From Leifsonia xyli (GTDB lineage Bacteria; Actinomycetota; Actinomycetes; Actinomycetales; Microbacteriaceae), in the NCBI GenBank assembly GCA_001647635.1, contig CP014761.1:1426001-1490000 (forward strand): a stretch of DNA of 64,000 nt, given 5' to 3'. Of this stretch, positions 1 through 64,000 are shown one piece after another. How positions within the stretch are numbered: the first letter of the stretch is position 1; each line of letters begins with the position of its first letter. Under the pieces are notes generated by a model. That model searched no databases, was not told the origin of the DNA, and saw only the letters and a list, made by a program, of their open reading frames with translations. The translations under genes were made by a program, and so were the position numbers.

Positions 1-1013
1 ATGCCCTTCACCGTCTCGGCCATGGCGAGGGTGACCGTCCGGTTGGCCGCGATGACGCCGCCGTACGCCGAGACCGGGTCACACTCGTGGGCCTTGCGGT
101 GGGCCTCGGCGATGTCGTCCGCGACCGCGATCCCGCAGGGGTTCGCGTGCTTGATGATCGCCACGGCCGGCTGGTCGAAATCGTACGCGCTGCGCAGGGC
201 GGCGTCCGCGTCCACGTAGTTGTTGTAAGACATCTCCTTGCCGCCGAGCTGCGTCGCCTGGGCGATGCCGTGTCCGGCCGGGTCGGCGTAGAGCGCCGCC
301 GCCTGGTGCGAGTTCTCGCCGTAGCGCAGGGTCTGCTTCAGCACGGCGCGGGCCTCCCAGCGCTCCGGGAAGTCGTCCGTCGACGGCGCCTCGCCGGCGA
401 ACCAGGCCGCCACTGCGCCGTCGTATGCGGCCGTATGCGCGAACGCCTTCGCGGCGAGCGCCTGACGCTGCTCGAACGTGGTGCCCCCGGCGCCGACGGC
501 CTCGATCACCGTTCCGTAATCCGACGGTGACACCACGATGGCCACGTTCGCGTGGTTCTTCGCCGACGCGCGCACCATCGCCGGGCCGCCGATGTCGATC
601 TGCTCGACGACGTCATTGCCGACGGCGCCGGACGCCACCGTCTCGACGAACGGGTACAGGTTGACGACCACGAGCTCGAACGGCTCGATGCCGAGGTCTT
701 TCAGCTGCTCCTCGTGCGACGCGAGCCGCAGGTCGGCGAGCAGCCCCGAGTGGATGGCCGGGTGCAGGGTCTTGACGCGGCCGTCGAGCGACTCCGGGAA
801 GCCTGTGACGCTCGCCACGTCGGTCACCGCGAAACCGGCGTCGCGGATGGTCTGGGCCGTCGAGCCGGTCGAGACGAGTTCCACGCCCGCTCCGGCGAGG
901 GTGGCGGCCAGGTCGAGCAGCCCCGACTTGTCGCTGACCGAGATCAGCGCCCGGCGGATCGGGACGAGGTCCCGCTCGCGGTACAGGCTGGCGTCGTGAC
1001 GGGGTCCGCTCAT
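1..1013 (-). CDS. purH: PurH, bifunctional AICAR formyltransferase / IMP cyclohydrolase (partial)
   Basis: It catalyses the last two steps of IMP synthesis: formylation of AICAR with 10-formyl-THF, then ring closure. The window edge removes the C-terminus, leaving about 337 of the usual 520-530 residues. The N-terminal MGS-like cyclohydrolase domain covers roughly residues 15-200 ([11 protein letters not shown], then [11 protein letters not shown] near 82), followed by the start of the formyltransferase domain with KHANPCG at about 288-294, which carries the catalytic Lys-His. The ATG overlaps the TGA of purN by 4 bp (ATGA), indicating translational coupling. The identification is clear from the motifs. 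Confidence 0.97.
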
Positions 1014-1603
1014 GCTCGGGCAAGCTCCTCGAGGTCGATGTGTCCGTTGGCGATGTCGAGGACGGCGTCGATGAGCAGCCGTCGCTCCACGGGTTTGATG
1101 CGCTCGTGCAGGGCCGCCTCGGTGTCTCCGGGCAGCACCTCCACGCGCTCCTGGCTGATGATCGGCCCCGCGTCCACCCCGTTGTCGACGACGATGAGGC
1201 TGGCGCCGGTCTGCGTGACGCCCGCGGCCAGAGCATCCCGCACCGCGTGCGCGCCGGGGAACTCGGGCAGATACGCGGGGTGGGTGTTGATGAGGTCGGG
1301 CGACAGCGCGTCCACGACCCGCGGCGGGACCAGGCGCATGAAGCCGGAGAGGATGGTGAGGTCGGGCTCCCACTGCCGGATCTGCTCCAGCAGCGCATCG
1401 CCCCACTCCTCCCGGCTCGGATACGAGGTGTACGGGACGGTGAAGGTGGGGATGCCGAAGCGCTCGGCGTGCTCGAAGCCGTCGGCCTCGCGGTCGGCGC
1501 CGACGGCCACCACCCGCGCGGGGAACTCGGCGTCCTGGGCCGCCTCGAGCAGCGCGCGCAGATTGGAGCCACCGCCGGAGATCAGGACGACAATCGAGAG
1601 CAC
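1010..1603 (-). CDS. purN: PurN, phosphoribosylglycinamide formyltransferase
   Basis: It transfers a formyl group from 10-formyl-THF to GAR, the third step of purine synthesis, in the cytoplasm. The 197 residues match the family length. SGGGSN at 9-14 binds the phosphoribosyl group. The catalytic triad is in place: Asn106 and His108 in INTHP, and Asp144 in DNGVDAGP. It lies just upstream of purH with a 4-bp overlap and downstream of perM, the purN-purH/perM order also known in mycobacteria. Nothing odd is seen. Confidence 0.97.
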
Positions 1604-1667
1604 CCGACCAGCCTAGCGGCGGACCGCAGGGCCCGGATGCGCGTTCGCCGACCTGTGGACAACCGGC

Positions 1668-2948
1668 TCAGCGGCACACGCGCGCCCCGGCGACGAGCCC
1701 GATCACCGCGCCGACCGCGACCTCGGCGGCGCCGAGCGCGGCGACCAGCCACGGGTTCGGTCCGACGTCGTGCAGGCGGCCCGGTCCGATCGCGCCCGAC
1801 GACCACCACGCGAGCAGCCCGAGCTGGATGCCCGCGACCACGCCGATTCCGAGGGCGACGAGAACGCGATCCCGGATGCCGTCGAAGCGGCCGGCCACCG
1901 CATCCACCCGCGATCGCAGCAGCGCACCGGCGAGGAAGCCGGCGAGCAGGGGCACCACGACGCCGACCAGCCCGAAGGCGAAGCCGCCGGGAGGGATGAC
2001 GCCGAACAGCGGCAGGCCCGGCAACGGTCCGAGGTCGGTTCCGAGAGGGCTGACCGACGACCCGGTGCCGATCGCGAATCCCGGTCCGATGAGCCAGGAC
2101 GCCATCCAGACGACGACGTTGGGCAGCAGGGCGAGCTGCCCGATCGTGAGCGCCACGCCGCCCACCACACCGGACTGCACCTGCTCGTACAGGCTGATGA
2201 TCGTCCCGTAGTGCCCGAAGATCAGCAGCGCGAGGATGAGAGCGGCGACGCCGATCACGATCGCGGTCGCCGCCGTGCCCGCCCGGAGCGCGGCCAGCGC
2301 TCCGACGCGCAGCCGCTCGGGAACGGCGTCGGTGCGCGTCCGGAGAACGGAGAGGACCGCGGTGCCCGAGCCGCCGGAGCCGGACGGGAGCGCCTCGCCG
2401 CCGTCCGCCGTCGTAAGACGCACATCCTCCTCCGACGCCCCGCGCAAGGCGGCGAAGCCGAAGCCGACGGCGATGCCGACCGCGTACACGAACGGTGGAA
2501 GCACGATCCCCTGCCACACCGACGGCTGCACGACCGCCGACCCCGACGACAGCGCGACGACCGTCGAGATGACGGCGAACGTCGCCAGCGCGCTCAGCGC
2601 ACCGACCAGCCGCTGCGCCGTCTCCGCTGCGCGCATCCCGGTGCGGACGCCGAGCCCGGCTGTGAGCGCGGCGAAGCCGAGCAGCGCGATCGTCACCTGG
2701 AACGGCGTGCCGGCGGCCGGCAGGCCCAGCTGCGCGACGGTCTGCGGGTCGAGGGCGACCGTCAGGTTGACGCCGTGACCGACCAGCCACACGTCGGCCG
2801 CGGAATGCCACACCACGGCGAAATCCGCGCCCAGGTGGTACTGCGTCGCCCATAGGATCGTGATCGGGACCAGGCAGATCCCGAGGCCGATGGCGGCCAC
2901 GATCAGCGCCTCCAACGCGGCGAGCAGGGCGACGGATGTGCGACTCAT
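1668..2948 (-). CDS. perM: PerM-like (DUF6350) cell-division membrane protein
   Basis: This 426-residue polytopic membrane protein has about ten hydrophobic segments, starting with LEALIVAAIGLGICLVPITI, separated by Gly/Ser/Thr/Pro-rich loops. No enzymatic motif is visible. The size, topology and position beside purN-purH match Mycobacterium Rv0955 (PerM), which supports division through the septal protein FtsB under stress. The name rests on synteny and overall character rather than a signature motif. It ends 64 bp before purN and starts 72 bp after the preceding minus-strand gene, so co-transcription with purNH is plausible. Confidence 0.75.
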   Translation of the reverse strand: MSRTSVALLAALEALIVAAIGLGICLVPITILWATQYHLGADFAVVWHSAADVWLVGHGVNLTVALDPQTVAQLGLPAAGTPFQVTIALLGFAALTAGLGVRTGMRAAETAQRLVGALSALATFAVISTVVALSSGSAVVQPSVWQGIVLPPFVYAVGIAVGFGFAALRGASEEDVRLTTADGGEALPSGSGGSGTAVLSVLRTRTDAVPERLRVGALAALRAGTAATAIVIGVAALILALLIFGHYGTIISLYEQVQSGVVGGVALTIGQLALLPNVVVWMASWLIGPGFAIGTGSSVSPLGTDLGPLPGLPLFGVIPPGGFAFGLVGVVVPLLAGFLAGALLRSRVDAVAGRFDGIRDRVLVALGIGVVAGIQLGLLAWWSSGAIGPGRLHDVGPNPWLVAALGAAEVAVGAVIGLVAGARVCR

Positions 2949-3020
2949 GACCGAACGGAGCCTACCGGCGCGCGCGCCTGCGGCACCGGCGACACTTCGG
3001 CGCTCAGGAGACCGCCGGGC

Positions 3021-4400
3021 TCAGGGCACCGTCACGACCGGCGTGTCGTCGTCCGCCGCCTCCGGGACCGTGATGACCGGACGCTGCAGCAGTTCCAGGA
3101 TGGCGACGACCAGGGCCGCCAGCACCAGCGTCCAGATGATCAGCGAGGGCGTCAGCGGACGGACGAACAGCACCACCGCCGCGGCGATCACGGCGACCGC
3201 CGCACGGAGGAGCGTCCGCTGCGCGTAGAGCCACTCCCCCACGCGACCCGTCGTGATGCCGTGGGACTCGGCCGATGTGCGCACCCAGGCCACCCCCGAC
3301 CCGAAGAACCCGCGCAGGCGGCGCGGCACCCCGAACGGACCGGAGTACCAGCCGACGAGGGCCACGGCGATCGCCAGCACGAGCACCGCGACGGCGGTGG
3401 AGATCATCGCGTCCGTGACGGTCGAATACAGCTTCTGCGAGAGCGCCGAGGGAATCAGCGACGGGGACACCGAGGCCTGGAACACGATCCGCCCGACGGA
3501 GATCGCGGCGAGCGTCAGGGCCATCGCCAGGCCCAGCCCGACGGCCGCCCACACCAGCGCGAGCGCCCGTCGACGGGCGACGATGACGCCGAGCGCCAGC
3601 AGGCCGATCGCCACCCACGGCAGCCACGCCCCCGCGGCGACGGCCAGCCCATAGAACAGCTGCAAGGTCGGGATGGACGACCTTTGCGCGACCGTGATCG
3701 TCTTGTCGATGGTCGGGATGCGGGACGCGAACGTGATCCCCTGCGCGACGAGCTGTTGTTTCACGCGGTCCATGATCGGGGCGAGCTGGATGCCGATCGA
3801 GCCGTTGGCGCCGATAGTGACCGCGGAGTTGCCGCTGTTCGTCATCGTGGCTTCGAGCTGGTTGTGACTCGCCCGCAACGCCTCCTGCCAGACCTGGGCG
3901 AAGGCGTCCGACGCCACGAACCGCTGGACGGTCGACTGCAGGAGCGACACGATCCCCTGCGCCATCGGGGCCTTCAGCGCATCCAGGGCCTTCGTCGCGA
4001 CCGGCCCGGTGCCGAGCCCGGTGATGCCGTCGATCACCTGATCGGTGAGCTGCGGGATGTCGACGTTGTCCTGGACCGCTTTGACGGCCTGGTCGGTCAC
4101 GAAGGCCTGGACTGCGGGGTCGTGCGCGAGCGGGGCGTAGGTCGCGACGAATGTGTCCGTGTCGGTCAGCTGGACCTTGGCCCAGGACGAGACGACGGCG
4201 AGCGGCGCCAGGATGGCGCCCAGAACGATGAGGACCGTCGCCAGCAGCGTCCAGCCCCATCCGCGTCGGTGCGTGACGGGCGGCGGCGGTGGGACCGGAG
4301 TCGTGTCGGCGTCCGCCCCCGCCTGCAGCCGCAGGGACGCGTTCTCCTCCTCCAGCGCCGCGATGCGCTGCAGCAGTTCGGCGTTCGTCAGACGAGCCAT
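3021..4400 (-). CDS. Uncharacterised multi-pass membrane protein with N-terminal coiled coil
   Basis: The function is not recognised. The 459 residues begin with a short leucine-heptad coiled coil (AELLQRIAALEEENASLRLQ) and a proline stretch, then a membrane segment near residue 50. A polar region of about 180 residues follows (TDTDTFVATYAPLAHDP...), probably extracytoplasmic, then four or more hydrophobic helices and a short polar tail. A single-span N-terminus, a long exported domain and a helical bundle suggest an envelope protein. The ATG at 4400 is chosen because the coiled coil starts just after it; in-frame upstream codons are poor in context. It may be transcribed with perM. Confidence 0.6.
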   Translation of the reverse strand: MARLTNAELLQRIAALEEENASLRLQAGADADTTPVPPPPPVTHRRGWGWTLLATVLIVLGAILAPLAVVSSWAKVQLTDTDTFVATYAPLAHDPAVQAFVTDQAVKAVQDNVDIPQLTDQVIDGITGLGTGPVATKALDALKAPMAQGIVSLLQSTVQRFVASDAFAQVWQEALRASHNQLEATMTNSGNSAVTIGANGSIGIQLAPIMDRVKQQLVAQGITFASRIPTIDKTITVAQRSSIPTLQLFYGLAVAAGAWLPWVAIGLLALGVIVARRRALALVWAAVGLGLAMALTLAAISVGRIVFQASVSPSLIPSALSQKLYSTVTDAMISTAVAVLVLAIAVALVGWYSGPFGVPRRLRGFFGSGVAWVRTSAESHGITTGRVGEWLYAQRTLLRAAVAVIAAAVVLFVRPLTPSLIIWTLVLAALVVAILELLQRPVITVPEAADDDTPVVTVP

Positions 4401-4473
4401 GGCGCCCCCTCCCGGTGCGCGAACTGTACCTCCGGAGGGTCGCGCCTGGGCAGACGGCATCTCGCCGCGCATG

Positions 4474-4508
4474 ACGAAGGCCGGGACCCTCTCGGATCCC
4501 GGCCTCGT
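4474..4508 (-). terminator. Rho-independent-type hairpin after sucD
   Basis: Inverted repeat with arms at 4478-4489 and 4494-4505 (one mismatch), a 4-nt loop and a few further possible pairs outside a bulge. It lies about 20 bp past the sucD stop in the minus direction. No clear U tract follows, as is common in GC-rich actinobacteria. Confidence 0.6.
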
Positions 4509-4527
4509 GCGTTGCAGCGCGTCCGCG

Positions 4528-5415
4528 TCAGAGCGCGGCGTACACCTCGCGGAGCAGCTGGGCGGTCTCGGACGGCGTCTTGCCGACCTTCACGCCCGCG
4601 GCCTCCAGGGCCTCCTTCTTGGCCTGCGCCGTGCCGGCGGAGCCCGACACGATGGCGCCGGCGTGGCCCATTGTCTTGCCCTCGGGCGCCGTGAAGCCGG
4701 CCACGTAGCCGACGACCGGCTTGGTGACGTTGGCCTTGATGAAGTCGGCCGCGCGCTCCTCGGCGTCGCCGCCGATCTCGCCGATCATGACGATCGCCTT
4801 GGTCTCCGGGTCGGCCTCGAACGCGGCGAGCGCGTCGATATGCGTGGTGCCGATGATCGGGTCGCCGCCGATGCCGATCGCGGTCGAGAAGCCGAGGTCG
4901 CGGAGCTCGTACATCATCTGGTACGTCAGCGTGCCGGACTTCGAGACCAGGCCGATCGGGCCCTTGCCGGTGATCGTCGCGGGGGTGATGCCGACGAGCG
5001 ACTCGCCCGGCGTGATGATGCCGGGGCAGTTCGGGCCGATGATCCGGGTCTTGTTGCCCTTCTCCTTGGCGTAGGCCCAGGCCTCGGCCGAGTCCTGCAC
5101 CGGGATGCCCTCGGTGATGACCACCAGGAGCGGGATCTCGGCGTCGATGGCCTCGACCATCGCGTCCTTCGCGAACGCCGGCGGCACGAAGATGATCGAC
5201 ACGTCGGCGCCGGTCTTCTCGATCGCCTCGACGACCGTGCCGAAGACGGGCAGCTCGACGTCGCCGTGGGTGACGGTCGTGCCGGCCTTGCGCGCGTTGA
5301 CGCCGCCGACGACCTGAGTGCCGGCCTTCAGCATCAGAGCGGTGTGCTTGGTGCCCTCACCGCCGGTGATGCCCTGGACGATGACCTTGGAGTCCTTGTT
5401 GAGGAAGATAGACAT
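4528..5415 (-). CDS. sucD: Succinyl-CoA ligase (ADP-forming) alpha subunit
   Basis: In the TCA cycle it forms succinate and ATP/GTP from succinyl-CoA together with SucC. The 295 residues match the family. The CoA-binding Rossmann domain is N-terminal ([14 protein letters not shown]). The phospho-acceptor histidine lies in the conserved [10 protein letters not shown] segment (about residue 250), and [12 protein letters not shown] is near 125. It starts 17 bp after sucC, the usual sucCD operon, and is followed by a hairpin terminator. Confidence 0.98.
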
Positions 5416-5432
5416 GGTTGTTCGTCCTTCGC

Positions 5433-6596
5433 TTACTTCGCGGCCAGCTCGGCGGCCTTGTCGGCGCCCTCGTCCATGGTGAGCGCGAGGGTGACCAGCG
5501 GATGGTTCGCCTCGGTGAGGATGCGGCGGCCCTCGTCGACCTTGTTGCCGTCCAGCCGCACGACGAGCGGCTTGTTCGCCTCGTCACCCAGGATCTGCAG
5601 GGCGTTCACGATGCCGTTCGCGACCGCGTCGCACGCGGTGATGCCGCCGAAGACGTTGACGAACACGCTCTTCACCTGCGGGTCGTTCAGGATGACGTCG
5701 AGGCCCGCCGCCATGACCTCGGCGGACGCACCGCCGCCGATGTCGAGGAAGTTCGCCGGCTTCACGCCGCTGTGCTTCTCGCCGGCGTAGGAGACGACGT
5801 CGAGCGTCGACATGACGAGGCCCGCGCCGTTGCCGATGATGCCGACCTGGCCGTCGAGCTTGACGTAGTTGAGGTTCGCGGCCTTCGCCTTCGCCTCCAG
5901 CGGGTCGGCTGCGGCCTTGTCCTCGAGCGCCTCGTGGTCGGGGTGACGGAAGTCGGCGTTCTCGTCGAGGGTGACCTTGCCGTCGAGGGCGATGATGTCG
6001 CCCTCCTCGGTGAGGACCAGCGGGTTCACCTCGACCAGGGTCGCGTCCTCGCCGGTGTAGACCTCGTAGAGCTTCACGAAGACGTCGGCGACCTTCTCGA
6101 CGAGGTCGTCCGGGAAGCCGGCGGCCTTCGCGATCTCGACGGCCTTCGCGTGGTCGACGCCGCCGCGCGGGTCCACCTCGATGCGGGCGAGCGCCTCGGG
6201 CTTCTCGACGGCGAGCTGCTCGATCTCCATGCCGCCCTCGACGCTGGTCAGCGACAGGTACGAGCGGTTGGCCCGGTCGAGGAGCACCGAGAAGTAGAAC
6301 TCGCGGGCGATGCGGGCGCCACCGGCGACCATCACGCGACGGACCACGTGGCCCTTGATGTCGAGGCCCAGGATGGCCTTCGCGGCCTCTTCCGCCTCGT
6401 CCGGGGTCTTGGCGACCTTCACGCCACCGGCCTTGCCGCGCCCGCCGACCTTCACCTGCGCCTTGACGACGGTCACGCCGCCGAGCTTCTCGGCTGCCGC
6501 GCGCACCTCCTCGGGGGTGTCCGCGACGATGCCCGGAAGGACCGGGACCCCGTACTTCTCGAACAGGTCTCTGGCCTGGTACTCGTATAGATCCAC
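5433..6596 (-). CDS. sucC: Succinyl-CoA ligase (ADP-forming) beta subunit
   Basis: It is the ATP-grasp subunit that binds nucleotide and succinate and pairs with SucD. The 387 residues match the family: ATP-grasp N-terminal region ([19 protein letters not shown]), [16 protein letters not shown] near 45-60, [12 protein letters not shown] near 195, and [10 protein letters not shown] in the C-terminal ligase domain. The start is GTG at 6596, placed by conservation of the LYEYQA N-terminus; the frame continues far upstream but that part opposes the plus-strand surface-protein gene. The 234-bp gap to that divergent gene must hold the sucCD promoter. Confidence 0.97.
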
Positions 6597-6830
6597 GGTT
6601 ATCCAATCCGCTGATTGCCCGGTGAGCTCGTGGCTGCCGGCTGGTTGCTCCTGGCGGTCCGACGCGAGAATAGCTCGACGCCGAGATAAATTCGCCAGGA
6701 AGAACTTTAGCGCGTCCGCCTGGACGGCTCGTAACCGGGCGACCTGTCCACAGGCCTTCTCGGCGGGAGGTTCTCCACTGATTCGCAGAATGCCGGGTCG
6801 GGCCGGTGCTGTGGCCGCGACCGTGGAGGC

Positions 6831-8315
6831 ATGACCCAACGACCTCTCTCCTTCATCACCGCGGTGAGCCTCGTCGGCCTCGCCGTCTTCCTCGGCGTCC
6901 TGCAGAGCCTGTTCGCGTCCGCGCCGGCCGCCCGCGCCCTCGCCGGCGTCGGGCACGGGCCCGGCTATCTGTCCTCCGACGGCTGGTGGCTCGGCGCCTA
7001 CCGGTTCGACGACGGCGCGCAGGGCTTCTGCCTCAACCCGGGCAAGGCGGCGCCCGTCGGGCTGCAGTACAGCTATGCCGACCCGGCGGGGATGGGATGG
7101 TGGACGCCCGAGCAGTCCGCGGTGTTCGCCTACATCGCACGCACCTGGGCGCCCGGCGGAGATCCGCTGACCGCGGCCGCCGGCCAGCTGGCGACCTGGA
7201 TCTACGCGGGCGTGTCCGAGCCGGAGGCGCAGAAGTACGCCGCGCGAGCAGGGGCGGACACCGACGCCGTCTACGCGCGCGCCCACGAGATGCTGGCGGA
7301 GGCGCAGAGCCGGGGATCCACCGGGGTGCACGCGGCCGCTGTCGTCGAACTGGCAGCATCCGGGCCCGGGCGCGTCCGGGTCGAGCTGACCGTCGACCGC
7401 CTCTCGGGTGCCGAATCGCTCGCTCCGGGCGCCCATCCGGTGTCGGTGACGCTCGACGGCGCGACCTTCGCCGACGGCGGTTCGACCGCCTCGATCCCGT
7501 CGGGGACCGACGTGCCGATCCTCCCGAGCGGGACAGGGGCGAGCGTGGCCGTCTCGGCGACGGCGACGACGGCCGCACTGCCCTACGGGCGTGATGTGAC
7601 CGTCGCCCTGCCGACCGTCGACGCACAGGCGGTGCTGATCGCCCGGCCGTCCACCGCGTCCGCCGTCGCCCGCGCCGACGTCACGGGACCGTCGCCGCTG
7701 CCGTTCCAGCCCCGCGTCGAGACGCGGACCACGGCACCGGAGGCGCGTCCCGGCGCCCAGGTCGCGGACCGGCTCACCGTGAGCGTCGCCGATGGCGAGG
7801 GGCTGCTTCCGAGCTGGGGTGTCCGGGCTGTGGACGACGGATTCGAGCCGGTGACCGCTGTCGTCGAGAGCACCCTGCACGGGCCGTTCGGCGCACCCAT
7901 CTCGGAGGCCGAAGCCGCTCCTGACGACGGCCCGACCGTCTGCACCGTGGAGACGGAGGTCCACGGCGCCGGCGAGTACACCACGCCGTCGTGCACGCTT
8001 CCGTCGGAGGGCTACTACGTCTGGACCGACCGCATCGACCCGTCGCGGACGCCCGAGCCGGAGGGCGGCGGCCGGATCAGGCCGTGGACCTCGCGGTTCG
8101 GCGTCGCCCAGGAGATCAGCAGGGTCGGTTCGGTCGCGGCGCCTGCGGTGGAGCATCAGTCCACACGCGAGCTGGCCGCGACGGGGTCCGACGTGTCCGC
8201 CCCGGCGCTCTGGAGCGCCGGCACCGCACTGGCGGGGATCGGCCTCGTCACCGGTGCCCGGCTCCGCGGCCGGCGCGTCCCGCGTCGCGCCCGTTCGACG
8301 TGGATGCGGCGATGA
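6831..8315 (+). CDS. Secreted, sortase-anchored surface protein with thioester-like domain
   Basis: A 494-residue predicted cell-wall protein. A signal-anchor-like hydrophobic stretch (residues 8-38) leads the chain. Next comes a region resembling a thioester domain: Cys67 in GFCLNPGK and Gln119 in [12 protein letters not shown] are the spacing and context expected of an internal Cys-Gln thioester, used by Gram-positive surface proteins to bind host or surface amines. Beta-rich, Thr/Ser/Val-rich stretches follow, with a module ending [20 protein letters not shown]. The C-terminus has LAATG (448-452), a hydrophobic helix and an Arg-rich tail, fitting class E sortase sorting (LAxTG). Thioester assignment is inferred from the motif pair; no structure was tested. 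Divergent from sucC. Confidence 0.72.
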
Positions 8316-8372
8316 GCGACACCATGCGCACGCTTTGGGGACCTTCGCAGGCGCTCACGTCAGGATGTCGGC

Positions 8373-9203
8373 GTGCGGACCTCTCAGCGGAACAGGCCTG
8401 TCGTGGCGAGCGAGCTCGCAGCGGAGGCGTTGACACTCGCCGGCGGCGGCCGGGCGCTCCTCCTGCAGATCGCGCACCCGGCGGTGGGGCGCGGTGTGGT
8501 GGAGCACAGCGACTTCGCGACGCGGTTGATGGACCGCTTCGACGGCACCATGCTCTACCTGACCGCGTCGATGTTCGGCACGCCGGACGAACTGCGGGCC
8601 ATCCGCCGTATCGTGAACCGGGCGCACGCTCCCGTCCGCGGCGGCTCTCCGGCCACGACGTACAATGCCTACGATCCGGACCTGCAGCTCTGGGTCGCCG
8701 CCACCCTCTACCAGACCATGATGGACCTGCATCGGCGCGTGTTCGGGCCGCTCACCGACCGGCAGGCGGATGCGGTCTACCGGGATATGACGAGCTCCCT
8801 CTCCAATCTGCAGCTGTCCCCCGACCGATGGCCCGCGACGCGCGACGCGTTCGACGCCTACTGGAACGAGCTGGTGGGAACTCTCTCCGTGGATTCGGAT
8901 GTGCTGGCGGTCTCGCGGCAGATCCTCTACCCGAAAGCGGTGCCCTGGTGGTTCGGCCCGAGTGCGCCGCTGCTCCGCCTGGTGACCGCGGGCCTGCTCC
9001 CACATTCCGTGCGCACGCAGTTCCACCTGCCGTGGGACGAGCGTCGTCAGCGCCGCTTCGACCGCTTGTTCCGGTGGACGCGCATCGTCTATCCGAGGCT
9101 GCCGCTGCGGCTCCGCCACCTCCCCCGCGACCGGTATCTGGCGAAGCTGCGCCGGACCGTCGGTGCGACCGGCCCGGCCTCGCCGTCCCTCGCGTCGGAC
9201 TAG
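8373..9203 (+). CDS. Oxygenase MpaB family protein (DUF2236)
   Basis: This 276-residue protein resembles the MpaB/Lcp-type DUF2236 family, haem-binding oxygenases found in fungi and actinobacteria. Seen in the sequence: LLLQIAHPAVGRGVVEHSDFATR near 31-53, the family's N-terminal histidine-containing segment, then RFDGTMLYLTASMFG and LLRLVTAGLLPHSVR. The substrate is unknown. The start is taken as GTG at 8373. It is convergent with the FUSC gene, and the two stop codons share the tetranucleotide CTAG (9200-9203), so there is no intergenic DNA. Confidence 0.8.
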   Translation: MRTSQRNRPVVASELAAEALTLAGGGRALLLQIAHPAVGRGVVEHSDFATRLMDRFDGTMLYLTASMFGTPDELRAIRRIVNRAHAPVRGGSPATTYNAYDPDLQLWVAATLYQTMMDLHRRVFGPLTDRQADAVYRDMTSSLSNLQLSPDRWPATRDAFDAYWNELVGTLSVDSDVLAVSRQILYPKAVPWWFGPSAPLLRLVTAGLLPHSVRTQFHLPWDERRQRRFDRLFRWTRIVYPRLPLRLRHLPRDRYLAKLRRTVGATGPASPSLASD

Positions 9204-10246
9204 GCGGCGAGTCCTCGGGCGCGCTCGATCCCGCGAGCCAGAAGCACCAGCACAATGCCGATCGCGGCGCCGAGGACGGTCTCGAGCACACGATCGACCA
9301 CGAGCACTCCGAGCGGGGTCGGGCTCGCCAGGTGCGAGACCGACAGCGCGAGCGGCGTGATGAACACGAGGGCGGCCCCGTAGTGCCGGGCGACCAGGAT
9401 CTCCGCGAAGAACTGGCAGACCACGATCACGCCGATCACCACGGCCGCGGGAGGCGACCACACCAGGATCAGCGCGGTCACACCCACGCCGACCACGGTG
9501 CCGATGATGCGGTGCAGAGAACGCGAGATCGAGTGCGCGGCACGGGCCGGAGGAATGACCGCGACCAGGCTGACGATCGCCCAATAGGCGTGGCCGAAAC
9601 CGAAGGCGAGAGCGATTCCCCCGGCGAGCAGCACGCCGACGACGTTCTGCCCGACGGTCAGCCAGACGCGCGGGTCGCGCAGCGCGGCCAGGTCGAGCCC
9701 GGGTCTCCGACGGAGCTCGTTCACCAAGCCGGCCCGACTGAGAGCGCGGTGCGGCAGGCCGGGGAGCCGTCGGATGGCCCATCCGGACATGGTGACCAGC
9801 CACGCGAACACCGCAGTGGCAGCCGCAAGGCCGATGCGCGGCAGCGCGTCGGCGGCGGGAGTCGGGACGGCCGCGCAGACCAGGAGTGCGAACACGAAGA
9901 ACAGCGCCTGCGGCGGCACGATCTGGAACACCGTGACGAACAGAGTCCCTTCGCCGACGACCACGACCAACGCGAGCGCGGTGAGCACGAGCGGTTCGCC
10001 GGCCACCGCCAGGCCGACGCCGGCCGAGATGCTCGCCAGCAGAGCCATTGCGGCGACCGTCAGCGTCCGGGCCCGCAACCGGTAGGGCTCGTTCCGCCCG
10101 TACAACGCGGTGAACGCGCCGAACGTGGCGTACGCGGTGAGGTCGAGACGGCCGACGGCGTACAGCACCACCAGGGGGACAGCGACGGCGAGCGCCGCCC
10201 GCAGACCCACCTCGAGGTTCTGCGGAGGTGCGGCGGGCGCCCTCAC
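9200..10246 (-). CDS. FUSC family membrane protein
   Basis: A 348-residue protein with two sets of hydrophobic helices (roughly residues 13-165 and 210-345) around a polar linker (PGLPHRALSRAGLVNELRRRPG). The second half has the FUSC-type sequence FGFGHAYWAIVSLVAVIPPARAAHSISRSLHRIIGTVVG, characteristic of aromatic-acid exporter and fusaric-acid-resistance-like proteins (AaeB/YccS group). The transported substrate cannot be told. The ATG overlaps the pcrA TGA by 4 bp, so it is probably translated with pcrA. Confidence 0.82.
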   Translation of the reverse strand: MRAPAAPPQNLEVGLRAALAVAVPLVVLYAVGRLDLTAYATFGAFTALYGRNEPYRLRARTLTVAAMALLASISAGVGLAVAGEPLVLTALALVVVVGEGTLFVTVFQIVPPQALFFVFALLVCAAVPTPAADALPRIGLAAATAVFAWLVTMSGWAIRRLPGLPHRALSRAGLVNELRRRPGLDLAALRDPRVWLTVGQNVVGVLLAGGIALAFGFGHAYWAIVSLVAVIPPARAAHSISRSLHRIIGTVVGVGVTALILVWSPPAAVVIGVIVVCQFFAEILVARHYGAALVFITPLALSVSHLASPTPLGVLVVDRVLETVLGAAIGIVLVLLARGIERARGLAA

Positions 10247-12762
10247 AGCTTGTCGATCGGAGCGATCTTGATGAGGAGCTTCTTCGCGCCCACCTTCTCG
10301 AACTGCACGTGCGCCACGCGCTTGGCACCCTGCCCGGTCACGGCCGTCACCCGACCCTCGCCGAAATCGGCGTGCCGGATGCGGTCACCGGGCTCCAGCT
10401 CCAGGTCGCCGTTGTCGCGGACCTTGCCCGTCACGCGGTTCGGCCACTCGGCCTTGGGGCGCTCCTGCCGGAACGCCGGAGCCGCGAGCGAGTCGTTCCA
10501 GCCGCCCGAGCCGCTGCCGGAACCGGCGCCGAGACCGGGGCGTCGCGCGTTGAGCGCGCGCGACTGCGTGCCGCCGCGTCCGTTCGCCGAGCCCGGCGAC
10601 TGTCGCCAGTCGATCAGATCGGCGGGGATCTCTTGCAGGTAACGGCTCGGCATCGCCACGGCGGTCTCGCCGAACTGCGCCCGCGTCATGGCGAGCGACA
10701 GGAACAGCCGCTTCTTGGCGCGCGTGATCCCCACGTAGAACAGGCGCCGCTCCTCCGCCGGGCCGCCGGGCTCGTTGGCCGACATGCGGTGCGGGAGCAG
10801 GTCCTCCTCGATGCCGGTGAGGAACACGGCGTCGTACTCCAGTCCCTTCGCGGTGTGGAGCGTCATCAGCGAGACGGCGCCGCTCGAGTCGTCGATCTCG
10901 TCGGCCGCCGCGACCAGCGAGACCTCGGTGAGGAAGTCGACCAGCGTGCCGTCGGGATTGTTGCGGGCGAACTCGCGGGTGACCGCGACGAGCTCGTCGA
11001 CGTTCTCGGCGCGCGCCTCGTCCTGCGGGTCGCGGCTGTTGCGCAGCACCTCGAGGTAGCCGCTGCCGTCGAGCAGGAAGGTCAGCACATCCGCCACCGG
11101 CGAGACGCCCGCCGGGTTCGACGGGTCGATCTTGCTCGCCGCCTCGTCGAGCAGGTTCGACAGCTGCAGGATCGCGTTCGTCACCTTCGGGCCGAGGCCG
11201 AGCGACGCCGCGTCGCGCATCGCGGCGCGGAACGTGAGTCCGTTGTCCTCCGCGTAGCTCGCCAACTGGGTCTCGGTCGCGGGGCCGATCCCGCGCTTCG
11301 GCGTGTTCAGGATGCGACGGAGCGCGAGCATGTCGCTCGGATTGGCCACCGTGATCAGGTACGCCATCGCGTCCTTGATCTCGGCGCGCTCGTAGAACTT
11401 CGTGCCGCCCATCACCTTGTACGGCAGCGCGCAGCGGATGAAGATCTCCTCGAGCGCTCGGGTCTGGGCGTTGGTGCGGTAGAACACGGCGATGTCCTTG
11501 TACGCCATGCCAGCGCTGTGGAGCTTCTCGATCTCGTCGGCGACGAACTGAGCCTCGTCGTGACCCGAGTAGCCGGTATAGCCGATGATCTTCTCGCCGT
11601 CGCCCACGGCGGTCCACAACTTCTTGTCCTTGCGGTCGAAGTTGTTGGCGATGACCGCATTGGCGGCGCTGAGGATGTTCTGCGTCGAGCGGTAGTTCTG
11701 CTCCAGCAGGATGACCTTTGCTCCGGGGAAGTCACGCTCGAACTCGACGATGTTGCGGATGTCGGCGCCGCGGAAGGCGTAGATCGACTGGTCCGAGTCG
11801 CCGACCACGGTGAGCGACGCGGGCGGGATGACACCGGCGGCATCGCGCAGCGGACGGACATTGCGCCCGTGCGATTCCAGGTCGTCGACGATGTCCGGCG
11901 CGACCGGCATCGTCAGCTCGCGGATCAGCGAGTACTGCGCGTGGTTCGTGTCCTGGTACTCGTCGACGAGGATGTGCCGGAAGCGGCTCTGGTACAGGGC
12001 CGCGACGCGCGGGAAGGCACGGAAGAGGAACACCGTCTCGGCGATGAGGTCGTCGAAGTCGAACGCGTTGGCGCGGCGGAGCTCGCGGGTGTACTGGCGG
12101 AAGATCTCGAGGAACATCACCTCCTGCGGATCGCTGAGGTTCGCCGTGCGGGCGTGCGTCTCGAGATCGGTCAGCTCGTTCTTCAGCTTCGAGATGCGGT
12201 TCGCCGCGGATCCGACGGTGAAGCCGAGCGTGTCGGCGTCCAGCTCCTTGATGATGCGCTTGAGCAGGGCCCGGCTGTCGCCCGAGTCGTAGATCGTGAA
12301 GCTCGGGGTCTTGCCGATCGTCTCGGCCTCGCGGCGCAGGATGCGGACGCAGGCCGAGTGGAACGTCGAGATCCACATGCCCTGGGCCTTGCCGCCGAGC
12401 AGCTGCTCGACGCGCTCGCGCATCTCGTTGGCCGCCTTGTTGGTGAACGTGATCGCGAGGATCTCGCTCGGCCAGGCCTCGCGGCTCTCGATCAGGCCGG
12501 CGATGCGGCGGGTGAGCACGCTCGTCTTGCCGGATCCGGCGCCGGCCACGATGAGAAGGGCCTGCCCGCGGTACTCCGCGGCCTCGCGCTGCTGCGGGTT
12601 CAGACCGGCGAACAGCCGCTCACTCGGTCCCCAGTGGCCCGAGCCGGACCCGCGCGAACCGCTGCCGTCGGCGGCGGGAGCTGCGCCGTCGCCCTGCCAC
12701 CCGTCCAGGATGATCGGGACGGAGGAGGGGGTGGTCTGCGGGGCGTCGGGGAGGCTCGTCAT
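10243..12762 (-). CDS. pcrA: ATP-dependent DNA helicase PcrA/UvrD
   Basis: A 3'-5' superfamily 1 helicase for nucleotide excision repair, removal of RecA filaments and replication-transcription conflict. The 839 residues hold an N-terminal low-complexity Gly/Ser stretch, Walker A GAGSGKT at about 74-80, Walker B HILVDEYQDTNHAQY near 260-275, motif III GDSDQSIYAFRGAD, motif IV LEQNYRS and the C-terminal VSLMTLHTAKGLEYDAVFLTG. The tail (about 740-839) ends in the Tudor-like GDRIRHADFGEGRVTAV module that contacts RNA polymerase in PcrA. It is followed with a 4-bp overlap by the FUSC gene. Confidence 0.96.
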   Translation of the reverse strand: MTSLPDAPQTTPSSVPIILDGWQGDGAAPAADGSGSRGSGSGHWGPSERLFAGLNPQQREAAEYRGQALLIVAGAGSGKTSVLTRRIAGLIESREAWPSEILAITFTNKAANEMRERVEQLLGGKAQGMWISTFHSACVRILRREAETIGKTPSFTIYDSGDSRALLKRIIKELDADTLGFTVGSAANRISKLKNELTDLETHARTANLSDPQEVMFLEIFRQYTRELRRANAFDFDDLIAETVFLFRAFPRVAALYQSRFRHILVDEYQDTNHAQYSLIRELTMPVAPDIVDDLESHGRNVRPLRDAAGVIPPASLTVVGDSDQSIYAFRGADIRNIVEFERDFPGAKVILLEQNYRSTQNILSAANAVIANNFDRKDKKLWTAVGDGEKIIGYTGYSGHDEAQFVADEIEKLHSAGMAYKDIAVFYRTNAQTRALEEIFIRCALPYKVMGGTKFYERAEIKDAMAYLITVANPSDMLALRRILNTPKRGIGPATETQLASYAEDNGLTFRAAMRDAASLGLGPKVTNAILQLSNLLDEAASKIDPSNPAGVSPVADVLTFLLDGSGYLEVLRNSRDPQDEARAENVDELVAVTREFARNNPDGTLVDFLTEVSLVAAADEIDDSSGAVSLMTLHTAKGLEYDAVFLTGIEEDLLPHRMSANEPGGPAEERRLFYVGITRAKKRLFLSLAMTRAQFGETAVAMPSRYLQEIPADLIDWRQSPGSANGRGGTQSRALNARRPGLGAGSGSGSGGWNDSLAAPAFRQERPKAEWPNRVTGKVRDNGDLELEPGDRIRHADFGEGRVTAVTGQGAKRVAHVQFEKVGAKKLLIKIAPIDKL

Positions 12763-12825
12763 GTCTCAGACAATTTTAGTCGCTGCCACCGTCATTCGTC
12801 CGGGAGCTCACCCGGGCGCCCGAGC

Positions 12826-13887
12826 TCAGTGGCCGTCCCGCACGGCGACGGCCAGATCGGGATGGTCGGCGAAGACCCCGTCCACTCCGGAATGCAGCAG
12901 GATCGAGTAGTAGCGCCGCCAGTCGCCCCAGTCGGACGCGGAGCCGCCCGACCGGAACTCCTCCGGGAGCATGCCGTTCTCGGGTCGCAGCGTCCAGCAG
13001 AACACGGCGAGACCGGCCGAGTGGGCCAGGTCGACCAGGTCGGAGGTGACCGCGCCCACGTCCGCCGCGTCCTCTTCGCCGAAGAGGGCGACCGACACCG
13101 AGCCCGACGAGAGCACCTGCGTCGTCTCGACGCTGATGCCGTCGACGCGATCGGCCGGCGACCCGGCAGAGCCCAGGGCGTACAGCCCGCGCAGCGTGAG
13201 GTCCGTGTCGTAGCCGGGCGCGGACGACCCGAGGGCCGCGACGCGGTCGGCGGGCGCGCCCGTGTCCTCGAGCAGGTACACGCGCCTCCCGCGGAACCCG
13301 CGCTCGTACAGCTGGGCCAGGACCGTCTTCTCGAAGCTCTCCACGACGATGCCGGCGCGATCCGTCCAGCCCGCGTCCGCCAACTCGGCCGTGAACAGCT
13401 CGTCGAGCGGCAGTCCGGCCGCCTCGAAGTAGGTGGCGTGCTTCAGCTCCGCGACCAGGCCGGGCGCCCTGGAGCCGTCGGTGACGCGGTCGAGGAGGTC
13501 GAGCAGGTCGCGCAGCCGCAGCAGCGGGTAGTGACCGTCGAACGTCGAGCTGGCCTGGCGCAGAGCGGGGATGCGCTCCCGCGCACGGAGGGTGGCCAGC
13601 TCGTCCCAGGTGAAGTCCTCGGTGAACCAGCCGGTGAGGGCGACGCCGTCCACCTCCTTGGTGGTGCGCCGGTCCGCGAACTCCGGACGGCCGGCGACGT
13701 CGGTGGTGCCCGAGATCTCGTTCTCGTGGCGGATGACCAGCACGCCGTCCTTCGTCGCCACCAGATCCGGCTCGACCGCGTCGGCGCCGAGCTGGAAGGC
13801 GAGCTCGTAGGAGCCGCGCGTGTGCTCCGGCCGGTACCCCGGCGCACCGCGGTGCCCGATGATGACAGGGGCGTTCCGCGGGCGCAT
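12826..13887 (-). CDS. Glycerophosphodiester phosphodiesterase
   Basis: It hydrolyses glycerophosphodiesters to glycerol-3-phosphate and alcohol. The 353 residues fit a GDPD TIM barrel: HRGAPGYRPEHT at 12-23 supplies catalytic His12, EPDL (39-42) holds metal ligands, and His54 in VIRHENE the second catalytic histidine; AELKHATYFE and GVFADHPDLAV are later family motifs. There is no signal peptide, so it is probably cytoplasmic. It is not adjacent to glpD, but both feed glycerol-3-phosphate metabolism. The ATG at 13887 opens directly on the barrel. Confidence 0.92.
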   Translation of the reverse strand: MRPRNAPVIIGHRGAPGYRPEHTRGSYELAFQLGADAVEPDLVATKDGVLVIRHENEISGTTDVAGRPEFADRRTTKEVDGVALTGWFTEDFTWDELATLRARERIPALRQASSTFDGHYPLLRLRDLLDLLDRVTDGSRAPGLVAELKHATYFEAAGLPLDELFTAELADAGWTDRAGIVVESFEKTVLAQLYERGFRGRRVYLLEDTGAPADRVAALGSSAPGYDTDLTLRGLYALGSAGSPADRVDGISVETTQVLSSGSVSVALFGEEDAADVGAVTSDLVDLAHSAGLAVFCWTLRPENGMLPEEFRSGGSASDWGDWRRYYSILLHSGVDGVFADHPDLAVAVRDGH

Positions 13888-13964
13888 GGCCCGATCCTAG
13901 CGGCGACGCGCGGAGCGCCGGGGACGCCGCGGGGGCCGCCGCCCGGTGGTGCCAGAATCGAGCC

Positions 13965-14507
13965 GTGGCCGCCGAACCCGACACCCGCTGGACGGAGCCC
14001 GCCTCGCGTCTGCCCCTGCGCTGGGGTTCGTACCGGGCGCGGCTGGCGACGGGACTCGCGATGCTCGTCGTCGGGACGGCGTGCGTCCTCGGCACGACGA
14101 CATACAGCCTGACGCTGCTGCTGATCGGCTCCCTCATGCAGCCGGCCGCCTGGGCGGTGATGCCGTCGACGATCGGGCGGCGCGTCGCCGTGGCCCTCCC
14201 GGTGCTCGGCTTCACCTGGCTGATGCTCGGCGGCTCCGGCTTCGCGTGGTGCTACGCCGTGACCCTCGCCGCCTGGCTGCTGGTGCGCCTCCGGCCGCTG
14301 CCGGCCTTCGCCGTCCTCGTGCTTCCGATCGGGTGGAGTCTGGTGATCCCGCTCCTGGTGAGGGACTATCAGCACGGGTGGATCACCATCCTGACCAGCA
14401 GCGTGGTCATCGTGGTCGCCGCGTGGACGGCGAGATGGATCGCGATCCGATTCGATTCATGGCAATCTGTCAGAACTCTCAGAAAAGAACCCCGTAGATT
14501 TAGCTGA
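13965..14507 (+). CDS. Small polytopic membrane protein, unknown function
   Basis: Not recognised. The 180 residues begin at GTG 13965 and include about five hydrophobic segments, for example LATGLAMLVVGTACVLG, LLLIGSLMQPAAWAV and ILTSSVVIVVAAWTARWIAI. The C-terminus is basic (VRTLRKEPRRFS). No enzyme motif or transporter signature is visible. It is divergent from the GDPD gene and 38 bp before the Bax-inhibitor-1 gene, with which it may share a transcript. Confidence 0.6.
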   Translation: MAAEPDTRWTEPASRLPLRWGSYRARLATGLAMLVVGTACVLGTTTYSLTLLLIGSLMQPAAWAVMPSTIGRRVAVALPVLGFTWLMLGGSGFAWCYAVTLAAWLLVRLRPLPAFAVLVLPIGWSLVIPLLVRDYQHGWITILTSSVVIVVAAWTARWIAIRFDSWQSVRTLRKEPRRFS

Positions 14508-14545
14508 AGACGACCCGAACGGGTCCCCACACGAACGAGGAGCTC

Positions 14546-15337
14546 ATGGCACTCAGCAACCCGGCGTTCTCGACGAACCCGGCTTTCTCCAGCAACGGCC
14601 AGGCCGCGACCGTGTCGGCCGAAAACCTGGAGCAGATGTACCAGGCGCCGTCGGCCACCGCCGCGGACACCGACCGCATGACGGTCGAGGACTCGATCGT
14701 CAAGACGGCGATCTGCTTCGTCCTGCTGCTCGCCGGCGCCGCCGTGGGCTGGTTCCTGCCCGCGCTCGCCCTCCCGGCGATGATCGTCGGCTTCGTGTTG
14801 GCGCTGGTGAACATCTTCAAGCGCAAGCCGGTCCCCGCGCTCATCCTCGCCTACTCGGCGGTGCAGGGCGTCTTCCTCGGCGCGATCTCGATGTTCTTCG
14901 AGTCGCAGTGGTCGGGCATAGTCGTGCAGGCGGTCATCGCGACCTTCGCGGTCGTCGGCGTGACTCTCGCCCTGTTCGCGTTTGGGAAGGTCCGCGCATC
15001 GGCCAAGGCCACCAAGATCTTCCTCGTCGCGATTTTCGGCTACCTGTTGTATTCAGTCGTCAACCTCATCTTGATGTGGACCGGCGTCACGAAGGGGACC
15101 TTCGGCCTCGACAGCGTCGAGCTGGGCAACACCGGCATCAAGCTCGGCTTGATCATCGGAGTCCTCGTGGTCCTGCTCGGCGCCTACTCGCTGGTGCTCG
15201 ACTTCGACTTCATCAAGCAGGGCGTCGCCAACCGCGCACCGCGCATCTACGGCTGGACCGGCGCCTTCGGCATCATGGTGACCGTCATCTGGCTGTACCT
15301 GGAGATCCTGCGGATGCTCGCCATCAGCCGCGACTGA
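14546..15337 (+). CDS. Bax inhibitor-1 / YccA family membrane protein
   Basis: A 263-residue protein with a polar, Asn/Ser/Pro-rich N-terminus (MALSNPAFSTNPAFSSNGQA) and seven hydrophobic segments from about residue 55, typical of actinobacterial Bax inhibitor-1-like (YccA) proteins. The conserved C-terminal LEILRMLAISRD follows the last helix. The precise role is unknown; homologues are proposed Ca2+/H+ leak channels or protease modulators. The start has a good SD (GAGGAG, 3 nt before ATG). A perfect bidirectional hairpin follows at 15357-15391. Confidence 0.88.
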   Translation: MALSNPAFSTNPAFSSNGQAATVSAENLEQMYQAPSATAADTDRMTVEDSIVKTAICFVLLLAGAAVGWFLPALALPAMIVGFVLALVNIFKRKPVPALILAYSAVQGVFLGAISMFFESQWSGIVVQAVIATFAVVGVTLALFAFGKVRASAKATKIFLVAIFGYLLYSVVNLILMWTGVTKGTFGLDSVELGNTGIKLGLIIGVLVVLLGAYSLVLDFDFIKQGVANRAPRIYGWTGAFGIMVTVIWLYLEILRMLAISRD

Positions 15338-15356
15338 CGCGGACAGACGCAACGCA

Positions 15357-15391
15357 GAAGGCCCGGGATGCTCACAGCATCCCGGGCCTTC
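15357..15391. terminator. Bidirectional hairpin between convergent genes
   Basis: Perfect 16-bp inverted repeat (arms 15357-15372 and 15376-15391) with a 3-nt loop, between the stops of the Bax-inhibitor gene and guaA. A-rich and T-rich ends (GAAGG/CCTTC) allow use from both sides. Confidence 0.9.
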
Positions 15392-15407
15392 TCGCGTCAG
15401 CGGGAGA

Positions 15408-17003
15408 TCACTCCCACTCGATGGTCCCCGGCGGCTTCGACGTGACGTCGAGGACGACGCGGTTCACGCCGTCCACCTCGTTCGTGATGCGGTTCGAGAT
15501 CTTCGCGAGCAGGTCGTACGGCAGGCGCGTCCAGTCGGCGGTCATCGCGTCCTCGCTCGACACCGGGCGCAGCACGATCGGGTGGCCGTACGTGCGGCCG
15601 TCGCCCTGCACGCCCACCGAGCGCACATCCGCGAGCAGCACGACCGGGCACTGCCAGATCTCCTGGTCGAGTCCGGCGGCCGTCAGCTCGGCGCGGACGA
15701 TCGCGTCCGCATCCCGCAGCAGGTCGAGACGCTCCTGCGTCACCTCGCCGACGATCCGGATGCCGAGTCCCGGCCCGGGGAACGGCTGACGCCCGACGAT
15801 CTCCTCCGGCAGGCCCAGCTCACGGCCGATCGCGCGCACCTCGTCCTTGAACAGCGTGCGCAGCGGCTCCACCAGCTCGAACTGGAGGTCCTCCGGCAGA
15901 CCGCCGACGTTGTGGTGGCTCTTGATGTTCGCCGTGCCGGCTCCGCCGCCCGACTCCACGACGTCCGGGTACAGGGTGCCCTGGACGAGGAAGCGGATCG
16001 GGTCGCCCTCGCTGGCCGCCTCGGCGATCAGGTCGGCCTGCGCCTGCTCGAAGACGCGGATGAACTCGCGGCCGATAATCTTGCGCTTGGTCTCCGGGTC
16101 GCTGACGCCGGCGAGCGCAGTCAGGAACTGCTCCTGCGCGTTCACGGTTACCAGGCGGATGCCGGTCGCCTTGACGTAGTCCTCCTCGACCTGACGCGCC
16201 TCGTCCTTGCGGAGCAGACCGTGGTCGACGAAGACGCAGACCAGCTGGTCGCCGACGGCCTTGTGCACGAGCGCCGCGGCTACCGCCGAGTCGACGCCGC
16301 CGGACAGTCCGCAGATGACGCGGCCGGAGCCGACCTGCGCCTTGATCGCCGCCACCTGGTCGGCGATCACGTTGCCGCTGTTCCAGTCTGCGGGGATGCC
16401 CGCCGCGCGGTGCAGGAAGTTCTCGAGCACGGCCTGGCCGTACGTCGAGTGCTTCACCTCGGGGTGCCACTGCACGCCGTACAGCTTGCGCTCGTCGTTG
16501 GCGAACGCCGCGACGGGGGTGCCCTCCGTGGAGGCCAGCACCTCGAAACCCTCGGGCGCGCGGGAGACCGAATCGCCGTGGCTCATCCACGCCGTCTGCT
16601 GCTCCGGCTGGCCGTCCAGCAGGACGCCAGAATCCGAGATCCGGACCGCGGTCGAACCGTATTCGCGCTGGCCGGTCTTGGCGACCTCGCCGCCGAGCGC
16701 GGTGGCCATCACCTGGAAGCCGTAGCAGATGCCCAGGACGGGGACGCCGAGGTCGAGGATGGCCTCGTCCAGCCGCGGGGCGCCCTCCTCGTACACCGAC
16801 GAGGGACCGCCGGAGAGGACGATGCCCGCGGGTCGCTTCTCGGCGATCTCGGCGGCCGTGACGGTGTGCGGCACGATCTCCGAGTACACGTTGGCCTCGC
16901 GCACGCGGCGCGCGATCAGCTGTGCGTACTGCGCGCCGAAGTCGACGACGAGGACGGGGCCGGTCGGGTTCGCAGAGTCGGCCGTGTTCGTTGAATCGCT
17001 AAT
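15408..17003 (-). CDS. guaA: GMP synthase (glutamine-hydrolysing), ATT start
   Basis: It aminates XMP to GMP using glutamine and ATP. The protein has 531 residues counting from an ATT start codon. The class I amidotransferase domain has the nucleophile Cys93 (GICYGFQV) with His180/Glu182 (WHPEV); the ATP-pyrophosphatase P-loop SGGVDS is near 234; a dimerisation domain ends in [17 protein letters not shown]. The conserved N-terminal strand [18 protein letters not shown] precedes the first standard start (GTG 16904), so that start is too late. Between the upstream in-frame stop and this strand there is no ATG, GTG, TTG or CTG; ATT 17001-17003 has GGAGG 6 nt upstream. It overlaps the stop of the DUF3817 gene. 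Confidence 0.93.
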
Positions 17004-17448
17004 TGGTCGCCTCCGCGAGGGTCGTGGCCTCGGCCTCGCGGCCGGCCAGATAGGACTTCACCTGCTTGGTGATGCGGGCCTCCACGAAGAACGAGAGGAA
17101 CGGCACGACTCCGCCGAGGGCGATCATGACGAACTTCGTGAACGGCCAGCGCATCAGACTCCACAGGCGGAAGTCGGAGATGAGGTACACGACGTAGAGC
17201 CAGCCGTGTGCGATGAGGATGCCGGTGCTGAGGTCGACGCCCGTCGGCGGGACCGCGGTCTGCACCGGGACGAAGGTGAGGGCGCCGTAGTTGCTGAACG
17301 CGAAGAGCTGGTAGCCCATGCCGTACTTGACGATCATCTCGGCGCACAGCAGGAGCAGCATGATGCCCGTGATGTAGGCGAACACCTGGTAGAACCGGAG
17401 CGCCCCGCGGATCTTCGGGAAGTCTTCGAGCTTGGGAGCGAGGGGCAT
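16999..17448 (-). CDS. DUF3817 family membrane protein
   Basis: A 149-residue protein with three to four hydrophobic segments ([57 protein letters not shown]). The IAHGWLY...[10 protein letters not shown] and [12 protein letters not shown] segments are what I recognise of DUF3817 (YdzA-like). The role is unknown. It lies between SURF1 and guaA, and its TAG overlaps the guaA ATT start. The gap to SURF1 is only 4 bp. Confidence 0.85.
17010..17014 (-). promoter_or_regulatory. Shine-Dalgarno of guaA deciding an ATT start
   Basis: GGAGG on the minus strand, 6 nt before ATT (17001-17003). It is the only strong SD in the region and fixes the unusual start. It lies inside the 3' end of the DUF3817 coding sequence, so guaA translation is probably coupled to it. 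Confidence 0.75.
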
Positions 17449-17452
17449 GGGT

Positions 17453-18313
17453 CTATTCTACGGTCCTCGCGGTGGCCGATTCCTGCGCCTCGGACGCCAC
17501 CCGGGCCTCTTCGCGCTCCTCGTCCTCCCGCGCCTTCGCGTCCTTCACCAGGCGGTACCAGAGGAAGACCGCGAACCCCGCGAAGATGATCCACTCGGCG
17601 GCGTAGAACACGTTCAGCCAGTTGAGCTCGGTCTGCGCGATCGGAGGCGGGGAGTCGATCTGGACCAGGCCCTCCGGAGCGCCGCGCTGGACGACGTACG
17701 CGGCGTACACATCCACCCCGTCGACACCACGCCAGAGGTTGTAGAGCTGGCCGACGCCGAGGCTCTGCATCGCGGTCGGGTCGTTCTTCTTGTCGTTCGG
17801 CAGCTCCGGCTGCTCGTCGGGCAGGATGCGGCCCACGATGCGCTGCTCGGGCGCAGGTTCCTCCGCGAGCCGGGCCACCGCGGCCTTCGCCGTCGCCTCG
17901 TCGGCCGCCCAGCCGCGCGCCACGGCGAGCGCCACGGGCTGACCGTCGCGCTGCAGGTTCACGTGACCGACGACCCACCAGCCGCTCTTCCCGTCGTTGA
18001 GTCGGCCCTCGAGCAGCTGGTCGTCGCCGGGGACGAACGTTCCGGTGAACTCGACCAGCTGGCCGACCGCGACATCCTTCAGCGGCGCTCCGGGTCCCGC
18101 GACCTGCGCGAGCGGGAGCACGGTCTCGGTCGGCGCCTCGACGGCCTTGCCGGACTCGACCGCGCGCTCCAGCTGCCACTGCCCGAGCCAGGCGAACCCT
18201 GCGGCGAGCAGCAGCGCGAAGATCAGCGCGCCGATCCACCGCGGGCGCAGCATCATCTGGAAGAGGGTCGTCTCGCTCTGGGGCGGCCGTCCCGTCGTGG
18301 TCTCGATCGTCAA
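17453..18313 (-). CDS. SURF1-family cytochrome oxidase assembly protein
   Basis: A 286-residue protein with two membrane spans, near residues 27-47 (WIGALIFALLLAAGFAWLGQWQ) and 238-258 (VFYAAEWIIFAGFAVFLWYRL), around a periplasmic-side domain. This is the SURF1 architecture that helps insert haem a into cytochrome c oxidase; FAWLGQWQLERA is the family's first conserved segment. A charged coiled tail (DAKAREDEEREEARVASEA) is typical of actinobacterial forms. The ATG overlaps the antiporter stop by 4 bp. Confidence 0.88.
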   Translation of the reverse strand: MTIETTTGRPPQSETTLFQMMLRPRWIGALIFALLLAAGFAWLGQWQLERAVESGKAVEAPTETVLPLAQVAGPGAPLKDVAVGQLVEFTGTFVPGDDQLLEGRLNDGKSGWWVVGHVNLQRDGQPVALAVARGWAADEATAKAAVARLAEEPAPEQRIVGRILPDEQPELPNDKKNDPTAMQSLGVGQLYNLWRGVDGVDVYAAYVVQRGAPEGLVQIDSPPPIAQTELNWLNVFYAAEWIIFAGFAVFLWYRLVKDAKAREDEEREEARVASEAQESATARTVE

Positions 18314-19701
18314 TCCCGTTCCCGCTCGCCGGCCGGCTCCCCGGCCCGCTCACCGTTGATGTCGTGTTCCTGCATCGCGGCCTCGACCATCCGGTCGACC
18401 GCGCGCTGCGTCTCGTCCGCGCTCCGCGTGTCACGCTGCGCGTCGGGGTCGAGGTCGGCCGTCGCGGCCTCCACGAGCGCGATCTCCTCGTCGAGCATGG
18501 GATCGCGCTTCTTCTTCCGTTCGCGTCGGCGCTTGGGGCCGGACCTGAGGATCATCGCACCGATCTTCTCGGAGTTCGCTGCGAGGATCGGGCCGAGCAC
18601 GGCCATGATCAGCACATAGAGGCCCGCGAACGGCTGGATGCGCTCGTCCAGTCCCGCCGCGAGCGACAGCGTTGCCAGGATCAGCGCGAACTCTCCGCGG
18701 TTCTGCAGGATCACCGTCGTATTGATGCCGGCCTGCACGCCGAACCCGTTGATCCACGCGACGAACTGCCCGGCGGCGATGTTGAGCACGATCGTCAGCA
18801 GCACCGCGACCAGCACGGGCACGATGACCGACGGGAACTGCGCGGGGTTCAGCGCGAGACCGAAGTTGAGGAAGAAGAACGCCGCGAAGACGTCCCGCAG
18901 CGGGATGGCGATGTGCTCGATCTTGTTGCGGTACTTCGTCGCCCCCAGCACCAGGCCGATCAGGAACGCGCCGATCGCATCCGTGACGCCGAGGATCTCG
19001 CCGATGCCGGCGAACAGCACCGCGAACCCGAAGAACAGGATCGTGAACAGTTCGTCGTCCTTGGTGCGGAACAGCCGCGACACGAACCGGCCGCCCCACC
19101 GCGCGATCGTGAACATCACGACGAGGAAGGCGAACGCGATCGCGAGCTTGGCCACGACCGGCCAGAAGTCGGTCTCGCCGCTCAGCACGACGGACACGAT
19201 CGCGAGGTAGATCGCGATGAAGATGTCCTCGACCACGGTGACGCCGAGGATCATGGGCGTCTCGGTGTTCGCCAGCCTCCGCAGCTCGATGAGCAGCTTG
19301 GTGACGATCGCGGACGACGAGGTCGCCGTCATCCCGGCGATGATGAGCGCCTCACGGGTGCCCCAGCCGACCATGAAGCCGAAGATCAACCCGACGCCCA
19401 TGTTGATGAGGATGTACGAGCCGCCGGAGACGATCAGCTTGCCGAAGTTGCCGAAGAACTCGTCCTGGTCGAATTCCAGCCCCAGATTGAAGAGCAGCAG
19501 GATGAGCCCGAAGACGGCGATGAGCTCGATGTAATCGCTCTCGAAGTTGAGCGGGAACCAGCCGGTGTGCGGGCTCGCCAGCAGACCGACGAGCATGTAG
19601 ATCGGAATCGCGGGAAGGCCCACCAGCTTGCCGAGCCGCCCCAGCACGTACGCGACGAGCAGGAGGAGTCCGAGGACGATGAGGTCTTCGCCGAGGTGCA
19701 T
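18310..19701 (-). CDS. Cation:proton antiporter, CPA2 (KefB/KhtU-like)
   Basis: A 463-residue protein with about twelve membrane helices in residues 5-385 and a charged cytoplasmic tail rich in Arg/Lys then Asp/Glu. LFNLGLEFDQDEFFGNFGKLIV and GATKYRNKIEHIAIPLRDVFAAFFFLNFGLAL are CPA2 exchanger-domain segments. No TrkA-N domain is fused; instead the small TrkA-C protein is encoded 3 bp upstream, as in the KhtT-KhtU K+/H+ antiporter. K+ as substrate is inferred from this arrangement. It overlaps SURF1 by 4 bp. Confidence 0.88.
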   Translation of the reverse strand: MHLGEDLIVLGLLLLVAYVLGRLGKLVGLPAIPIYMLVGLLASPHTGWFPLNFESDYIELIAVFGLILLLFNLGLEFDQDEFFGNFGKLIVSGGSYILINMGVGLIFGFMVGWGTREALIIAGMTATSSSAIVTKLLIELRRLANTETPMILGVTVVEDIFIAIYLAIVSVVLSGETDFWPVVAKLAIAFAFLVVMFTIARWGGRFVSRLFRTKDDELFTILFFGFAVLFAGIGEILGVTDAIGAFLIGLVLGATKYRNKIEHIAIPLRDVFAAFFFLNFGLALNPAQFPSVIVPVLVAVLLTIVLNIAAGQFVAWINGFGVQAGINTTVILQNRGEFALILATLSLAAGLDERIQPFAGLYVLIMAVLGPILAANSEKIGAMILRSGPKRRRERKKKRDPMLDEEIALVEAATADLDPDAQRDTRSADETQRAVDRMVEAAMQEHDINGERAGEPAGERERD

Positions 19702-19704
19702 CGA

Positions 19705-20238
19705 TCAGCCTCCGGGCGGAGCGTCGGCGGTGGCCCGGGCGGCGATCTCGCCCGTGCGGAAGAACGCGAAGGCCTTGGCGACCTTCTCCGGCGTCCCCGC
19801 GACGACGAGGGTGTCGCCGGGGAAGACCTTGAAGTCGGGAGCGGGAGCCGGGTTGGCGGAGTCGCCGCGCACGACGGCGACGACGGTGAGCCCGACGAAG
19901 CCGCGGTCGCCGGGCGCGCCCAGCTGCTGGCCGGCGATGTGGTCGTCGTAGTCGACCGTGAACCAGTCGATGCTGAGGCCGGGGATCTGGTCGAGCGCGG
20001 TGAGCGTCTCGGTGATCTGCGTGCCGCCGAGCAGTTCGGCGAGGGTGTGCGCCTCGTCCTCGCTGAGCCGGAGGGACACTTTGGTGACGTCGCTGCCGTC
20101 CTCGTGGTCCGAGAACGTGATCAGGTCGCTGTGGCCGGACCGGTGCGCGATGACTCCGACCTTGCCTCCGTCGTCGGTGACGAAGGTGTGCAGCACCCCG
20201 ACCCCGGGGAGCTTGACCCGTCGAACGTCAACCATCAT
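19705..20238 (-). CDS. TrkA-C domain antiporter regulatory subunit (KhtT-like)
   Basis: A 177-residue cytoplasmic protein: N-terminal domain (VKLPGVGVLHTFVTDDGGKVGVIAHRSGHSDLITF) followed by an RCK-C/TrkA-C domain (about 95-165) with DFKVFPGDTLVVAGTPEKVAKAFAFFRTGE. This layout matches KhtT, the nucleotide-sensing regulator of KhtU. It is encoded 3 bp upstream of the antiporter and evidently forms a complex with it. Two adjacent ATGs exist (20238, 20235); the first is used. Confidence 0.85.
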   Translation of the reverse strand: MMVDVRRVKLPGVGVLHTFVTDDGGKVGVIAHRSGHSDLITFSDHEDGSDVTKVSLRLSEDEAHTLAELLGGTQITETLTALDQIPGLSIDWFTVDYDDHIAGQQLGAPGDRGFVGLTVVAVVRGDSANPAPAPDFKVFPGDTLVVAGTPEKVAKAFAFFRTGEIAARATADAPPGG

Positions 20239-20304
20239 CCGTCTCCATCCGCCGGGTTCGCCGGCATAAGGGGGGTGAGGTACCAGTCTATCGGAGGCGC
20301 GCGA

Positions 20305-20338
20305 AGGCCCTCCCGGGATGGGCGTCCCGGGAGGGCCT
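20305..20338 (-). terminator. Hairpin terminator after glpD
   Basis: Perfect 14-bp stem (20305-20318 and 20325-20338) with a 6-nt loop, 15 bp past the glpD stop in the minus direction and upstream of the KhtT-like gene. No U tract. Confidence 0.75.
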
Positions 20339-20352
20339 CTCTGCGGCGGTTC

Positions 20353-22257
20353 TCAGCCTTCCGTCGCCGGGGCGTCCTCCCCGCCCGCGCCTTCGACGTC
20401 CTTCGGCGCCTCGTCGGCCTTTGTCGGCGTGCCGGCTTTCGCACCGCGGGACTTCGGCGGGGCGACGTGCTTCGCCGCTGCGGCGTCCACATCCACGATG
20501 TCGGGGGCTTCGAGACGGATGCGGTCGGCCGACTCGTCGTCGGGCTGCAGCTGGCTGGCCCGTTCGGCCTCGACCCGCTGGAGGTACGTCTTCACCTCGC
20601 GCTCCTCGCGCGCCTTGTCCCAGCCGAGCACGCGTGCGAGCAGGGACGCGGCGACCGGAGCGGCCGAGACGCCGCGGTCCCACGCCTCGATCGAGATCCG
20701 CGTGCGGCGGGCGAGCACGTCCTCGAGGTGCAGCGCGCCCTCGTGGCTGGCCGCGTAGACGACCTCCGCGCCGACGTAGTCGTCGGCGCCGGGCAGCGGC
20801 TCGGCGAGCGACGGGTCCTCCCGGATGAGCGCCAGGATGTCCTCCGCGAACGTGCCGTAGCGGTTGAGCAGGTGCTCGATCCGCGCGACGTGGAGGCCGG
20901 ACTCCTTCGCGATGCGGTGGCGGCGGTTCCAGGCGGCCTGGTAGCCCTCCGCGCCGACGAGCGCGATCTCCATCGTGGTGGAGGCGGGGATCTTGCCGTC
21001 GAGCGCGCTGACCGCGGAGTCGACCGCGTCCTTCGCCATCACGCGGTACGTGGTCCACTTGCCGCCGGCGATCACGACGAGACCCGGCACCGAGTGGGCG
21101 ACCAGGTGCTCGCGCGACAGCTTCGACGTCTGCTCCGACTCGCCTGCGAGCAGCGGCCGCAGGCCGGCGTAGACGCCCTCGACATCCTCCCGCGTCAGCG
21201 GGACGTTGAGCACCTCGTTGACGTGCGCGAGCAGGTAGTCGATGTCGGCCGCGGTCGCCGCCGGGTGCGCCTTGTCGAGGTGCCAGTCGGTGTCGGTCGT
21301 GCCGATGAGCCAGTGGCGGCCCCACGGGATGACGAACAGCACGCTCTTCTCGGTGCGGAGCAGCAGGCCCATCTTCGACTGGAAGCGGTCCCGCGGCACG
21401 ACGAGGTGGATGCCCTTGGACGCGCGCACCTTGAACTGGCCGCGCTCGCCCACCATCGACTGGGTGTCGTCCGTCCACACGCCGGTCGCGTTGACGACCT
21501 GCTTCGCCCGGATGTCGAACCGCTCGTCGGTCTCGAGGTCGTGCGCCCGCACGCCGACGACGCGCTCGCCCACCTTGATGAAGCCCTCCACGCGGACGCG
21601 GGACGCGACGTGCGCGCCGTAGTGCGCGGCCGTGCGGACCAGGTTGGCGACGTACCGGGCGTCGTCCACCTGGGCGTCGTAGTACGTGATGCCGCCGACC
21701 AGCGCGTCCTTGTTCATCGACGGGATGGCGTTGAGCACCTGCCGCTTGCTGAGGTGCCGGTGGTGCGGCACGCCCGGAGGACGGCCTCCCGTGTACGAGA
21801 AGATGTCGTAGAGCATCATGCCGGCGCCGATGTAGAAGCGCTCCCAGACCCGCTTGTGCAGCGGGTAGAGGAACCGGACCGGCTTCACCAGGTGCGGTGC
21901 GATGCGCTGCAGCAGCAGCCCGCGCTCGATCAGCGCCTCGCGCACCAGGCGGAAGTCGAGCTGCTCGAGGTAGCGGATGCCGCCGTGGACGAGCTTGGAC
22001 GACCGGCTGGAGGTGCCGGAGGCGAAGTCGCGCGCCTCCACCAGGCCGACGCTCAATCCGCGGGTCGCGGCGTCCACCGCGGATCCTGCGCCGACGATGC
22101 CGCCGCCCACGACCAGGATGTCGAGCTCGGTGTCCTTGAGCGCCGCGATCGCCGCCGCCCGCTCCGCCGGCCCCAGGCGCGACGGGTAGGTCACGGCCGG
22201 GTTGGAGGCGGGGGTGGCGTGCCTATCGCCGCCCGGAGCCGATTGCGTATCCGTCAT
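20353..22257 (-). CDS. glpD: Glycerol-3-phosphate dehydrogenase (FAD, aerobic)
   Basis: It oxidises glycerol-3-phosphate to DHAP and passes electrons to quinone at the membrane. The protein has 634 residues. The FAD dinucleotide fold GGGIVGAG is at about 51-58, followed by SGTSSRSSKLVHGGIRYLEQ and the conserved GGKWTTYRVMAKDAVD near 430. The last 60 or so residues are a low-complexity Ala/Lys/Asp tail (KHVAPPKSRGAKAG) beyond the normal DAO C-terminal domain, of unknown use. The ATG at 22257 has a strong GGGGAGGAG SD. A small GC hairpin precedes it in the 41-bp gap to guaB3. Confidence 0.96.
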   Translation of the reverse strand: MTDTQSAPGGDRHATPASNPAVTYPSRLGPAERAAAIAALKDTELDILVVGGGIVGAGSAVDAATRGLSVGLVEARDFASGTSSRSSKLVHGGIRYLEQLDFRLVREALIERGLLLQRIAPHLVKPVRFLYPLHKRVWERFYIGAGMMLYDIFSYTGGRPPGVPHHRHLSKRQVLNAIPSMNKDALVGGITYYDAQVDDARYVANLVRTAAHYGAHVASRVRVEGFIKVGERVVGVRAHDLETDERFDIRAKQVVNATGVWTDDTQSMVGERGQFKVRASKGIHLVVPRDRFQSKMGLLLRTEKSVLFVIPWGRHWLIGTTDTDWHLDKAHPAATAADIDYLLAHVNEVLNVPLTREDVEGVYAGLRPLLAGESEQTSKLSREHLVAHSVPGLVVIAGGKWTTYRVMAKDAVDSAVSALDGKIPASTTMEIALVGAEGYQAAWNRRHRIAKESGLHVARIEHLLNRYGTFAEDILALIREDPSLAEPLPGADDYVGAEVVYAASHEGALHLEDVLARRTRISIEAWDRGVSAAPVAASLLARVLGWDKAREEREVKTYLQRVEAERASQLQPDDESADRIRLEAPDIVDVDAAAAKHVAPPKSRGAKAGTPTKADEAPKDVEGAGGEDAPATEG

Positions 22258-22298
22258 CGTTCTCTCCTCCCCCGGCCGCCGTCGGCCGGCGTGTTGTC

Positions 22299-23417
22299 CT
22301 ACTGCGTTCGGTAGGGCGCGACGACCACCTCGACGCGCTGGAACTCCTTCAAGTCCGAGTATCCCGTCGTGGCCATGCTTCTCCGCAAGGCTCCCACGAG
22401 ATTCGCAGAGCCCTCGGCGACGGGTGCCGGCCCGTACAGGATCTCCTCGAGCGGGGCGATCTGGCCGACCTCGACGCGGTTGCCGCGCGGCAGCTGCGAG
22501 TGGTGCGCCTCGGCGCCCCAGTGCCAGCCGCCGCCGGGGGCGTCCGTCGCGCGGGCCAGGGTCGTGCCGAGCATGACCGCGTCGGCGCCGCAGGCGATCG
22601 CCTTGACGATGTCGCCCGAGCTGCCGAGGCCGCCATCGGCGATGACGTGCACGTAGCGGCCGCCCGACTCGTCCATGTAGTCCCGGCGCGCGCCGGCGAC
22701 GTCGGCCACGGCGGTGGCCATCGGCGCGTGGATGCCGAGGGTCGATCGCGTGGTGGACGCGGCCCCGCCGCCGAAGCCGACGAGCACGCCCGCGGCGCCG
22801 GTGCGCATGAGGTGCAGCGCGGCCGTGTAGGTGGCGGCGCCGCCGACGATGACCGGCACATCCAGCTCGTAGATGAACTTCTTGAGGTTGAGCGGCTCGA
22901 CGTTCTTCGAGACGTGCTCGGCGGACACGGTGGTGCCGCGGATGACGAACAGGTCGACGCCGGCCTCGACGACGGTCTGATAGAGCTCCTGTGTGCGCTG
23001 TGGGGAGAGGGCGCCGGCGACGGTCACGCCGCCCTCGCGGATCTCGGCGAGACGACGGGTGACCAGCTCGGGCTTGATCGGCTCGGCGTAGATCTCCTGC
23101 ATGCGGGAGGTCGCGCGCTCGGCCGGCAGCTCGCGGATCTCGGCGAGCAGCGGCTCCGGGTCCTCGTAGCGGGTCCACACGCCCTCGAGGTCGAGCACGC
23201 CGACGCCGCCGAGCTGGCCCATCATGATGGCCGTCGTCGGCGACACCACGGAGTCCATGGGCGCCGCGAGGAACGGGATGGCGAACTGGTACGCGTCGAT
23301 GGTCCAGGAGACCGAGACGTCCTCGGGGTCGCGGGTGCGACGGCTCGGAACCACCGCGACGTCGTCGAAGGCGTACACACGGCGGGCGCGCTTGGCGCGC
23401 CCGATCTCGATCTCCAT
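22299..23417 (-). CDS. GuaB3-family IMP dehydrogenase-related protein
   Basis: A 372-residue TIM-barrel protein of the IMPDH/GMPR superfamily without the CBS domains found in GuaB. Recognisable pieces are PFLAAPMDSVVSP near 50, VIVGGAATYTAALHL and GGRYVHVIADGGLGSSGDIVKAIACGADAVMLG. At the place of the catalytic-cysteine loop (GSICTT in GuaB) this protein has GAASTT, so the nucleophile Cys is absent, as I recall for this family. The reaction is therefore uncertain: a guanine-nucleotide enzyme of reductase or dehydrogenase type or a regulator. The start is ATG 23417; GTG 23423 is possible. Confidence 0.85.
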   Translation of the reverse strand: MEIEIGRAKRARRVYAFDDVAVVPSRRTRDPEDVSVSWTIDAYQFAIPFLAAPMDSVVSPTTAIMMGQLGGVGVLDLEGVWTRYEDPEPLLAEIRELPAERATSRMQEIYAEPIKPELVTRRLAEIREGGVTVAGALSPQRTQELYQTVVEAGVDLFVIRGTTVSAEHVSKNVEPLNLKKFIYELDVPVIVGGAATYTAALHLMRTGAAGVLVGFGGGAASTTRSTLGIHAPMATAVADVAGARRDYMDESGGRYVHVIADGGLGSSGDIVKAIACGADAVMLGTTLARATDAPGGGWHWGAEAHHSQLPRGNRVEVGQIAPLEEILYGPAPVAEGSANLVGALRRSMATTGYSDLKEFQRVEVVVAPYRTQ

Positions 23418-23486
23418 ACTCACGCGCTTCAGTCTAGGCCGCGGAGGCGGGTGGGCCAGTGCCGGGTGGCGTGGGACAGTGGTCGG

Positions 23487-24644
23487 GTGAAGGTCGAAGC
23501 CGAACCCCTCAGCCGTCTCCGCCTGCGCACCAGCGAGAAGTGGCGCGCGTATCCCGACGACGTGCTGCCGCTCTTCGTGGCCGAGATGGACTACCCGCTG
23601 GCTCCCCCGATCGCCGAGGCGCTGCACGCCGCCGTCGACCGCAGCGACACCGGGTACATCGGCCCGGACGACCGGACGCAGCGCGCCTTCGCCGGGTTCG
23701 CGCGGCGGCGCTGGCACTGGGAGGTGGACCCGGCGTGGACACGGACGACCACCGACGTCGGCGTCGTGATCGTCGAATCGCTCCGTGCGGTCATCCAGCC
23801 CGGCGACCGGGTGGTCATCACGCCGCCGGTGTATCCGCCGTTCTACGACTTCATCCCCGAGGCCGGCGGTGTCGTCGAGGAGGTGCCGCTGCTGTCCGGC
23901 GGGACGGACGGCGCCGGCTGGGCGCTCGACCTCGACGGCCTGGAACGGGCGTTCGCGGGAGGCGCGACCGCGTTCCTGCTGTGCAACCCGCACAATCCGG
24001 TCGGTCTGGTGCACCCGCGGGAAGAGCTGGCGGCGGTGGCCGCGCTCGCGGCGCACCACGGCGTCCAGGTGGTCAGCGACGAGGTGCACGCGCCGCTCAC
24101 CCACCGCGAGGCGACCTTCACGCCGTTCCTCTCGGTATCCGACGACGCGCGCCGCGTCGGCATCGCCGCGCACGCCGCGACGAAGGCCTGGAACCTCGCC
24201 GGCCTCAAATGCGCCCTCTTCGTGACCGCATCCCCGGAGCAGGCCGAGCGCATCCACGCCCTGCCGATCGAGGTGGAGGTGCGCACCAGTCTCTTCGGGC
24301 GCATCGCGACCGAGGCCGCGTACGCATCGGGCGAGGAGTGGCTAGAGGGTGCCCTCACGGCGATCGAGACGACTCGGGCGCTCCTGTCGGTGCTGCTGAC
24401 CGACCGCCTGCCGCGGGTCGGCTACCGGGAGCCGCACGCCAGCTATCTCGCATGGCTCGACTTCCGCGAGCTCGGCTGGGGCGACGATCCGGCCGCGCGC
24501 ATCCTCGAGCAGGCACGCGTCGCGGTGAACCCCGGCTCGGACTTCGGAGCGCAGGGAGCCGGCTTCGTCCGGCTCAACCTGGCGTGCTCCCCCGAGGTGC
24601 TCACGGAGGCGATCGACCGGATCGCCGAGCTGACCCGACGCTGA
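23487..24644 (+). CDS. MalY/PatB-type PLP-dependent aminotransferase or C-S lyase
   Basis: A 385-residue fold-type I PLP enzyme starting at GTG 23487. The MalY/PatB group is suggested by PLFVAEMDYPLAPPIAEAL and GYIGPDD near the N-terminus; CNPHNPVGLVHPREELAAVAALAAHHGVQVVSDEVHAPL is the PLP-binding strand with Asn and Asp, and Lys in HAATKAWNLAGLKCA is the Schiff-base lysine. Members cleave cystathionine or cysteine conjugates; the exact substrate is not evident. Divergent from guaB3 with a 69-bp gap. Confidence 0.9.
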   Translation: MKVEAEPLSRLRLRTSEKWRAYPDDVLPLFVAEMDYPLAPPIAEALHAAVDRSDTGYIGPDDRTQRAFAGFARRRWHWEVDPAWTRTTTDVGVVIVESLRAVIQPGDRVVITPPVYPPFYDFIPEAGGVVEEVPLLSGGTDGAGWALDLDGLERAFAGGATAFLLCNPHNPVGLVHPREELAAVAALAAHHGVQVVSDEVHAPLTHREATFTPFLSVSDDARRVGIAAHAATKAWNLAGLKCALFVTASPEQAERIHALPIEVEVRTSLFGRIATEAAYASGEEWLEGALTAIETTRALLSVLLTDRLPRVGYREPHASYLAWLDFRELGWGDDPAARILEQARVAVNPGSDFGAQGAGFVRLNLACSPEVLTEAIDRIAELTRR

Positions 24645-24690
24645 CCCGCGGGCGGGCTGCAGGGTCGGTGGCCGTCGCTATCGTGGCGGG

Positions 24691-25806
24691 ATGACCATCG
24701 ACGAGTTCCGCATCCACGTGCCCGACGAGACGTTGACCGACCTGCGCGAGCGGCTCGCCCGCACCCGCTACCTTCCCGCTCCTGGACGCTCGGGATGGAA
24801 GGGCGGCCTCGGCGGCGAACCCCTGCGGGCGCTCGTGGAGGGCTGGCTGGCGTTCGATTGGCGCGCCGAGGAGGCACGGCTCAACGCGGTCGAGCAGGGG
24901 GTGGTCGAGGTCGACGGCAGCCGCGTGCACTTCGCCCGGCTCCGCGGCACCGGCGCCGGGCCGCACACGCCGCTGCTGCTGCTCCATGGATGGCCGAGCG
25001 CGTTCGTGGAGTACCTCCCGCTGGCCGAGCGCCTGACGGACGCGTTCGACGTCGTCATCCCGTCGCTTCCCGGCTTCGCCTTCTCCGAGCTGCCGGAGCC
25101 CCCGCTGACCCGGCGCGCCATCGCCGAGAAGCTCCACGGCCTCATGGCGGCGCTCGGGTTCGAGCGCTACGCCACCTTCGGCGGCGATATCGGGGGCGGC
25201 GCCTCCACCTGGCTCGGCGCCGATCATCCGGAGGCCCTGATCGGCGTCCAACTGCTCAACGCGCCGTTCCCCGCGGACGACACGCCGCAGGACGAGGCGG
25301 AGCGCACGTACCTGGACGCCCTCGCGGCGTACGACGAGAGCGACGGCGGCTACAGCGAGATCATGCTCACCCGGCCCGACACCATCGCCGCGGCGCTCGC
25401 GGACTCTCCCGCCGGACTCCTCGCGTGGATCGCCGACAAGTGGCACGACTGGGTGGACGGCGACTTCGACCGCATCGTCGACTCCGGCATCCTCTACTCG
25501 ATCGCGACGCTCTACTGGGTGACCGACAGCATCGGTACCTCGTTCCAGCAGTACTACGACTACGAGCAGAACCCGCCGCGGCCGCCGATCAGCGCGCCGA
25601 CCGGCGTCTACCTCGCCCGCGAGCCCGGGATGTCCGGCTTCCCCCGGTCGCTCGCCGAGCGTGCCGCGGTCGATCTGCGCACCTTCGTGGTGGCGCCTGC
25701 CGGTGGCCACTTCGCCGGCTTCGAGCGTCCGGATGAGACCGCGGCGGCCATCCGCGCGTTCCACGCCCTTCTCGCCGAGCAGACCGGCAGCCGTTCAGCG
25801 CGGTGA
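24691..25806 (+). CDS. Epoxide hydrolase (alpha/beta-hydrolase, EHN domain)
   Basis: A 371-residue hydrolase. An N-terminal EHN-type extension (FRIHVPDETLTDLRERLARTRY) precedes the core with oxyanion-hole HGWP at 99-102 and the nucleophile Asp166 in GGDIGGG (usually GGDWGS). The C-terminal His lies in PAGGHFAGFERPDE. The lid contains the Tyr-rich YWVTDSIGTSFQQYYDYEQ. The family opens epoxides by an ester intermediate; the natural substrate is unknown. It is 46 bp after the aminotransferase and ends at a shared terminator with guaB. Confidence 0.9.
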   Translation: MTIDEFRIHVPDETLTDLRERLARTRYLPAPGRSGWKGGLGGEPLRALVEGWLAFDWRAEEARLNAVEQGVVEVDGSRVHFARLRGTGAGPHTPLLLLHGWPSAFVEYLPLAERLTDAFDVVIPSLPGFAFSELPEPPLTRRAIAEKLHGLMAALGFERYATFGGDIGGGASTWLGADHPEALIGVQLLNAPFPADDTPQDEAERTYLDALAAYDESDGGYSEIMLTRPDTIAAALADSPAGLLAWIADKWHDWVDGDFDRIVDSGILYSIATLYWVTDSIGTSFQQYYDYEQNPPRPPISAPTGVYLAREPGMSGFPRSLAERAAVDLRTFVVAPAGGHFAGFERPDETAAAIRAFHALLAEQTGSRSAR

Positions 25807-25812
25807 CACGAC

Positions 25813-25842
25813 GAAGGGGAACGGCGACCGCCGTTCCCCTTC
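25813..25842. terminator. Bidirectional hairpin between epoxide hydrolase and guaB
   Basis: Inverted repeat with 13-14 bp arms (25813-25826 and 25829-25842) and effectively a 4-nt loop, flanked by GAAGGGG/CCCCTTC ends, between two convergent stops. Confidence 0.88.
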
Positions 25843-25854
25843 GCCCACGTCGTC

Positions 25855-27393
<1,539 letters not shown>

Positions 27394-27440
27394 TCAATGG
27401 TAACGGCAGAACCTGGGCGGCTATTCCGTGATCCGGGGAC

Positions 27441-28385
27441 TCAATCGACGGTGGCGAGATCGAGCTCCGCGGCCCGCTTGCCCTGACGTGCGGCGACGAT
27501 CATGTCGACGCTCAGGATGAGCAGCGCGAGCCAGACGATGGCGAAGCCGACCCAGCGTTCGGGCGGCATCGCCTCGTGCAGCACCACCACGCCGACGACG
27601 AATTGGATGAACGGCGCGAAGTACTGGATGAAGCCCATGTAGACGAGCGGCAGGCGACGGGAGGCGGCGGCGAAGAACAGCAGCGGGACGGCGGTGATGA
27701 CGCCCGCGCCGACCAGCAGCACGGTGTGCCACGGCCCCGCGGTCCCGAGCGTGAGACCGGCCGTCACCCCGACCACGACGAGCTGGATGACGGCGACGGG
27801 GGTGAGCCACATCGTCTCCAGGGTGAGGCCGGACAGCGCATCCACGCGGCCGCCGACGCGCTTCTTGATCAGGCCGTAGAGACCGAACGAGAAGGCGAGG
27901 ATGAGCGCGATCCACGGCACCGAGCCGTAGCCGACCGCGAGCACGATCACGGCCACCACGCTCACGCCGACGGCGACCCACTGCGCGATCCGCAGCCGCT
28001 CCCGCTGCACGAGCACGCCGAGGAACACCGTGACGATCGGGTTGATGAAGTAGCCGAGCGCCGCCTCCACGACATGGCCGCTGACCGTCGCCAGCACGTA
28101 GGTCTGCCAGTTGACGTAGATGAGCAGTCCGGCGAGCCCCATCGTGAGGAGCACCCGCGTGTCCCGCAGCAGCGCACCGAACTGGCGCCAGGTGCGGGTG
28201 ACGGTCAGCGCGATGGCGCAGAACCCGAGCGAGAAGATGATCCGCCAGGCGACGATCTCCCACGCGCCGGCCGGGGCGAGCGCCAGGAAGTAGATCGGGA
28301 GGATGCCCCAGAGGACGTACGCGGAGACGGCGTAGATTAATCCGGAGGTGCGATGCGAGGAGAGGTCGTCGGAGGAGGATGCCAC
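27441..28385 (-). CDS. rarD: EamA-family transporter RarD
   Basis: A 314-residue protein with ten membrane helices, two EamA repeats. YAVSAYVLWGILPIYFLAL and WEIVAWRIIFSLGFCAI near the start, NWQTYVLATVSGHVVEAALGYFINPIVTVFLG and YMGFIQYFAPFIQFVVGVVVLHEAM are RarD-type segments. These are drug/metabolite transporters with poorly known substrate (the RarD name comes from chloramphenicol sensitivity). It sits between groES and guaB with no clear terminator after it. Confidence 0.9.
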   Translation of the reverse strand: MASSSDDLSSHRTSGLIYAVSAYVLWGILPIYFLALAPAGAWEIVAWRIIFSLGFCAIALTVTRTWRQFGALLRDTRVLLTMGLAGLLIYVNWQTYVLATVSGHVVEAALGYFINPIVTVFLGVLVQRERLRIAQWVAVGVSVVAVIVLAVGYGSVPWIALILAFSFGLYGLIKKRVGGRVDALSGLTLETMWLTPVAVIQLVVVGVTAGLTLGTAGPWHTVLLVGAGVITAVPLLFFAAASRRLPLVYMGFIQYFAPFIQFVVGVVVLHEAMPPERWVGFAIVWLALLILSVDMIVAARQGKRAAELDLATVD

Positions 28386-28414
28386 TCGTCCGACTCTACC
28401 TCCGGGAACGACGA

Positions 28415-28443
28415 CGGCCCGGCTGCGCGGAGCAGCCGGGCCG
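28415..28443 (-). terminator. Hairpin terminator after groES
   Basis: A 12-bp perfect stem (28415-28426 and 28432-28443) with a 5-nt loop, 17 bp past the groES stop in the minus direction and before rarD. Confidence 0.8.
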
Positions 28444-28460
28444 GTACGAAGAGGGGTGCG

Positions 28461-28757
28461 TCAGCGGACGACGACCGCGAGGACGTCGCGTGCGGACAGG
28501 ACCAGGTAGTCCTCGCCGCCGAACTTGACCTCGGTGCCACCGTACTTGGAGTAGATGACCTTGTCGCCGACGGCGACGTCGAGCGGGACGCGGTTGCCGT
28601 TGTCGTCGATGCGGCCCGGGCCCACGGCGACGACCTCGCCCTCCTGCGGCTTCTCCTTGGCGGTGTCGGGGATGACCAGACCGGACGCAGTGGTCTGCTC
28701 AGCCTCGACCTGCTTGATGACGATGCGATCCTCGAGCGGCTTGATGGAGACCGACAC
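28461..28757 (-). CDS. groES: Co-chaperonin GroES
   Basis: It caps GroEL and helps ATP-driven folding. The 98 residues match the family. The mobile loop [19 protein letters not shown] contacts GroEL, and [24 protein letters not shown] is the C-terminal half. The start is GTG at 28757 with AGGGG 6 nt upstream, giving [16 protein letters not shown]; the longer in-frame reading is unsupported. groEL is not adjacent: the hairpin terminator and rarD follow. A CIRCE-like operator lies upstream. Confidence 0.96.
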
Positions 28758-28801
28758 GTTGACCCCTTTCCTGTGAAGAACAGTGTCTTGACGAAGACTG
28801 A

Positions 28802-28828
28802 TTAGCAAACTCGCACTGAGAGTGCTAA
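28802..28828 (-). promoter_or_regulatory. CIRCE-like HrcA operator upstream of groES
   Basis: On the minus strand it reads TTAGCACTC, 9 nt, then GTTTGCTAA. The first half is the exact CIRCE half-site, the second matches 7 of 9 to GAGTGCTAA, and the 9-nt spacing is canonical. It lies about 45 bp before the groES start, where an HrcA repressor would control heat-shock transcription. Confidence 0.85.
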
Positions 28829-28900
28829 CACGAGTCTAGGGGGTGCGTTAGCAGTCCCGCAACGTGAGTGCCAAGCTCTGTGGAAAGGTACCGTTGAGGC

Positions 28901-30088
28901 ATGGAACGGTCCGAGCTGGTCGCGCTGCTGAGCCCGGAAGGGCTCCGTCTCCTCGACTCGCTGCCACCGTACCGCAGCGAGAAGGACGTGCTCCGGATCG
29001 TCAGCGACCTGCGCAAGCAGGGCCACTCCCCCGCTCTCGTCGCGGCGGTGCTGACGCAGTCCAAGCTCCGCCGCAAGGCGCAGGCCAAGTTCGGCGACTT
29101 CGCATCGAGCATGCTGTTCACCGAGGCGGGCCTGGAGCAGGCGACGCGCCTCCCGGTCGCCGCCCGTCACGCCGGCCGCTTCCGGGCCGCGGGCCTGCGC
29201 CACGTCGCCGACCTGGGATGCGGCATCGGCGGAGACGCCCTCGCACTCGCCGCGCTCGAACTCGAGGTCACCGCGGTGGACGCCGACGAGGTCACGGCCG
29301 CCATCGCCTCCTTCAACCTCGCCCCCTTCCCGAGCGCGACGGTCGAGCAGAAGCGCGCGGAGGACGTCGACCTCCGCGCCGTCGACGGCGTCTTCCTCGA
29401 CCCCGCCCGACGCACGGCCGGCCACACGCAGACCGAGCGGCTGGTCGATCCCGACGACTACACGCCGTCGCTCGGCTTCGCCTACGAGCTCGCGACCGGC
29501 CGGTCAGTCGGACTCAAGCTCGGTCCGGGGTTCGACCGCGACCTCATCCCGTCCACCGCCGAGGCGCAGTGGGTGTCCGCCGACGGGCAGGTGGTCGAGC
29601 TCGGACTCTGGTTCGGCGCACTGGCCCGGCCCGGGATCCGCCGGGCCGCGCTCGTGCTCCGCGGCGACCAGGCGGACGAGCTCGTGGCCGACGCGGACAG
29701 CGTGGACGAGGAGACCGGCCCGCTCGGCGAGTACCTCTACGAGCCCGACGGCGCGGTCATCCGGGCGCGCCTGATCGGCGACCTCGCCCGGCGCCTCGGC
29801 GGCCGGATGCTCTCCGAGCAGATCGCCTACATCACCGCCGACGCGCCGGTCGAGACGCCGTTCGCCTCCGGCTTCCGCATCCTGGAGACGCTGCCGGCCG
29901 GCGAGAAGGACCTGAAGCGGGCACTGCGGCAGCGCGGCATCGGCACGCTGGAGATCAAGAAGCGCGGCGTCGACGTCGACCCGGCGGCCCTGCGGAAGCG
30001 CCTGGCGCTGAACGGCGACCGCCCGGCGACGCTGATCCTCACCAGGGTCGCCGGGCGGCACACGGCGCTGCTCGCCGAGCGGCTCTAG
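28901..30088 (+). CDS. SAM-dependent methyltransferase with THUMP-like domain
   Basis: A 395-residue protein. The AdoMet-binding core begins at VADLGCGIGGDALALA (102-117), with the acidic strand VTAVDADE and the later VFLDPARRT, a motif similar to nucleic-acid methyltransferases. The C-terminal part (RQRGIGTLEIKKRGVDVDPAALRKRL) matches the THUMP-like domain I recall for this actinobacterial family. An RNA base is the likely substrate, but the target is unknown. It is divergent from groES and ends 18 bp before a convergent gene. Confidence 0.82.
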   Translation: MERSELVALLSPEGLRLLDSLPPYRSEKDVLRIVSDLRKQGHSPALVAAVLTQSKLRRKAQAKFGDFASSMLFTEAGLEQATRLPVAARHAGRFRAAGLRHVADLGCGIGGDALALAALELEVTAVDADEVTAAIASFNLAPFPSATVEQKRAEDVDLRAVDGVFLDPARRTAGHTQTERLVDPDDYTPSLGFAYELATGRSVGLKLGPGFDRDLIPSTAEAQWVSADGQVVELGLWFGALARPGIRRAALVLRGDQADELVADADSVDEETGPLGEYLYEPDGAVIRARLIGDLARRLGGRMLSEQIAYITADAPVETPFASGFRILETLPAGEKDLKRALRQRGIGTLEIKKRGVDVDPAALRKRLALNGDRPATLILTRVAGRHTALLAERL

Positions 30089-30106
30089 GCCGCCGGCGCT
30101 GCGCAC

Positions 30107-30673
30107 TCAGTAGGTGTTGTAGTTCGCGAGGCTCGCGAACACGATCGCCAGAATGATCCAGTAGATGATCGCGATGGCGATGCTCACGAAGCCCAGGATG
30201 ATGCCGGTCAGCCAGAAGCCGCGCGCCTGCGGCTCCTTGTTGCGGCCGATGAAGCCGAGCACCACGGCGGCGACGCCGAACAGGAAGCCGATGCCCCAGA
30301 CGAGGTTGATCAGCAGGCCGACGATGCCGCCGATGAGCGACAGGATGCTGAGGATCGGCGACTTCGCGGCCGGCTGCCCGTACGGCTGGGTGTAACCCGG
30401 CGCAGGCTGGCCGTAGGCCGGCTGGGCGCCGTACGGCTGGCCCGGCTGCTGACCGTACGGCTGCTGACCGTAGGGTTGCTGGCCGTAGCCCGGCGCGGGC
30501 GGCTGCTGGCCGTAACCCGGGGCCGGCGGCTGCTGGCCGTAGCCCGGCGCGGGCGGCGGCACAGCACCGGTGTCACCCGCGGGTGCCGCGGGCGGGGTCG
30601 GAGGCGGCGGAGGGACCGAGCCGTTCTGAGTGTTGGGGTCCACCGGGTCGGTGGGGGCGTTCGGATCGGTCAT
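30107..30673 (-). CDS. Gly/Gln/Pro-repeat small membrane protein (DUF4190-like)
   Basis: A 188-residue protein. The first 110 residues are low-complexity, with [13 protein letters not shown] followed by several copies of PAPGYGQQP and PYGQQ units, probably disordered and cytoplasmic. Two hydrophobic segments follow ([37 protein letters not shown] and [21 protein letters not shown]), as in DUF4190-type proteins of actinobacteria. The function is unknown. ATG 30673 is chosen because AAGGAG lies 9 nt upstream; ATG 30682 would sit on the SD. A TTGACA hexamer at 30780-30785 may belong to its promoter. Confidence 0.8.
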
Positions 30674-30793
30674 GGGACCCATCTCCTTCATCGTGGAAGC
30701 CTGCGGTCGGCGCCTCCGGGAAGCACGCTTCCTGAGAGAACGCTGTAACGGTTCCATGGTGGCAGTGCCCGCGCGAGAGTGTCAACGCACGTC

Positions 30794-31876
30794 TCAGCGC
30801 GTGACCTGGATCTCCGTGACCGGGAGGGTCGAGTCGGCCGAGAACGTCAGCTCGCTCGGCGCGTGCCCCGCCTGGATGAGCTGCGCCCCGAGCGCGGCGA
30901 TCATGGCGCCGTTGTCGGTGCAGAGCGACAGAGCCGGGATGCGCAGCTCCACACCGGCTTCCGCCGACCGCTGCACCGCCAGCTGCCGCACACGCGCGTT
31001 GGCGACGACCCCGCCGCCGAGCAGCAGCCGGGGCACGTCGTAGTCTCGGCAGGCGGCGAGCGCCTTCGTAATGAGCACGTCGACGACCGCTTCGCGGAAG
31101 GACGCGGCCACGTCGGCGACCGGCACCTCCTCGCCCGCATCCTGGCGCTGCTCCACCCAGCGCGCCACGGCCGTCTTGAGCCCGGAGAAGGAGAAGTCGT
31201 GGCGGTGCTTCTCGAGGTCCTTCGGTCGCGTCAGGCCGCGCGGGAAGCGGATCGCGGTCGGGTCGCCGTCCGCCGCGACCCGGTCGATCTGCGGGCCGCC
31301 GGGATAGGGCAGGCCGAGCACGCGCGCGACCTTGTCGAAGGCCTCCCCGGCTGCGTCGTCGATGGTCTCGCCCAGGAGCTCCACATCCGACACCAGGTCG
31401 CGCACCAGCAGCAGCGAGGTGTGGCCGCCCGACACCAGCAGGGCGATGGTCGGAAGCTTGACGGGATGCCCCGGGCCGCCGGACGCGTCGAGCAGGTCGG
31501 CGCCGACGTGGCCGACCAGGTGGTTGACCGCGTAGAGCGGCTTGCCGAGCGAGACGGCGAGCGCCTTCGCCGCGCCGACGCCGACCATCAGGGCGCCGGA
31601 GAGCCCGGGCCCGCTGGTGACGGCGATCGCGTCCACGTCGGCCAGCTCGATGCCCGCGTCGGCCACCGCCGTGCGCAGAGTCGGCTCCAGCGCCTCCAGG
31701 TGGGCGCGCGCCGCGACCTCGGGCACGACGCCGCCGTAGCGCGCGTGCTCCTCCATCGACGACGCGATGGTGTTGGCGAGCAGAGTGGTGCCGCGGACGA
31801 TGCCGACGCCGGTCTCGTCGCAGGAGGTCTCGATGCCGAGGACGAGGGGCCCGTCGGAGGATGTGGCGGAGGTCAT
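30794..31876 (-). CDS. tsaD: tRNA N6-threonylcarbamoyladenosine transferase TsaD
   Basis: It transfers the threonylcarbamoyl group to A37 of ANN-decoding tRNAs (t6A). The 360 residues are complete: [14 protein letters not shown] near 14, the metal-binding histidines His119 and His123 in [16 protein letters not shown] and [14 protein letters not shown]. It is the last gene of the glmS-to-tsaD operon and its ATG overlaps the rimI TGA by 4 bp. Confidence 0.97.
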
Positions 31877-32358
31877 GCGATGGTCGTCTCCGGGGTCGGG
31901 ACGGAGAGGCGCATCACGAGGGCGTCCACGCCGTCCGGCTGGTAGTACTTGGGCCGCAGCCCGATCTCCTCGAACCCGAGGGCGCGATACAGGGTCTGGG
32001 CTCCGGGATTGTCGGCGCGCACCTCCAGGAACACCTCGCGGGCGCCGCGGTTGCGCGCCTCGCCGATCAAGGCGAGCATGAGCGCGCGTCCGAGGCCGCG
32101 GCGGCGGGCGTGCGGTGCCACGGCGATGGTCTGGATGTCGCCCTCGCCTCCGCCGCGCGGCGCCAGCAGGCCGGCGTATCCGTCGATCCGGTCGGGCGTC
32201 TCGGGCTCGAACGCCACCAAGTAGTAACCGTGCTCGCCGGTCACCTCGGAGAGCATGGAGCGCTCGGACCAGGCGTCGGTGACGAAGACAGAGCGCTCCA
32301 GCTCCATGATCGCCGGGACGTCCGCGGCCTGCGCGCGCCGCAGCTGGTACGCCGTCAC
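31873..32358 (-). CDS. rimI: Ribosomal-protein-alanine N-acetyltransferase RimI
   Basis: A GNAT enzyme that acetylates the N-terminus of ribosomal protein S18 in E. coli; in actinobacteria it is often encoded between tsaB and tsaD, as here. The 161 residues include [28 protein letters not shown] (acetyl-CoA loop) and the C-terminal [30 protein letters not shown]. Overlaps tsaB and tsaD by 4 bp each. The exact target here is not proven. Confidence 0.93.
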
Positions 32359-32975
32359 GCCGTCACCCGCTTCGGCCCGGCCGAGAGGGTCACATCCGGC
32401 GAACGCAGGTACAGGGCCTCGTCGGCATCCATCGGGAGCTTGTTCGCGTACCGGAGCTCGGCGAGCATCCCGAGCCGTCCGGCGGGCACGATGTCGGTCT
32501 CGACGTGCGGCACGTCGGGATGCGGCAGCTCGTCGGGCTTGGCGAGGCCCGGGCCGTCGAGGCGGATCGGCAGGCCCAGGTCGTCGGCGCCCGAGTACGC
32601 CGTCCAGTACCGCTCGCGGCGGCGGGCGTCCGTCACAACCAGCAGCGGACCCGTCGCGCCGATCGCATACCGCTCGTAGGCGACCGCGTCATGGCTCACC
32701 ACGGGGACGAGCGGCTTGCCCGCGCCGACCGCGAACGCCTTCGCGGCGGCGATCCCGACGCGCAGGCCAGTGAACGGGCCCGGCCCCATCCCGGCGACGA
32801 CACCGGACAGCGCGCGCACCTCGACGCCCGCGACGCGGAGCGCTTCGTCGATGAGCGTGCCGATCACCTCGGCGTGCCGCATGGTGTCGGTCTCGATCAC
32901 CTCGGAGATCACGCCGGCGTCCAGGTCGACCACCGCGACGCTCGTTCCGGCGGAGGTGTCGATGGCGAGGAGCAT
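32355..32975 (-). CDS. tsaB: tRNA threonylcarbamoyladenosine biosynthesis protein TsaB
   Basis: A 206-residue inactive ASKHA paralogue that dimerises with TsaD in t6A synthesis. The N-terminus [17 protein letters not shown] and [23 protein letters not shown] are family signatures. It lies 9 bp after tsaE and overlaps rimI by 4 bp, completing the tsaE-tsaB-rimI-tsaD block. Confidence 0.94.
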
Positions 32976-32984
32976 GCCTCCAGC

Positions 32985-33491
32985 CTATGCGGGATCGGCG
33001 GCCCAGCGCGGCCCGAAGCCGGTGATCGTCACCGTGCGTGGCTCGTCCACCTCGTCGCCTTCCTCCGCCGTCGCGGAGGCCTCGTCGGCCCCGGTGGGCC
33101 GCTCGATCGCGACCTCCAGCCACGACTCGGCGACGCCGTCGAGCATCCCGCTGCCCCACTCCACGACGACGACCGAGCGCGCGAAGTCGATGTCGAGGTC
33201 GTCCAGCTCCAGCGCGCTCGACAGGCGGTAGGCATCCACGTGCACGAGAGGCGCCCCGCCGGAGAGCGAGGGATGCGTCCGCGCGAGGACGAAGGTGGGG
33301 CTGGTGACCGGGCCGCGCACGTCGAGACCCTCGCCGATGCCGCGCGTCAGTGTCGTCTTCCCCGCGCCGAGCGGGCCGGACAGCACCAGCAGGTCGCCCG
33401 CGCGCAGCACGGACGCCAGCTCGAGCCCGAGCGCGTGCATATCGTCCGCCGTGGCGACACGACGGGTGGCCGGCAGGGCGAGGGTGCTCAC
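32985..33491 (-). CDS. tsaE: tRNA threonylcarbamoyladenosine biosynthesis ATPase TsaE
   Basis: A small P-loop ATPase that drives the TsaB-TsaD complex. The 168 residues have Walker A GPLGAGKTTLTRG near 40-52, VTSPTFVLARTH and LVHVDAYRL with VVVEWGSGM as Walker B region. The ATG overlaps the alr TGA by 4 bp. Confidence 0.95.
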   Translation of the reverse strand: MSTLALPATRRVATADDMHALGLELASVLRAGDLLVLSGPLGAGKTTLTRGIGEGLDVRGPVTSPTFVLARTHPSLSGGAPLVHVDAYRLSSALELDDLDIDFARSVVVVEWGSGMLDGVAESWLEVAIERPTGADEASATAEEGDEVDEPRTVTITGFGPRWAADPA

Positions 33492-34609
33492 CGCGGCCCT
33501 CCCACGAACGTCCGCGTGAGGCGGCCGCCGAGGCGCGTGACGATCTCGTAGTTGATCGTCCCGGCCGCCTCGGCCCAGTCGTCGGCTCCGGGAACACCGG
33601 TCGCCGGGTCGCCGAACAGCACGACCTCGTCGCCGACCTGGACGTCGAGGTCGCCGACATCGACCACGAACTGATCCATCGCCACGCGCCCGCTGATGCG
33701 GAACGTCCGGCCGCCGATCGACACCGGGCCGGCGTTGGACGCGTGCCGCGGGATGCCCTCCGCATACCCGAGCGGAACCAGTGCGAGCGTCGTCTCGCCG
33801 GTCGTGCGGTAGGTGTAGTCGTACGACACGCCCTTACCCGCGGGCACTCGCCGTACCGCGGCGACGCGGCCGCGCAGGGTCATCGCGGGACGGAGCCCCA
33901 GCTCCGCGCCTGCGCCCCCGCCGAACGGCGACAGACCGTAGATCGCGATGCCGAGCCGGACCAGGTCGTACCGCGCGTCCGGCAGTGTCAAGGCGGCGGC
34001 GCTGGCGGCGATGTGCCGGATCTCGGGCTCGATCCCGGCAGCTCGCGCCCGTTCGAGCGCCCGTTCGAAGACGGCGACGGCTGCCCGGTCGTCCTCGGGC
34101 GACGCGTTCGACAGGTGGGAGAAGATCCCGCGCACGACGACCGAGCCGTCCGCCTCCAGCTCGCGCGCGCGGACGAACACCGCGTCCCAGTCGTCCTCGG
34201 CGATGCCGTTCCGGCTGAGGCCGGTCTCGACCTTCAGTTGCACGTACACCGGGCCGTCGGTCGCCAGGGCCGCCCCGGCCGCGGCCTCCAGCTGCCGCAA
34301 CGACGACAGACCCAGGTCGATGCGGGCCCGCGCGGCGGCCGCGAAGTCCTCGTCCGGGTCGTGCAGCCACGCCAGCACCGGCGCGTCGATGCCCGCGTCC
34401 CGGAGCGCCAGACCCTCTGCGATCTCGGCCACACCGAGCCAGTCGGCGCCTCCGGCGAGCGCCGCGCGGGCGCTCTCCACGGCGCCGTGCCCGTACGCGT
34501 CCGCCTTGACGACCGCCATCACGTGCGGCGTGCCCACGACCTCGCGGAGGCGCGCGACATTCGCGGTCACCGCATCCAGGTCGACGACCCGCTCGCGGAG
34601 CTCCGTCAC
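33488..34609 (-). CDS. alr: Alanine racemase
   Basis: A PLP enzyme that makes D-alanine for peptidoglycan. The start at GTG 34609 gives 373 residues; an in-frame GTG at 34618 would add three. PLP lysine Lys35 is in VKADAYGHG, and the C-terminal domain has the racemase SYDYTYRTT and GRVAMDQFVVDVGD. The GTG start overlaps the stop that acpS would have if its frameshift were repaired (TGA 34606-34608), matching the 4-bp overlaps elsewhere in this operon. Confidence 0.95.
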   Translation of the reverse strand: MTELRERVVDLDAVTANVARLREVVGTPHVMAVVKADAYGHGAVESARAALAGGADWLGVAEIAEGLALRDAGIDAPVLAWLHDPDEDFAAAARARIDLGLSSLRQLEAAAGAALATDGPVYVQLKVETGLSRNGIAEDDWDAVFVRARELEADGSVVVRGIFSHLSNASPEDDRAAVAVFERALERARAAGIEPEIRHIAASAAALTLPDARYDLVRLGIAIYGLSPFGGGAGAELGLRPAMTLRGRVAAVRRVPAGKGVSYDYTYRTTGETTLALVPLGYAEGIPRHASNAGPVSIGGRTFRISGRVAMDQFVVDVGDLDVQVGDEVVLFGDPATGVPGADDWAEAAGTINYEIVTRLGGRLTRTFVGGPR

Positions 34610-34961
34610 GGCGCGCACTCCGTCACGACGAACGCCGTCGCGACCCCGCGTCGTGCGTCATCGACACGTGGATGCGGACGATGCCGCGCTCGCGCACCTG
34701 CGCCTCGACCACGTTGTGCAGCACGAAACCGGGGTTCCTCTCCTCGTCGGGGACGATCTCCATGTCGTGCCAGCGCACGCCCTCGGAGCCGCCCAGCGCC
34801 TTGATCAGCGCCTCCTTCGCCGCGAACCGTGCGGCGAGGGAGTGCACCGGAAGCGGCCGTTCCGCCTCGGTGAACAGCCGCTCGCGCAGCTTCGGGGTAC
34901 GCGCGATCGACCGCTCGAAGCGGGCCAGATCGACGACGTCGACCCCGATGCCGGCGATCAC
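34606..34961 (-). pseudogene. acpS: Holo-ACP synthase with apparent C-terminal frameshift
   Basis: It attaches 4'-phosphopantetheine from CoA to acyl carrier protein. The N-terminal 103 or so residues are normal: Asp8 in GIGVD and FAAKEALIKALGG hold the metal/CoA-binding acidic residues. As sequenced the frame ends early (34623) with SMTHDAGSRRRSS. One extra G in the G4 run at 34644-34647 (minus strand) restores THDAGVATAFVVTE and a TGA at 34606 that overlaps the alr start by 4 bp, giving 118 residues. Probably a sequencing indel rather than true loss, since acpS is essential and single copy. Confidence 0.9.
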
Positions 34962-34965
34962 GGCG

Positions 34966-36816
34966 TCACTCCACGGTGACGGACTTGGCCAGGTTGCGCG
35001 GCTGGTCGACGTCGAGGCCCTTCGCGGCGGACAGCTCCATCGCGAAGATTTGCAGCGGGATGACGGCCAGCAGCGGCTCGAACAGCGGAGCGGCCAGCGG
35101 GATGCGGATGACCTCGTCGGCGAACGGCAGCACCGCGGCGTCCCCGGCCTCGGCGATCGCGATGACGCGGGCGCCGCGGGCGCGGATCTCCTGGATGTTA
35201 GACACGACCTTCTTGTGCAGCTCGTCCGACCACCGCGGGCTCGGCACCACCACGAAGACCGGCTGGCCCGGCTCGATCAGCGCGATCGGGCCGTGCTTCA
35301 GCTCGCCCGCGGCGAAGCCCTCGGCGTGGATGTATGCGAGCTCCTTGAGCTTCAACGCACCCTCCAGCGCGATCGGGTAGCCGACGTGACGACCGAGGAA
35401 CAGCACCGAGCGGGTGTCCGACATCCACTTGGCGAGCTGCGCGATCTCGGCGTGCGACTCGAGCACGGCCGCGATCTTCTCCGGCACGGCCTGGAGCTCC
35501 GCGATCGCGTCGCGCTGCTGCGCGGCGGACAGCGTGCCGCGGATGCGCGCCAGGTGCAGGCCGAACAGGTAGAGCGCGGTGATCTGCGCGACGAACGCCT
35601 TGGTCGAGGCGACCGCGACCTCCGGGCCGGCGTGCGTGTACAGCGCGGCGTCGGACTCGCGCGGGATGGTCGCGCCCTGCGTGTTGCAGACCGAGATGGC
35701 CTTGGCGCCGGCGTCGCGGGCGTACTTGACCGCCATCAGCGTGTCCATGGTCTCGCCCGACTGGCTGATCGAGATGACCAGGGTGCCGTCGGTGAGCACG
35801 GGCTCGCGGTAGCGGAACTCGTGGCTGAGCTCGACCGTGACCGGGACGCGCGCCCACTTCTCGATCGCGTAGCTGCCGACCAGGCCGGCGTAGGCGGCGG
35901 TGCCGCACGCGATGATCGTGATGCGCTCGATGCCGGCGAAGTAGTCGTCGCCCAGCGCGTCCAGCTCGGGGATGTGGACCGTCTCGTCGACCAGGCGGCC
36001 GCGCAGCGTGTTGGCCACCGCGTCCGGCTCCTCGGCGATCTCCTTCGCCATGAACGACGACCAGCCGCCCTTCTCGGCGGCCGACGCGTCCCACGCGACC
36101 TCGAACGGCTCGACCTCGACCGGCTCGCCCTCGAAGTCGGTGACGGTCACGCTGTCCGGCGTGATGGTCACGATCTGGTCCTGGCCGATCGCCATCGCGC
36201 GGCGGGTGTGCTCGACGAACGCGGCCACGTCCGAGCCGAGGAAGTTCTCCCCCTCGCCCAGGCCGATCACCAGCGGGGAGTTGCGGCGCGCGCCGACCAC
36301 GACGTGCGGCTGGTCCTGGTGCATCGCGAGCAGCGTGAACGCGCCCTCGAGGCGCGAGACGACGGACTGGAACGCCTGCGGCAGATCGCCGGTGCGGCGG
36401 TACTCGCGGCCGAGCAGCACGGCGGCGACCTCGGTGTCGGTCTCGGACTCGAACGCGAAGCCGTCGGCGAGCAGCTCGTCCTTCAGCGTGGCGAAGTTCT
36501 CGATGATGCCGTTGTGGATGACGGCGAGGCGGCCCTCGTCGCCCAGGTGCGGGTGCGCGTTCACGTCGGTCGGGCCGCCGTGCGTCGCCCACCGGGTGTG
36601 ACCGATGCCGGTCTGGCCATTCGGGATCGGGTTCTCCTGCAGGTCCTCGGTCAGCACCGAGAGCTTGCCCGCCTTCTTCGCGGTGCCCAGCGCGCCGTCC
36701 GGACCGATCACGGCGATTCCCGCCGAGTCGTAACCGCGGTACTCCAGGCGCTTCAGACCGCCGAGGAGCACCTCGAGACTCTTGTCGGTACCGACGTACC
36801 CCACGATTCCACACAT
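34966..36816 (-). CDS. glmS: Glucosamine-fructose-6-phosphate aminotransferase (isomerising)
   Basis: It makes glucosamine-6-phosphate for UDP-GlcNAc and the cell wall. The 616 residues comprise an N-terminal glutaminase (Cys2 nucleophile in MCGIVGYVG, HTRWATHG, NGIIEN) and two SIS isomerase domains (ISQSGETMDTL, SVLFLGRHVGYPIALEGALKLKE), ending LAKSVTVE. It heads the operon, 4 bp before acpS, and is divergent from coaA with 66 bp between starts. No glmS ribozyme fits the short leader. Confidence 0.98.
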   Translation of the reverse strand: MCGIVGYVGTDKSLEVLLGGLKRLEYRGYDSAGIAVIGPDGALGTAKKAGKLSVLTEDLQENPIPNGQTGIGHTRWATHGGPTDVNAHPHLGDEGRLAVIHNGIIENFATLKDELLADGFAFESETDTEVAAVLLGREYRRTGDLPQAFQSVVSRLEGAFTLLAMHQDQPHVVVGARRNSPLVIGLGEGENFLGSDVAAFVEHTRRAMAIGQDQIVTITPDSVTVTDFEGEPVEVEPFEVAWDASAAEKGGWSSFMAKEIAEEPDAVANTLRGRLVDETVHIPELDALGDDYFAGIERITIIACGTAAYAGLVGSYAIEKWARVPVTVELSHEFRYREPVLTDGTLVISISQSGETMDTLMAVKYARDAGAKAISVCNTQGATIPRESDAALYTHAGPEVAVASTKAFVAQITALYLFGLHLARIRGTLSAAQQRDAIAELQAVPEKIAAVLESHAEIAQLAKWMSDTRSVLFLGRHVGYPIALEGALKLKELAYIHAEGFAAGELKHGPIALIEPGQPVFVVVPSPRWSDELHKKVVSNIQEIRARGARVIAIAEAGDAAVLPFADEVIRIPLAAPLFEPLLAVIPLQIFAMELSAAKGLDVDQPRNLAKSVTVE

Positions 36817-36882
36817 GGGGTCGAGTCTAACCTGGGCGCGGTGAGGCCCCGCTGAGAGCCGCGCCCCTAGACTTGGGGGCCT

Positions 36883-37821
36883 ATGCTTCCCCACGGAGAC
36901 TCCTCCACCCCGTTCGTCGAGCTGAGCCGCTCCGACTGGGCGGAGCTGGCGGAGAACACGCGCCTCCCGCTGCAGGAGACGGAGATCGTCCAGCTGCGCG
37001 GTCTCGGCGACCCGCTGGACATGCGCGAGGTCGAAGAGGTCTACCTGCCGCTCAGCCGCCTGCTCAATCTCTACGTCGGCGGAGCGAAGCAGCTGCACCG
37101 GGTGACCAGCGACTTCCTCGGCGAGCGCGCCGCGAGCACCCCGTTCGTGATCGGCGTCGCCGGCTCCGTCGCCGTCGGCAAGTCGACCATCGCGCGCCTG
37201 CTGCGCGAGCTGCTGTCGCGGTGGGACGACACCCCGCGCGTCGAGCTGGTCACGACCGACGGCTTCCTGCATCCCAACGCCGAGCTGGAGCGGCTGGGGC
37301 TGATGGACCGCAAGGGCTTCCCCGAGTCGTACGACCGCAAGGCGCTGCTCCGGTTCGTGACCGCCGTGAAGAGCGGTGCTCCGGAGGTGCGGGCCCCGTT
37401 CTACTCGCACCTCAGCTACGACATCGTGCCCGACGCCGAGATCGTCGTGCGCCGTCCGGACGTCCTCATCGTCGAGGGCCTCAACGTGCTGCAGCCGGCG
37501 GGCGGCGGCAACCGGCTCGCGGTCAGCGACCTGTTCGACTTCAGCGTCTACGTGGATGCGCGCACGCGCGACATCGCGCGCTGGTACGAGGAGCGGTTCC
37601 TCAAGCTGCAGCGCGGCGCGTTCGCCAACCCCAAGTCGTACTTCCACCGGTATGCGGAGCTGACGGAGGAGGAGGCTCGCGCTCGGGCCGCGTCCATCTG
37701 GTCCGCCATCAACGAGCCGAACCTCGTGCAGAACATCCGGCCCACCCGCTCGCGGGCGAAGCTCGTGCTGCGCAAGGACGACAACCACGCCGTCAGCTCG
37801 GTCCTCCTCCGCAAGCTCTGA
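36883..37821 (+). CDS. coaA: Pantothenate kinase (type I)
   Basis: It phosphorylates pantothenate in the first step of CoA synthesis, which also supplies AcpS. The 312 residues match type I CoaA: P-loop [12 protein letters not shown] (91-102), [21 protein letters not shown] and [18 protein letters not shown]. Divergent from glmS. Confidence 0.97.
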
Positions 37822-37899
37822 GGTTCTTAAGCCCGACGCTCAGAGGCGTGAGGCCGTCAAGCTCTGGCCATGCATGCAACTGCACCGTAAGCATGAGGC

Positions 37900-38208
37900 A
37901 TGCCTGCTCCCCGCTCCCGTGCCGCCGAGGTGTTCGGCCGTCGCGTCCGCGAGGCCCGCATCGCGCTCGGCCTGAGCCAGGAGGACATCGCGGGGCTGGC
38001 CGACATGCACGTCACCAACTACGGACGCGTGGAGCGCGGCGAGGCGAACTCGGAGCTGCACACGATCGTCCGTCTGGCGACCGCGCTGAACGTCGACCCG
38101 GGCGAGCTGATGAAGGGCCTCTACGGCGCCGACATGCTGCCCGACCGCTCGCGCGCGTACTCCGTGGCCGACTTCCTGGCGGCGCAGCGGGAGCACGAGA
38201 AGCGCTGA
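37900..38208 (+). CDS. XRE-family transcriptional regulator
   Basis: A 102-residue single-domain regulator. The helix-turn-helix spans about residues 13-68 (REARIALGLSQEDIAGLADMHVTNYGRVERGEANSELHTIVRLATAL), the classic Cro/CI fold, with a short C-terminal arm. The target is unknown; it follows coaA by 78 bp and is convergent with glmM (5 bp between stops). The upstream region has the near-palindromic GCATGAGGCATGC around its start, a possible self-operator. Confidence 0.88.
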   Translation: MPAPRSRAAEVFGRRVREARIALGLSQEDIAGLADMHVTNYGRVERGEANSELHTIVRLATALNVDPGELMKGLYGADMLPDRSRAYSVADFLAAQREHEKR

Positions 38209-38212
38209 CGGG

Positions 38213-39573
38213 CTAGAGGGCCAGGCGCTCCCGCACCACGTCCGCGAGCTCGTTCGCGAGGCGCTCGGCCGTGTCGTGATCGGCGGCCTCCACCATGACG
38301 CGCACCAGCGGCTCGGTGCCCGAGGGACGCAGCAGCACGCGGCCGCTGTCGCCGAGGGCGCTCTCCGCCGTCTGCACCGCGGTCGCGAGGCCTGCGTCGG
38401 TGTGGACCGCATGGTGGTCGACGTTCTTCACGTTGACCATCACCTGCGGGTAGATGGTCATCACCGTGGCGAGCTCGGCGAGCGACTTGCCCTGGCGCGC
38501 CATCTCGCTGAGAAGGTGCAGGCCGGTCAGGATGCCGTCACCGGTCGTCGCGAAATCGCGCATGATGACGTGGCCGGACTGCTCGCCGCCGAGCGAGAAG
38601 TCGTGCTCGTTCATCTCCTCGAGGACGTAGCGGTCGCCCACCGCGGTCTCGACGACGCGGATGCCGTTCTCGCGCATGGCGAGCTTGAGGCCGAGGTTGC
38701 TCATGACCGTGGCCACGAGGGTGTCGTCGCGCAGCTTGCCGCGCTCCTTCATCCCGACCGCGAGGATCGCCATGATCTGGTCGCCGTCGACGACGTTGCC
38801 CTCGGCGTCGATGGCCAGGCACCGGTCGGCGTCGCCGTCGTGCGCGATGCCCACGTCCGCGCCGGCGGCCAGGACGGCCTTCGCCAGGTTGTCGAGGTGC
38901 GTGGAGCCGACCCCGTCGTTGATGTTCATGCCGTCCGGCGCGTCGCCGATGACGGTCACGCGGGCGCCGGCGTCGGTGAAGACCTCCGGCGAGATGCCCG
39001 CGGCGGCGCCGTGCGCGCAGTCGAGGACGACGTGGATGCCGTCGAGCCGATGCGGGAGGCTGGCCAGCAGGTGGAGGACGTAACGGTCCTCGGCGTCCGC
39101 GAAACGGCGGATGCGGCCCACGTCGGCGCCGGTGGGGGTGAGCTTGTCGAGGTCGAGGTGCTGCTCGATGCGGTCCTCGACGATGTCCGGGAGCTTGGTG
39201 CCTCCGCGGGCGAAGATCTTGATCCCGTTATCGGGCGCCGGGTTGTGCGACGCCGACACCATGACGCCGAAGTCGGCGTCGTAGTCGGCGATCAGGAACG
39301 CGGTGGCCGGCGTGGGGATGACTCCCGCGTCGTACACGTCGATGCCGGAGCTCGCGAGCCCGGCCGCGACGGCGGCGGAGAGGAACTCGCCCGAGACGCG
39401 GGGTCACGGGCGACGATGGCCGTCGGGCGCTTGCCGGCGGCCCGCCGCGCCTCGGCGCTGCGGCCTTGCGTCAGCACAGCAGCAGCTGACTGAGCAAGGC
39501 CGAGCGCGAGGTCGGCGGTGAGACTGCCGTTCGCGAGGCCGCGAACGCCGTCGGTTCCGAAAAGGCGGGGCAT
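38213..39573 (-). pseudogene. glmM: Phosphoglucosamine mutase with one apparent frameshift
   Basis: It converts glucosamine-6-P to glucosamine-1-P, the step after GlmS. The N-terminal frame starts at ATG 39573 ([18 protein letters not shown]) and breaks near residue 57 after IVARDP. The C-terminal frame continues with [17 protein letters not shown], the phosphoserine loop [17 protein letters not shown] and [15 protein letters not shown]. One extra G in the G4 run at 39400-39403 restores [18 protein letters not shown] and a 453-residue protein, the normal length. A sequencing error is the simplest cause. The gene follows rpsI by 27 bp. Confidence 0.93.
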
Positions 39574-39600
39574 GAACCGAAGCCTAAACGCTCGGAAGCG

Positions 39601-40098
39601 TCAACGCTTGGAGAACTGCGACGCCTTGCGGGCCTTCTTGAGACCGGCCTTCTTGCGCTCGGTGACGCGAGCGTCACGGGTGAGGAAGCCGGCCTTCTTC
39701 AGGGTCGGACGGTTGTTCTCGCGGTCGATCTCGTTGAGAGCGCGCGCGATGGCCAGGCGCAGGGCGCCGGCCTGACCCGAGGGGCCGCCGCCGGTGATGC
39801 GGGCGATCACGTCGTAGGAGCCGAGAAGGTCGAGCACCTTGAACGGGTCGTTGATCAGCTGCTGGTGCAGCTTGTTCGGGAAGTAGTCCGCGAACTCACG
39901 GCCGTTGACCGTGATGGTTCCGGCGCCCGGGACCAGGCGCACGCGCGCGATGGCCTCCTTGCGGCGGCCGACGGCCGCACCCGGAACGGAGAGGACGGGG
40001 CGGGGCGCGGCCGGGGCCGCGCTCTCCGGGGTCTCGGTCGAGTAGGACTCGACGTTCTCGACCTGGGCCGAGTCGATGCTGTCTGCGATCTTCGCCAC
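39601..40098 (-). CDS. rpsI: 30S ribosomal protein S9
   Basis: 165 residues. The conserved core starts near residue 43 ([15 protein letters not shown]) and ends in the basic tail [12 protein letters not shown] that reaches the P-site tRNA; Ser-Lys-Arg at the very end is conserved. The first 40 residues are an acidic/polar N-terminal extension seen in actinobacteria. It is 49 bp after rplM, the conserved L13-S9 pair. Confidence 0.97.
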
Positions 40099-40147
40099 GG
40101 TGGTGATAATCCTTTGTCTCTTTAAGTCGTGAAAGTCGTCGGGGCGC

Positions 40148-40594
40148 TTACTGCGCGACCTGGCCGAGCGTGTACGGCTTCGGCTGCTGGGCGGCGTGCG
40201 GGTGCTCGCTTCCGGTGTAGACCTTCAGCTTGCGGAGCTGGGCGCGACCGATGGAGTTCTTCGGGAGCATGCCGCGTACGGCCTTCTCGACGGCGCGGAT
40301 CGGGTTCTTCTCCAGGAGCTCGGAGTAGGTGGTCGCCTTCAGGCCGCCCGGGTAGCCCGAGTGGCGGTACGCCTTCTTCTGAGCGGCCTTCTGGCCGGTC
40401 AGGGCGACCTTGTCGGCGTTCACGATGATGACGAAGTCGCCGGAGTCCATGTGCGGGGCGAAGGTCGGCTTGTGCTTGCCGCGCAGGAGGGCGGCGGTGT
40501 GGCTGGCGAGACGGCCGAGCACGACATCGGTCGCGTCGATGACGACCCAGTCGCGCTGGATCTCGTCTGCCTTCGGGGAATACGTGCGCGTCAC
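40148..40594 (-). CDS. rplM: 50S ribosomal protein L13
   Basis: 148 residues from GTG 40594 ([21 protein letters not shown]). [32 protein letters not shown] and [21 protein letters not shown] are L13 signatures. First gene of rplM-rpsI; its promoter must lie in the 250 bp toward the divergent histidine kinase gene. Confidence 0.97.
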
Positions 40595-40851
40595 AGTAGT
40601 GGCTGCTTTCTGTCTCGAACGGAGGTGTTCGTGAATCCCGCTCCGATGGGGGTTCGTCTCTCGAGAAGAGGGAACCGATGCCGGTGGAGGGCTCACGTTC
40701 GCGTGTCGCACCGCAGGAGGCGCGGACACCAAAGGTCAATAGTACGGGACGGCGTCGCACCCGGTCAAACCGGCTGAGCCGGCTCATCCCCAGGGCTGAA
40801 AAGCGCCGTCGCGGCTCACGTCGCCGCGACGCTCCACCGTAGCGTGTGCCT

Positions 40852-42066
40852 ATGCGTTCGATCCTGCACCGGAGCCGCTGGCTCGTCGAGCCGGCCGTGG
40901 CCATCCTGTTCTTCGTGTTCTGGGCCGTGGCGGAGGTCGGCCGCCACCAGCTGGCTCCGGGCTCCGTGCGGACGGAGCTGCCGTTCTGGGCCGCCCTCCT
41001 GCTGCTGTCCTGCGCCGTCGGCCTAGCGCGGCTCGCGCCGATCGTGGCGATGGCGGCGGCGACCGTGGTGCTCATCGGTCAGCTCCTGGTGCCGACGGCG
41101 ATCTTCGGCGAGCCGCTCATCTACCTGGGCTATCTGGTCGTCATCCTGGGCGTGGCCGCGACGACGCGGGGCAGGATGAGGGCCGTCGCTCTCGCCTTCG
41201 CGGCGGGCGCGGGCGTGACGGCGGCGGGGTTGCTGTCCTGGTGGCTCGGCATCGGGCGCGGTGACCCGATGAGCCGGACGATGTTCTTCATCCTCTGCGG
41301 GGCGGCCGGGGTCGTCGCCTGGTCCGTCGGAGTGCTCATCGGGATGCGGGCAACCGAGCGCGAGAGCCGGGAGCAGCTCGAACGGCTGTCCGCCGAACTC
41401 CGCGTGGCGGAGGCCGAGTCGGTCGTGGCCCAGGAGCGGGAACGGGTGGCGCAGGATGTCCACGACATCATGGCGCACTCGCTCGCCGTGATCCTCGCTC
41501 AATCCGAGGGCGCCCGCCTGATCGCCGGCGACCGGCCGCGGGCCGCCGACGACTCGCTCACCACCATCTCGGAGACCGCGCGCTCGTCGCTGACCGAGGT
41601 GCGCGTCCTCATCGAATCCCTGGTCGGCGCGCCGGAAGAATCCGGCCGCCCCGGTCTGGCCGAGCTCGACGGGCTCGTCGAGCGTCTGAACGACTCCGGC
41701 CTGACCGTGACACTGGAGCGCTTCGGGCGCCCCGTCGCGCTCAGCGCATCCCAGGAGCTGGCGGTCTACCGGATCGTCCAGGAGGCGCTGACGAACGCTC
41801 TCAAGCACGCGGGAGCCGGAGCCTTCGTCCGCGTGGCGCTCGACCAGCGCGACGACGGCGTATCGCTCTCCATCGCGTCCCGCCCGCCCACCGCCCCTCC
41901 TTCCACCCCGGCGGGCGACTCGGAGGGACGCGGGCTGATCGGCATGCGCGAACGGGCGCGCCTCGCCGGCGGATGGCTCGACGCCGGGGCGGACGACGAC
42001 GTGCCAGGGGGCTACCTGGTCACCGCGTACGTTCCCGCTGCCCCGGCACGGGCGGTTCGCGCGTGA
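40852..42066 (+). CDS. NarL-type sensor histidine kinase
   Basis: A 404-residue membrane kinase. About five hydrophobic helices (12-165) form the sensor, with almost no extracytoplasmic domain. A HisKA_3 dimerisation helix follows with phospho-acceptor His204 (QDVHDIMAHSL), then an HATPase domain with N-box EALTNALKHAG and G-box GRGLIGMRERARLAGG. The signal is unknown. ATG 40852 is used; GTG 40846 is possible. Its TGA overlaps the regulator GTG by 4 bp. Confidence 0.9.
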   Translation: MRSILHRSRWLVEPAVAILFFVFWAVAEVGRHQLAPGSVRTELPFWAALLLLSCAVGLARLAPIVAMAAATVVLIGQLLVPTAIFGEPLIYLGYLVVILGVAATTRGRMRAVALAFAAGAGVTAAGLLSWWLGIGRGDPMSRTMFFILCGAAGVVAWSVGVLIGMRATERESREQLERLSAELRVAEAESVVAQERERVAQDVHDIMAHSLAVILAQSEGARLIAGDRPRAADDSLTTISETARSSLTEVRVLIESLVGAPEESGRPGLAELDGLVERLNDSGLTVTLERFGRPVALSASQELAVYRIVQEALTNALKHAGAGAFVRVALDQRDDGVSLSIASRPPTAPPSTPAGDSEGRGLIGMRERARLAGGWLDAGADDDVPGGYLVTAYVPAAPARAVRA

Positions 42067-42698
42067 TCCGCGTCGCGGTGGCGGACGACCAGGCGCTCTT
42101 CTGCGCCGGCGTGCAGATGATGATCGAGTCGCAGCCCGACCTCGCGTTCGCCGGTGCGGCCTCCGACGGCCTGGAAGCCGTCGCACTCGCCCGCACCGGC
42201 GCGGCAGACGTCCTGCTCATGGACCTCCGCATGCCGAACCTCGACGGCATCGCCGCGACGGCGACGATCCGGAGGGAAGCGGCCGCCGGGCTCCCCCGCA
42301 TCGTCGTCCTCACCACGTTCGAGCGGGACGACGCCGTCGCGGCCGCGCTGAGAGCGGGAGCGGACGGGTTCCTGCTGAAGGACGCGACGCCCGACTTCAT
42401 CCTCGCGTCCGTGCGCACGGTCCACGACGGCCATGCGGTGATCGCCCCCAAGGAGACCAGAGAGCTGTTCGCGTCCATCGCCCGACGGCGACCCGAGGCG
42501 ATCGCCGCGCTCTCGGTGCGCGAGAAGGAGGTGTTCCTCCTCGCCGCCCGCGGCCTCGGCAACGCCGAGATCGGCCGGACCGCGTTCATCTCCGAGGCCA
42601 CGGTCAAGACCCACATCCGCAGCATCCTGGCGAAGCTCGGGCTCGCCACTCGGGTGCAGCTGGTCGCCTTCGCCTACGAGAACGGGCTCGTCCGCTGA
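42063..42698 (+). CDS. NarL/LuxR-family response regulator
   Basis: A 211-residue partner of the upstream kinase: receiver domain with Asp54 (LLMDLRMPNLDG) and Lys in LLKDATP, and a LuxR-type HTH (LSVREKEVFLLAARGLGNAEIGRTAFISEATVKTHIRSIL) near 145-195. It starts at GTG 42063 within the kinase stop. No target is visible; the neighbours are a convergent SDR gene and rplM. In such pairs the target is often a nearby transporter, but none is here. Confidence 0.92.
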   Translation: MIRVAVADDQALFCAGVQMMIESQPDLAFAGAASDGLEAVALARTGAADVLLMDLRMPNLDGIAATATIRREAAAGLPRIVVLTTFERDDAVAAALRAGADGFLLKDATPDFILASVRTVHDGHAVIAPKETRELFASIARRRPEAIAALSVREKEVFLLAARGLGNAEIGRTAFISEATVKTHIRSILAKLGLATRVQLVAFAYENGLVR

Positions 42699-42708
42699 GA
42701 CGGCGTCG

Positions 42709-43656
42709 TCAGCGACTCACCGAGGGCAGCGCGACCCCCGCCTGCCGCTCCGACACCTCCCACACGCGCCCAGCCTCGGCGGTGTCACGCAGCGGGCGGT
42801 AGAGCGCCTGCTCGGCCGGAGCGCCGCCCAGGTGACCCGGGCCGCTCGGGCCGTACAGCCTCCCGCCCACCGCATCCGGACTCGTCGCTGCGAGCAGCGC
42901 CGGAAGCGCCGCCGTCTCCGGGGTTCCGACGAGGATGCCCCAGGCCGACAACCGGCGGATCAGGCGGACGGCGCTCGTGTCCGCCGCACGTCCGTACCCG
43001 GGCTGCGCGGCGAGCAGGTTCGTCGGGGCGACGCCGGGATGCGCGAGGTTGCTCGTGATGCCCCAGTCGCCCGCCGCGCTCCGGCGGTCCAGCTCCAGCC
43101 CGAACAGGCCGAGCGCGATCTTCGAGGCGCTGTACGCCCGCTGCGCGTTGTACCGCTGCTCGCTGCCGAGGTCGTCCCAGTCGATCGCGCCGCTCCGCGC
43201 GGCCACGCTCACCTGGGATGTGACACGCGCCTGTCCCTCCCGCAGCAGCGGGAAGAGGGCACCGACCAGCGCGACGTGTCCGAGGTGGTTCGTGCCCCAC
43301 TGCAGCTCGAACCCGTCGGCGGTGGTCCGGCGTTCCGGCGGCGTCATCAGCCCGGCGTTGTTGATCAGGATGTGAACGGGGTCGCCGTCGGCGCGCATCC
43401 CCTCTCCGAAGGCGGCGACCGAGTCGAGCGATGCCAGATCGAGGTCGCGCAGCACCAGCCGTGCGTCCGGGACGGCGGAGCGGATGCGCGCCGCCGCCCG
43501 GTCGCCCTTTGCGCGATCGCGGACGGGCATGACGACCTCCGCACCCGCTCGCGCCAGCCGTTCGGCGATGACGGCGCCCATGCCGTCGCTCGCTCCCGTC
43601 ACGACGGCGCGCCGGCCGGTCTGGTCGGGGATGTCGATGTCGATCGTGCGTGCCAC
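42709..43656 (-). CDS. Short-chain dehydrogenase/reductase
   Basis: A 315-residue NAD(P)-dependent SDR: cofactor motif TGASDGMGA (20-28), [12 protein letters not shown] and the catalytic YSASK within [10 protein letters not shown], followed by the substrate loop [13 protein letters not shown]. The start is GTG 43656 with AAGGAG 6 nt upstream. Similar to protochlorophyllide-reductase-like/WW-domain-oxidoreductase-like SDRs of actinobacteria; substrate unknown. Divergent from an MmyB-like regulator, which probably controls it. Confidence 0.88.
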
Positions 43657-43762
43657 GGCGTTCTCCTTCGTTCGGTGGTCTCCACCCTGCATCGCTCGTC
43701 GGGCCGTAGCCACGGCCTGGCGATCCGTGGCTACCGGAGGCGCGGGACGGTAGACATGACGT

Positions 43763-44602
43763 GTGATCGACCGCATCGGGCTCGCCGACTTCCTCCGCAC
43801 ACGGCGGGAGCTGCTGCAACCGGAGGACGTGGGGCTGCCACGCGGCGCCCGCCGCCGCACGTCCGGGCTGCGGCGCGAGGAGGTGGCGGCGCTCGCGCAT
43901 ATGTCCGTCGACTACTACTCCCGGCTGGAGCGGGAGCGCGGGCCGCAGCCGTCCGAGCAGATGCTGGCCGCGATCGCCCAGGGCCTGCACCTCTCGCACG
44001 CCGAGCGGGATCACCTGTTCCGGCTTGCGGGTCACACCCCGCCGTCGCAGGGCGCCGAGAGCGAGCACGTGAGCCCGGGCCTGCTGCGCGTGCTCGACCG
44101 GCTCGACGACACCCCGGCCGAGATCGTGACCGAACTGGGCGAGACGCTCCGCCAGAGCAGGATGGGCGTCGCGCTCACCGGGGACACCGCGTCGCTCCGC
44201 GGGCCGGAACGCAGCCTGGGAGTGCGCTGGTTCACGGAGCCCGCATCGCGCCGGCTGTACGCAGCCTCCGAACACGAGTTCCTGAGCCGGATGTTCGCCT
44301 CCGGCCTGCGGGAGATCGCGACGGCACGCGGCCCCGGGTCACGCGCGGCCGCGCTGGCCGAGTACATCGGCGACCGCAGCGAGGAGTTCCGGACGCTGTG
44401 GGCGGCGCACGAGGTCGGGCTCCGTCCCAAGGAGGTCAAGCGCTTCGTGCATCCGGAGGTGGGTGAGCTCGAGCTGCACTGCCAGCAGCTCGTCGACCCC
44501 GGGCATGCGCATTCGCTGCTCGTCTACACCGCGATCCCGGGGAGCGAGTCCGCCGAGAAGCTGCGGCTGCTGTCTGTGATCGGCGCCCAATCGCTGCGCT
44601 GA
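43763..44602 (+). CDS. MmyB-like XRE regulator with C-terminal ligand domain
   Basis: A 279-residue protein starting at GTG 43763. HTH_XRE at about 7-75 ([55 protein letters not shown]) is the typical MmyB form; the rest ([19 protein letters not shown]...[12 protein letters not shown]...) is a PAS-like MmyB ligand-binding domain. In this family the regulator usually represses a divergently encoded SDR. The intergenic region of 106 bp is the likely operator. Confidence 0.9.
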
Positions 44603-44606
44603 CGCC

Positions 44607-45473
44607 TCACAGCTCCCGCAGCGCGCGCGTCCGCTCGGCCCGCAGAGCGAGCTCCGCGCCCTCCGGGTAACCGACCCCCAGCAGCGTCAGTCCGCGCGCC
44701 GGCATCACCTTGAAGGCGCTGGTCCGCTGCCTTTCGTCGCGCAGCGCCACGAGGTCCTGCGGGGCGAGCTTGCCCTCCCCCACTTCGACGCACGCGCCCA
44801 CCAGCGCGCGGACCATGCTGTGACAGAACGCGTCCGCGGTGAGGTCTGCGACCAGCACGCCGTCCGGATCCCGCCGCCACGCGAAGGCCTGCAGAGTCCG
44901 GATGGTCGTCGCTCCCTCGCGCGCCTTGCAGTAGCTGGCGAAGTCGTGCAGCCCCAGCAGTCCGTGCGACGCGATGTCCATCGCCGTCGCATCCAGGTCG
45001 GACGAGACCCAGGCCGTGCGATGGCGTTGCAGCGGGTCGCGGAGGGAGGCGCGGTCGGCCACCCGGTACTCGTACCGCCGCCACAGCGCCGAGAAGCGTG
45101 CGTCGAAGCCGTCGGGTGCGACCGACGCCGCCAGCACCACCACGTCCGACACCGGCCCGAGGATGCCGTTGAGACGACGGCCCAGCGCCTCCTCCGCCGA
45201 GAGCGGCGGGCGCTTGCCGTGCGGCTTCTTCAGCACGGCCTCCTGCTCCGGCGTCAGGTCGACGTGCGCCACCTGGCCCGTCGCGTGGACGCCGGCATCG
45301 GTGCGGCCGGCGACCGTCAGCAGGGGCGCGTCGCCGGCGCGGCGGAAGATCGTGGCCAGAGCATCCTCGAGCGTGCCCTGCACCGTCCGCAGCCCGGGCT
45401 GACGGCCCCAGCCGTTGAAGTCCGTCCCCTGGTAGGCGATGTCGAGCCGGTAGCGGGTGGTCTCAGTAGGCAC
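44607..45473 (-). CDS. truA: tRNA pseudouridine(38-40) synthase TruA
   Basis: It isomerises U38-U40 of the anticodon loop. The 288 residues start at GTG 45473. YQGTDFNGWGRQPGLRTVQGTLE is the N-terminal signature, and catalytic Asp lies in VAGRTDAGVHATGQVAH (near 60). RRYEYRV and FASYCKAREGATT are later motifs. It overlaps the 3' end of the GNAT gene by 11 bp and is 4 bp from the convergent MmyB stop. Confidence 0.96.
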   Translation of the reverse strand: MPTETTRYRLDIAYQGTDFNGWGRQPGLRTVQGTLEDALATIFRRAGDAPLLTVAGRTDAGVHATGQVAHVDLTPEQEAVLKKPHGKRPPLSAEEALGRRLNGILGPVSDVVVLAASVAPDGFDARFSALWRRYEYRVADRASLRDPLQRHRTAWVSSDLDATAMDIASHGLLGLHDFASYCKAREGATTIRTLQAFAWRRDPDGVLVADLTADAFCHSMVRALVGACVEVGEGKLAPQDLVALRDERQRTSAFKVMPARGLTLLGVGYPEGAELALRAERTRALREL

Positions 45474-46488
45474 GGACCAGTCCCACCTCCTGCTGCGAGG
45501 TGACGAACCCCATGCCGGTGTAAAGGCCGAGGGCGCCGGTCGGGTTCTCGGCGTCGACGTCGAGCACCACCTTCTCGAGTCCGCGCGCCTTGGACCCCTC
45601 GAGCACCGCACGGAGGAGCGACGGCGCGATCCGGCGACCGCGGTACAGGCGTGTGACGGCCACCGTCGAGACGTACGAGCCGGTGAAGCCCTGGCCGGGC
45701 CAGTCCTCCTCCGCGACGTCGGTCAGCAGGACACCGGCGACGACGTCGTCGACCATCGCGACGAACGAGAGTGACGCGTCGAACGTGCCGGAGGTGAGCC
45801 CCACGAATTGCTCGTCCGACAGCGGCTGACTGCCCCAGTGGTCGCGGAACGCGTCATCCCGCGCCGCATGCACGACCGCCGCCAGCTCCGCCCGGTAAGG
45901 CTCGATCCGCACGTCTCCGACCGGTGACACCTCCGGGATGGGGTCGGCCAGATCCCGCTCCATCGTCTGGAAGTACCGCACCACCTCGAAGCCGCCCGCC
46001 TCGAGCAAACGCTGCCGGCCCGGCGCGCGGACGTCGGCGTAGCCGACCAGCCACCCGGGCAGCCGCTTGTCCGAGGCCGCCAGCTTCTGCTCGCCCCGCG
46101 TCCGCTGCCAGGCGAGCAGCTCACGGCCGATGCCGCGCCCACGGAAGTCGGGATGGACGCCGCCGTTCATGAACTCCCGCACCAGCGTCTCCTGCCGAGG
46201 CGGCTCCATGACGATGCCGACCGCGGCGATGTGTCCGTCGGCCGTGACGGCCAAGAGCGTGTCCTGCTCGAGGTCGATGAAGCTGTACCCGAGCTCCTCC
46301 TCCACCTGCTCGCGGTTGGTGAGGTAGTTGGGATGATCGGCGGTGTCGATGGCGTGGAAGACCGCGTGAACCGCATCCACGTCGTCCATCGACGCGGGCC
46401 GCCAGTCGGCGATGTCGGGGTGCTGGGGGCGGTGGGACGGTAGAGCGCTCACGCGCTCCCGGAGCGGCGGCAGGGTGTCGTCGGTCAT
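45463..46488 (-). CDS. GNAT N-acetyltransferase with two GNAT domains
   Basis: A 341-residue protein with tandem GNAT folds. The first has FMNGGVHPDFRGRGIGRELLAWQ (acetyl-CoA loop near 115) and the second VSTVAVTRLYRGRRIAPSLLRAVLEGSKARGLEKVVLDVDAENPTGALGLYTGMGF near 275. The two-domain layout is like mycothiol synthase, but key residues were not checked, so no substrate is claimed. Start ATG 46488; a GTG at 46497 is in frame. It is probably co-transcribed with truA. Confidence 0.85.
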   Translation of the reverse strand: MTDDTLPPLRERVSALPSHRPQHPDIADWRPASMDDVDAVHAVFHAIDTADHPNYLTNREQVEEELGYSFIDLEQDTLLAVTADGHIAAVGIVMEPPRQETLVREFMNGGVHPDFRGRGIGRELLAWQRTRGEQKLAASDKRLPGWLVGYADVRAPGRQRLLEAGGFEVVRYFQTMERDLADPIPEVSPVGDVRIEPYRAELAAVVHAARDDAFRDHWGSQPLSDEQFVGLTSGTFDASLSFVAMVDDVVAGVLLTDVAEEDWPGQGFTGSYVSTVAVTRLYRGRRIAPSLLRAVLEGSKARGLEKVVLDVDAENPTGALGLYTGMGFVTSQQEVGLVRAY

Positions 46489-46516
46489 GCCTCTCACCTT
46501 ACGGGCCGGGTACGAC

Positions 46517-46548
46517 GAAGGCCCCGCATCCGTGGATACGGGGCCTTC
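46517..46548 (-). terminator. Hairpin terminator after rplQ
   Basis: Arms 46517-46531 and 46534-46548 (one mismatch) with a 2-nt loop, 20 bp past the rplQ stop; it separates the ribosomal block from GNAT-truA. Confidence 0.85.
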
Positions 46549-46568
46549 AGACGTGCAGCGGAAGGGTG

Positions 46569-47147
46569 TTACGCCTTCTCAGCCTCGGTCTCGGCGTCGG
46601 TCTCACCCGCGGCGTCGGCGTCAGCGGTCGCGTCCTCCGCGACCGCGGCCTCGGCGGCGGCGGTCTCGGTCGAGGTCTCCTCGGCCGGGGTCTCCTCGGC
46701 AGCAGTCTCCTCGACAGCCGGCTCCTCGGCCGGCGCGGCCTTGGGCTCCGCGGCCTTGGTCGACTTGGACGACTTCACCTTCGGGCTGACCGGCTCGAGG
46801 ACGAGCTCGATCTGCGCCATCGGCGCGTTGTCGCCCTTGCGGAAGCCGAGCTTGGTGATGCGGGTGTAGCCGCCCTCGCGCTCGGCGACCAGCGGCGCGA
46901 TCTCCGTGAAGAGCTCGTGCACGACGGTCTTGTCCTGGATCACGGACAGCACGCGACGTCGCGCGTGCAGGTCGCCGCGCTTCGCGAACGTGATCAGGCG
47001 CTCGGCCACGGGACGCAGGCGCTTGGCCTTGGTCTCGGTGGTCTTGATGCTCTTGTGCGTGAAGAGCGCAGCGGCCAGGTTGGCGAGCAGCAGGCGCTCG
47101 TGCGCCGGGCCGCCCCCGAGGCGGGGGCCCTTGGTGGGCTTAGGCAT
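46569..47147 (-). CDS. rplQ: 50S ribosomal protein L17 with acidic C-terminal extension
   Basis: 192 residues; the L17 core is residues 1-120 ([57 protein letters not shown]). The remaining 70 residues are a disordered Ala/Glu-rich tail ([16 protein letters not shown]), strongly acidic. Such tails are common in actinobacteria but this one is long. It lies 55 bp after rpoA. Confidence 0.96.
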
Positions 47148-47202
47148 GATCGGTTATCTCCAGTGTTGAAAAGGTCTGAGGGTTGCAGTCGGACGACGGG
47201 CC

Positions 47203-48201
47203 TCAGATGGTGGTGGACTCGTCCTCGTCGTAGCCGCTGTAGAAGTGGGCGCCGTCGAACCCGGGGACCGAGTCCTTCAGCGACAGGCCCATCTCCGTCA
47301 GCTTGTCCTTGACCTCATCCACCGACTTCTGACCGAAGTTGCGGATGTTCATGAGCTGCGTCTCCGACAGCGAGACCAGCTCGCTGACGGTGTTGATGCC
47401 CTCGCGCTTGAGGCAGTTGTACGAGCGGACCGACAGATCCAGGTCTTCGATCGGCATCGACAACTCGGAGCTGAGCACCTGGTCGACCGGCGCCGGCCCA
47501 ATCTCGATGCCCTCGGCCGCGCTGTTGAGCTCGCGGGCCAGACCGAACAGCTCGACCAGGGTGCGGCCGGCCGACGCGATCGCGTCGCGCGGGCTGATGG
47601 CCGGCTTGGTCTCGACGTCGACCACGAGGCGGTCGAAGTCGGTGCGCTCACCGGCACGGGTGGCCTCGACGCGGTAGGTGACCTTCAGCACCGGCGAGTA
47701 GATCGAGTCGATCGGGATCTGGCCCGCCTCGCTGTACTCGTTGCGGTTCTGCTGGGCCGACACGTAACCGCGGCCGCGCTCGATGGTCAGCTCGACCTCG
47801 AACTTCGCCTTGTCATTGAGGGTCGCGATGACCAGCTCGGGGTTGTGGATCTCCACACCGGCCGGAGCCGAGATGTCGGCGGCGGTGACCTGACCGGCGC
47901 CGGTCTTGCGGAGATACGCGGTGATCGGCTCGTCGTGCTCGCTCGAGACCACCAGACCCTTGATGTTCAGGATGATCTCGGTCACGTCCTCCTTCACGCC
48001 CGGAACGGTGCTGAACTCGTGCAGCACGCCGTCGATGCGGATGCTGGTGACAGCCGCGCCGGGGATGGAGGAGAGGAGGGTGCGACGGAGCGAGTTGCCC
48101 AGGGTGTAACCGAAGCCCGGCTCCAGCGGCTCGATGACGAACCGCGAGCGGAACTCGGAGATGTTCTCTTCGGTGAGCGTAGGACGCTGTGCAATGAGCA
48201 C
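47203..48201 (-). CDS. rpoA: DNA-directed RNA polymerase alpha subunit
   Basis: The 332 residues comprise an N-terminal dimerisation domain (about 1-235), a linker and the alpha-CTD ([48 protein letters not shown]) that binds UP elements and activators. [20 protein letters not shown] is the core assembly motif. The spacer to rpsK upstream is 121 bp where rpsD would normally lie. Confidence 0.98.
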
Positions 48202-48271
48202 TATTGATTCCTTCCGGCTAAGTGTCCGCTATATGACACTTGCTTCTACTGAGGTGGGGGTGTCACGCCGT

Positions 48272-48301
48272 CAGGCGGCGACCCGGTCGAGTCGCCGCCT
48301 G
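48272..48301 (-). other. Hairpin in the rpsK-rpoA spacer
   Basis: 11-bp perfect stem (48272-48282 and 48291-48301) with an 8-nt loop, in the place rpsD occupies in many genomes. No U tract; possibly an attenuator or RNA-stability element. Confidence 0.55.
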
Positions 48302-48322
48302 CGGCGGACTGAAGAGAACTGC

Positions 48323-48721
48323 TTAGACGCGGCGACGCTTCGGCGGCCGGCAGCCGTTGTGCGCCTGCGGCGTGACGTCGTTGATCGAACCCACCTCGAG
48401 GCCGGCGGCCTGGAGCGAGCGGATCGCGGTCTCGCGACCCGAACCCGGGCCCTTGACGAAGACGTCGACCTTCTTCATGCCGTGCTCCTGCGCCTGACGC
48501 GCAGCCGACTCGGCCGCGAGCTGCGCCGCGAACGGGGTCGACTTACGGGAGCCCTTGAACCCGACGCCGCCGGACGAGGCCCAGCTGATGACCGCACCGG
48601 TGGTGTCGGTGATCGAGACGATCGTGTTGTTGAAGGTGCTCTTGATGTGGGCCTGGCCCACAGCGATGTTCTTCTTTTCCTTCTTGCGCGGCTTACGAGC
48701 GGCCGACTTGGGTGCTGCCAT
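48323..48721 (-). CDS. rpsK: 30S ribosomal protein S11
   Basis: 132 residues. [36 protein letters not shown] and the basic end [18 protein letters not shown] are S11 hallmarks. Follows rpsM by 38 bp. Confidence 0.98.
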
Positions 48722-48759
48722 TTCTTCTCCTGAATCCTAAGAGCGTGGGGCCGCGGGCC

Positions 48760-49134
48760 TTAGCGTGCCTTCTTCTTGCCGGCGACCGTGCGCTTCGGGC
48801 CCTTACGGGTGCGCGCGTTCGTCTTGGTGCGCTGGCCGCGGACCGGGAGGCCCTTACGGTGGCGGATACCCTCGTAGCTGCCGATCTCGACCTTGCGGCG
48901 GATGTCGGCGGCGACCTCACGGCGGAGGTCACCCTCGACCTTGAAGTTGCCCTCGATGTAGTCGCGGAGAGCGACGAGCTGGTCGTCGGTCAGGTCCTTG
49001 ACGCGGATGTCGCCCGAGATCTCGGTCTCGCGCAGAGTCTGGAGGGCGCGGGTGCGGCCGACTCCGTAGATGTAGGTGAGTGCGACCTCCACGCGCTTCT
49101 CGCGCGGGATATCGACGCCTGCTAGACGTGCCAT
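48760..49134 (-). CDS. rpsM: 30S ribosomal protein S13
   Basis: 124 residues with [26 protein letters not shown] and the C-terminal [25 protein letters not shown] tail that contacts tRNA. It lies 139 bp after rpmJ, in a spacer with no gene seen. Confidence 0.98.
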
Positions 49135-49273
49135 GTTGTTGGCTTCTCCTGTGATGAGTGGAGGTCTGCAGCGGTCCCGGTGCCCCGGCCTCCTCCGAGG
49201 GTGTCCCCCGCGCCGCTTTCACGGTGCGGGATCTGGGATCGCCTGTTTCGTTATTCGGTTATGAGCGCTGCGA

Positions 49274-49387
49274 TCAGCCCTGGCGCTGCTTGTGGCGCGG
49301 GTTCTCGCAGATGACCATGACCCGGCCGTTACGACGGATGACCTTGCACTTGTCGCAGATCCGCTTGACGGAGGGATTGACCTTCAT
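49274..49387 (-). CDS. rpmJ: 50S ribosomal protein L36
   Basis: A 37-residue zinc-type L36, too short to be found easily: begins [20 protein letters not shown] and ends PRHKQRQG. The zinc ligands Cys11, Cys14, Cys27 and the conserved His32 are all present, so this is the zinc-containing C+ form. It lies between infA and rpsM. Confidence 0.96.
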
Positions 49388-49465
49388 TGTGTTTTACCTT
49401 TGTTCGCTGTCCTCGTACCTCGCCCGGGGCGACCCGTGGGCGTGGCCGTTACTTACAGCAGACCT

Positions 49466-49687
49466 TTACTTGTAGCGGTAGACGATCCGGCCGCGGGTCA
49501 GATCGTAGGGGCTCAGCTCCACGATCACGCGGTCCTCCGGGAGGATGCGGATGTAGTGCTGACGCATCTTGCCTGAGATGTGGGCAAGAACCTTGTGACC
49601 GTTCGTCAGCTCGACGCGGAACATCGCGTTGGGCAGAGCTTCGATCACGGATCCTTCGATCTCGATGACACCGTCTTTTTTGGCCAT
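49466..49687 (-). CDS. infA: Translation initiation factor IF-1
   Basis: 73 residues with [42 protein letters not shown] and the end [16 protein letters not shown], an OB fold that blocks the A site. It starts a new segment with its own promoter (49777-49806) after map. Confidence 0.98.
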
Positions 49688-49776
49688 AGCCTCACTGTCG
49701 CTAAAAGTAGTGGTTTGCTGGTCGTGCGTTGACTGGCGGAAGGCACGTCGGAACGCGCCTAAGACACCAAGGATCT

Positions 49777-49806
49777 ATCTTATGGGAAAGGGCGCGATTT
49801 CGCCAA
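49777..49806 (-). promoter_or_regulatory. Putative promoter of infA-rpmJ-rpsM-rpsK-rpoA-rplQ
   Basis: On the minus strand, TTGGCG (49801-49806), 18 nt, TAAGAT (49777-49782), a reasonable SigA-type pair about 90 bp before infA. It sits in the 143-bp AT-richer gap after map. Confidence 0.55.
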
Positions 49807-49830
49807 TCCGAGTGTATTATCTGCGCCCGG

Positions 49831-50661
49831 TCACGGAATCGGCGTCGGCGTGACGCCGAACGGCGCGAGACCGGCCGCACCGCCGTCCGCCGCGGTGAGC
49901 ACCCAGATGCCGTTCTCGTGCACGGCGATGCTGTGCTCCCAATGCGCTGCGGCCGAGCCGTCCTCGGTGGCGACGGTCCAGCCGTCGTCCTTCACGTAGG
50001 TCTCCTGGTCGCCCAGGACCACCATCGGCTCGATCGCCACGACCAGGCCGGGACGGACCTCCGGGCCCTTCGCCCGCACCCGGTAGTTGAACACAGGGGG
50101 CTCCTCATGCATCCGCCGGCCGATGCCGTGGCCGATGTAGTCGGTCAGAATGCCGTACTCGCCCTCCGAGAGGATGAAGTCCTCGATGGCCTCCCCCACC
50201 TCGTTGAGGTAGCGGGCCTGGGCCAGCGTCGCGATGCCGCGCCAGAGCGACCGCTCCGTGACGTCGGAGAGGCGCTGCCGCTCCTCCACGCGCTCCGGAT
50301 GCGCCGGGTCGGGCAGCACGAACGTGCGCGCCGCGTCCCCGTTCCAGCCGCCCAGGATGGCTCCGCTGTCGACCGACAGGATGTCACCCGGCTCGAGCAC
50401 TCGGCCGCCGGGGATGCCGTGCACCACCTCGTCATTCACCGACGCGCAGATCGTGTGGTGGTAACCCGGCTCCAATTTGAAGTTCGACGCGCCGCCCGCC
50501 TCGACGATCGCCCGCTCGGCGAGCGTGTCGAGCTCGAGCGTCGTGATTCCCGGCGCCACCGCGGCCGCGACCGCGTCGAGCGACGCCGCCGTCGCCCGAC
50601 CCGGAGCGACCATGTCGCGCAGCTGGGCGGGCGTCTTGTAGATCGACCTCTTGAACTTCAT
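49831..50661 (-). CDS. map: Methionine aminopeptidase, type I
   Basis: It removes the initiator Met. The 276 residues from ATG 50661 contain the metal ligands: Asp pair in DSGAILGGWNGDAARTF, His in GHGIG, Glu in IEPMVV and in HWEHSIAVHENG. No clear SD is visible, but it starts 14 bp after the adk stop. It ends with a short Pro/Thr tail. Confidence 0.95.
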   Translation of the reverse strand: MKFKRSIYKTPAQLRDMVAPGRATAASLDAVAAAVAPGITTLELDTLAERAIVEAGGASNFKLEPGYHHTICASVNDEVVHGIPGGRVLEPGDILSVDSGAILGGWNGDAARTFVLPDPAHPERVEERQRLSDVTERSLWRGIATLAQARYLNEVGEAIEDFILSEGEYGILTDYIGHGIGRRMHEEPPVFNYRVRAKGPEVRPGLVVAIEPMVVLGDQETYVKDDGWTVATEDGSAAAHWEHSIAVHENGIWVLTAADGGAAGLAPFGVTPTPIP

Positions 50662-50675
50662 CGAGAGGAGGGCCG

Positions 50676-51290
50676 TCAGGCCACGGACTCGCCGGTGGAC
50701 GCACCGGCGACCGGGTGGATGCCGCGCTCGGCCAGAGCCGCCGCGACCCGCTCGGCGACCTCGTCGATTCCGCCCAGGCCGTCGACCGGGACGAGCAGTC
50801 CGCGCTCGCGGTACACGTCGATCAGCGGGGACGTCTCGCGCACGTAGACCTCCTGGCGGTGGCGGATCGCCTCCTCCGAGTCGTCGGCACGTCCCTGCTC
50901 CTGCGCGCGCTTCGTGAGGCGCTGGACGATCTCGTCCTGGTCCGCCGTCAGCTGGATCACGGCGTCGAGCTTCTGTCCGTCGCCGGCCAGCAGCTGGTCG
51001 AGGTACTCGACCTGCGCGAGCGTGCGCGGGTAGCCGTCGAGCAGGAAGCCGTTCACAGCGTCGTCCTCGCGCAGCCGGTCGGCGACCAGCTGGTTGGTGA
51101 GGCTGTCGGGCACGTAGTCGCCGGCATCCACGATGGCCTTGACCTGCTTGCCGAGCTCGGTCTCGTTCTTGATGTTGGCCCGGAAGATGTCGCCCGTGGA
51201 GATGTCGGGGATCCCGTAGGTGGTGGTGATGCGGGAGGCCTGTGTGCCCTTGCCCGCTCCGGGGGGACCGACGATCAGCATTCGGGTCAA
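50676..51290 (-). CDS. adk: Adenylate kinase
   Basis: It interconverts AMP+ATP and 2 ADP. 204 residues from TTG 51290 (start [16 protein letters not shown]), overlapping the secY stop by 4 bp with GAAGG 9 nt upstream; the ATG at 51281 would have no SD at normal distance. P-loop GPPGAGKGT near 8-16 and LLDGYPRT near 85. The lid is short, without zinc cysteines. Product follows the secY-adk-map order common in Gram-positives. Confidence 0.94.
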
Positions 51291-52609
51291 CGCAGAAGCC
51301 CTTCGTAATGCCGCTGCTGGAGCTGGGAGTCGATCTGCTTGACCGTCTCCAGCCCGACACCGACGATGATCAGGATGGACGTGCCGCCGAACATGAAGTT
51401 CTGGCTCGCGCCGATCAGCGCGAACGCGACCAGCGGAATCAGCGCGATGATGCCGAGGTAGAACGAGCCGGGCAGCGTGACGCGGGTGAGCACGTAGTCC
51501 AGGTACTCCGCCGTCGGACGGCCTGCGCGGATGCCCGGGATGAAGCCGCCGTACTTCTTCATGTTGTCCGCGACCTCCTCCGGGTTGAAGGTGATGGCGA
51601 CGTAGAAGTACGTGAAGCCCACGATCAGGAGGAAGTACAGGAGCATGTAGAGCGGGTGGTCGCCCTTGGTGAGGTAGTTCGTGATCCAGGTGACCCACGG
51701 CGCCGGGGCCTTGCCCGCGGCCGGCTGGTTGAACTGCGCGATCAGGGCCGGCAGGTACAGCAGCGACGAGGCGAAGATGACGGGAACGACGCCGGCCATG
51801 TTGACCTTGATCGGGATGTACGTGTTGTTGCCGCCGTACGTGCGCCGCCCGACCATGCGCTTCGCGTACTGCACGGGGATGCGCCGCTGCGACTGCTCGA
51901 CGAAGACGACGCCCATGACGATGAGCAGACCGATCGCGATCACGACCAAGAGGATCTCGATGCCCTGCGACTGGCCGACCGCCCAGAGCGAGGACGGGAA
52001 CTGCGCGGCGATCGAGGTGAAGATGAGGAGCGACATGCCGTTGCCGATGCCGCGCTCGGTGACGAGCTCGCCCATCCACATGATGAGGCCCGTACCGGCG
52101 GTCATGGTGATGACCATGAGCATGATCGCGTACCAGGAGTCGTCCGTGATGAGCTGCGTGCACTGCGAGACGGCGGTGGTGCCGAACAGCGCGCCGCTGC
52201 GGGCGACGGTGATCAGGGTCGTCGACTGGAGGACGCCCAGCGCGATCGTGAGGTAACGCGTGTACTGCGTGAGCTTGGCCTGACCGGCCTGACCCTCCTT
52301 GTAGAGGGTCTCGAAGCGCGGGATGACCACGCGCAGCAGCTGCACGATGATCGACGCGGTGATGTACGGCATGATGCCGAGCGCGAAGATCGAGAGCTTG
52401 AGCAGGGCGCCGCCGGAGAACAGGTTCACCAGCGAGTAGAGACCCGAGGTGTCCTGGTTGGCGTTCAGACATGTCTGGACGTTGCCGAAGTCGACGAACG
52501 GCGCGGGGATGAACGACCCCAGCCGGAACAGGGCGATGATCGCCAGGGTGAAGAGGATCTTCTTCCGAAGGTCCGGGGTGCGGAAGATCCGCGCAACGGC
52601 GCTAAACAA
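51287..52609 (-). CDS. secY: Protein translocase subunit SecY
   Basis: The 440-residue channel subunit has ten membrane helices. Conserved segments: [58 protein letters not shown]-type [11 protein letters not shown] and [23 protein letters not shown]. Encoded 76 bp after rplO, in a gap that holds a strong hairpin, so it may also have its own promoter. Confidence 0.97.
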
Positions 52610-52635
52610 ACCTGCGTCCTGCTTTCCTAAGAGTC

Positions 52636-52667
52636 AGTCGGGTGGCCGGTTTCCCGGCCACCCGACT
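52636..52667 (-). terminator. Strong hairpin between rplO and secY
   Basis: 14-bp perfect stem (52636-52649 and 52654-52667) with a GAAA tetraloop in the minus-strand RNA (GNRA type). It lies directly after the rplO stop and before secY; no U run follows. Either a partial terminator setting secY level or an RNA-stability element. Confidence 0.7.
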
Positions 52668-52685
52668 CGACTGCTGTACGGATGG

Positions 52686-53363
52686 CTACTTGACGGAACC
52701 ACCAGCGGCGACGATCTTCTGCTCGGCAGAGCCGGAGACCTTGTCGACCGCAACGTTCAGCTTAACCGCAATGTCCCCGTTGCCGAGAACCTTGACCTTT
52801 TCGTTCTTGCGAACGGCGCCCTTGAGGACGAGGTCGGCGACGGTGACGTCACCGCCCGACGGGTAGAGCTCCGCGAGCTTCTCCAGGTTCACGACCTGGT
52901 ACTCGACGCGGAACGGGTTCTTGAACCCGCGCAGCTTCGGCGCACGCATGTGCAGCGGAAGCTGACCGCCCTGGAAGCCCGGGCGCACCTGGTAGCGCGC
53001 CTTGGTTCCCTTGGTACCGCGGCCGGCCGTCTTGCCCTTCGAGCCCTCACCGCGTCCGACGCGGGTCCGGTCCTTCTTGGCACCGGCGGCGGGACGCAGG
53101 TGGTGCACCTTCAGGACCTGCTCGCGGGGCTCCGCGACGTCCTTCTTGGCGGCGGCCTTCTTCGCCGGCTTGGCGGCGACGGTGTCGTCGGCCTTGTCGG
53201 CGGCGGCGGCCTTGTCGGCAGCCTTGGCCGGAGCCTTCTTGGCGGGCGCCTTCTTCTCGGCTGCCGGCTTGTCGGCGGCGGCCTTGGCCGGAGCCTTCTT
53301 GGCGGGCGCCTTCTTCGGGGTCGCCGTCTCGGCGGCCTCGGTGGTGGCCTTCTCGTCAGCCAT
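52686..53363 (-). CDS. rplO: 50S ribosomal protein L15 with basic N-terminal extension
   Basis: 225 residues, about 75 more than normal. The core starts near 84 ([33 protein letters not shown]). The first 80 are Lys/Ala/Pro repeats ([13 protein letters not shown], twice) ending AEPREQV, and are probably disordered and RNA-binding. A 36-bp direct nucleotide repeat encodes part of this. Its ATG overlaps the rpmD stop by 1 base. Confidence 0.96.
53221..53316. repeat. 36-bp direct repeat inside rplO extension
   Basis: Identical 36-bp copies at 53221-53256 and 53281-53316, exactly 60 bp apart and in frame, encoding the [12 protein letters not shown] unit. The exact nucleotide identity indicates recent duplication or gene conversion; copy number could vary between strains. 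Confidence 0.9.
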
Positions 53364-53548
53364 TAGTCGATCTCCTCAACCTTCACCAGGTGAGCGACGG
53401 TGTTGACGTACCCGCGGTTCTGCGGGTTGTCCTCGCGGACGACGACGTCACCGATGCGCTTCAGACCCAGGCTGCGCAGGGTGTCGCGCTGGTTCTGCTT
53501 CTCGCTCACTTTGGACTTGATCTGCGTGATTTTCAGACGCGCAGCCAT
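53363..53548 (-). CDS. rpmD: 50S ribosomal protein L30
   Basis: 61 residues: [24 protein letters not shown], then [34 protein letters not shown], complete L30. Overlaps rpsE (ATGA-type) and rplO by one base each. Confidence 0.97.
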
Positions 53549-54270
53549 CAGGCACCTGCCTTCGCGGTTGCGGCGGCCTCGGCCAGCGCTGCCTCGGTGC
53601 GAAGCAGGCGCGCCGGGGCGACCTGGTCGTAGTCGAGGCCACGGCGGGCGGCCACGGCACGGGGCTCCTCGAGCTGCTTGAGCGCCTCGACGGTCGCGTG
53701 CACGATGTTGATCGTGTTGGACGATCCGAGCGACTTGCTCAGGACATCGTGGATGCCGGCGCACTCGAGCACGGCGCGGACCGGACCACCGGCGATAACA
53801 CCGGTACCGGCAGCGGCCGGACGCAGGAGGACCACACCGGCGGCGGCCTCACCCTGCACCGGGTGCGGGATGGTGTTGCCGACGCGCGGGACGCGGAAGA
53901 AGTTCTTCTTCGCCTCCTCGACGCCCTTCGAGATCGCCAGCGGCACCTCACGGGCCTTGCCGTAGCCGACGCCCACCAGGCCGTTGCCGTCGCCGACGAC
54001 CACGAGAGCGGTGAAGCTGAAGCGACGACCGCCCTTCACGACCTTGGAGACGCGGTTGATGGTGACGACGCGCTCCAGGAACTGGCTCTTGTCGGCGTCA
54101 CGGCTGCCGCGGTCACCACGGCCCTGGTTGCGGTCGCGACCGCCACGGCGGGGCTCGCGCTCACCGCGACCGGTGGTGTTGTTGTCGGTGGACGCAGCGG
54201 TCTCGACCGGCTGCGCGCTGTCCGTTACCTGATCGGCCACGGTCTGCTCCTTGTTGTTCTCGTCGCTCAC
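53548..54270 (-). CDS. rpsE: 30S ribosomal protein S5
   Basis: 240 residues. The N-terminal 60 are a Gln/Asn/Arg/Gly-rich extension ([22 protein letters not shown]); the core has [39 protein letters not shown] and [30 protein letters not shown]. Overlaps rplR by 4 bp and rpmD by 1. Confidence 0.97.
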
Positions 54271-54638
54271 AGGTTCAGTCCGCCCTCTCGAGCGCCCTCG
54301 GCGACAGCGGCGACGCGGCCGGCGTACTTGCTGCCTCCGCGGTCGAACACGACGGCCTCGACACCGGCGCTCTTCGCGCGCTCGGCCACGAGCTCGCCGA
54401 CCTTGCGGGCCTTGGCGGTCTTGTCACCGTCGAAGGTGCGGAGGTCCGCCTCCATGGTCGACGCGAAGGCCAGCGTGTGACCCTGCGCGTCGTCGACGAC
54501 CTGCACGAAGACGTGGCGGGCCGAACGGGTGACGACCAGGCGCGGACGGACCGCGGTGCCCTCGATCTTCTTGCGAAGGCGGGTGTGACGGCGGTCGCGA
54601 GCGGCCGCCTTGCTCTTTCCTCTGGTACCCAGAGCCAT
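54267..54638 (-). CDS. rplR: 50S ribosomal protein L18
   Basis: 123 residues: [35 protein letters not shown] and [26 protein letters not shown] bind 5S rRNA. Two bases after rplF; 4-bp overlap with rpsE. Confidence 0.97.
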
Positions 54639-54640
54639 GA

Positions 54641-55177
54641 TTACTTACCAGCCTTTCCGGCCTTGCGACGAACGACCTCGCCGGCGTAACGCACACCCTT
54701 GCCCTTGTAGGGCTCGGGCTTGCGGATCTTGCGGATGTTCGCGGCGACCTCGCCGACGGCCTGCTTGTCGATCCCGGCCACGGTGAGGCGGTTGTTGCCC
54801 TCGACCGTGAACGTGATCCCGGCCGGCGGCTCGACGGTCACCGGGTGCGAGAAGCCGAGCGCGAACTCGACGGCCGCACCCTTCTGCACGACGCGGTAAC
54901 CGGTGCCGACGATCTCCAGGCCCTTGGAGTAGCCCTGGGTGACGCCGATGATCTGGTTGTTGATGAGCGTGCGGGTCAGGCCGTGGAGCGAACGCGACTC
55001 GCGCTCGTCGTCCGGACGGGTGACGAGGACCTGGTTCTCCTCGAGCTTGACCTCGATCGGGTTCGCGACGGTGAGGCTCAGCTCACCCTTCGGGCCCTTG
55101 ACGGTGACGGCCTGGCCGTCGATCTTCACATCGACTCCGGTCGGGATGTCGATGGGCAGTCTTCCAATACGCGACAT
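54641..55177 (-). CDS. rplF: 50S ribosomal protein L6
   Basis: 178 residues: [33 protein letters not shown] and the end [29 protein letters not shown] are L6 signatures. Follows rpsH by 6 bp. Confidence 0.98.
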
Positions 55178-55183
55178 GGCGGA

Positions 55184-55582
55184 TTACCACACGTAGGCGA
55201 GGACTTCCCCACCCACGCCCTTCTTCTCAGCCTGGCGGTCCGTGAGCAGACCGGAGGAGGTGGACAGGATGGCGACACCGAGCCCGCCGAGCACCTTGGG
55301 GAGCTCCGTGGACTTCGCGTAGACGCGAAGGCCGGGCTTGGACACGCGCTTGATACCGGCGATGGAACGCTCGCGGTTCGGACCGAACTTGAGGTTCAGG
55401 GTCAGCGTCTTGCCGACGCGCGCGTCGGTGACGTCCCAGCCTGCGATGTAGCCCTCGTTGGTGAGGATCTCGGCAATGTGGGCCTTGAGCTTCGAGTGCG
55501 GCATCGACACGGTGTCGTGGTGAGCCGAGTTCGCGTTGCGCAGTCTGGTCAGCATGTCTGCGACCGGATCTGTCATGGTCAT
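55184..55582 (-). CDS. rpsH: 30S ribosomal protein S8
   Basis: 132 residues. The first ATG at 55582 has AAGGA 8 nt upstream, better placed than the second ATG at 55576. [29 protein letters not shown] and [28 protein letters not shown] match S8. The 103-bp gap before it, after rplE, is where rpsN is normally found. Confidence 0.97.
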
Positions 55583-55649
55583 TTCGGTTTTTCCTTACGG
55601 ATCACCAGGTTTCGTTCAGCCGTTACACGACTGACGACCTGTGGTGGAA

Positions 55650-55676
55650 GCGGGCCGGCCAAGGCGGCCGGCCCGC
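55650..55676 (-). other. GC-rich hairpin between rplE and rpsH
   Basis: 11-bp perfect stem (55650-55660 and 55666-55676) with a 5-nt loop, at the position that rpsN occupies in most spc operons. No U tract; probably attenuator-like or stability element. Confidence 0.6.
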
Positions 55677-55685
55677 GGGTGGGCC

Positions 55686-56273
55686 TTAGTTGGCCGCGTC
55701 GTTCGAACGGAACGGGAAGCCGAGCTGCTTGAGCAGCGCGCGGCCCTCCTCGTCGTTCTTGGCGGTGGTCACCACAGTGATGTCCATGCCGCGGACGCGG
55801 TCGATGCGGTCCTGGTTGATCTCGTGGAACATCGACTGCTCCGTGAGACCGAACGTGTAGTTGCCGTTCCCGTCGAACTGCTTGTCCGAGAGACCGCGGA
55901 AGTCGCGGATACGGGGCAGGGCGAGCGAGAGGAGGCGGTCGAGGAACTCCCACATCCGGTCGCCGCGCAGCGTGACGTGCGCACCGATCGGCTGGCCCTC
56001 GCGCAGCTTGAACTGCGCGATGGACTTGCGGGCCTTCGTGACCTGCGGCTTCTGGCCGGTGATGAGGGTGAGGTCGTTGACCGCGCCGTCGATCACCTTG
56101 CCGTCACGAGCCGCCTCGCCGACACCCATGTTGACGACGATCTTCACCAGACCGGGCACCTGGTGCACGTTGGTGAAGCCGAAGTCGCCCTGGAGCTGCT
56201 TGGCGATCTCGTTCTTGTACTTCTGCTTGAGGCGGGGCTGGATTTTGCCAGTCTCCACTGCAGTGTCGGTCAT
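55686..56273 (-). CDS. rplE: 50S ribosomal protein L5
   Basis: 195 residues: [58 protein letters not shown] and [27 protein letters not shown] are L5 motifs that bind 5S rRNA. Overlaps rplX by 1 bp. Confidence 0.98.
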
Positions 56274-56632
56274 TACAGGTCCTTACCAGACTTCTTGGCG
56301 TAGCGAACGCGGACCGTCTTGGTGACGCCGTCCTTCGTGACGCTCTCTTCGCGGAAGCCGACGCGGGTCGGCTTCTTGGTCTCGGGGTCGACCAGGGCCA
56401 CGTTCGAGACGTGGATCGGGGCCTCGTGGGTCTCGATGCCGCCGGTCTTCGTGCCACGCTGCGTCTGGCCGACGCGCACGTGCTTGGTCACGAAGTTGAC
56501 GCCCTCGACGATCACGCGGTTCTGCTCGACGAGAACCTCGATGACCTTGCCCTGCTTGCCACGGTCACCACCGCGGGCCTGCGTGCGGCCCGAGATGACC
56601 TGGACCAGGTCGCCCTTCTTGATGTTCGCCAT
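56273..56632 (-). CDS. rplX: 50S ribosomal protein L24
   Basis: 119 residues: [50 protein letters not shown] is the KOW-domain L24 core. Three bases after rplN. Confidence 0.97.
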
Positions 56633-56635
56633 GGG

Positions 56636-57004
56636 TTACAGCACCTCCGGTGCGAGCGAGATGATCTTCATGAACTTCTTGTCGCGGAGCTCGCGGCCGA
56701 CCGGTCCGAAGATACGGGTACCGCGGGGGTCACCGTCGTTCTTCAGGATGACCGCGGCGTTCTCGTCGAACTTGATGTAGGAGCCGTCCGGGCGGCGGGT
56801 GTTCTTGCGAACACGAACCACGACCGCCTTGACGACGTCGCCCTTCTTGACGTTCCCACCCGGGATCGCGTCCTTGACCGTGGCGACGATGACGTCGCCG
56901 AGGCCGGCGTAGCGACGGCTGGAGCCGCCGAGCACGCGGATCGCGAGGAGCTCCTTGGCGCCGGTGTTGTCGGCGACCTTGAGTCGGGATTCCTGCTGGA
57001 TCAC
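56636..57004 (-). CDS. rplN: 50S ribosomal protein L14
   Basis: 122 residues: [64 protein letters not shown], then [25 protein letters not shown], complete L14. Overlaps rpsQ by 4 bp. Confidence 0.98.
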
Positions 57005-57306
57005 TTGGCCTTCTCCAGAATCTCAACCAGGCGCCAGCGCTTGCTGGCGCTCAGGGGACGGGTCTCGTTGATGAGAACGAGGTCGCCGATGCCGGCGGTG
57101 TTGTTCTCGTCGTGCGCCTTCACCTTGGAGGTGCGGCGGATGACCTTGCCGTACAGGGGGTGCTTCACGCGGTCCTCGACCTCGACGACGATGGTCTTGT
57201 CCATCTTGTCGCTGACGACGTAGCCGCGGCGGGCCTTGCGGTATCCGCGGACGATGGCCTCGTCGGCCGTCGACTCCGCGGCCGCGGCCTTGGTGGTCTC
57301 AGCCAT
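57001..57306 (-). CDS. rpsQ: 30S ribosomal protein S17
   Basis: 101 residues. The conserved core begins near 26 ([45 protein letters not shown]), following a short Ala/Glu-rich N-terminal extension. Overlaps rpmC by 1 bp. Confidence 0.97.
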
Positions 57307-57632
57307 TACTTGGCCTCCTCATTCGTGGTGTCCTCGGCCTCGGCGGCCGGGGCCGCCTTCTTCGCACGGGACTTCTTCTCAGCCTTGGGCGCGGCCTCGG
57401 CCGGAGCCGGGGTCGCCCGGATCCCGAGCTCGCGCTCGCGGATCACGGTGTAGATGCGAGCGATGTCGCGCTTCACGGCGCGCAGGCGGCCGTGGCTCTC
57501 CAGCTGGCCGGTGGCCGACTGGAAGCGCAGGTTGAACAGCTCTTCCTTGGCCTTCTTCAGCTCGTCGACGAGACGCTCGTCTTCGAAGGTGTCGAGCTCG
57601 CTCGAGGCAAGCTCCTTGGAACCGATCGCCAT
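57306..57632 (-). CDS. rpmC: 50S ribosomal protein L29
   Basis: 108 residues: the L29 helix-turn-helix core is 1-75 ([65 protein letters not shown]); the rest is an Ala/Pro/Lys/Glu tail ([20 protein letters not shown]). ATG 57632 overlaps the rplP stop by 1 bp. Confidence 0.97.
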
Positions 57633-58051
57633 TATGCGTCGCCCTCCTCGCGCTTGATGATGCGTGCCTTGAGGGGCAGCTTGTGGATTGCACGGGTCAT
57701 GGCCTCGCGAGCGAGCTGCTCGGAGACTCCGGAGACCTCGAAGAGGACGCGACCCGGCTTGACGTTCGCGACCCACCACTCGGGCGAACCCTTACCGGAA
57801 CCCATGCGGGTCTCGGCCGGCTTCTTCGTGAGCGGACGGTCGGGGTAGATGTTGATCCACACCTTGCCGCCACGCTTGATGTGACGCGTCATGGCGATAC
57901 GAGCGGACTCGATCTGACGGTTGGTCACATAAGCGGGGGTCAGGGCCTGGATGCCGAACTCGCCGAAGGAGACCTTCGTGCCACCGGTCGCCTGGCCGCT
58001 ACGGCCGGGGTGGTGCTGCTTGCGGTGCTTGACTCTGCGTGGGATCAACAT
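57632..58051 (-). CDS. rplP: 50S ribosomal protein L16
   Basis: 139 residues: [37 protein letters not shown] and [25 protein letters not shown] are L16 signatures; sits by the A/P-site region of 23S rRNA. Two bases after rpsC. Confidence 0.98.
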
Positions 58052-58053
58052 GG

Positions 58054-58827
58054 TTATGCCTCAGCTCCTGCCGTGGCCGGCGCCGACTCGGTGGCGGGGG
58101 CGTTGCCCCGGCCGCCGCGACGCGGGCGGTCACGGTCGTTGCGCTCGCGCGACGGCTTCTGGTTGGCCTGCTCGCGAGCGAGTTCCTTGTTCGTGATGTC
58201 GCCCTTGTAGATCCACACCTTCACACCGATGCGACCGAAGGTGGTCTTGGCCTCGTAGAAGCCGTAGTCGATGTTGGCGCGGAGCGTGTGCAGCGGCACA
58301 CGACCCTCGCGGTAGAACTCCGAGCGGGACATCTCGGCGCCGCCGAGACGGCCGGACACCTGGATGCGGACACCCTTGGCGCCGGCGCGCTGCGCGCCCT
58401 GCAGACCCTTGCGCATCGCGCGGCGGAAGGCCACGCGGGCGGAGAGCTGCTCGGCGATGCCCTGCGCGACGAGCTGGGCGTCGGCCTCGGGGTTCTTGAC
58501 CTCGAGGATGTTCAGCTGGATCTGCTTGCCGGTGAGCTTCTCGAGATCGGCGCGGATGCGCTCGGCCTCGGCGCCACGACGACCGATCACGATGCCCGGG
58601 CGGGCGGTGTGGATGTCGACGCGGACGCGGTCACGGGTGCGCTCGATCTCGATGCGCGAGACTCCCGCGCGGTCGAGCGACGTCTGCAGCAGACGGCGGA
58701 TCTTGACGTCCTCGGCGAGGTAGTCGCTGTAACGCTGACCCGGCTTGGTGCTGTCCGAGAACCAACGCGACACGTGGTCGGTGGTGATGCCCAGACGGAA
58801 GCCGTACGGGTTGACTTTCTGGCCCAT
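58054..58827 (-). CDS. rpsC: 30S ribosomal protein S3
   Basis: 257 residues: [25 protein letters not shown] domain ([39 protein letters not shown]) and [24 protein letters not shown] short Arg/Ala-rich tail closes the protein. Overlaps rplV by 1 bp. Confidence 0.98.
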
Positions 58828-59219
58828 TACTTGCTCGCCTTCTTCGTAGCCTTGGCGTCCTCGACCTCATCCGGCGTCGCGAGGACGATCGTGATGTGGC
58901 TGGTGCGCTTGTTGATGCGGAAGGCCCGACCCTGTGCTCGCGGCTGGAACCGCTTGAGGGTGGTGCCCTCGTCCACGAAGGCGCGGCTCACGTAGAGGTC
59001 CTGCTCGTCCAGGTAGGTGTTGCTCTGGTCGGCCTTGACTCGCGCGTTGGCGATGGCCGAGGCGACGAGCTTGTACACCGGCTCGCTCGCGCTCTGCGGC
59101 GCGAACTTCAGGATGGCCAGGGCCTCCTGGGCCTGCTTGCCGCGGATCAGGTTGACGACGCGGCGGGCCTTCATGGGGGTGACGCGGATGTGTCGCACGC
59201 GTGCGATCGACTCCACCAT
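58827..59219 (-). CDS. rplV: 50S ribosomal protein L22
   Basis: 130 residues: [34 protein letters not shown], with the exit-tunnel loop ([33 protein letters not shown]). 24 bp after rpsS. Confidence 0.98.
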
Positions 59220-59243
59220 TTCTCTCCTCCTTACGTCGCCGCG

Positions 59244-59525
59244 TTAGCGGCGACGACCCTTCTTGTCGTCCTTCACGTGTCCACGGAAGGTGCGCGTCGG
59301 CGCGAACTCGCCGAGCTTGTGACCGACCATGGTCTCGGTGACGAACACCGGGATGTGCTTGCGACCGTCGTGCACCGCGATGGTGTGACCCAGCATGGCC
59401 GGGACGATCATCGAGCGGCGCGACCAGGTCTTGATCACGTTCTTGCTGTTGGCCTCGTTCGCGGCGACCACCTTGCGAAACAGGTGCTCGTCGACGAAGG
59501 GGCCCTTCTTGAGACTGCGTGGCAT
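59244..59525 (-). CDS. rpsS: 30S ribosomal protein S19
   Basis: 93 residues: [24 protein letters not shown] and [51 protein letters not shown]. 12 bp after rplB. Confidence 0.98.
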
Positions 59526-59537
59526 CTTCTCGAACTC

Positions 59538-60377
59538 CTACTTGCGCTTCTTGCCGGCGTTACGGCGGCGGACGATGAGCTTGTCGCTTTCCTTGTTGGG
59601 GTGGCGCGTACGGCCTTCCTTCTGACCCCACGGGCTGACCGGGTGGCGACCACCGGAGGTCTTGCCCTCACCACCACCGTGCGGGTGGTCGATCGGGTTC
59701 ATCGCGACACCGCGGACGGTCGGGCGGACGCCCTTCCAGCGCATGCGGCCGGCCTTGCCCCAGTTGATGTTCGACTGCTCGGCGTTGCCGACCTCGCCGA
59801 TCGTGGCGCGGCAGCGCGCGTCCACGTTGCGGACCTCGCCCGAGGGGAGGCGCAGCTGGGCGTAGGGGCCGTCCTTCGCGACGAGACGGACCGAGGCTCC
59901 GGCGGAGCGGGCCATCTTGGCGCCGCCGCCCGGCTTCAGCTCGATCGCGTGCACGACGGTACCGGTCGGGATGTTGCGCAGCGGCAGGTTGTTGCCCGGC
60001 TTGATGTCCGAGCCCGGGCCCGACTCGACGACGTCGCCCTGCTTGAGGCCGGCCGGCGCCAGGATGTAGCGCTTGGTGCCGTCCACGAAGTGCAGGAGCG
60101 CGATGCGCGCGGTGCGGTTCGGGTCGTACTCGATGTGCGCGACCTTGGCGTCGACGCCGTCCTTGTCGTTGCGACGGAAGTCGATCACGCGGTACTGGCG
60201 CTTGTGGCCACCACCGATGTGACGGGTCGTGATGCGGCCCTGGTTGTTGCGGCCACCGGTCTTCGACAGCGGACGGAGAAGGGACTTCTCCGGCGTCGAG
60301 CGGGTGATCTCGGCGAAGTCGGCGACCGAGGAGCCGCGACGACCGGGGGTCGTGGGCTTGTAGTTACGAATAGCCAT
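59538..60377 (-). CDS. rplB: 50S ribosomal protein L2
   Basis: 279 residues: [43 protein letters not shown], and the conserved [29 protein letters not shown] with the His needed for peptidyl-transferase-centre assembly. 24 bp after rplW. Confidence 0.98.
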
Positions 60378-60401
60378 GTCTGTTTTCCTCTAGTCCTTCG
60401 C

Positions 60402-60701
60402 TCAGCCGACGGCCGTGAAGATGTCGATGGAACCGGACTTCAGCGTGACGATGGCGCGCTTGGTGTCCTTGCGCTTGCCGATGCCGAAGCGGGTGCGACG
60501 GGTCTTGCCCTGACGGTTCAGGGTGTTGATCGACGCGACCTCGACCTTGAAGATCGACTCGATGGCGAGCTTGATCTCGGTCTTGTTCGAACGCGGGTCG
60601 ACGATGAACGTGTACTTGCCCTCGTCGATCAGGCCGTAGCTCTTCTCGGAGACGACCGGGGCGATGATGATGTCGCGCGGGTCCTTGTTGACGGCGGCCA
60701 T
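60402..60701 (-). CDS. rplW: 50S ribosomal protein L23
   Basis: 99 residues: [67 protein letters not shown]; docking site of trigger factor and SRP at the exit tunnel. Overlaps rplD by 1 bp. Confidence 0.98.
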
Positions 60702-61351
60702 TACGCGTTCACCTCTTCCTTGTTGGACTTGGCGGCGATGAAGCCCTCGAGCGCGGCCTGCGAGAAGACGATGTCGTCGCTCACCAGGACGTCGTAGGCG
60801 TTCAGCTGGTCGAAGGTCAGCACGTGCACCGACGGGATGTTGCGGACGCTCTTGAAGGCCAGCTCGTCGTCGCGCTCGAGCACGATCAGGACGTGCTTCG
60901 AGGTCGCGATGCCGCTGAGCAGGTCGACGACGGCCTTGGTCGAGGGCGCGTCACCGGCGGTGAAGGCCTGGACGGCGTGGAGACGGGCGCCACGAGCGCG
61001 GTCCGAGAGAGCGCCGAGCAGAGCAGCGGCGATCATCTTCTTCGGGGTGCGCTGCGCGTAGCTGCGCGGCGTCGGGCCGTGGACGATGCCACCACCGGTC
61101 ATCTGAGGAGCGCGGATCGAGCCCTGACGAGCGCGGCCGGTGCCCTTCTGCTTGAACGGCTTGCGGCCGGCGCCGGAGACCTCGCCACGACCCTTGGTCT
61201 TGTGCGTGCCCTGACGCGCCGCGGCGAGCTGCGCGGTGACGACCTGGTGGATCAGCGGGATGTTGGTCTGAACGTCGAACAGGGCCTCGGGAAGCTCGAT
61301 GGAGCCGGCCTTCTTGCCCTTGAGGTCGACGACGTCAATCGAGGTAGCCAT
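60701..61351 (-). CDS. rplD: 50S ribosomal protein L4
   Basis: 216 residues with the exit-tunnel loop [64 protein letters not shown] follows. 5 bp after rplC. Confidence 0.98.
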
Positions 61352-61356
61352 TTACC

Positions 61357-62015
61357 TTAGGCCCCCTTCACTGCGTTGCGGACGAAAACGATGCGGCCAC
61401 GAGCACCGGGAACGGCGCCCTTGACCAGCAGCAGGCCCTTCTCGGCGTCGATGCCCTGCACCTTGAGGTTCAGGACGGTGACGCGCTCGCCACCCATGCG
61501 ACCGGCCATGCGCATGCCCTTGAAGACACGGCTCGGGGTCGAGGAGGCGCCGATGGAACCCGGCTTGCGGTGGTTGCGGTGCGCACCGTGCGAAGCGGAG
61601 ACGCCCTGGAAGTTGTGGCGCTTCATCACACCGGCGAAGCCCTTGCCCTTCGAGGTGCCGACGACGTCGACCAGCTGGCCGACCTCGAAGGTCCCGTCGA
61701 CGGTGAGCTCCTGGCCGGCCGCGTACTCGGCGGCGTCCGCGGTGCGGACCTCGGTCAGGTGACGGCGCGGCGTGACGCCCGCCTTGTCGAAGTGACCGGC
61801 GGCCGGCTTGTTGACCTTGCGCGGGTCGATCTGGCCGTAGGCGATCTGGACGGCGTTGTAGCCGTCGGCCTCGGGGTGCGGACCTGGGTCACGACGTTCG
61901 GCGTGATCTCGATGACGGTCACGGGGATGAGCTTGTTGTTCTCGTCCCAGACCTGGGTCATGCCGAGCTTCTTGCCGAGGAGGCCCTTGGAGGTCTTGGT
62001 CTCGATGTTGGACAT
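61357..62015 (-). pseudogene. rplC: 50S ribosomal protein L3 with apparent single-base frameshift
   Basis: The N-terminal frame ([23 protein letters not shown]...VVTQVRTP) breaks at about residue 48; the C-terminal frame holds the rest, including [46 protein letters not shown] and the tail [13 protein letters not shown]. One extra base in the G4 run at 61873-61876 (C on the coding strand) restores [17 protein letters not shown] and 219 residues, the normal length. L3 is essential, so a sequence error is most likely. Confidence 0.93.
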
Positions 62016-62029
62016 GGTGGCACTCCCCC

Positions 62030-62338
62030 TTAGAGCTTGATCTCGATGTTGACGTCCGCCGGCAGGTCGAGACGCATGAGCGAGTCGACGGCCTTCGGGG
62101 TCGGGTCGATGATGTCGATCAGCCGCTTGTGCGTGCGCATCTCGAAGTGCTCGCGGCTGTCCTTGTACTTGTGGGGCGAACGGATCACGACGACCACGTT
62201 CTTCTCGGTGGGAAGGGGCACCGGGCCGACGACGGTCGCGCCGGCACGGGTCACCGTGTCGACGATCTTGCGCGCCGAGGTGTCGATGACCTCGTGGTCA
62301 TACGACTTAAGCCGGATGCGGATCTTCTGTCCCGCCAT
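62030..62338 (-). CDS. rpsJ: 30S ribosomal protein S10
   Basis: 102 residues: [76 protein letters not shown], complete NusE. It is the first gene of the S10 operon; the promoter must lie in the 417-bp gap before it. Confidence 0.98.
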
Positions 62339-62707
62339 GTCTGACTCTCTCTCTTGTTATGGCGTCGTACGAGACGGCTCTCTCGAGTCGTTCTTCGCAT
62401 TGGACGCGGTGCGACGTACGCGTGGGGAACGCCACTATTCTTCTGTCAACTCGTTTTCGAACCTGTTGCAGGCACAGAGTTAGCCCCTGGCCTCTTGGGT
62501 GTTCGAATTGAGCGTGTCCTGCTGCCTGCGGCCTAACCTCATATTGCCAAAACCGCGGAAAAACACGGTGCAACGGGCTATGCACTGCCTGGCAGTGATC
62601 CGGTCTGAGCGCGCACCTGCGCACACGTCCCGAAATGTTGAACTAGACAAGTTTGCCAGATCGCGGCCGATGCTGCAACCCGGGCGTGTCGCGACCGAGC
62701 ACTGGGC
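62339..62707. other. S10-operon leader / promoter region, no gene seen
   Basis: Upstream of rpsJ on the minus strand. It is more AT-rich than its neighbours. One exact -35-like hexamer TTGACA is at 62444-62449 (minus) but no convincing -10 follows at 16-19 nt. TTCGAA occurs twice (near 62457 and 62502). No ORF with codon bias and no tRNA is seen. A 15-nt sequence at 62620-62634 resembles an arm of the 66-bp repeats nearby. Confidence 0.45.
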
Positions 62708-62773
62708 GTCTGCGGTAGTTAGTAACGACTGCGTCGGGTCGATCCTCCGCAGTCGTTACACGGTACCGCAGTC
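62708..62773. repeat. 66-bp palindromic element, copy 1
   Basis: Inverted repeat with two 26-bp arms (62708-62733 and 62748-62773) around a 14-bp spacer. The inner 12 bp of each arm (GTAACGACTGCG and its complement) pair perfectly, 21 of 26 arm positions overall. The right arm includes the last codons and TAA of the decayed AbiEi/DUF559-like gene. A related copy with identical arm length and spacing lies at 63641-63706. Confidence 0.75.
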
Positions 62774-63550
62774 ATCCCAACGCAGCCTGGGATCTGACGA
62801 CAATCCGGCCGCGATGAGTGCGTCGACGAGCTGCCCCGGCACCTGGACAGCGGGCCACCTCCAGCGCACGACCCTCCATCCAAGAGCGCGGAGTCGGTCC
62901 TCGCGGATCTTCTCGTCCAGCACCACACGATCCGCCGACCTGCCGCCGCGCAGAGCCGTGTCGAGGTACTTCGCGTCACCATCCGCTTCGCCGATGATCC
63001 GCTCGTGCCCGACGGTGTCCTCGCATCGGTTGCGCCGTCAGCCAGGCCGCGAGAAGTGCCCCCTGCCCGACCTCTCGGACCACGTGATCCGCGACCGCGA
63101 CTGCATCGGCTGTCGTAGATGAGGCGGCGAGGTCGACAACGGTGCGTGCTGCGCTGGTGCACCGTAGCCCGTCCATTTCGACGATGTCCGCGTCGGGCAC
63201 GTGCAGGGAGTGCACCCTCACTCCTTTCACAGATCGGCCGCCAGTCGTGCGCCCGACGGCGACGTGGATGTCGTCCCCGCGTTCCGCGGCGAAGGCAGCC
63301 CGTGCAGAAGTGCCGCCGACCAATGGGAGAAGACGGGTGGTGTCGTGCGCGTGCGAGCATACGCGCTGAGCCTCACCACGAGCTGGTCGCGGCGACCGAG
63401 CGCATCCCATTCGACCCGGCTCACGTACGCGCCGCGCCCGACGCGCACTTCGTCGCCGCGTCGTGCTGCCCGCGCGTGCTGCTGACGGGTTTCCCCGTAG
63501 CCGCGGAGGTGGCGGACGAGAACGGCGGGCGGGAGGGAGTCGGAAGCCAT
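62756..63550 (-). pseudogene. Decayed AbiEi-antitoxin-like / DUF559 endonuclease-like protein
   Basis: Begins ATG 63550 with an AbiEi-like N-terminal domain (HLRGYGETRQQHARAARRGDEVRVGRGAYVSRVEWDALG, then HWSAALLHGLP). The frame shifts near residue 92: an extra base in the C4 run at 63275-63278 restores AGDDIHVAVGRTTGG. It continues through TSAARTVVDLAA to GHRRARADH, where a second break and apparent loss of about 40 residues removes the nuclease core. The final frame holds ERIIGEADGDAKYLD and EDRLRALGWRVVRWRW, the end of a DUF559/PD-(D/E)XK fold, stopping at TAA 62756-62758. Unlike the surrounding genes it is not housekeeping; likely horizontally acquired. Confidence 0.75.
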
Positions 63551-63640
63551 GCTCCCGGTCTAGGCGTGGAGGCCGCATCGTTGGATGCATCTGGCGGATT
63601 CTGTGGATAGTCCGCGAAAAGCGCCGGACGGGGTGAACGC

Positions 63641-63706
63641 GTCTGCGGTGGTTCGGAACGTGCGCGGCTGCGCGCGCAGGCGCAGACGTTACGAAGGACC
63701 GCGGAC
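63641..63706. repeat. 66-bp palindromic element, copy 2
   Basis: Arms 63641-63666 and 63681-63706, 14-bp spacer, 20 of 26 arm positions paired. Left arm begins GTCTGCGGT as in copy 1, and the right arm begins CGCAG(A)CGTTAC. The shared geometry and about three-quarters sequence identity in the arms show it is the same element family, flanking the decayed gene on its 5' side. Confidence 0.75.
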
Positions 63707-63712
63707 ACGAAG

Positions 63713-63741
63713 GAGCGGGGCCGGCTCTGCCGACCCCGCTC
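63713..63741. terminator. Hairpin, possible terminator
   Basis: 13-bp stem with one mismatch (63713-63725 and 63729-63741), 3-nt loop. An 8-bp hairpin (63742-63749 / 63758-63765) abuts it. No clear owner; could be the relic of a terminator from either strand. Confidence 0.5.
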
Positions 63742-63966
63742 GAGTGGCGCCTCGCGCCGCCACTCAGCTGATGTTCACGACCGCTAGGCGGTTCCCGAAC
63801 TATCCGTACGAGATCCTGTCAGCGGTGTGGGCTGGTTTGCGAGGCCTTCGGTATCCATAGGCGCTCCTCTCGTCGACGGGAACCGTCCGGTTGAAACGGT
63901 GCGTCAATTCTGCGACGCGAATGCCGAGAGGTAAACCCCGTGCGGACAATTGCCGATAAACGAAGA

Positions 63967-63996
63967 AGAGGGCCGGGCCCGAAGGCCCGACCCTCT
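63967..63996 (-). terminator. UUCG-loop terminator of a gene beyond the right edge
   Basis: On the minus strand a 13-bp stem (63967-63979 / 63984-63996, one G-U pair) with a UUCG tetraloop is followed by a pyrimidine-rich stretch (TCTTCGTTTATC). It should end a minus-strand gene starting beyond 64000, by synteny most likely tuf. Confidence 0.75.
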
Positions 63997-64000
63997 CACA

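What the first reader, a model, noticed from the sequence alone, without database searches (positions are those of the whole stretch)
62708..63706. Pair of 66-bp palindromic elements flanking a decayed gene
Two elements have identical geometry: 26-bp arms and 14-bp spacer, at 62708-62773 and 63641-63706, with related arms starting GTCTGCGGT and ending in its near-complement. They bracket a broken AbiEi/DUF559-like gene between the S10 operon and (probably) tuf. They look like a REP/MITE-like intergenic family, or the ends of a small mobile unit, not described in any family I recognise. A 13-of-15 partial arm at 62620-62634 may be a third, degenerate relic.
Basis: seen in the sequence. Interest (0 to 1): 0.7.

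Follow-up and report, generated by a model that had tools for sequence, protein, structure and literature searches.

The report
Nuclease gene with its own palindromes
Two 66-letter DNA palindromes bracket the remains of a nuclease-like gene; in related bacteria the intact gene is bracketed the same way and lone copies of its palindrome are scattered through the genome, which looks like an undescribed kind of spreading DNA element.

Summary
The two 66-bp palindromes are real and belong to a dispersed, gap-free family (72 distinct Leifsonia copies). They are the ends of a unit: in relatives an AbiEi-like protein with a Vsr/DUF559-like nuclease motif lies between them at tuf-rpsJ. The window's gene has lost part of the catalytic region. 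In Microbacteriaceae a matched palindrome pair flanks 43 of 70 such genes, against 0 of 76 shifted controls. Sequences differ by lineage, but the plan is constant: an 8-mer repeated exactly 19 bp apart in each arm (66 of 84; shuffled 1 of 84). Outside the family 15 of 27 loci have matched pairs. Solo copies go with the gene in Leifsonia and, with another motif, in a second genus. They favour convergent 3' ends; orthologous empty sites exist. No Y1 transposase was found in 28 Leifsonia genomes, so this is not REP/RAYT, though organised like it. Best reading: the nuclease recognises and disperses its palindrome, REPIN-fashion. The association is shown; binding, cleavage and dispersal are inferred. 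My searches found no description.

The parts
63641..63706 (.). 66-bp palindrome B, on the upstream (5') side of the broken gene
   Evidence: 20 of 26 Watson-Crick pairs; R1 74.4 bits
62708..62773 (.). 66-bp palindrome A, on the downstream (3') side; the last reading frame of the gene ends inside it (stop at 62756-62758, minus strand)
   Evidence: 21 of 26 pairs; R1 71.7 bits; ORF end; in 5 of 7 intact Leifsonia relatives the stop also lies inside the 3' element
62765..63538 (-). Remains of the AbiEi-like / Vsr-DUF559-like nuclease gene, in two frames, lacking the part that matches residues 195-248 of the G023 protein
   Evidence: ungapped tblastn pieces at 63538-63293, 63293-63075, 63056-63006 and 63001-62765
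62030..62338 (-). rpsJ (ribosomal protein S10), right-hand neighbour of the unit in transcription direction
   Evidence: 102-aa ORF; homologue found in 26 of 28 genus genomes

Best explanation
A gene-plus-palindrome system that works like REPIN/RAYT but with an unrelated enzyme. A protein with an AbiEi-like N-terminal half and a Vsr/DUF559-like PD-(D/E)XK nuclease half recognises its own 66-bp palindrome: four copies of a short motif, two direct copies 19 bp apart in each of two inverted arms. The gene sits between two such palindromes. Further copies spread through the genome as non-autonomous elements, mostly just past stop codons and often between convergent genes, without target-site duplication. 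Protein and palindrome diverge together, so lineages have private sequences on a constant frame. In the window's species the gene is dead and the palindromes remain as fossils. Shown: the pair around the gene, the dispersed copies, the constant plan, empty sites and the preference for 3' ends. Inferred: that the protein binds the palindrome, that it cuts DNA, and that cutting drives dispersal, perhaps through a hairpin or repair intermediate.
For: Matched pair at 43 of 70 genes against 0 of 76 shifted boxes and a mean of 0.35 when upstream and downstream flanks of different loci are paired; 15 of 27 outside the family, 0 when re-paired. Motif repeat at exactly 19 bp in 66 of 84 flanking palindromes, 1 of 84 shuffled, 9 of 331 other palindromes. 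Conserved nuclease-like residues. All 9 gene-bearing Leifsonia genomes carry the family, 10 of 11 without the gene at tuf-rpsJ do not. Second motif type: 48, 70 and 50 both-strand matches in the three genomes whose gene-flanking palindromes made the model, 6 and 4 in two congeners. Empty sites. Convergent placement 28 of 66 intergenic copies. AbiEi proteins bind pairs of 23-bp inverted repeats spaced 3 or 13 bp (PMC7319586, passages).
Against: No binding, cleavage or movement has been shown. 27 of 70 family loci lack a matched pair at my threshold. Amplification is not universal: one type has 3 places in its genome, two of them at the gene. G010 has R1 matches without the gene at tuf-rpsJ, and some R1-positive genomes in the family have no high-scoring homologue, for example G081. 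Two protein pairs at 60-80% identity have unlike palindromes (mean 0.49). The gene changed only 3 times on the genus tree, too few for a test. The 19-bp repeat is weak outside the family (7 of 32).
Confidence: 0.6

Rival explanations
1. Operators: the protein is an AbiEi-type repressor and the palindromes are its binding sites, for autoregulation at the gene and perhaps for a regulon elsewhere; no mobility is involved.
For: AbiEi and Rv2827c autoregulate by binding pairs of 23-bp inverted repeats in their promoters (PMC7319586, passages), close to the 26-14-26 frame; one palindrome usually lies 100-250 bp upstream of the gene.
Against: The second palindrome lies at the 3' end. Solo copies favour convergent gaps (28 of 66) and avoid divergent ones (5 of 66). 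The nuclease-like half is conserved.
Confidence: 0.2
2. Host-useful hairpins: bidirectional terminators or mRNA-stabilising 3' hairpins kept for that role, with the gene a chance neighbour.
For: 3'-end placement and paired changes inside copies.
Against: The same hairpin also stands upstream of the gene, its sequence is private to each gene lineage, and the pair is absent from shifted positions; terminators need no conserved motif 19 bp apart.
Confidence: 0.08
3. Defence or addiction: the palindromes mark self DNA or hold the nuclease in check, and loss of copies or of the gene harms the cell.
For: AbiEi-like half (PADLOC models) and nuclease-like half.
Against: In the window the gene is broken and the copies persist. 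No partner toxin gene lies between the palindromes in the Leifsonia units that I read.
Confidence: 0.08
4. Ordinary MITE moved by a DDE transposase encoded elsewhere.
For: Short dispersed inverted-repeat elements with empty sites.
Against: No target-site duplications at 43 units (observed equals shuffled for k 4-7). The matched pair follows the AbiEi/DUF559-like gene in many lineages. I did not search systematically for a transposon with these ends.
Confidence: 0.03

Closest known systems
REP/REPIN elements with RAYT (REPtrons)
   Same: Single gene flanked by two cognate palindromes, many extragenic solo copies, palindromicity kept by paired changes, coevolution of gene and repeat, no target duplication seen here (PMC2817692 passages and one section, PMC3733652 passages, PMC3116915 outline and Discussion).
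   Different: No Y1/HUH transposase in 28 Leifsonia genomes; protein is AbiEi-like plus PD-(D/E)XK-like; one fixed 66-bp two-arm unit with a 19-bp internal repeat; no GTAG/GTGG head.
AbiE type IV toxin-antitoxin operators (AbiEi, Rv2827c)
   Same: AbiEi-like protein beside long inverted repeats of similar size and spacing (PMC7319586, passages; PADLOC hits).
   Different: Nuclease-like C-terminal half, no toxin gene between the palindromes in the Leifsonia units read, second palindrome at the 3' end, dispersed copies.
MITEs
   Same: Short, dispersed, non-coding inverted-repeat elements with empty sites.
   Different: No target-site duplication at the units and a constant association with one gene family.

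Membership tests
REP/REPIN-RAYT | Y1 (HUH, PF01797) RAYT transposase in the genome | tested here: not met
   0 of 28 genus genomes; the same search rings in 5 of 14 control genomes. Not tested in other genera.
REP/REPIN-RAYT | GT(A/G)G head at one end of the palindrome | tested here: not met
   Consensus of 72 copies begins GACTGCGGT and ends in its complement; no such head at either end (head as described).
REP/REPIN-RAYT | Gene flanked by two copies of the repeat | tested here: met
   43 of 70 loci against 0 of 76 shifted.
REP/REPIN-RAYT | Many extragenic copies | tested here: met
   Up to 130 both-strand matches in a Leifsonia genome and 70 in a second genus; 1 of 68 copies inside a predicted gene. 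Only 3 places in G106.
AbiE type IV toxin-antitoxin | AbiEi-like domain | tested here: met
   PADLOC AbiEi E 1.4e-11 and 1.6e-13 for two proteins; Pfam AbiEi_4 in 8 of 27.
AbiE type IV toxin-antitoxin | Adjacent AbiEii (DUF1814) toxin gene | tested here: inconclusive
   Between the palindromes of the Leifsonia units I saw one gene only, by reading ORFs; neighbours elsewhere were not scanned for DUF1814.
DUF559/Vsr-like nuclease | PD-(D/E)XK-type catalytic residues | tested here: met
   E202, E245, D247, K251 invariant and D234 in at least 90% of 27 proteins; that this is the Vsr/DUF559 pattern is my reading from recall.
DUF559/Vsr-like nuclease | Match to the Pfam model | tested here: inconclusive
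   No DUF559 match in the Leifsonia proteins or the 27 members of A3; a Tsukamurella homologue passes the cut-off (23.8 against 20.6 bits).
MITE | Target-site duplication | tested here: not met
   43 units, shared k-mers outside the ends no more than shuffled; none seen by eye at the aligned empty sites of solo copies.

The most novel reading that the evidence does not exclude
A class of mobile DNA that is widespread in Actinomycetota: an AbiEi-like DNA-binding domain joined to a Vsr/DUF559-like nuclease acts as the dispersal enzyme of a private 66-bp palindrome. It would be an independent invention of the REPIN/RAYT way of life, built on a restriction-type nuclease instead of a tyrosine transposase, and would give genes now annotated as AbiEi or DUF559 a DNA partner and a role.
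Probability: 0.5. Interest if true: 0.95.

Novelty: new variant of a known kind. Interest (0 to 1): 0.85.

Why it matters
Homologues of this gene are common (194 of 299 Microbacteriaceae genomes at E 1e-20), and relatives are annotated only as 'AbiEi antitoxin domain' or 'DUF559'. To my knowledge they have no assigned role. Linking them to cognate palindromes turns an unknown gene family and an unexplained class of intergenic repeats into one testable system. If the nuclease disperses the palindromes, REP-like biology arose twice from unrelated enzymes. The many natural protein-palindrome pairs would also be a data set for how DNA specificity evolves.

Tried and rejected
Rfam: only 3 weak chance hits, all below gathering scores. 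Y1 transposase as the mover: 0 of 28. Third relic arm: no model match. Target duplications: none. Pfam and NCBIfam on two Leifsonia proteins: nothing credible; PDB by sequence: nothing. The first tree was invalid because rows of both strands were mixed; one search replaces it. The first palindrome scans used only even loop lengths and missed pairs such as L136-L138 (40 both-sided, control 3 of 76); one search replaces them for the pair counts. One search failed to find the L3 query; one search replaces it. That solo copies sit beside such nuclease genes in general: rejected, most do not. Integron attC-like sites were set aside from memory only, not tested. Literature: searches gave listings in which I saw no paper on palindromes paired with AbiEi/DUF559 genes; long lists were shown only in part, and the library lacks most subscription journals. 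Structure prediction was not used: loci from the genome search are not among the sources that tool names, and I found no intact homologue in the window.

Rows dropped or limits: 8 of 28 genus genomes were not examined at tuf-rpsJ (20 fetched), among them G013, which is R1-positive. In G006, G003 and G027 tuf was not found in the fetched stretch; I count them as gene-less there. Of the matches the 70 best-ranked listed loci were analysed: 30 given by the tool, then the next 40 in rank order. R1 scored at most 150 candidates per genome and 16, and a palindromic copy usually scores on both strands, so match counts are about twice the copy number and are lower bounds. In one search gene calls are my own heuristic, and copies at orthologous sites in G016 and G025 are counted apart, so its p-values are too small. 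In one search, 42 of 43 paired loci had a usable protein. For the phylum 30 loci, one per genome, were tested; L195, L200 and L216 belong to the window's own family and are left out of the 15 of 27. The R2 model was built from three of the genomes in which it then found most copies; whether G300 and G261 hold the cognate gene was not examined.

Full report
OBSERVATION. Each has 26-bp arms and a 14-bp spacer, with 21 and 20 Watson-Crick pairs; that geometry with 20 or more pairs never arose in 200 shuffles of the region. A covariance model R1 built from 20 copies, these two included, finds only these two in the window above noise (74.4 and 71.7 bits, next 15.6). The proposed third relic arm is not supported.

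A DISPERSED FAMILY. The arm pattern with up to 3 mismatches has 10 hits in the window's own genome and none for the reversed control pattern. In 28 genus genomes it has hits in 6, and the control has 1 hit in all; the single hit in G007 is not an element. One exact pattern hit in a named collection is in Leifsonia sp. CL147, so I take the genus to be Leifsonia (Microbacteriaceae). R1 matches 11 of 28 genus genomes, with 6 to 130 both-strand matches, and none in 17. In an even sample of the family it matches 36 of 299 genomes in 19 of 85 genera. 72 distinct Leifsonia copies align over 66 columns without a gap. Changes on both sides of a pair number 160 cells against a shuffled mean of 86.6, and no shuffle reaches that or the covariation score; relatedness can inflate such numbers, but sliding the partner by 1-3 columns destroys the signal.

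THE PAIR BRACKETS A GENE. Of 20 genus genomes fetched at tuf-rpsJ, 9 have an AbiEi-like gene there, intact or broken. Strong elements stand on both sides in G000, G023, G009, G016 and G025; weaker ones on both sides in G001, G002 and G015; only one weak upstream one in G018. All 9 carry the R1 family; of the 11 without the gene there, 10 have no R1 match and G010 has 6 (Fisher 1.2e-4). On an S10-L3-L4 tree the gene changes 3 times and R1 4 times; in the 2 independent pairs on well-supported branches R1 goes the same way 1.8 times on average, too few for a test. In 5 of 7 intact relatives the stop codon lies inside the 3' element, in G023 the element starts 38 bp later, and G018 has none. In G019 and G020 the site holds neither gene nor elements; homology to the gene-bearing genomes ends within about 15 bp of the tuf-side element and resumes 15 to 60 bp past the other one in the two cases that I measured (G000, G023), with about 220 bp of unrelated sequence between.

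THE PROTEIN. Seven intact Leifsonia proteins and 27 diverse ones share an AbiEi-like N-terminal half (PADLOC AbiEi; Pfam AbiEi_4 in 8 of 27) and a C-terminal half with invariant E202, E245, D247, K251 and Y252 and D234 in at least 90%. I read this, from recall, as Vsr/DUF559-like PD-(D/E)XK. A Tsukamurella homologue (28% identical to the G023 protein) passes Pfam's DUF559 cut-off and matches a restriction-endonuclease model below its cut-off. In the window the gene is in two frames and lacks what matches residues 195-248 of the G023 protein, where two of the conserved acidic residues lie. The rplC gene in the same window also has a frameshift; as rplC is essential, single frameshifts here may be sequencing errors. 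The missing 54 codons are harder to explain that way.

A GENERAL RULE. I took the 70 best-ranked homologue loci of Microbacteriaceae without choosing. Strong palindromes (22 or more of 26 pairs) pile up at the gene ends: 23 within 200 bp upstream, 8 at 200-400 bp, 3 just overlapping the gene end and 27 within 200 bp downstream; other 200-bp bins hold 0-3. A matched pair (arms of at least 20 of 26, both within 450 bp, at least 60% identical to each other) flanks 43 of 70 genes. 12 more have unlike palindromes on both sides, 14 on one side, 1 none. Moving the gene box by 2 kb gives 0 matched pairs of 76; pairing upstream and downstream flanks of different loci gives 0.35 on average, at most 2. 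Identity within a locus averages 0.76 (42 loci), between loci 0.43, at most 0.90. In spite of unlike sequences each arm repeats an 8-mer at an offset of exactly 19 bp: 6.14 of 8 matches on average against 2.0-3.5 at offsets 12-24, and at least 6 of 8 in 66 of 84 flanking palindromes, 1 of 84 shuffled and 9 of 331 other palindromes of the same loci. Four locus pairs with proteins over 80% identical have palindromes 0.87 identical on average; two pairs at 60-80% have 0.49; below 50% the mean is 0.44-0.50. So specificity is shared by close homologues and drifts fast.

BEYOND THE FAMILY. In an even sample of Actinomycetota 42 of 296 genomes have a homologue at 1e-20. 16 of 30 loci have a matched pair; without the 3 loci of the window's own family it is 15 of 27, and 0 when re-paired between loci. 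The 19-bp repeat is weak there (7 of 32). Two Tsukamurella genes annotated DUF559 and AbiEi have like palindromes on both sides too, the second with arms of only 19 of 26.

DISPERSAL GOES WITH THE GENE. Reading together by eye: of the 24 genomes with the best homologues (263 bits or more), 19 are R1-positive, against 17 of the other 275. As a second case, model R2 was built from five palindromes that flank another gene in genus g77. It has 48, 70 and 50 both-strand matches in G103, G165 and G216, the source genomes of those five; 6 and 4 in the congeners G300 and G261; 0 in G106 and G022; and 3 in G023, where the listed place is also an R1 element. A third type stands at only 3 places in G106, two of them at the gene, and not in three congeners. 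So amplification occurs in more than one lineage but is not universal.

WHERE COPIES SIT. In 195-200 kb of four Leifsonia genomes, 7 of 7 copies of G016 have an orthologous copy in G025, and several sites are empty elsewhere, for example 14-17 bp in G022 and G009 where G016 has the element. Copies often begin a few bases after a stop codon. Of 68 copies 28 lie between convergent genes, 33 between tandem genes, 5 between divergent ones, 1 inside a gene and 1 at a stretch edge. Convergent gaps hold 11% of intergenic bases (p 3e-11) and 14% of gene pairs (p 1e-8); copies at orthologous sites are counted apart, so these values are too small. No target duplication is seen at the units or by eye at the solo sites.

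MECHANISM. AbiEi proteins bind pairs of 23-bp inverted repeats spaced 3 or 13 bp (PMC7319586, passages), close to the 26-14-26 frame, so binding by the AbiEi-like half is a natural inference. The nuclease-like half, copies in trans, joint divergence and 3'-end placement resemble what is described for RAYT and REPIN (PMC2817692 passages and one section; PMC3733652 passages; PMC3116915 outline and Discussion). But no Y1 enzyme occurs in 28 Leifsonia genomes and the REP head is absent. I therefore propose a REPIN-like system driven by an unrelated nuclease. Binding, cleavage and movement are untested. The operator reading is the strongest rival and may also hold for the upstream copy.

NOVELTY. 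My paper searches listed no account of it; they cover an open-licence library only. By organisation it is a variant of the REP/RAYT kind; by enzyme it is not a member. Whether it deserves a class of its own depends on the bench tests.

Noticed in passing
window 61872-61875: rplC (ribosomal protein L3) is split by a frameshift; as the gene is essential this suggests an indel error in the sequence, so single frameshifts in this window should be read with care.
   Followed up: partly
L104, 3636-3765: In G023 the stop codon of the nuclease gene is followed by several tandem repeats of a half-arm unit of about 19 bp before the full palindrome.
   Followed up: no
G023 C15:20333-20729, C27:129510-129966, C17:11236-11621: Clusters of two or three elements at spacings of about 130-230 bp, like BIME arrays of REPs.
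   Followed up: no
L132, 1131-1364 and 2477-2710: Two palindromes on each side of the nuclease gene instead of one.
   Followed up: no
L102-L121, upstream of rpsJ: The tuf-rpsJ interval holds different genes in different Leifsonia species: the nuclease unit, long repeat-rich surface-type proteins or others; in G006, G003 and G027, where tuf was not reached, glycosyltransferase-like genes and in G003 an IS30-like transposase lie upstream of rpsJ (names by eye).
   Followed up: no
L218, L219, L221, L223: Four species of one unnamed genus (code g91, 5-6 Mb genomes) each have a matched palindrome pair around a homologue, with several further homologues listed per genome.
   Followed up: no
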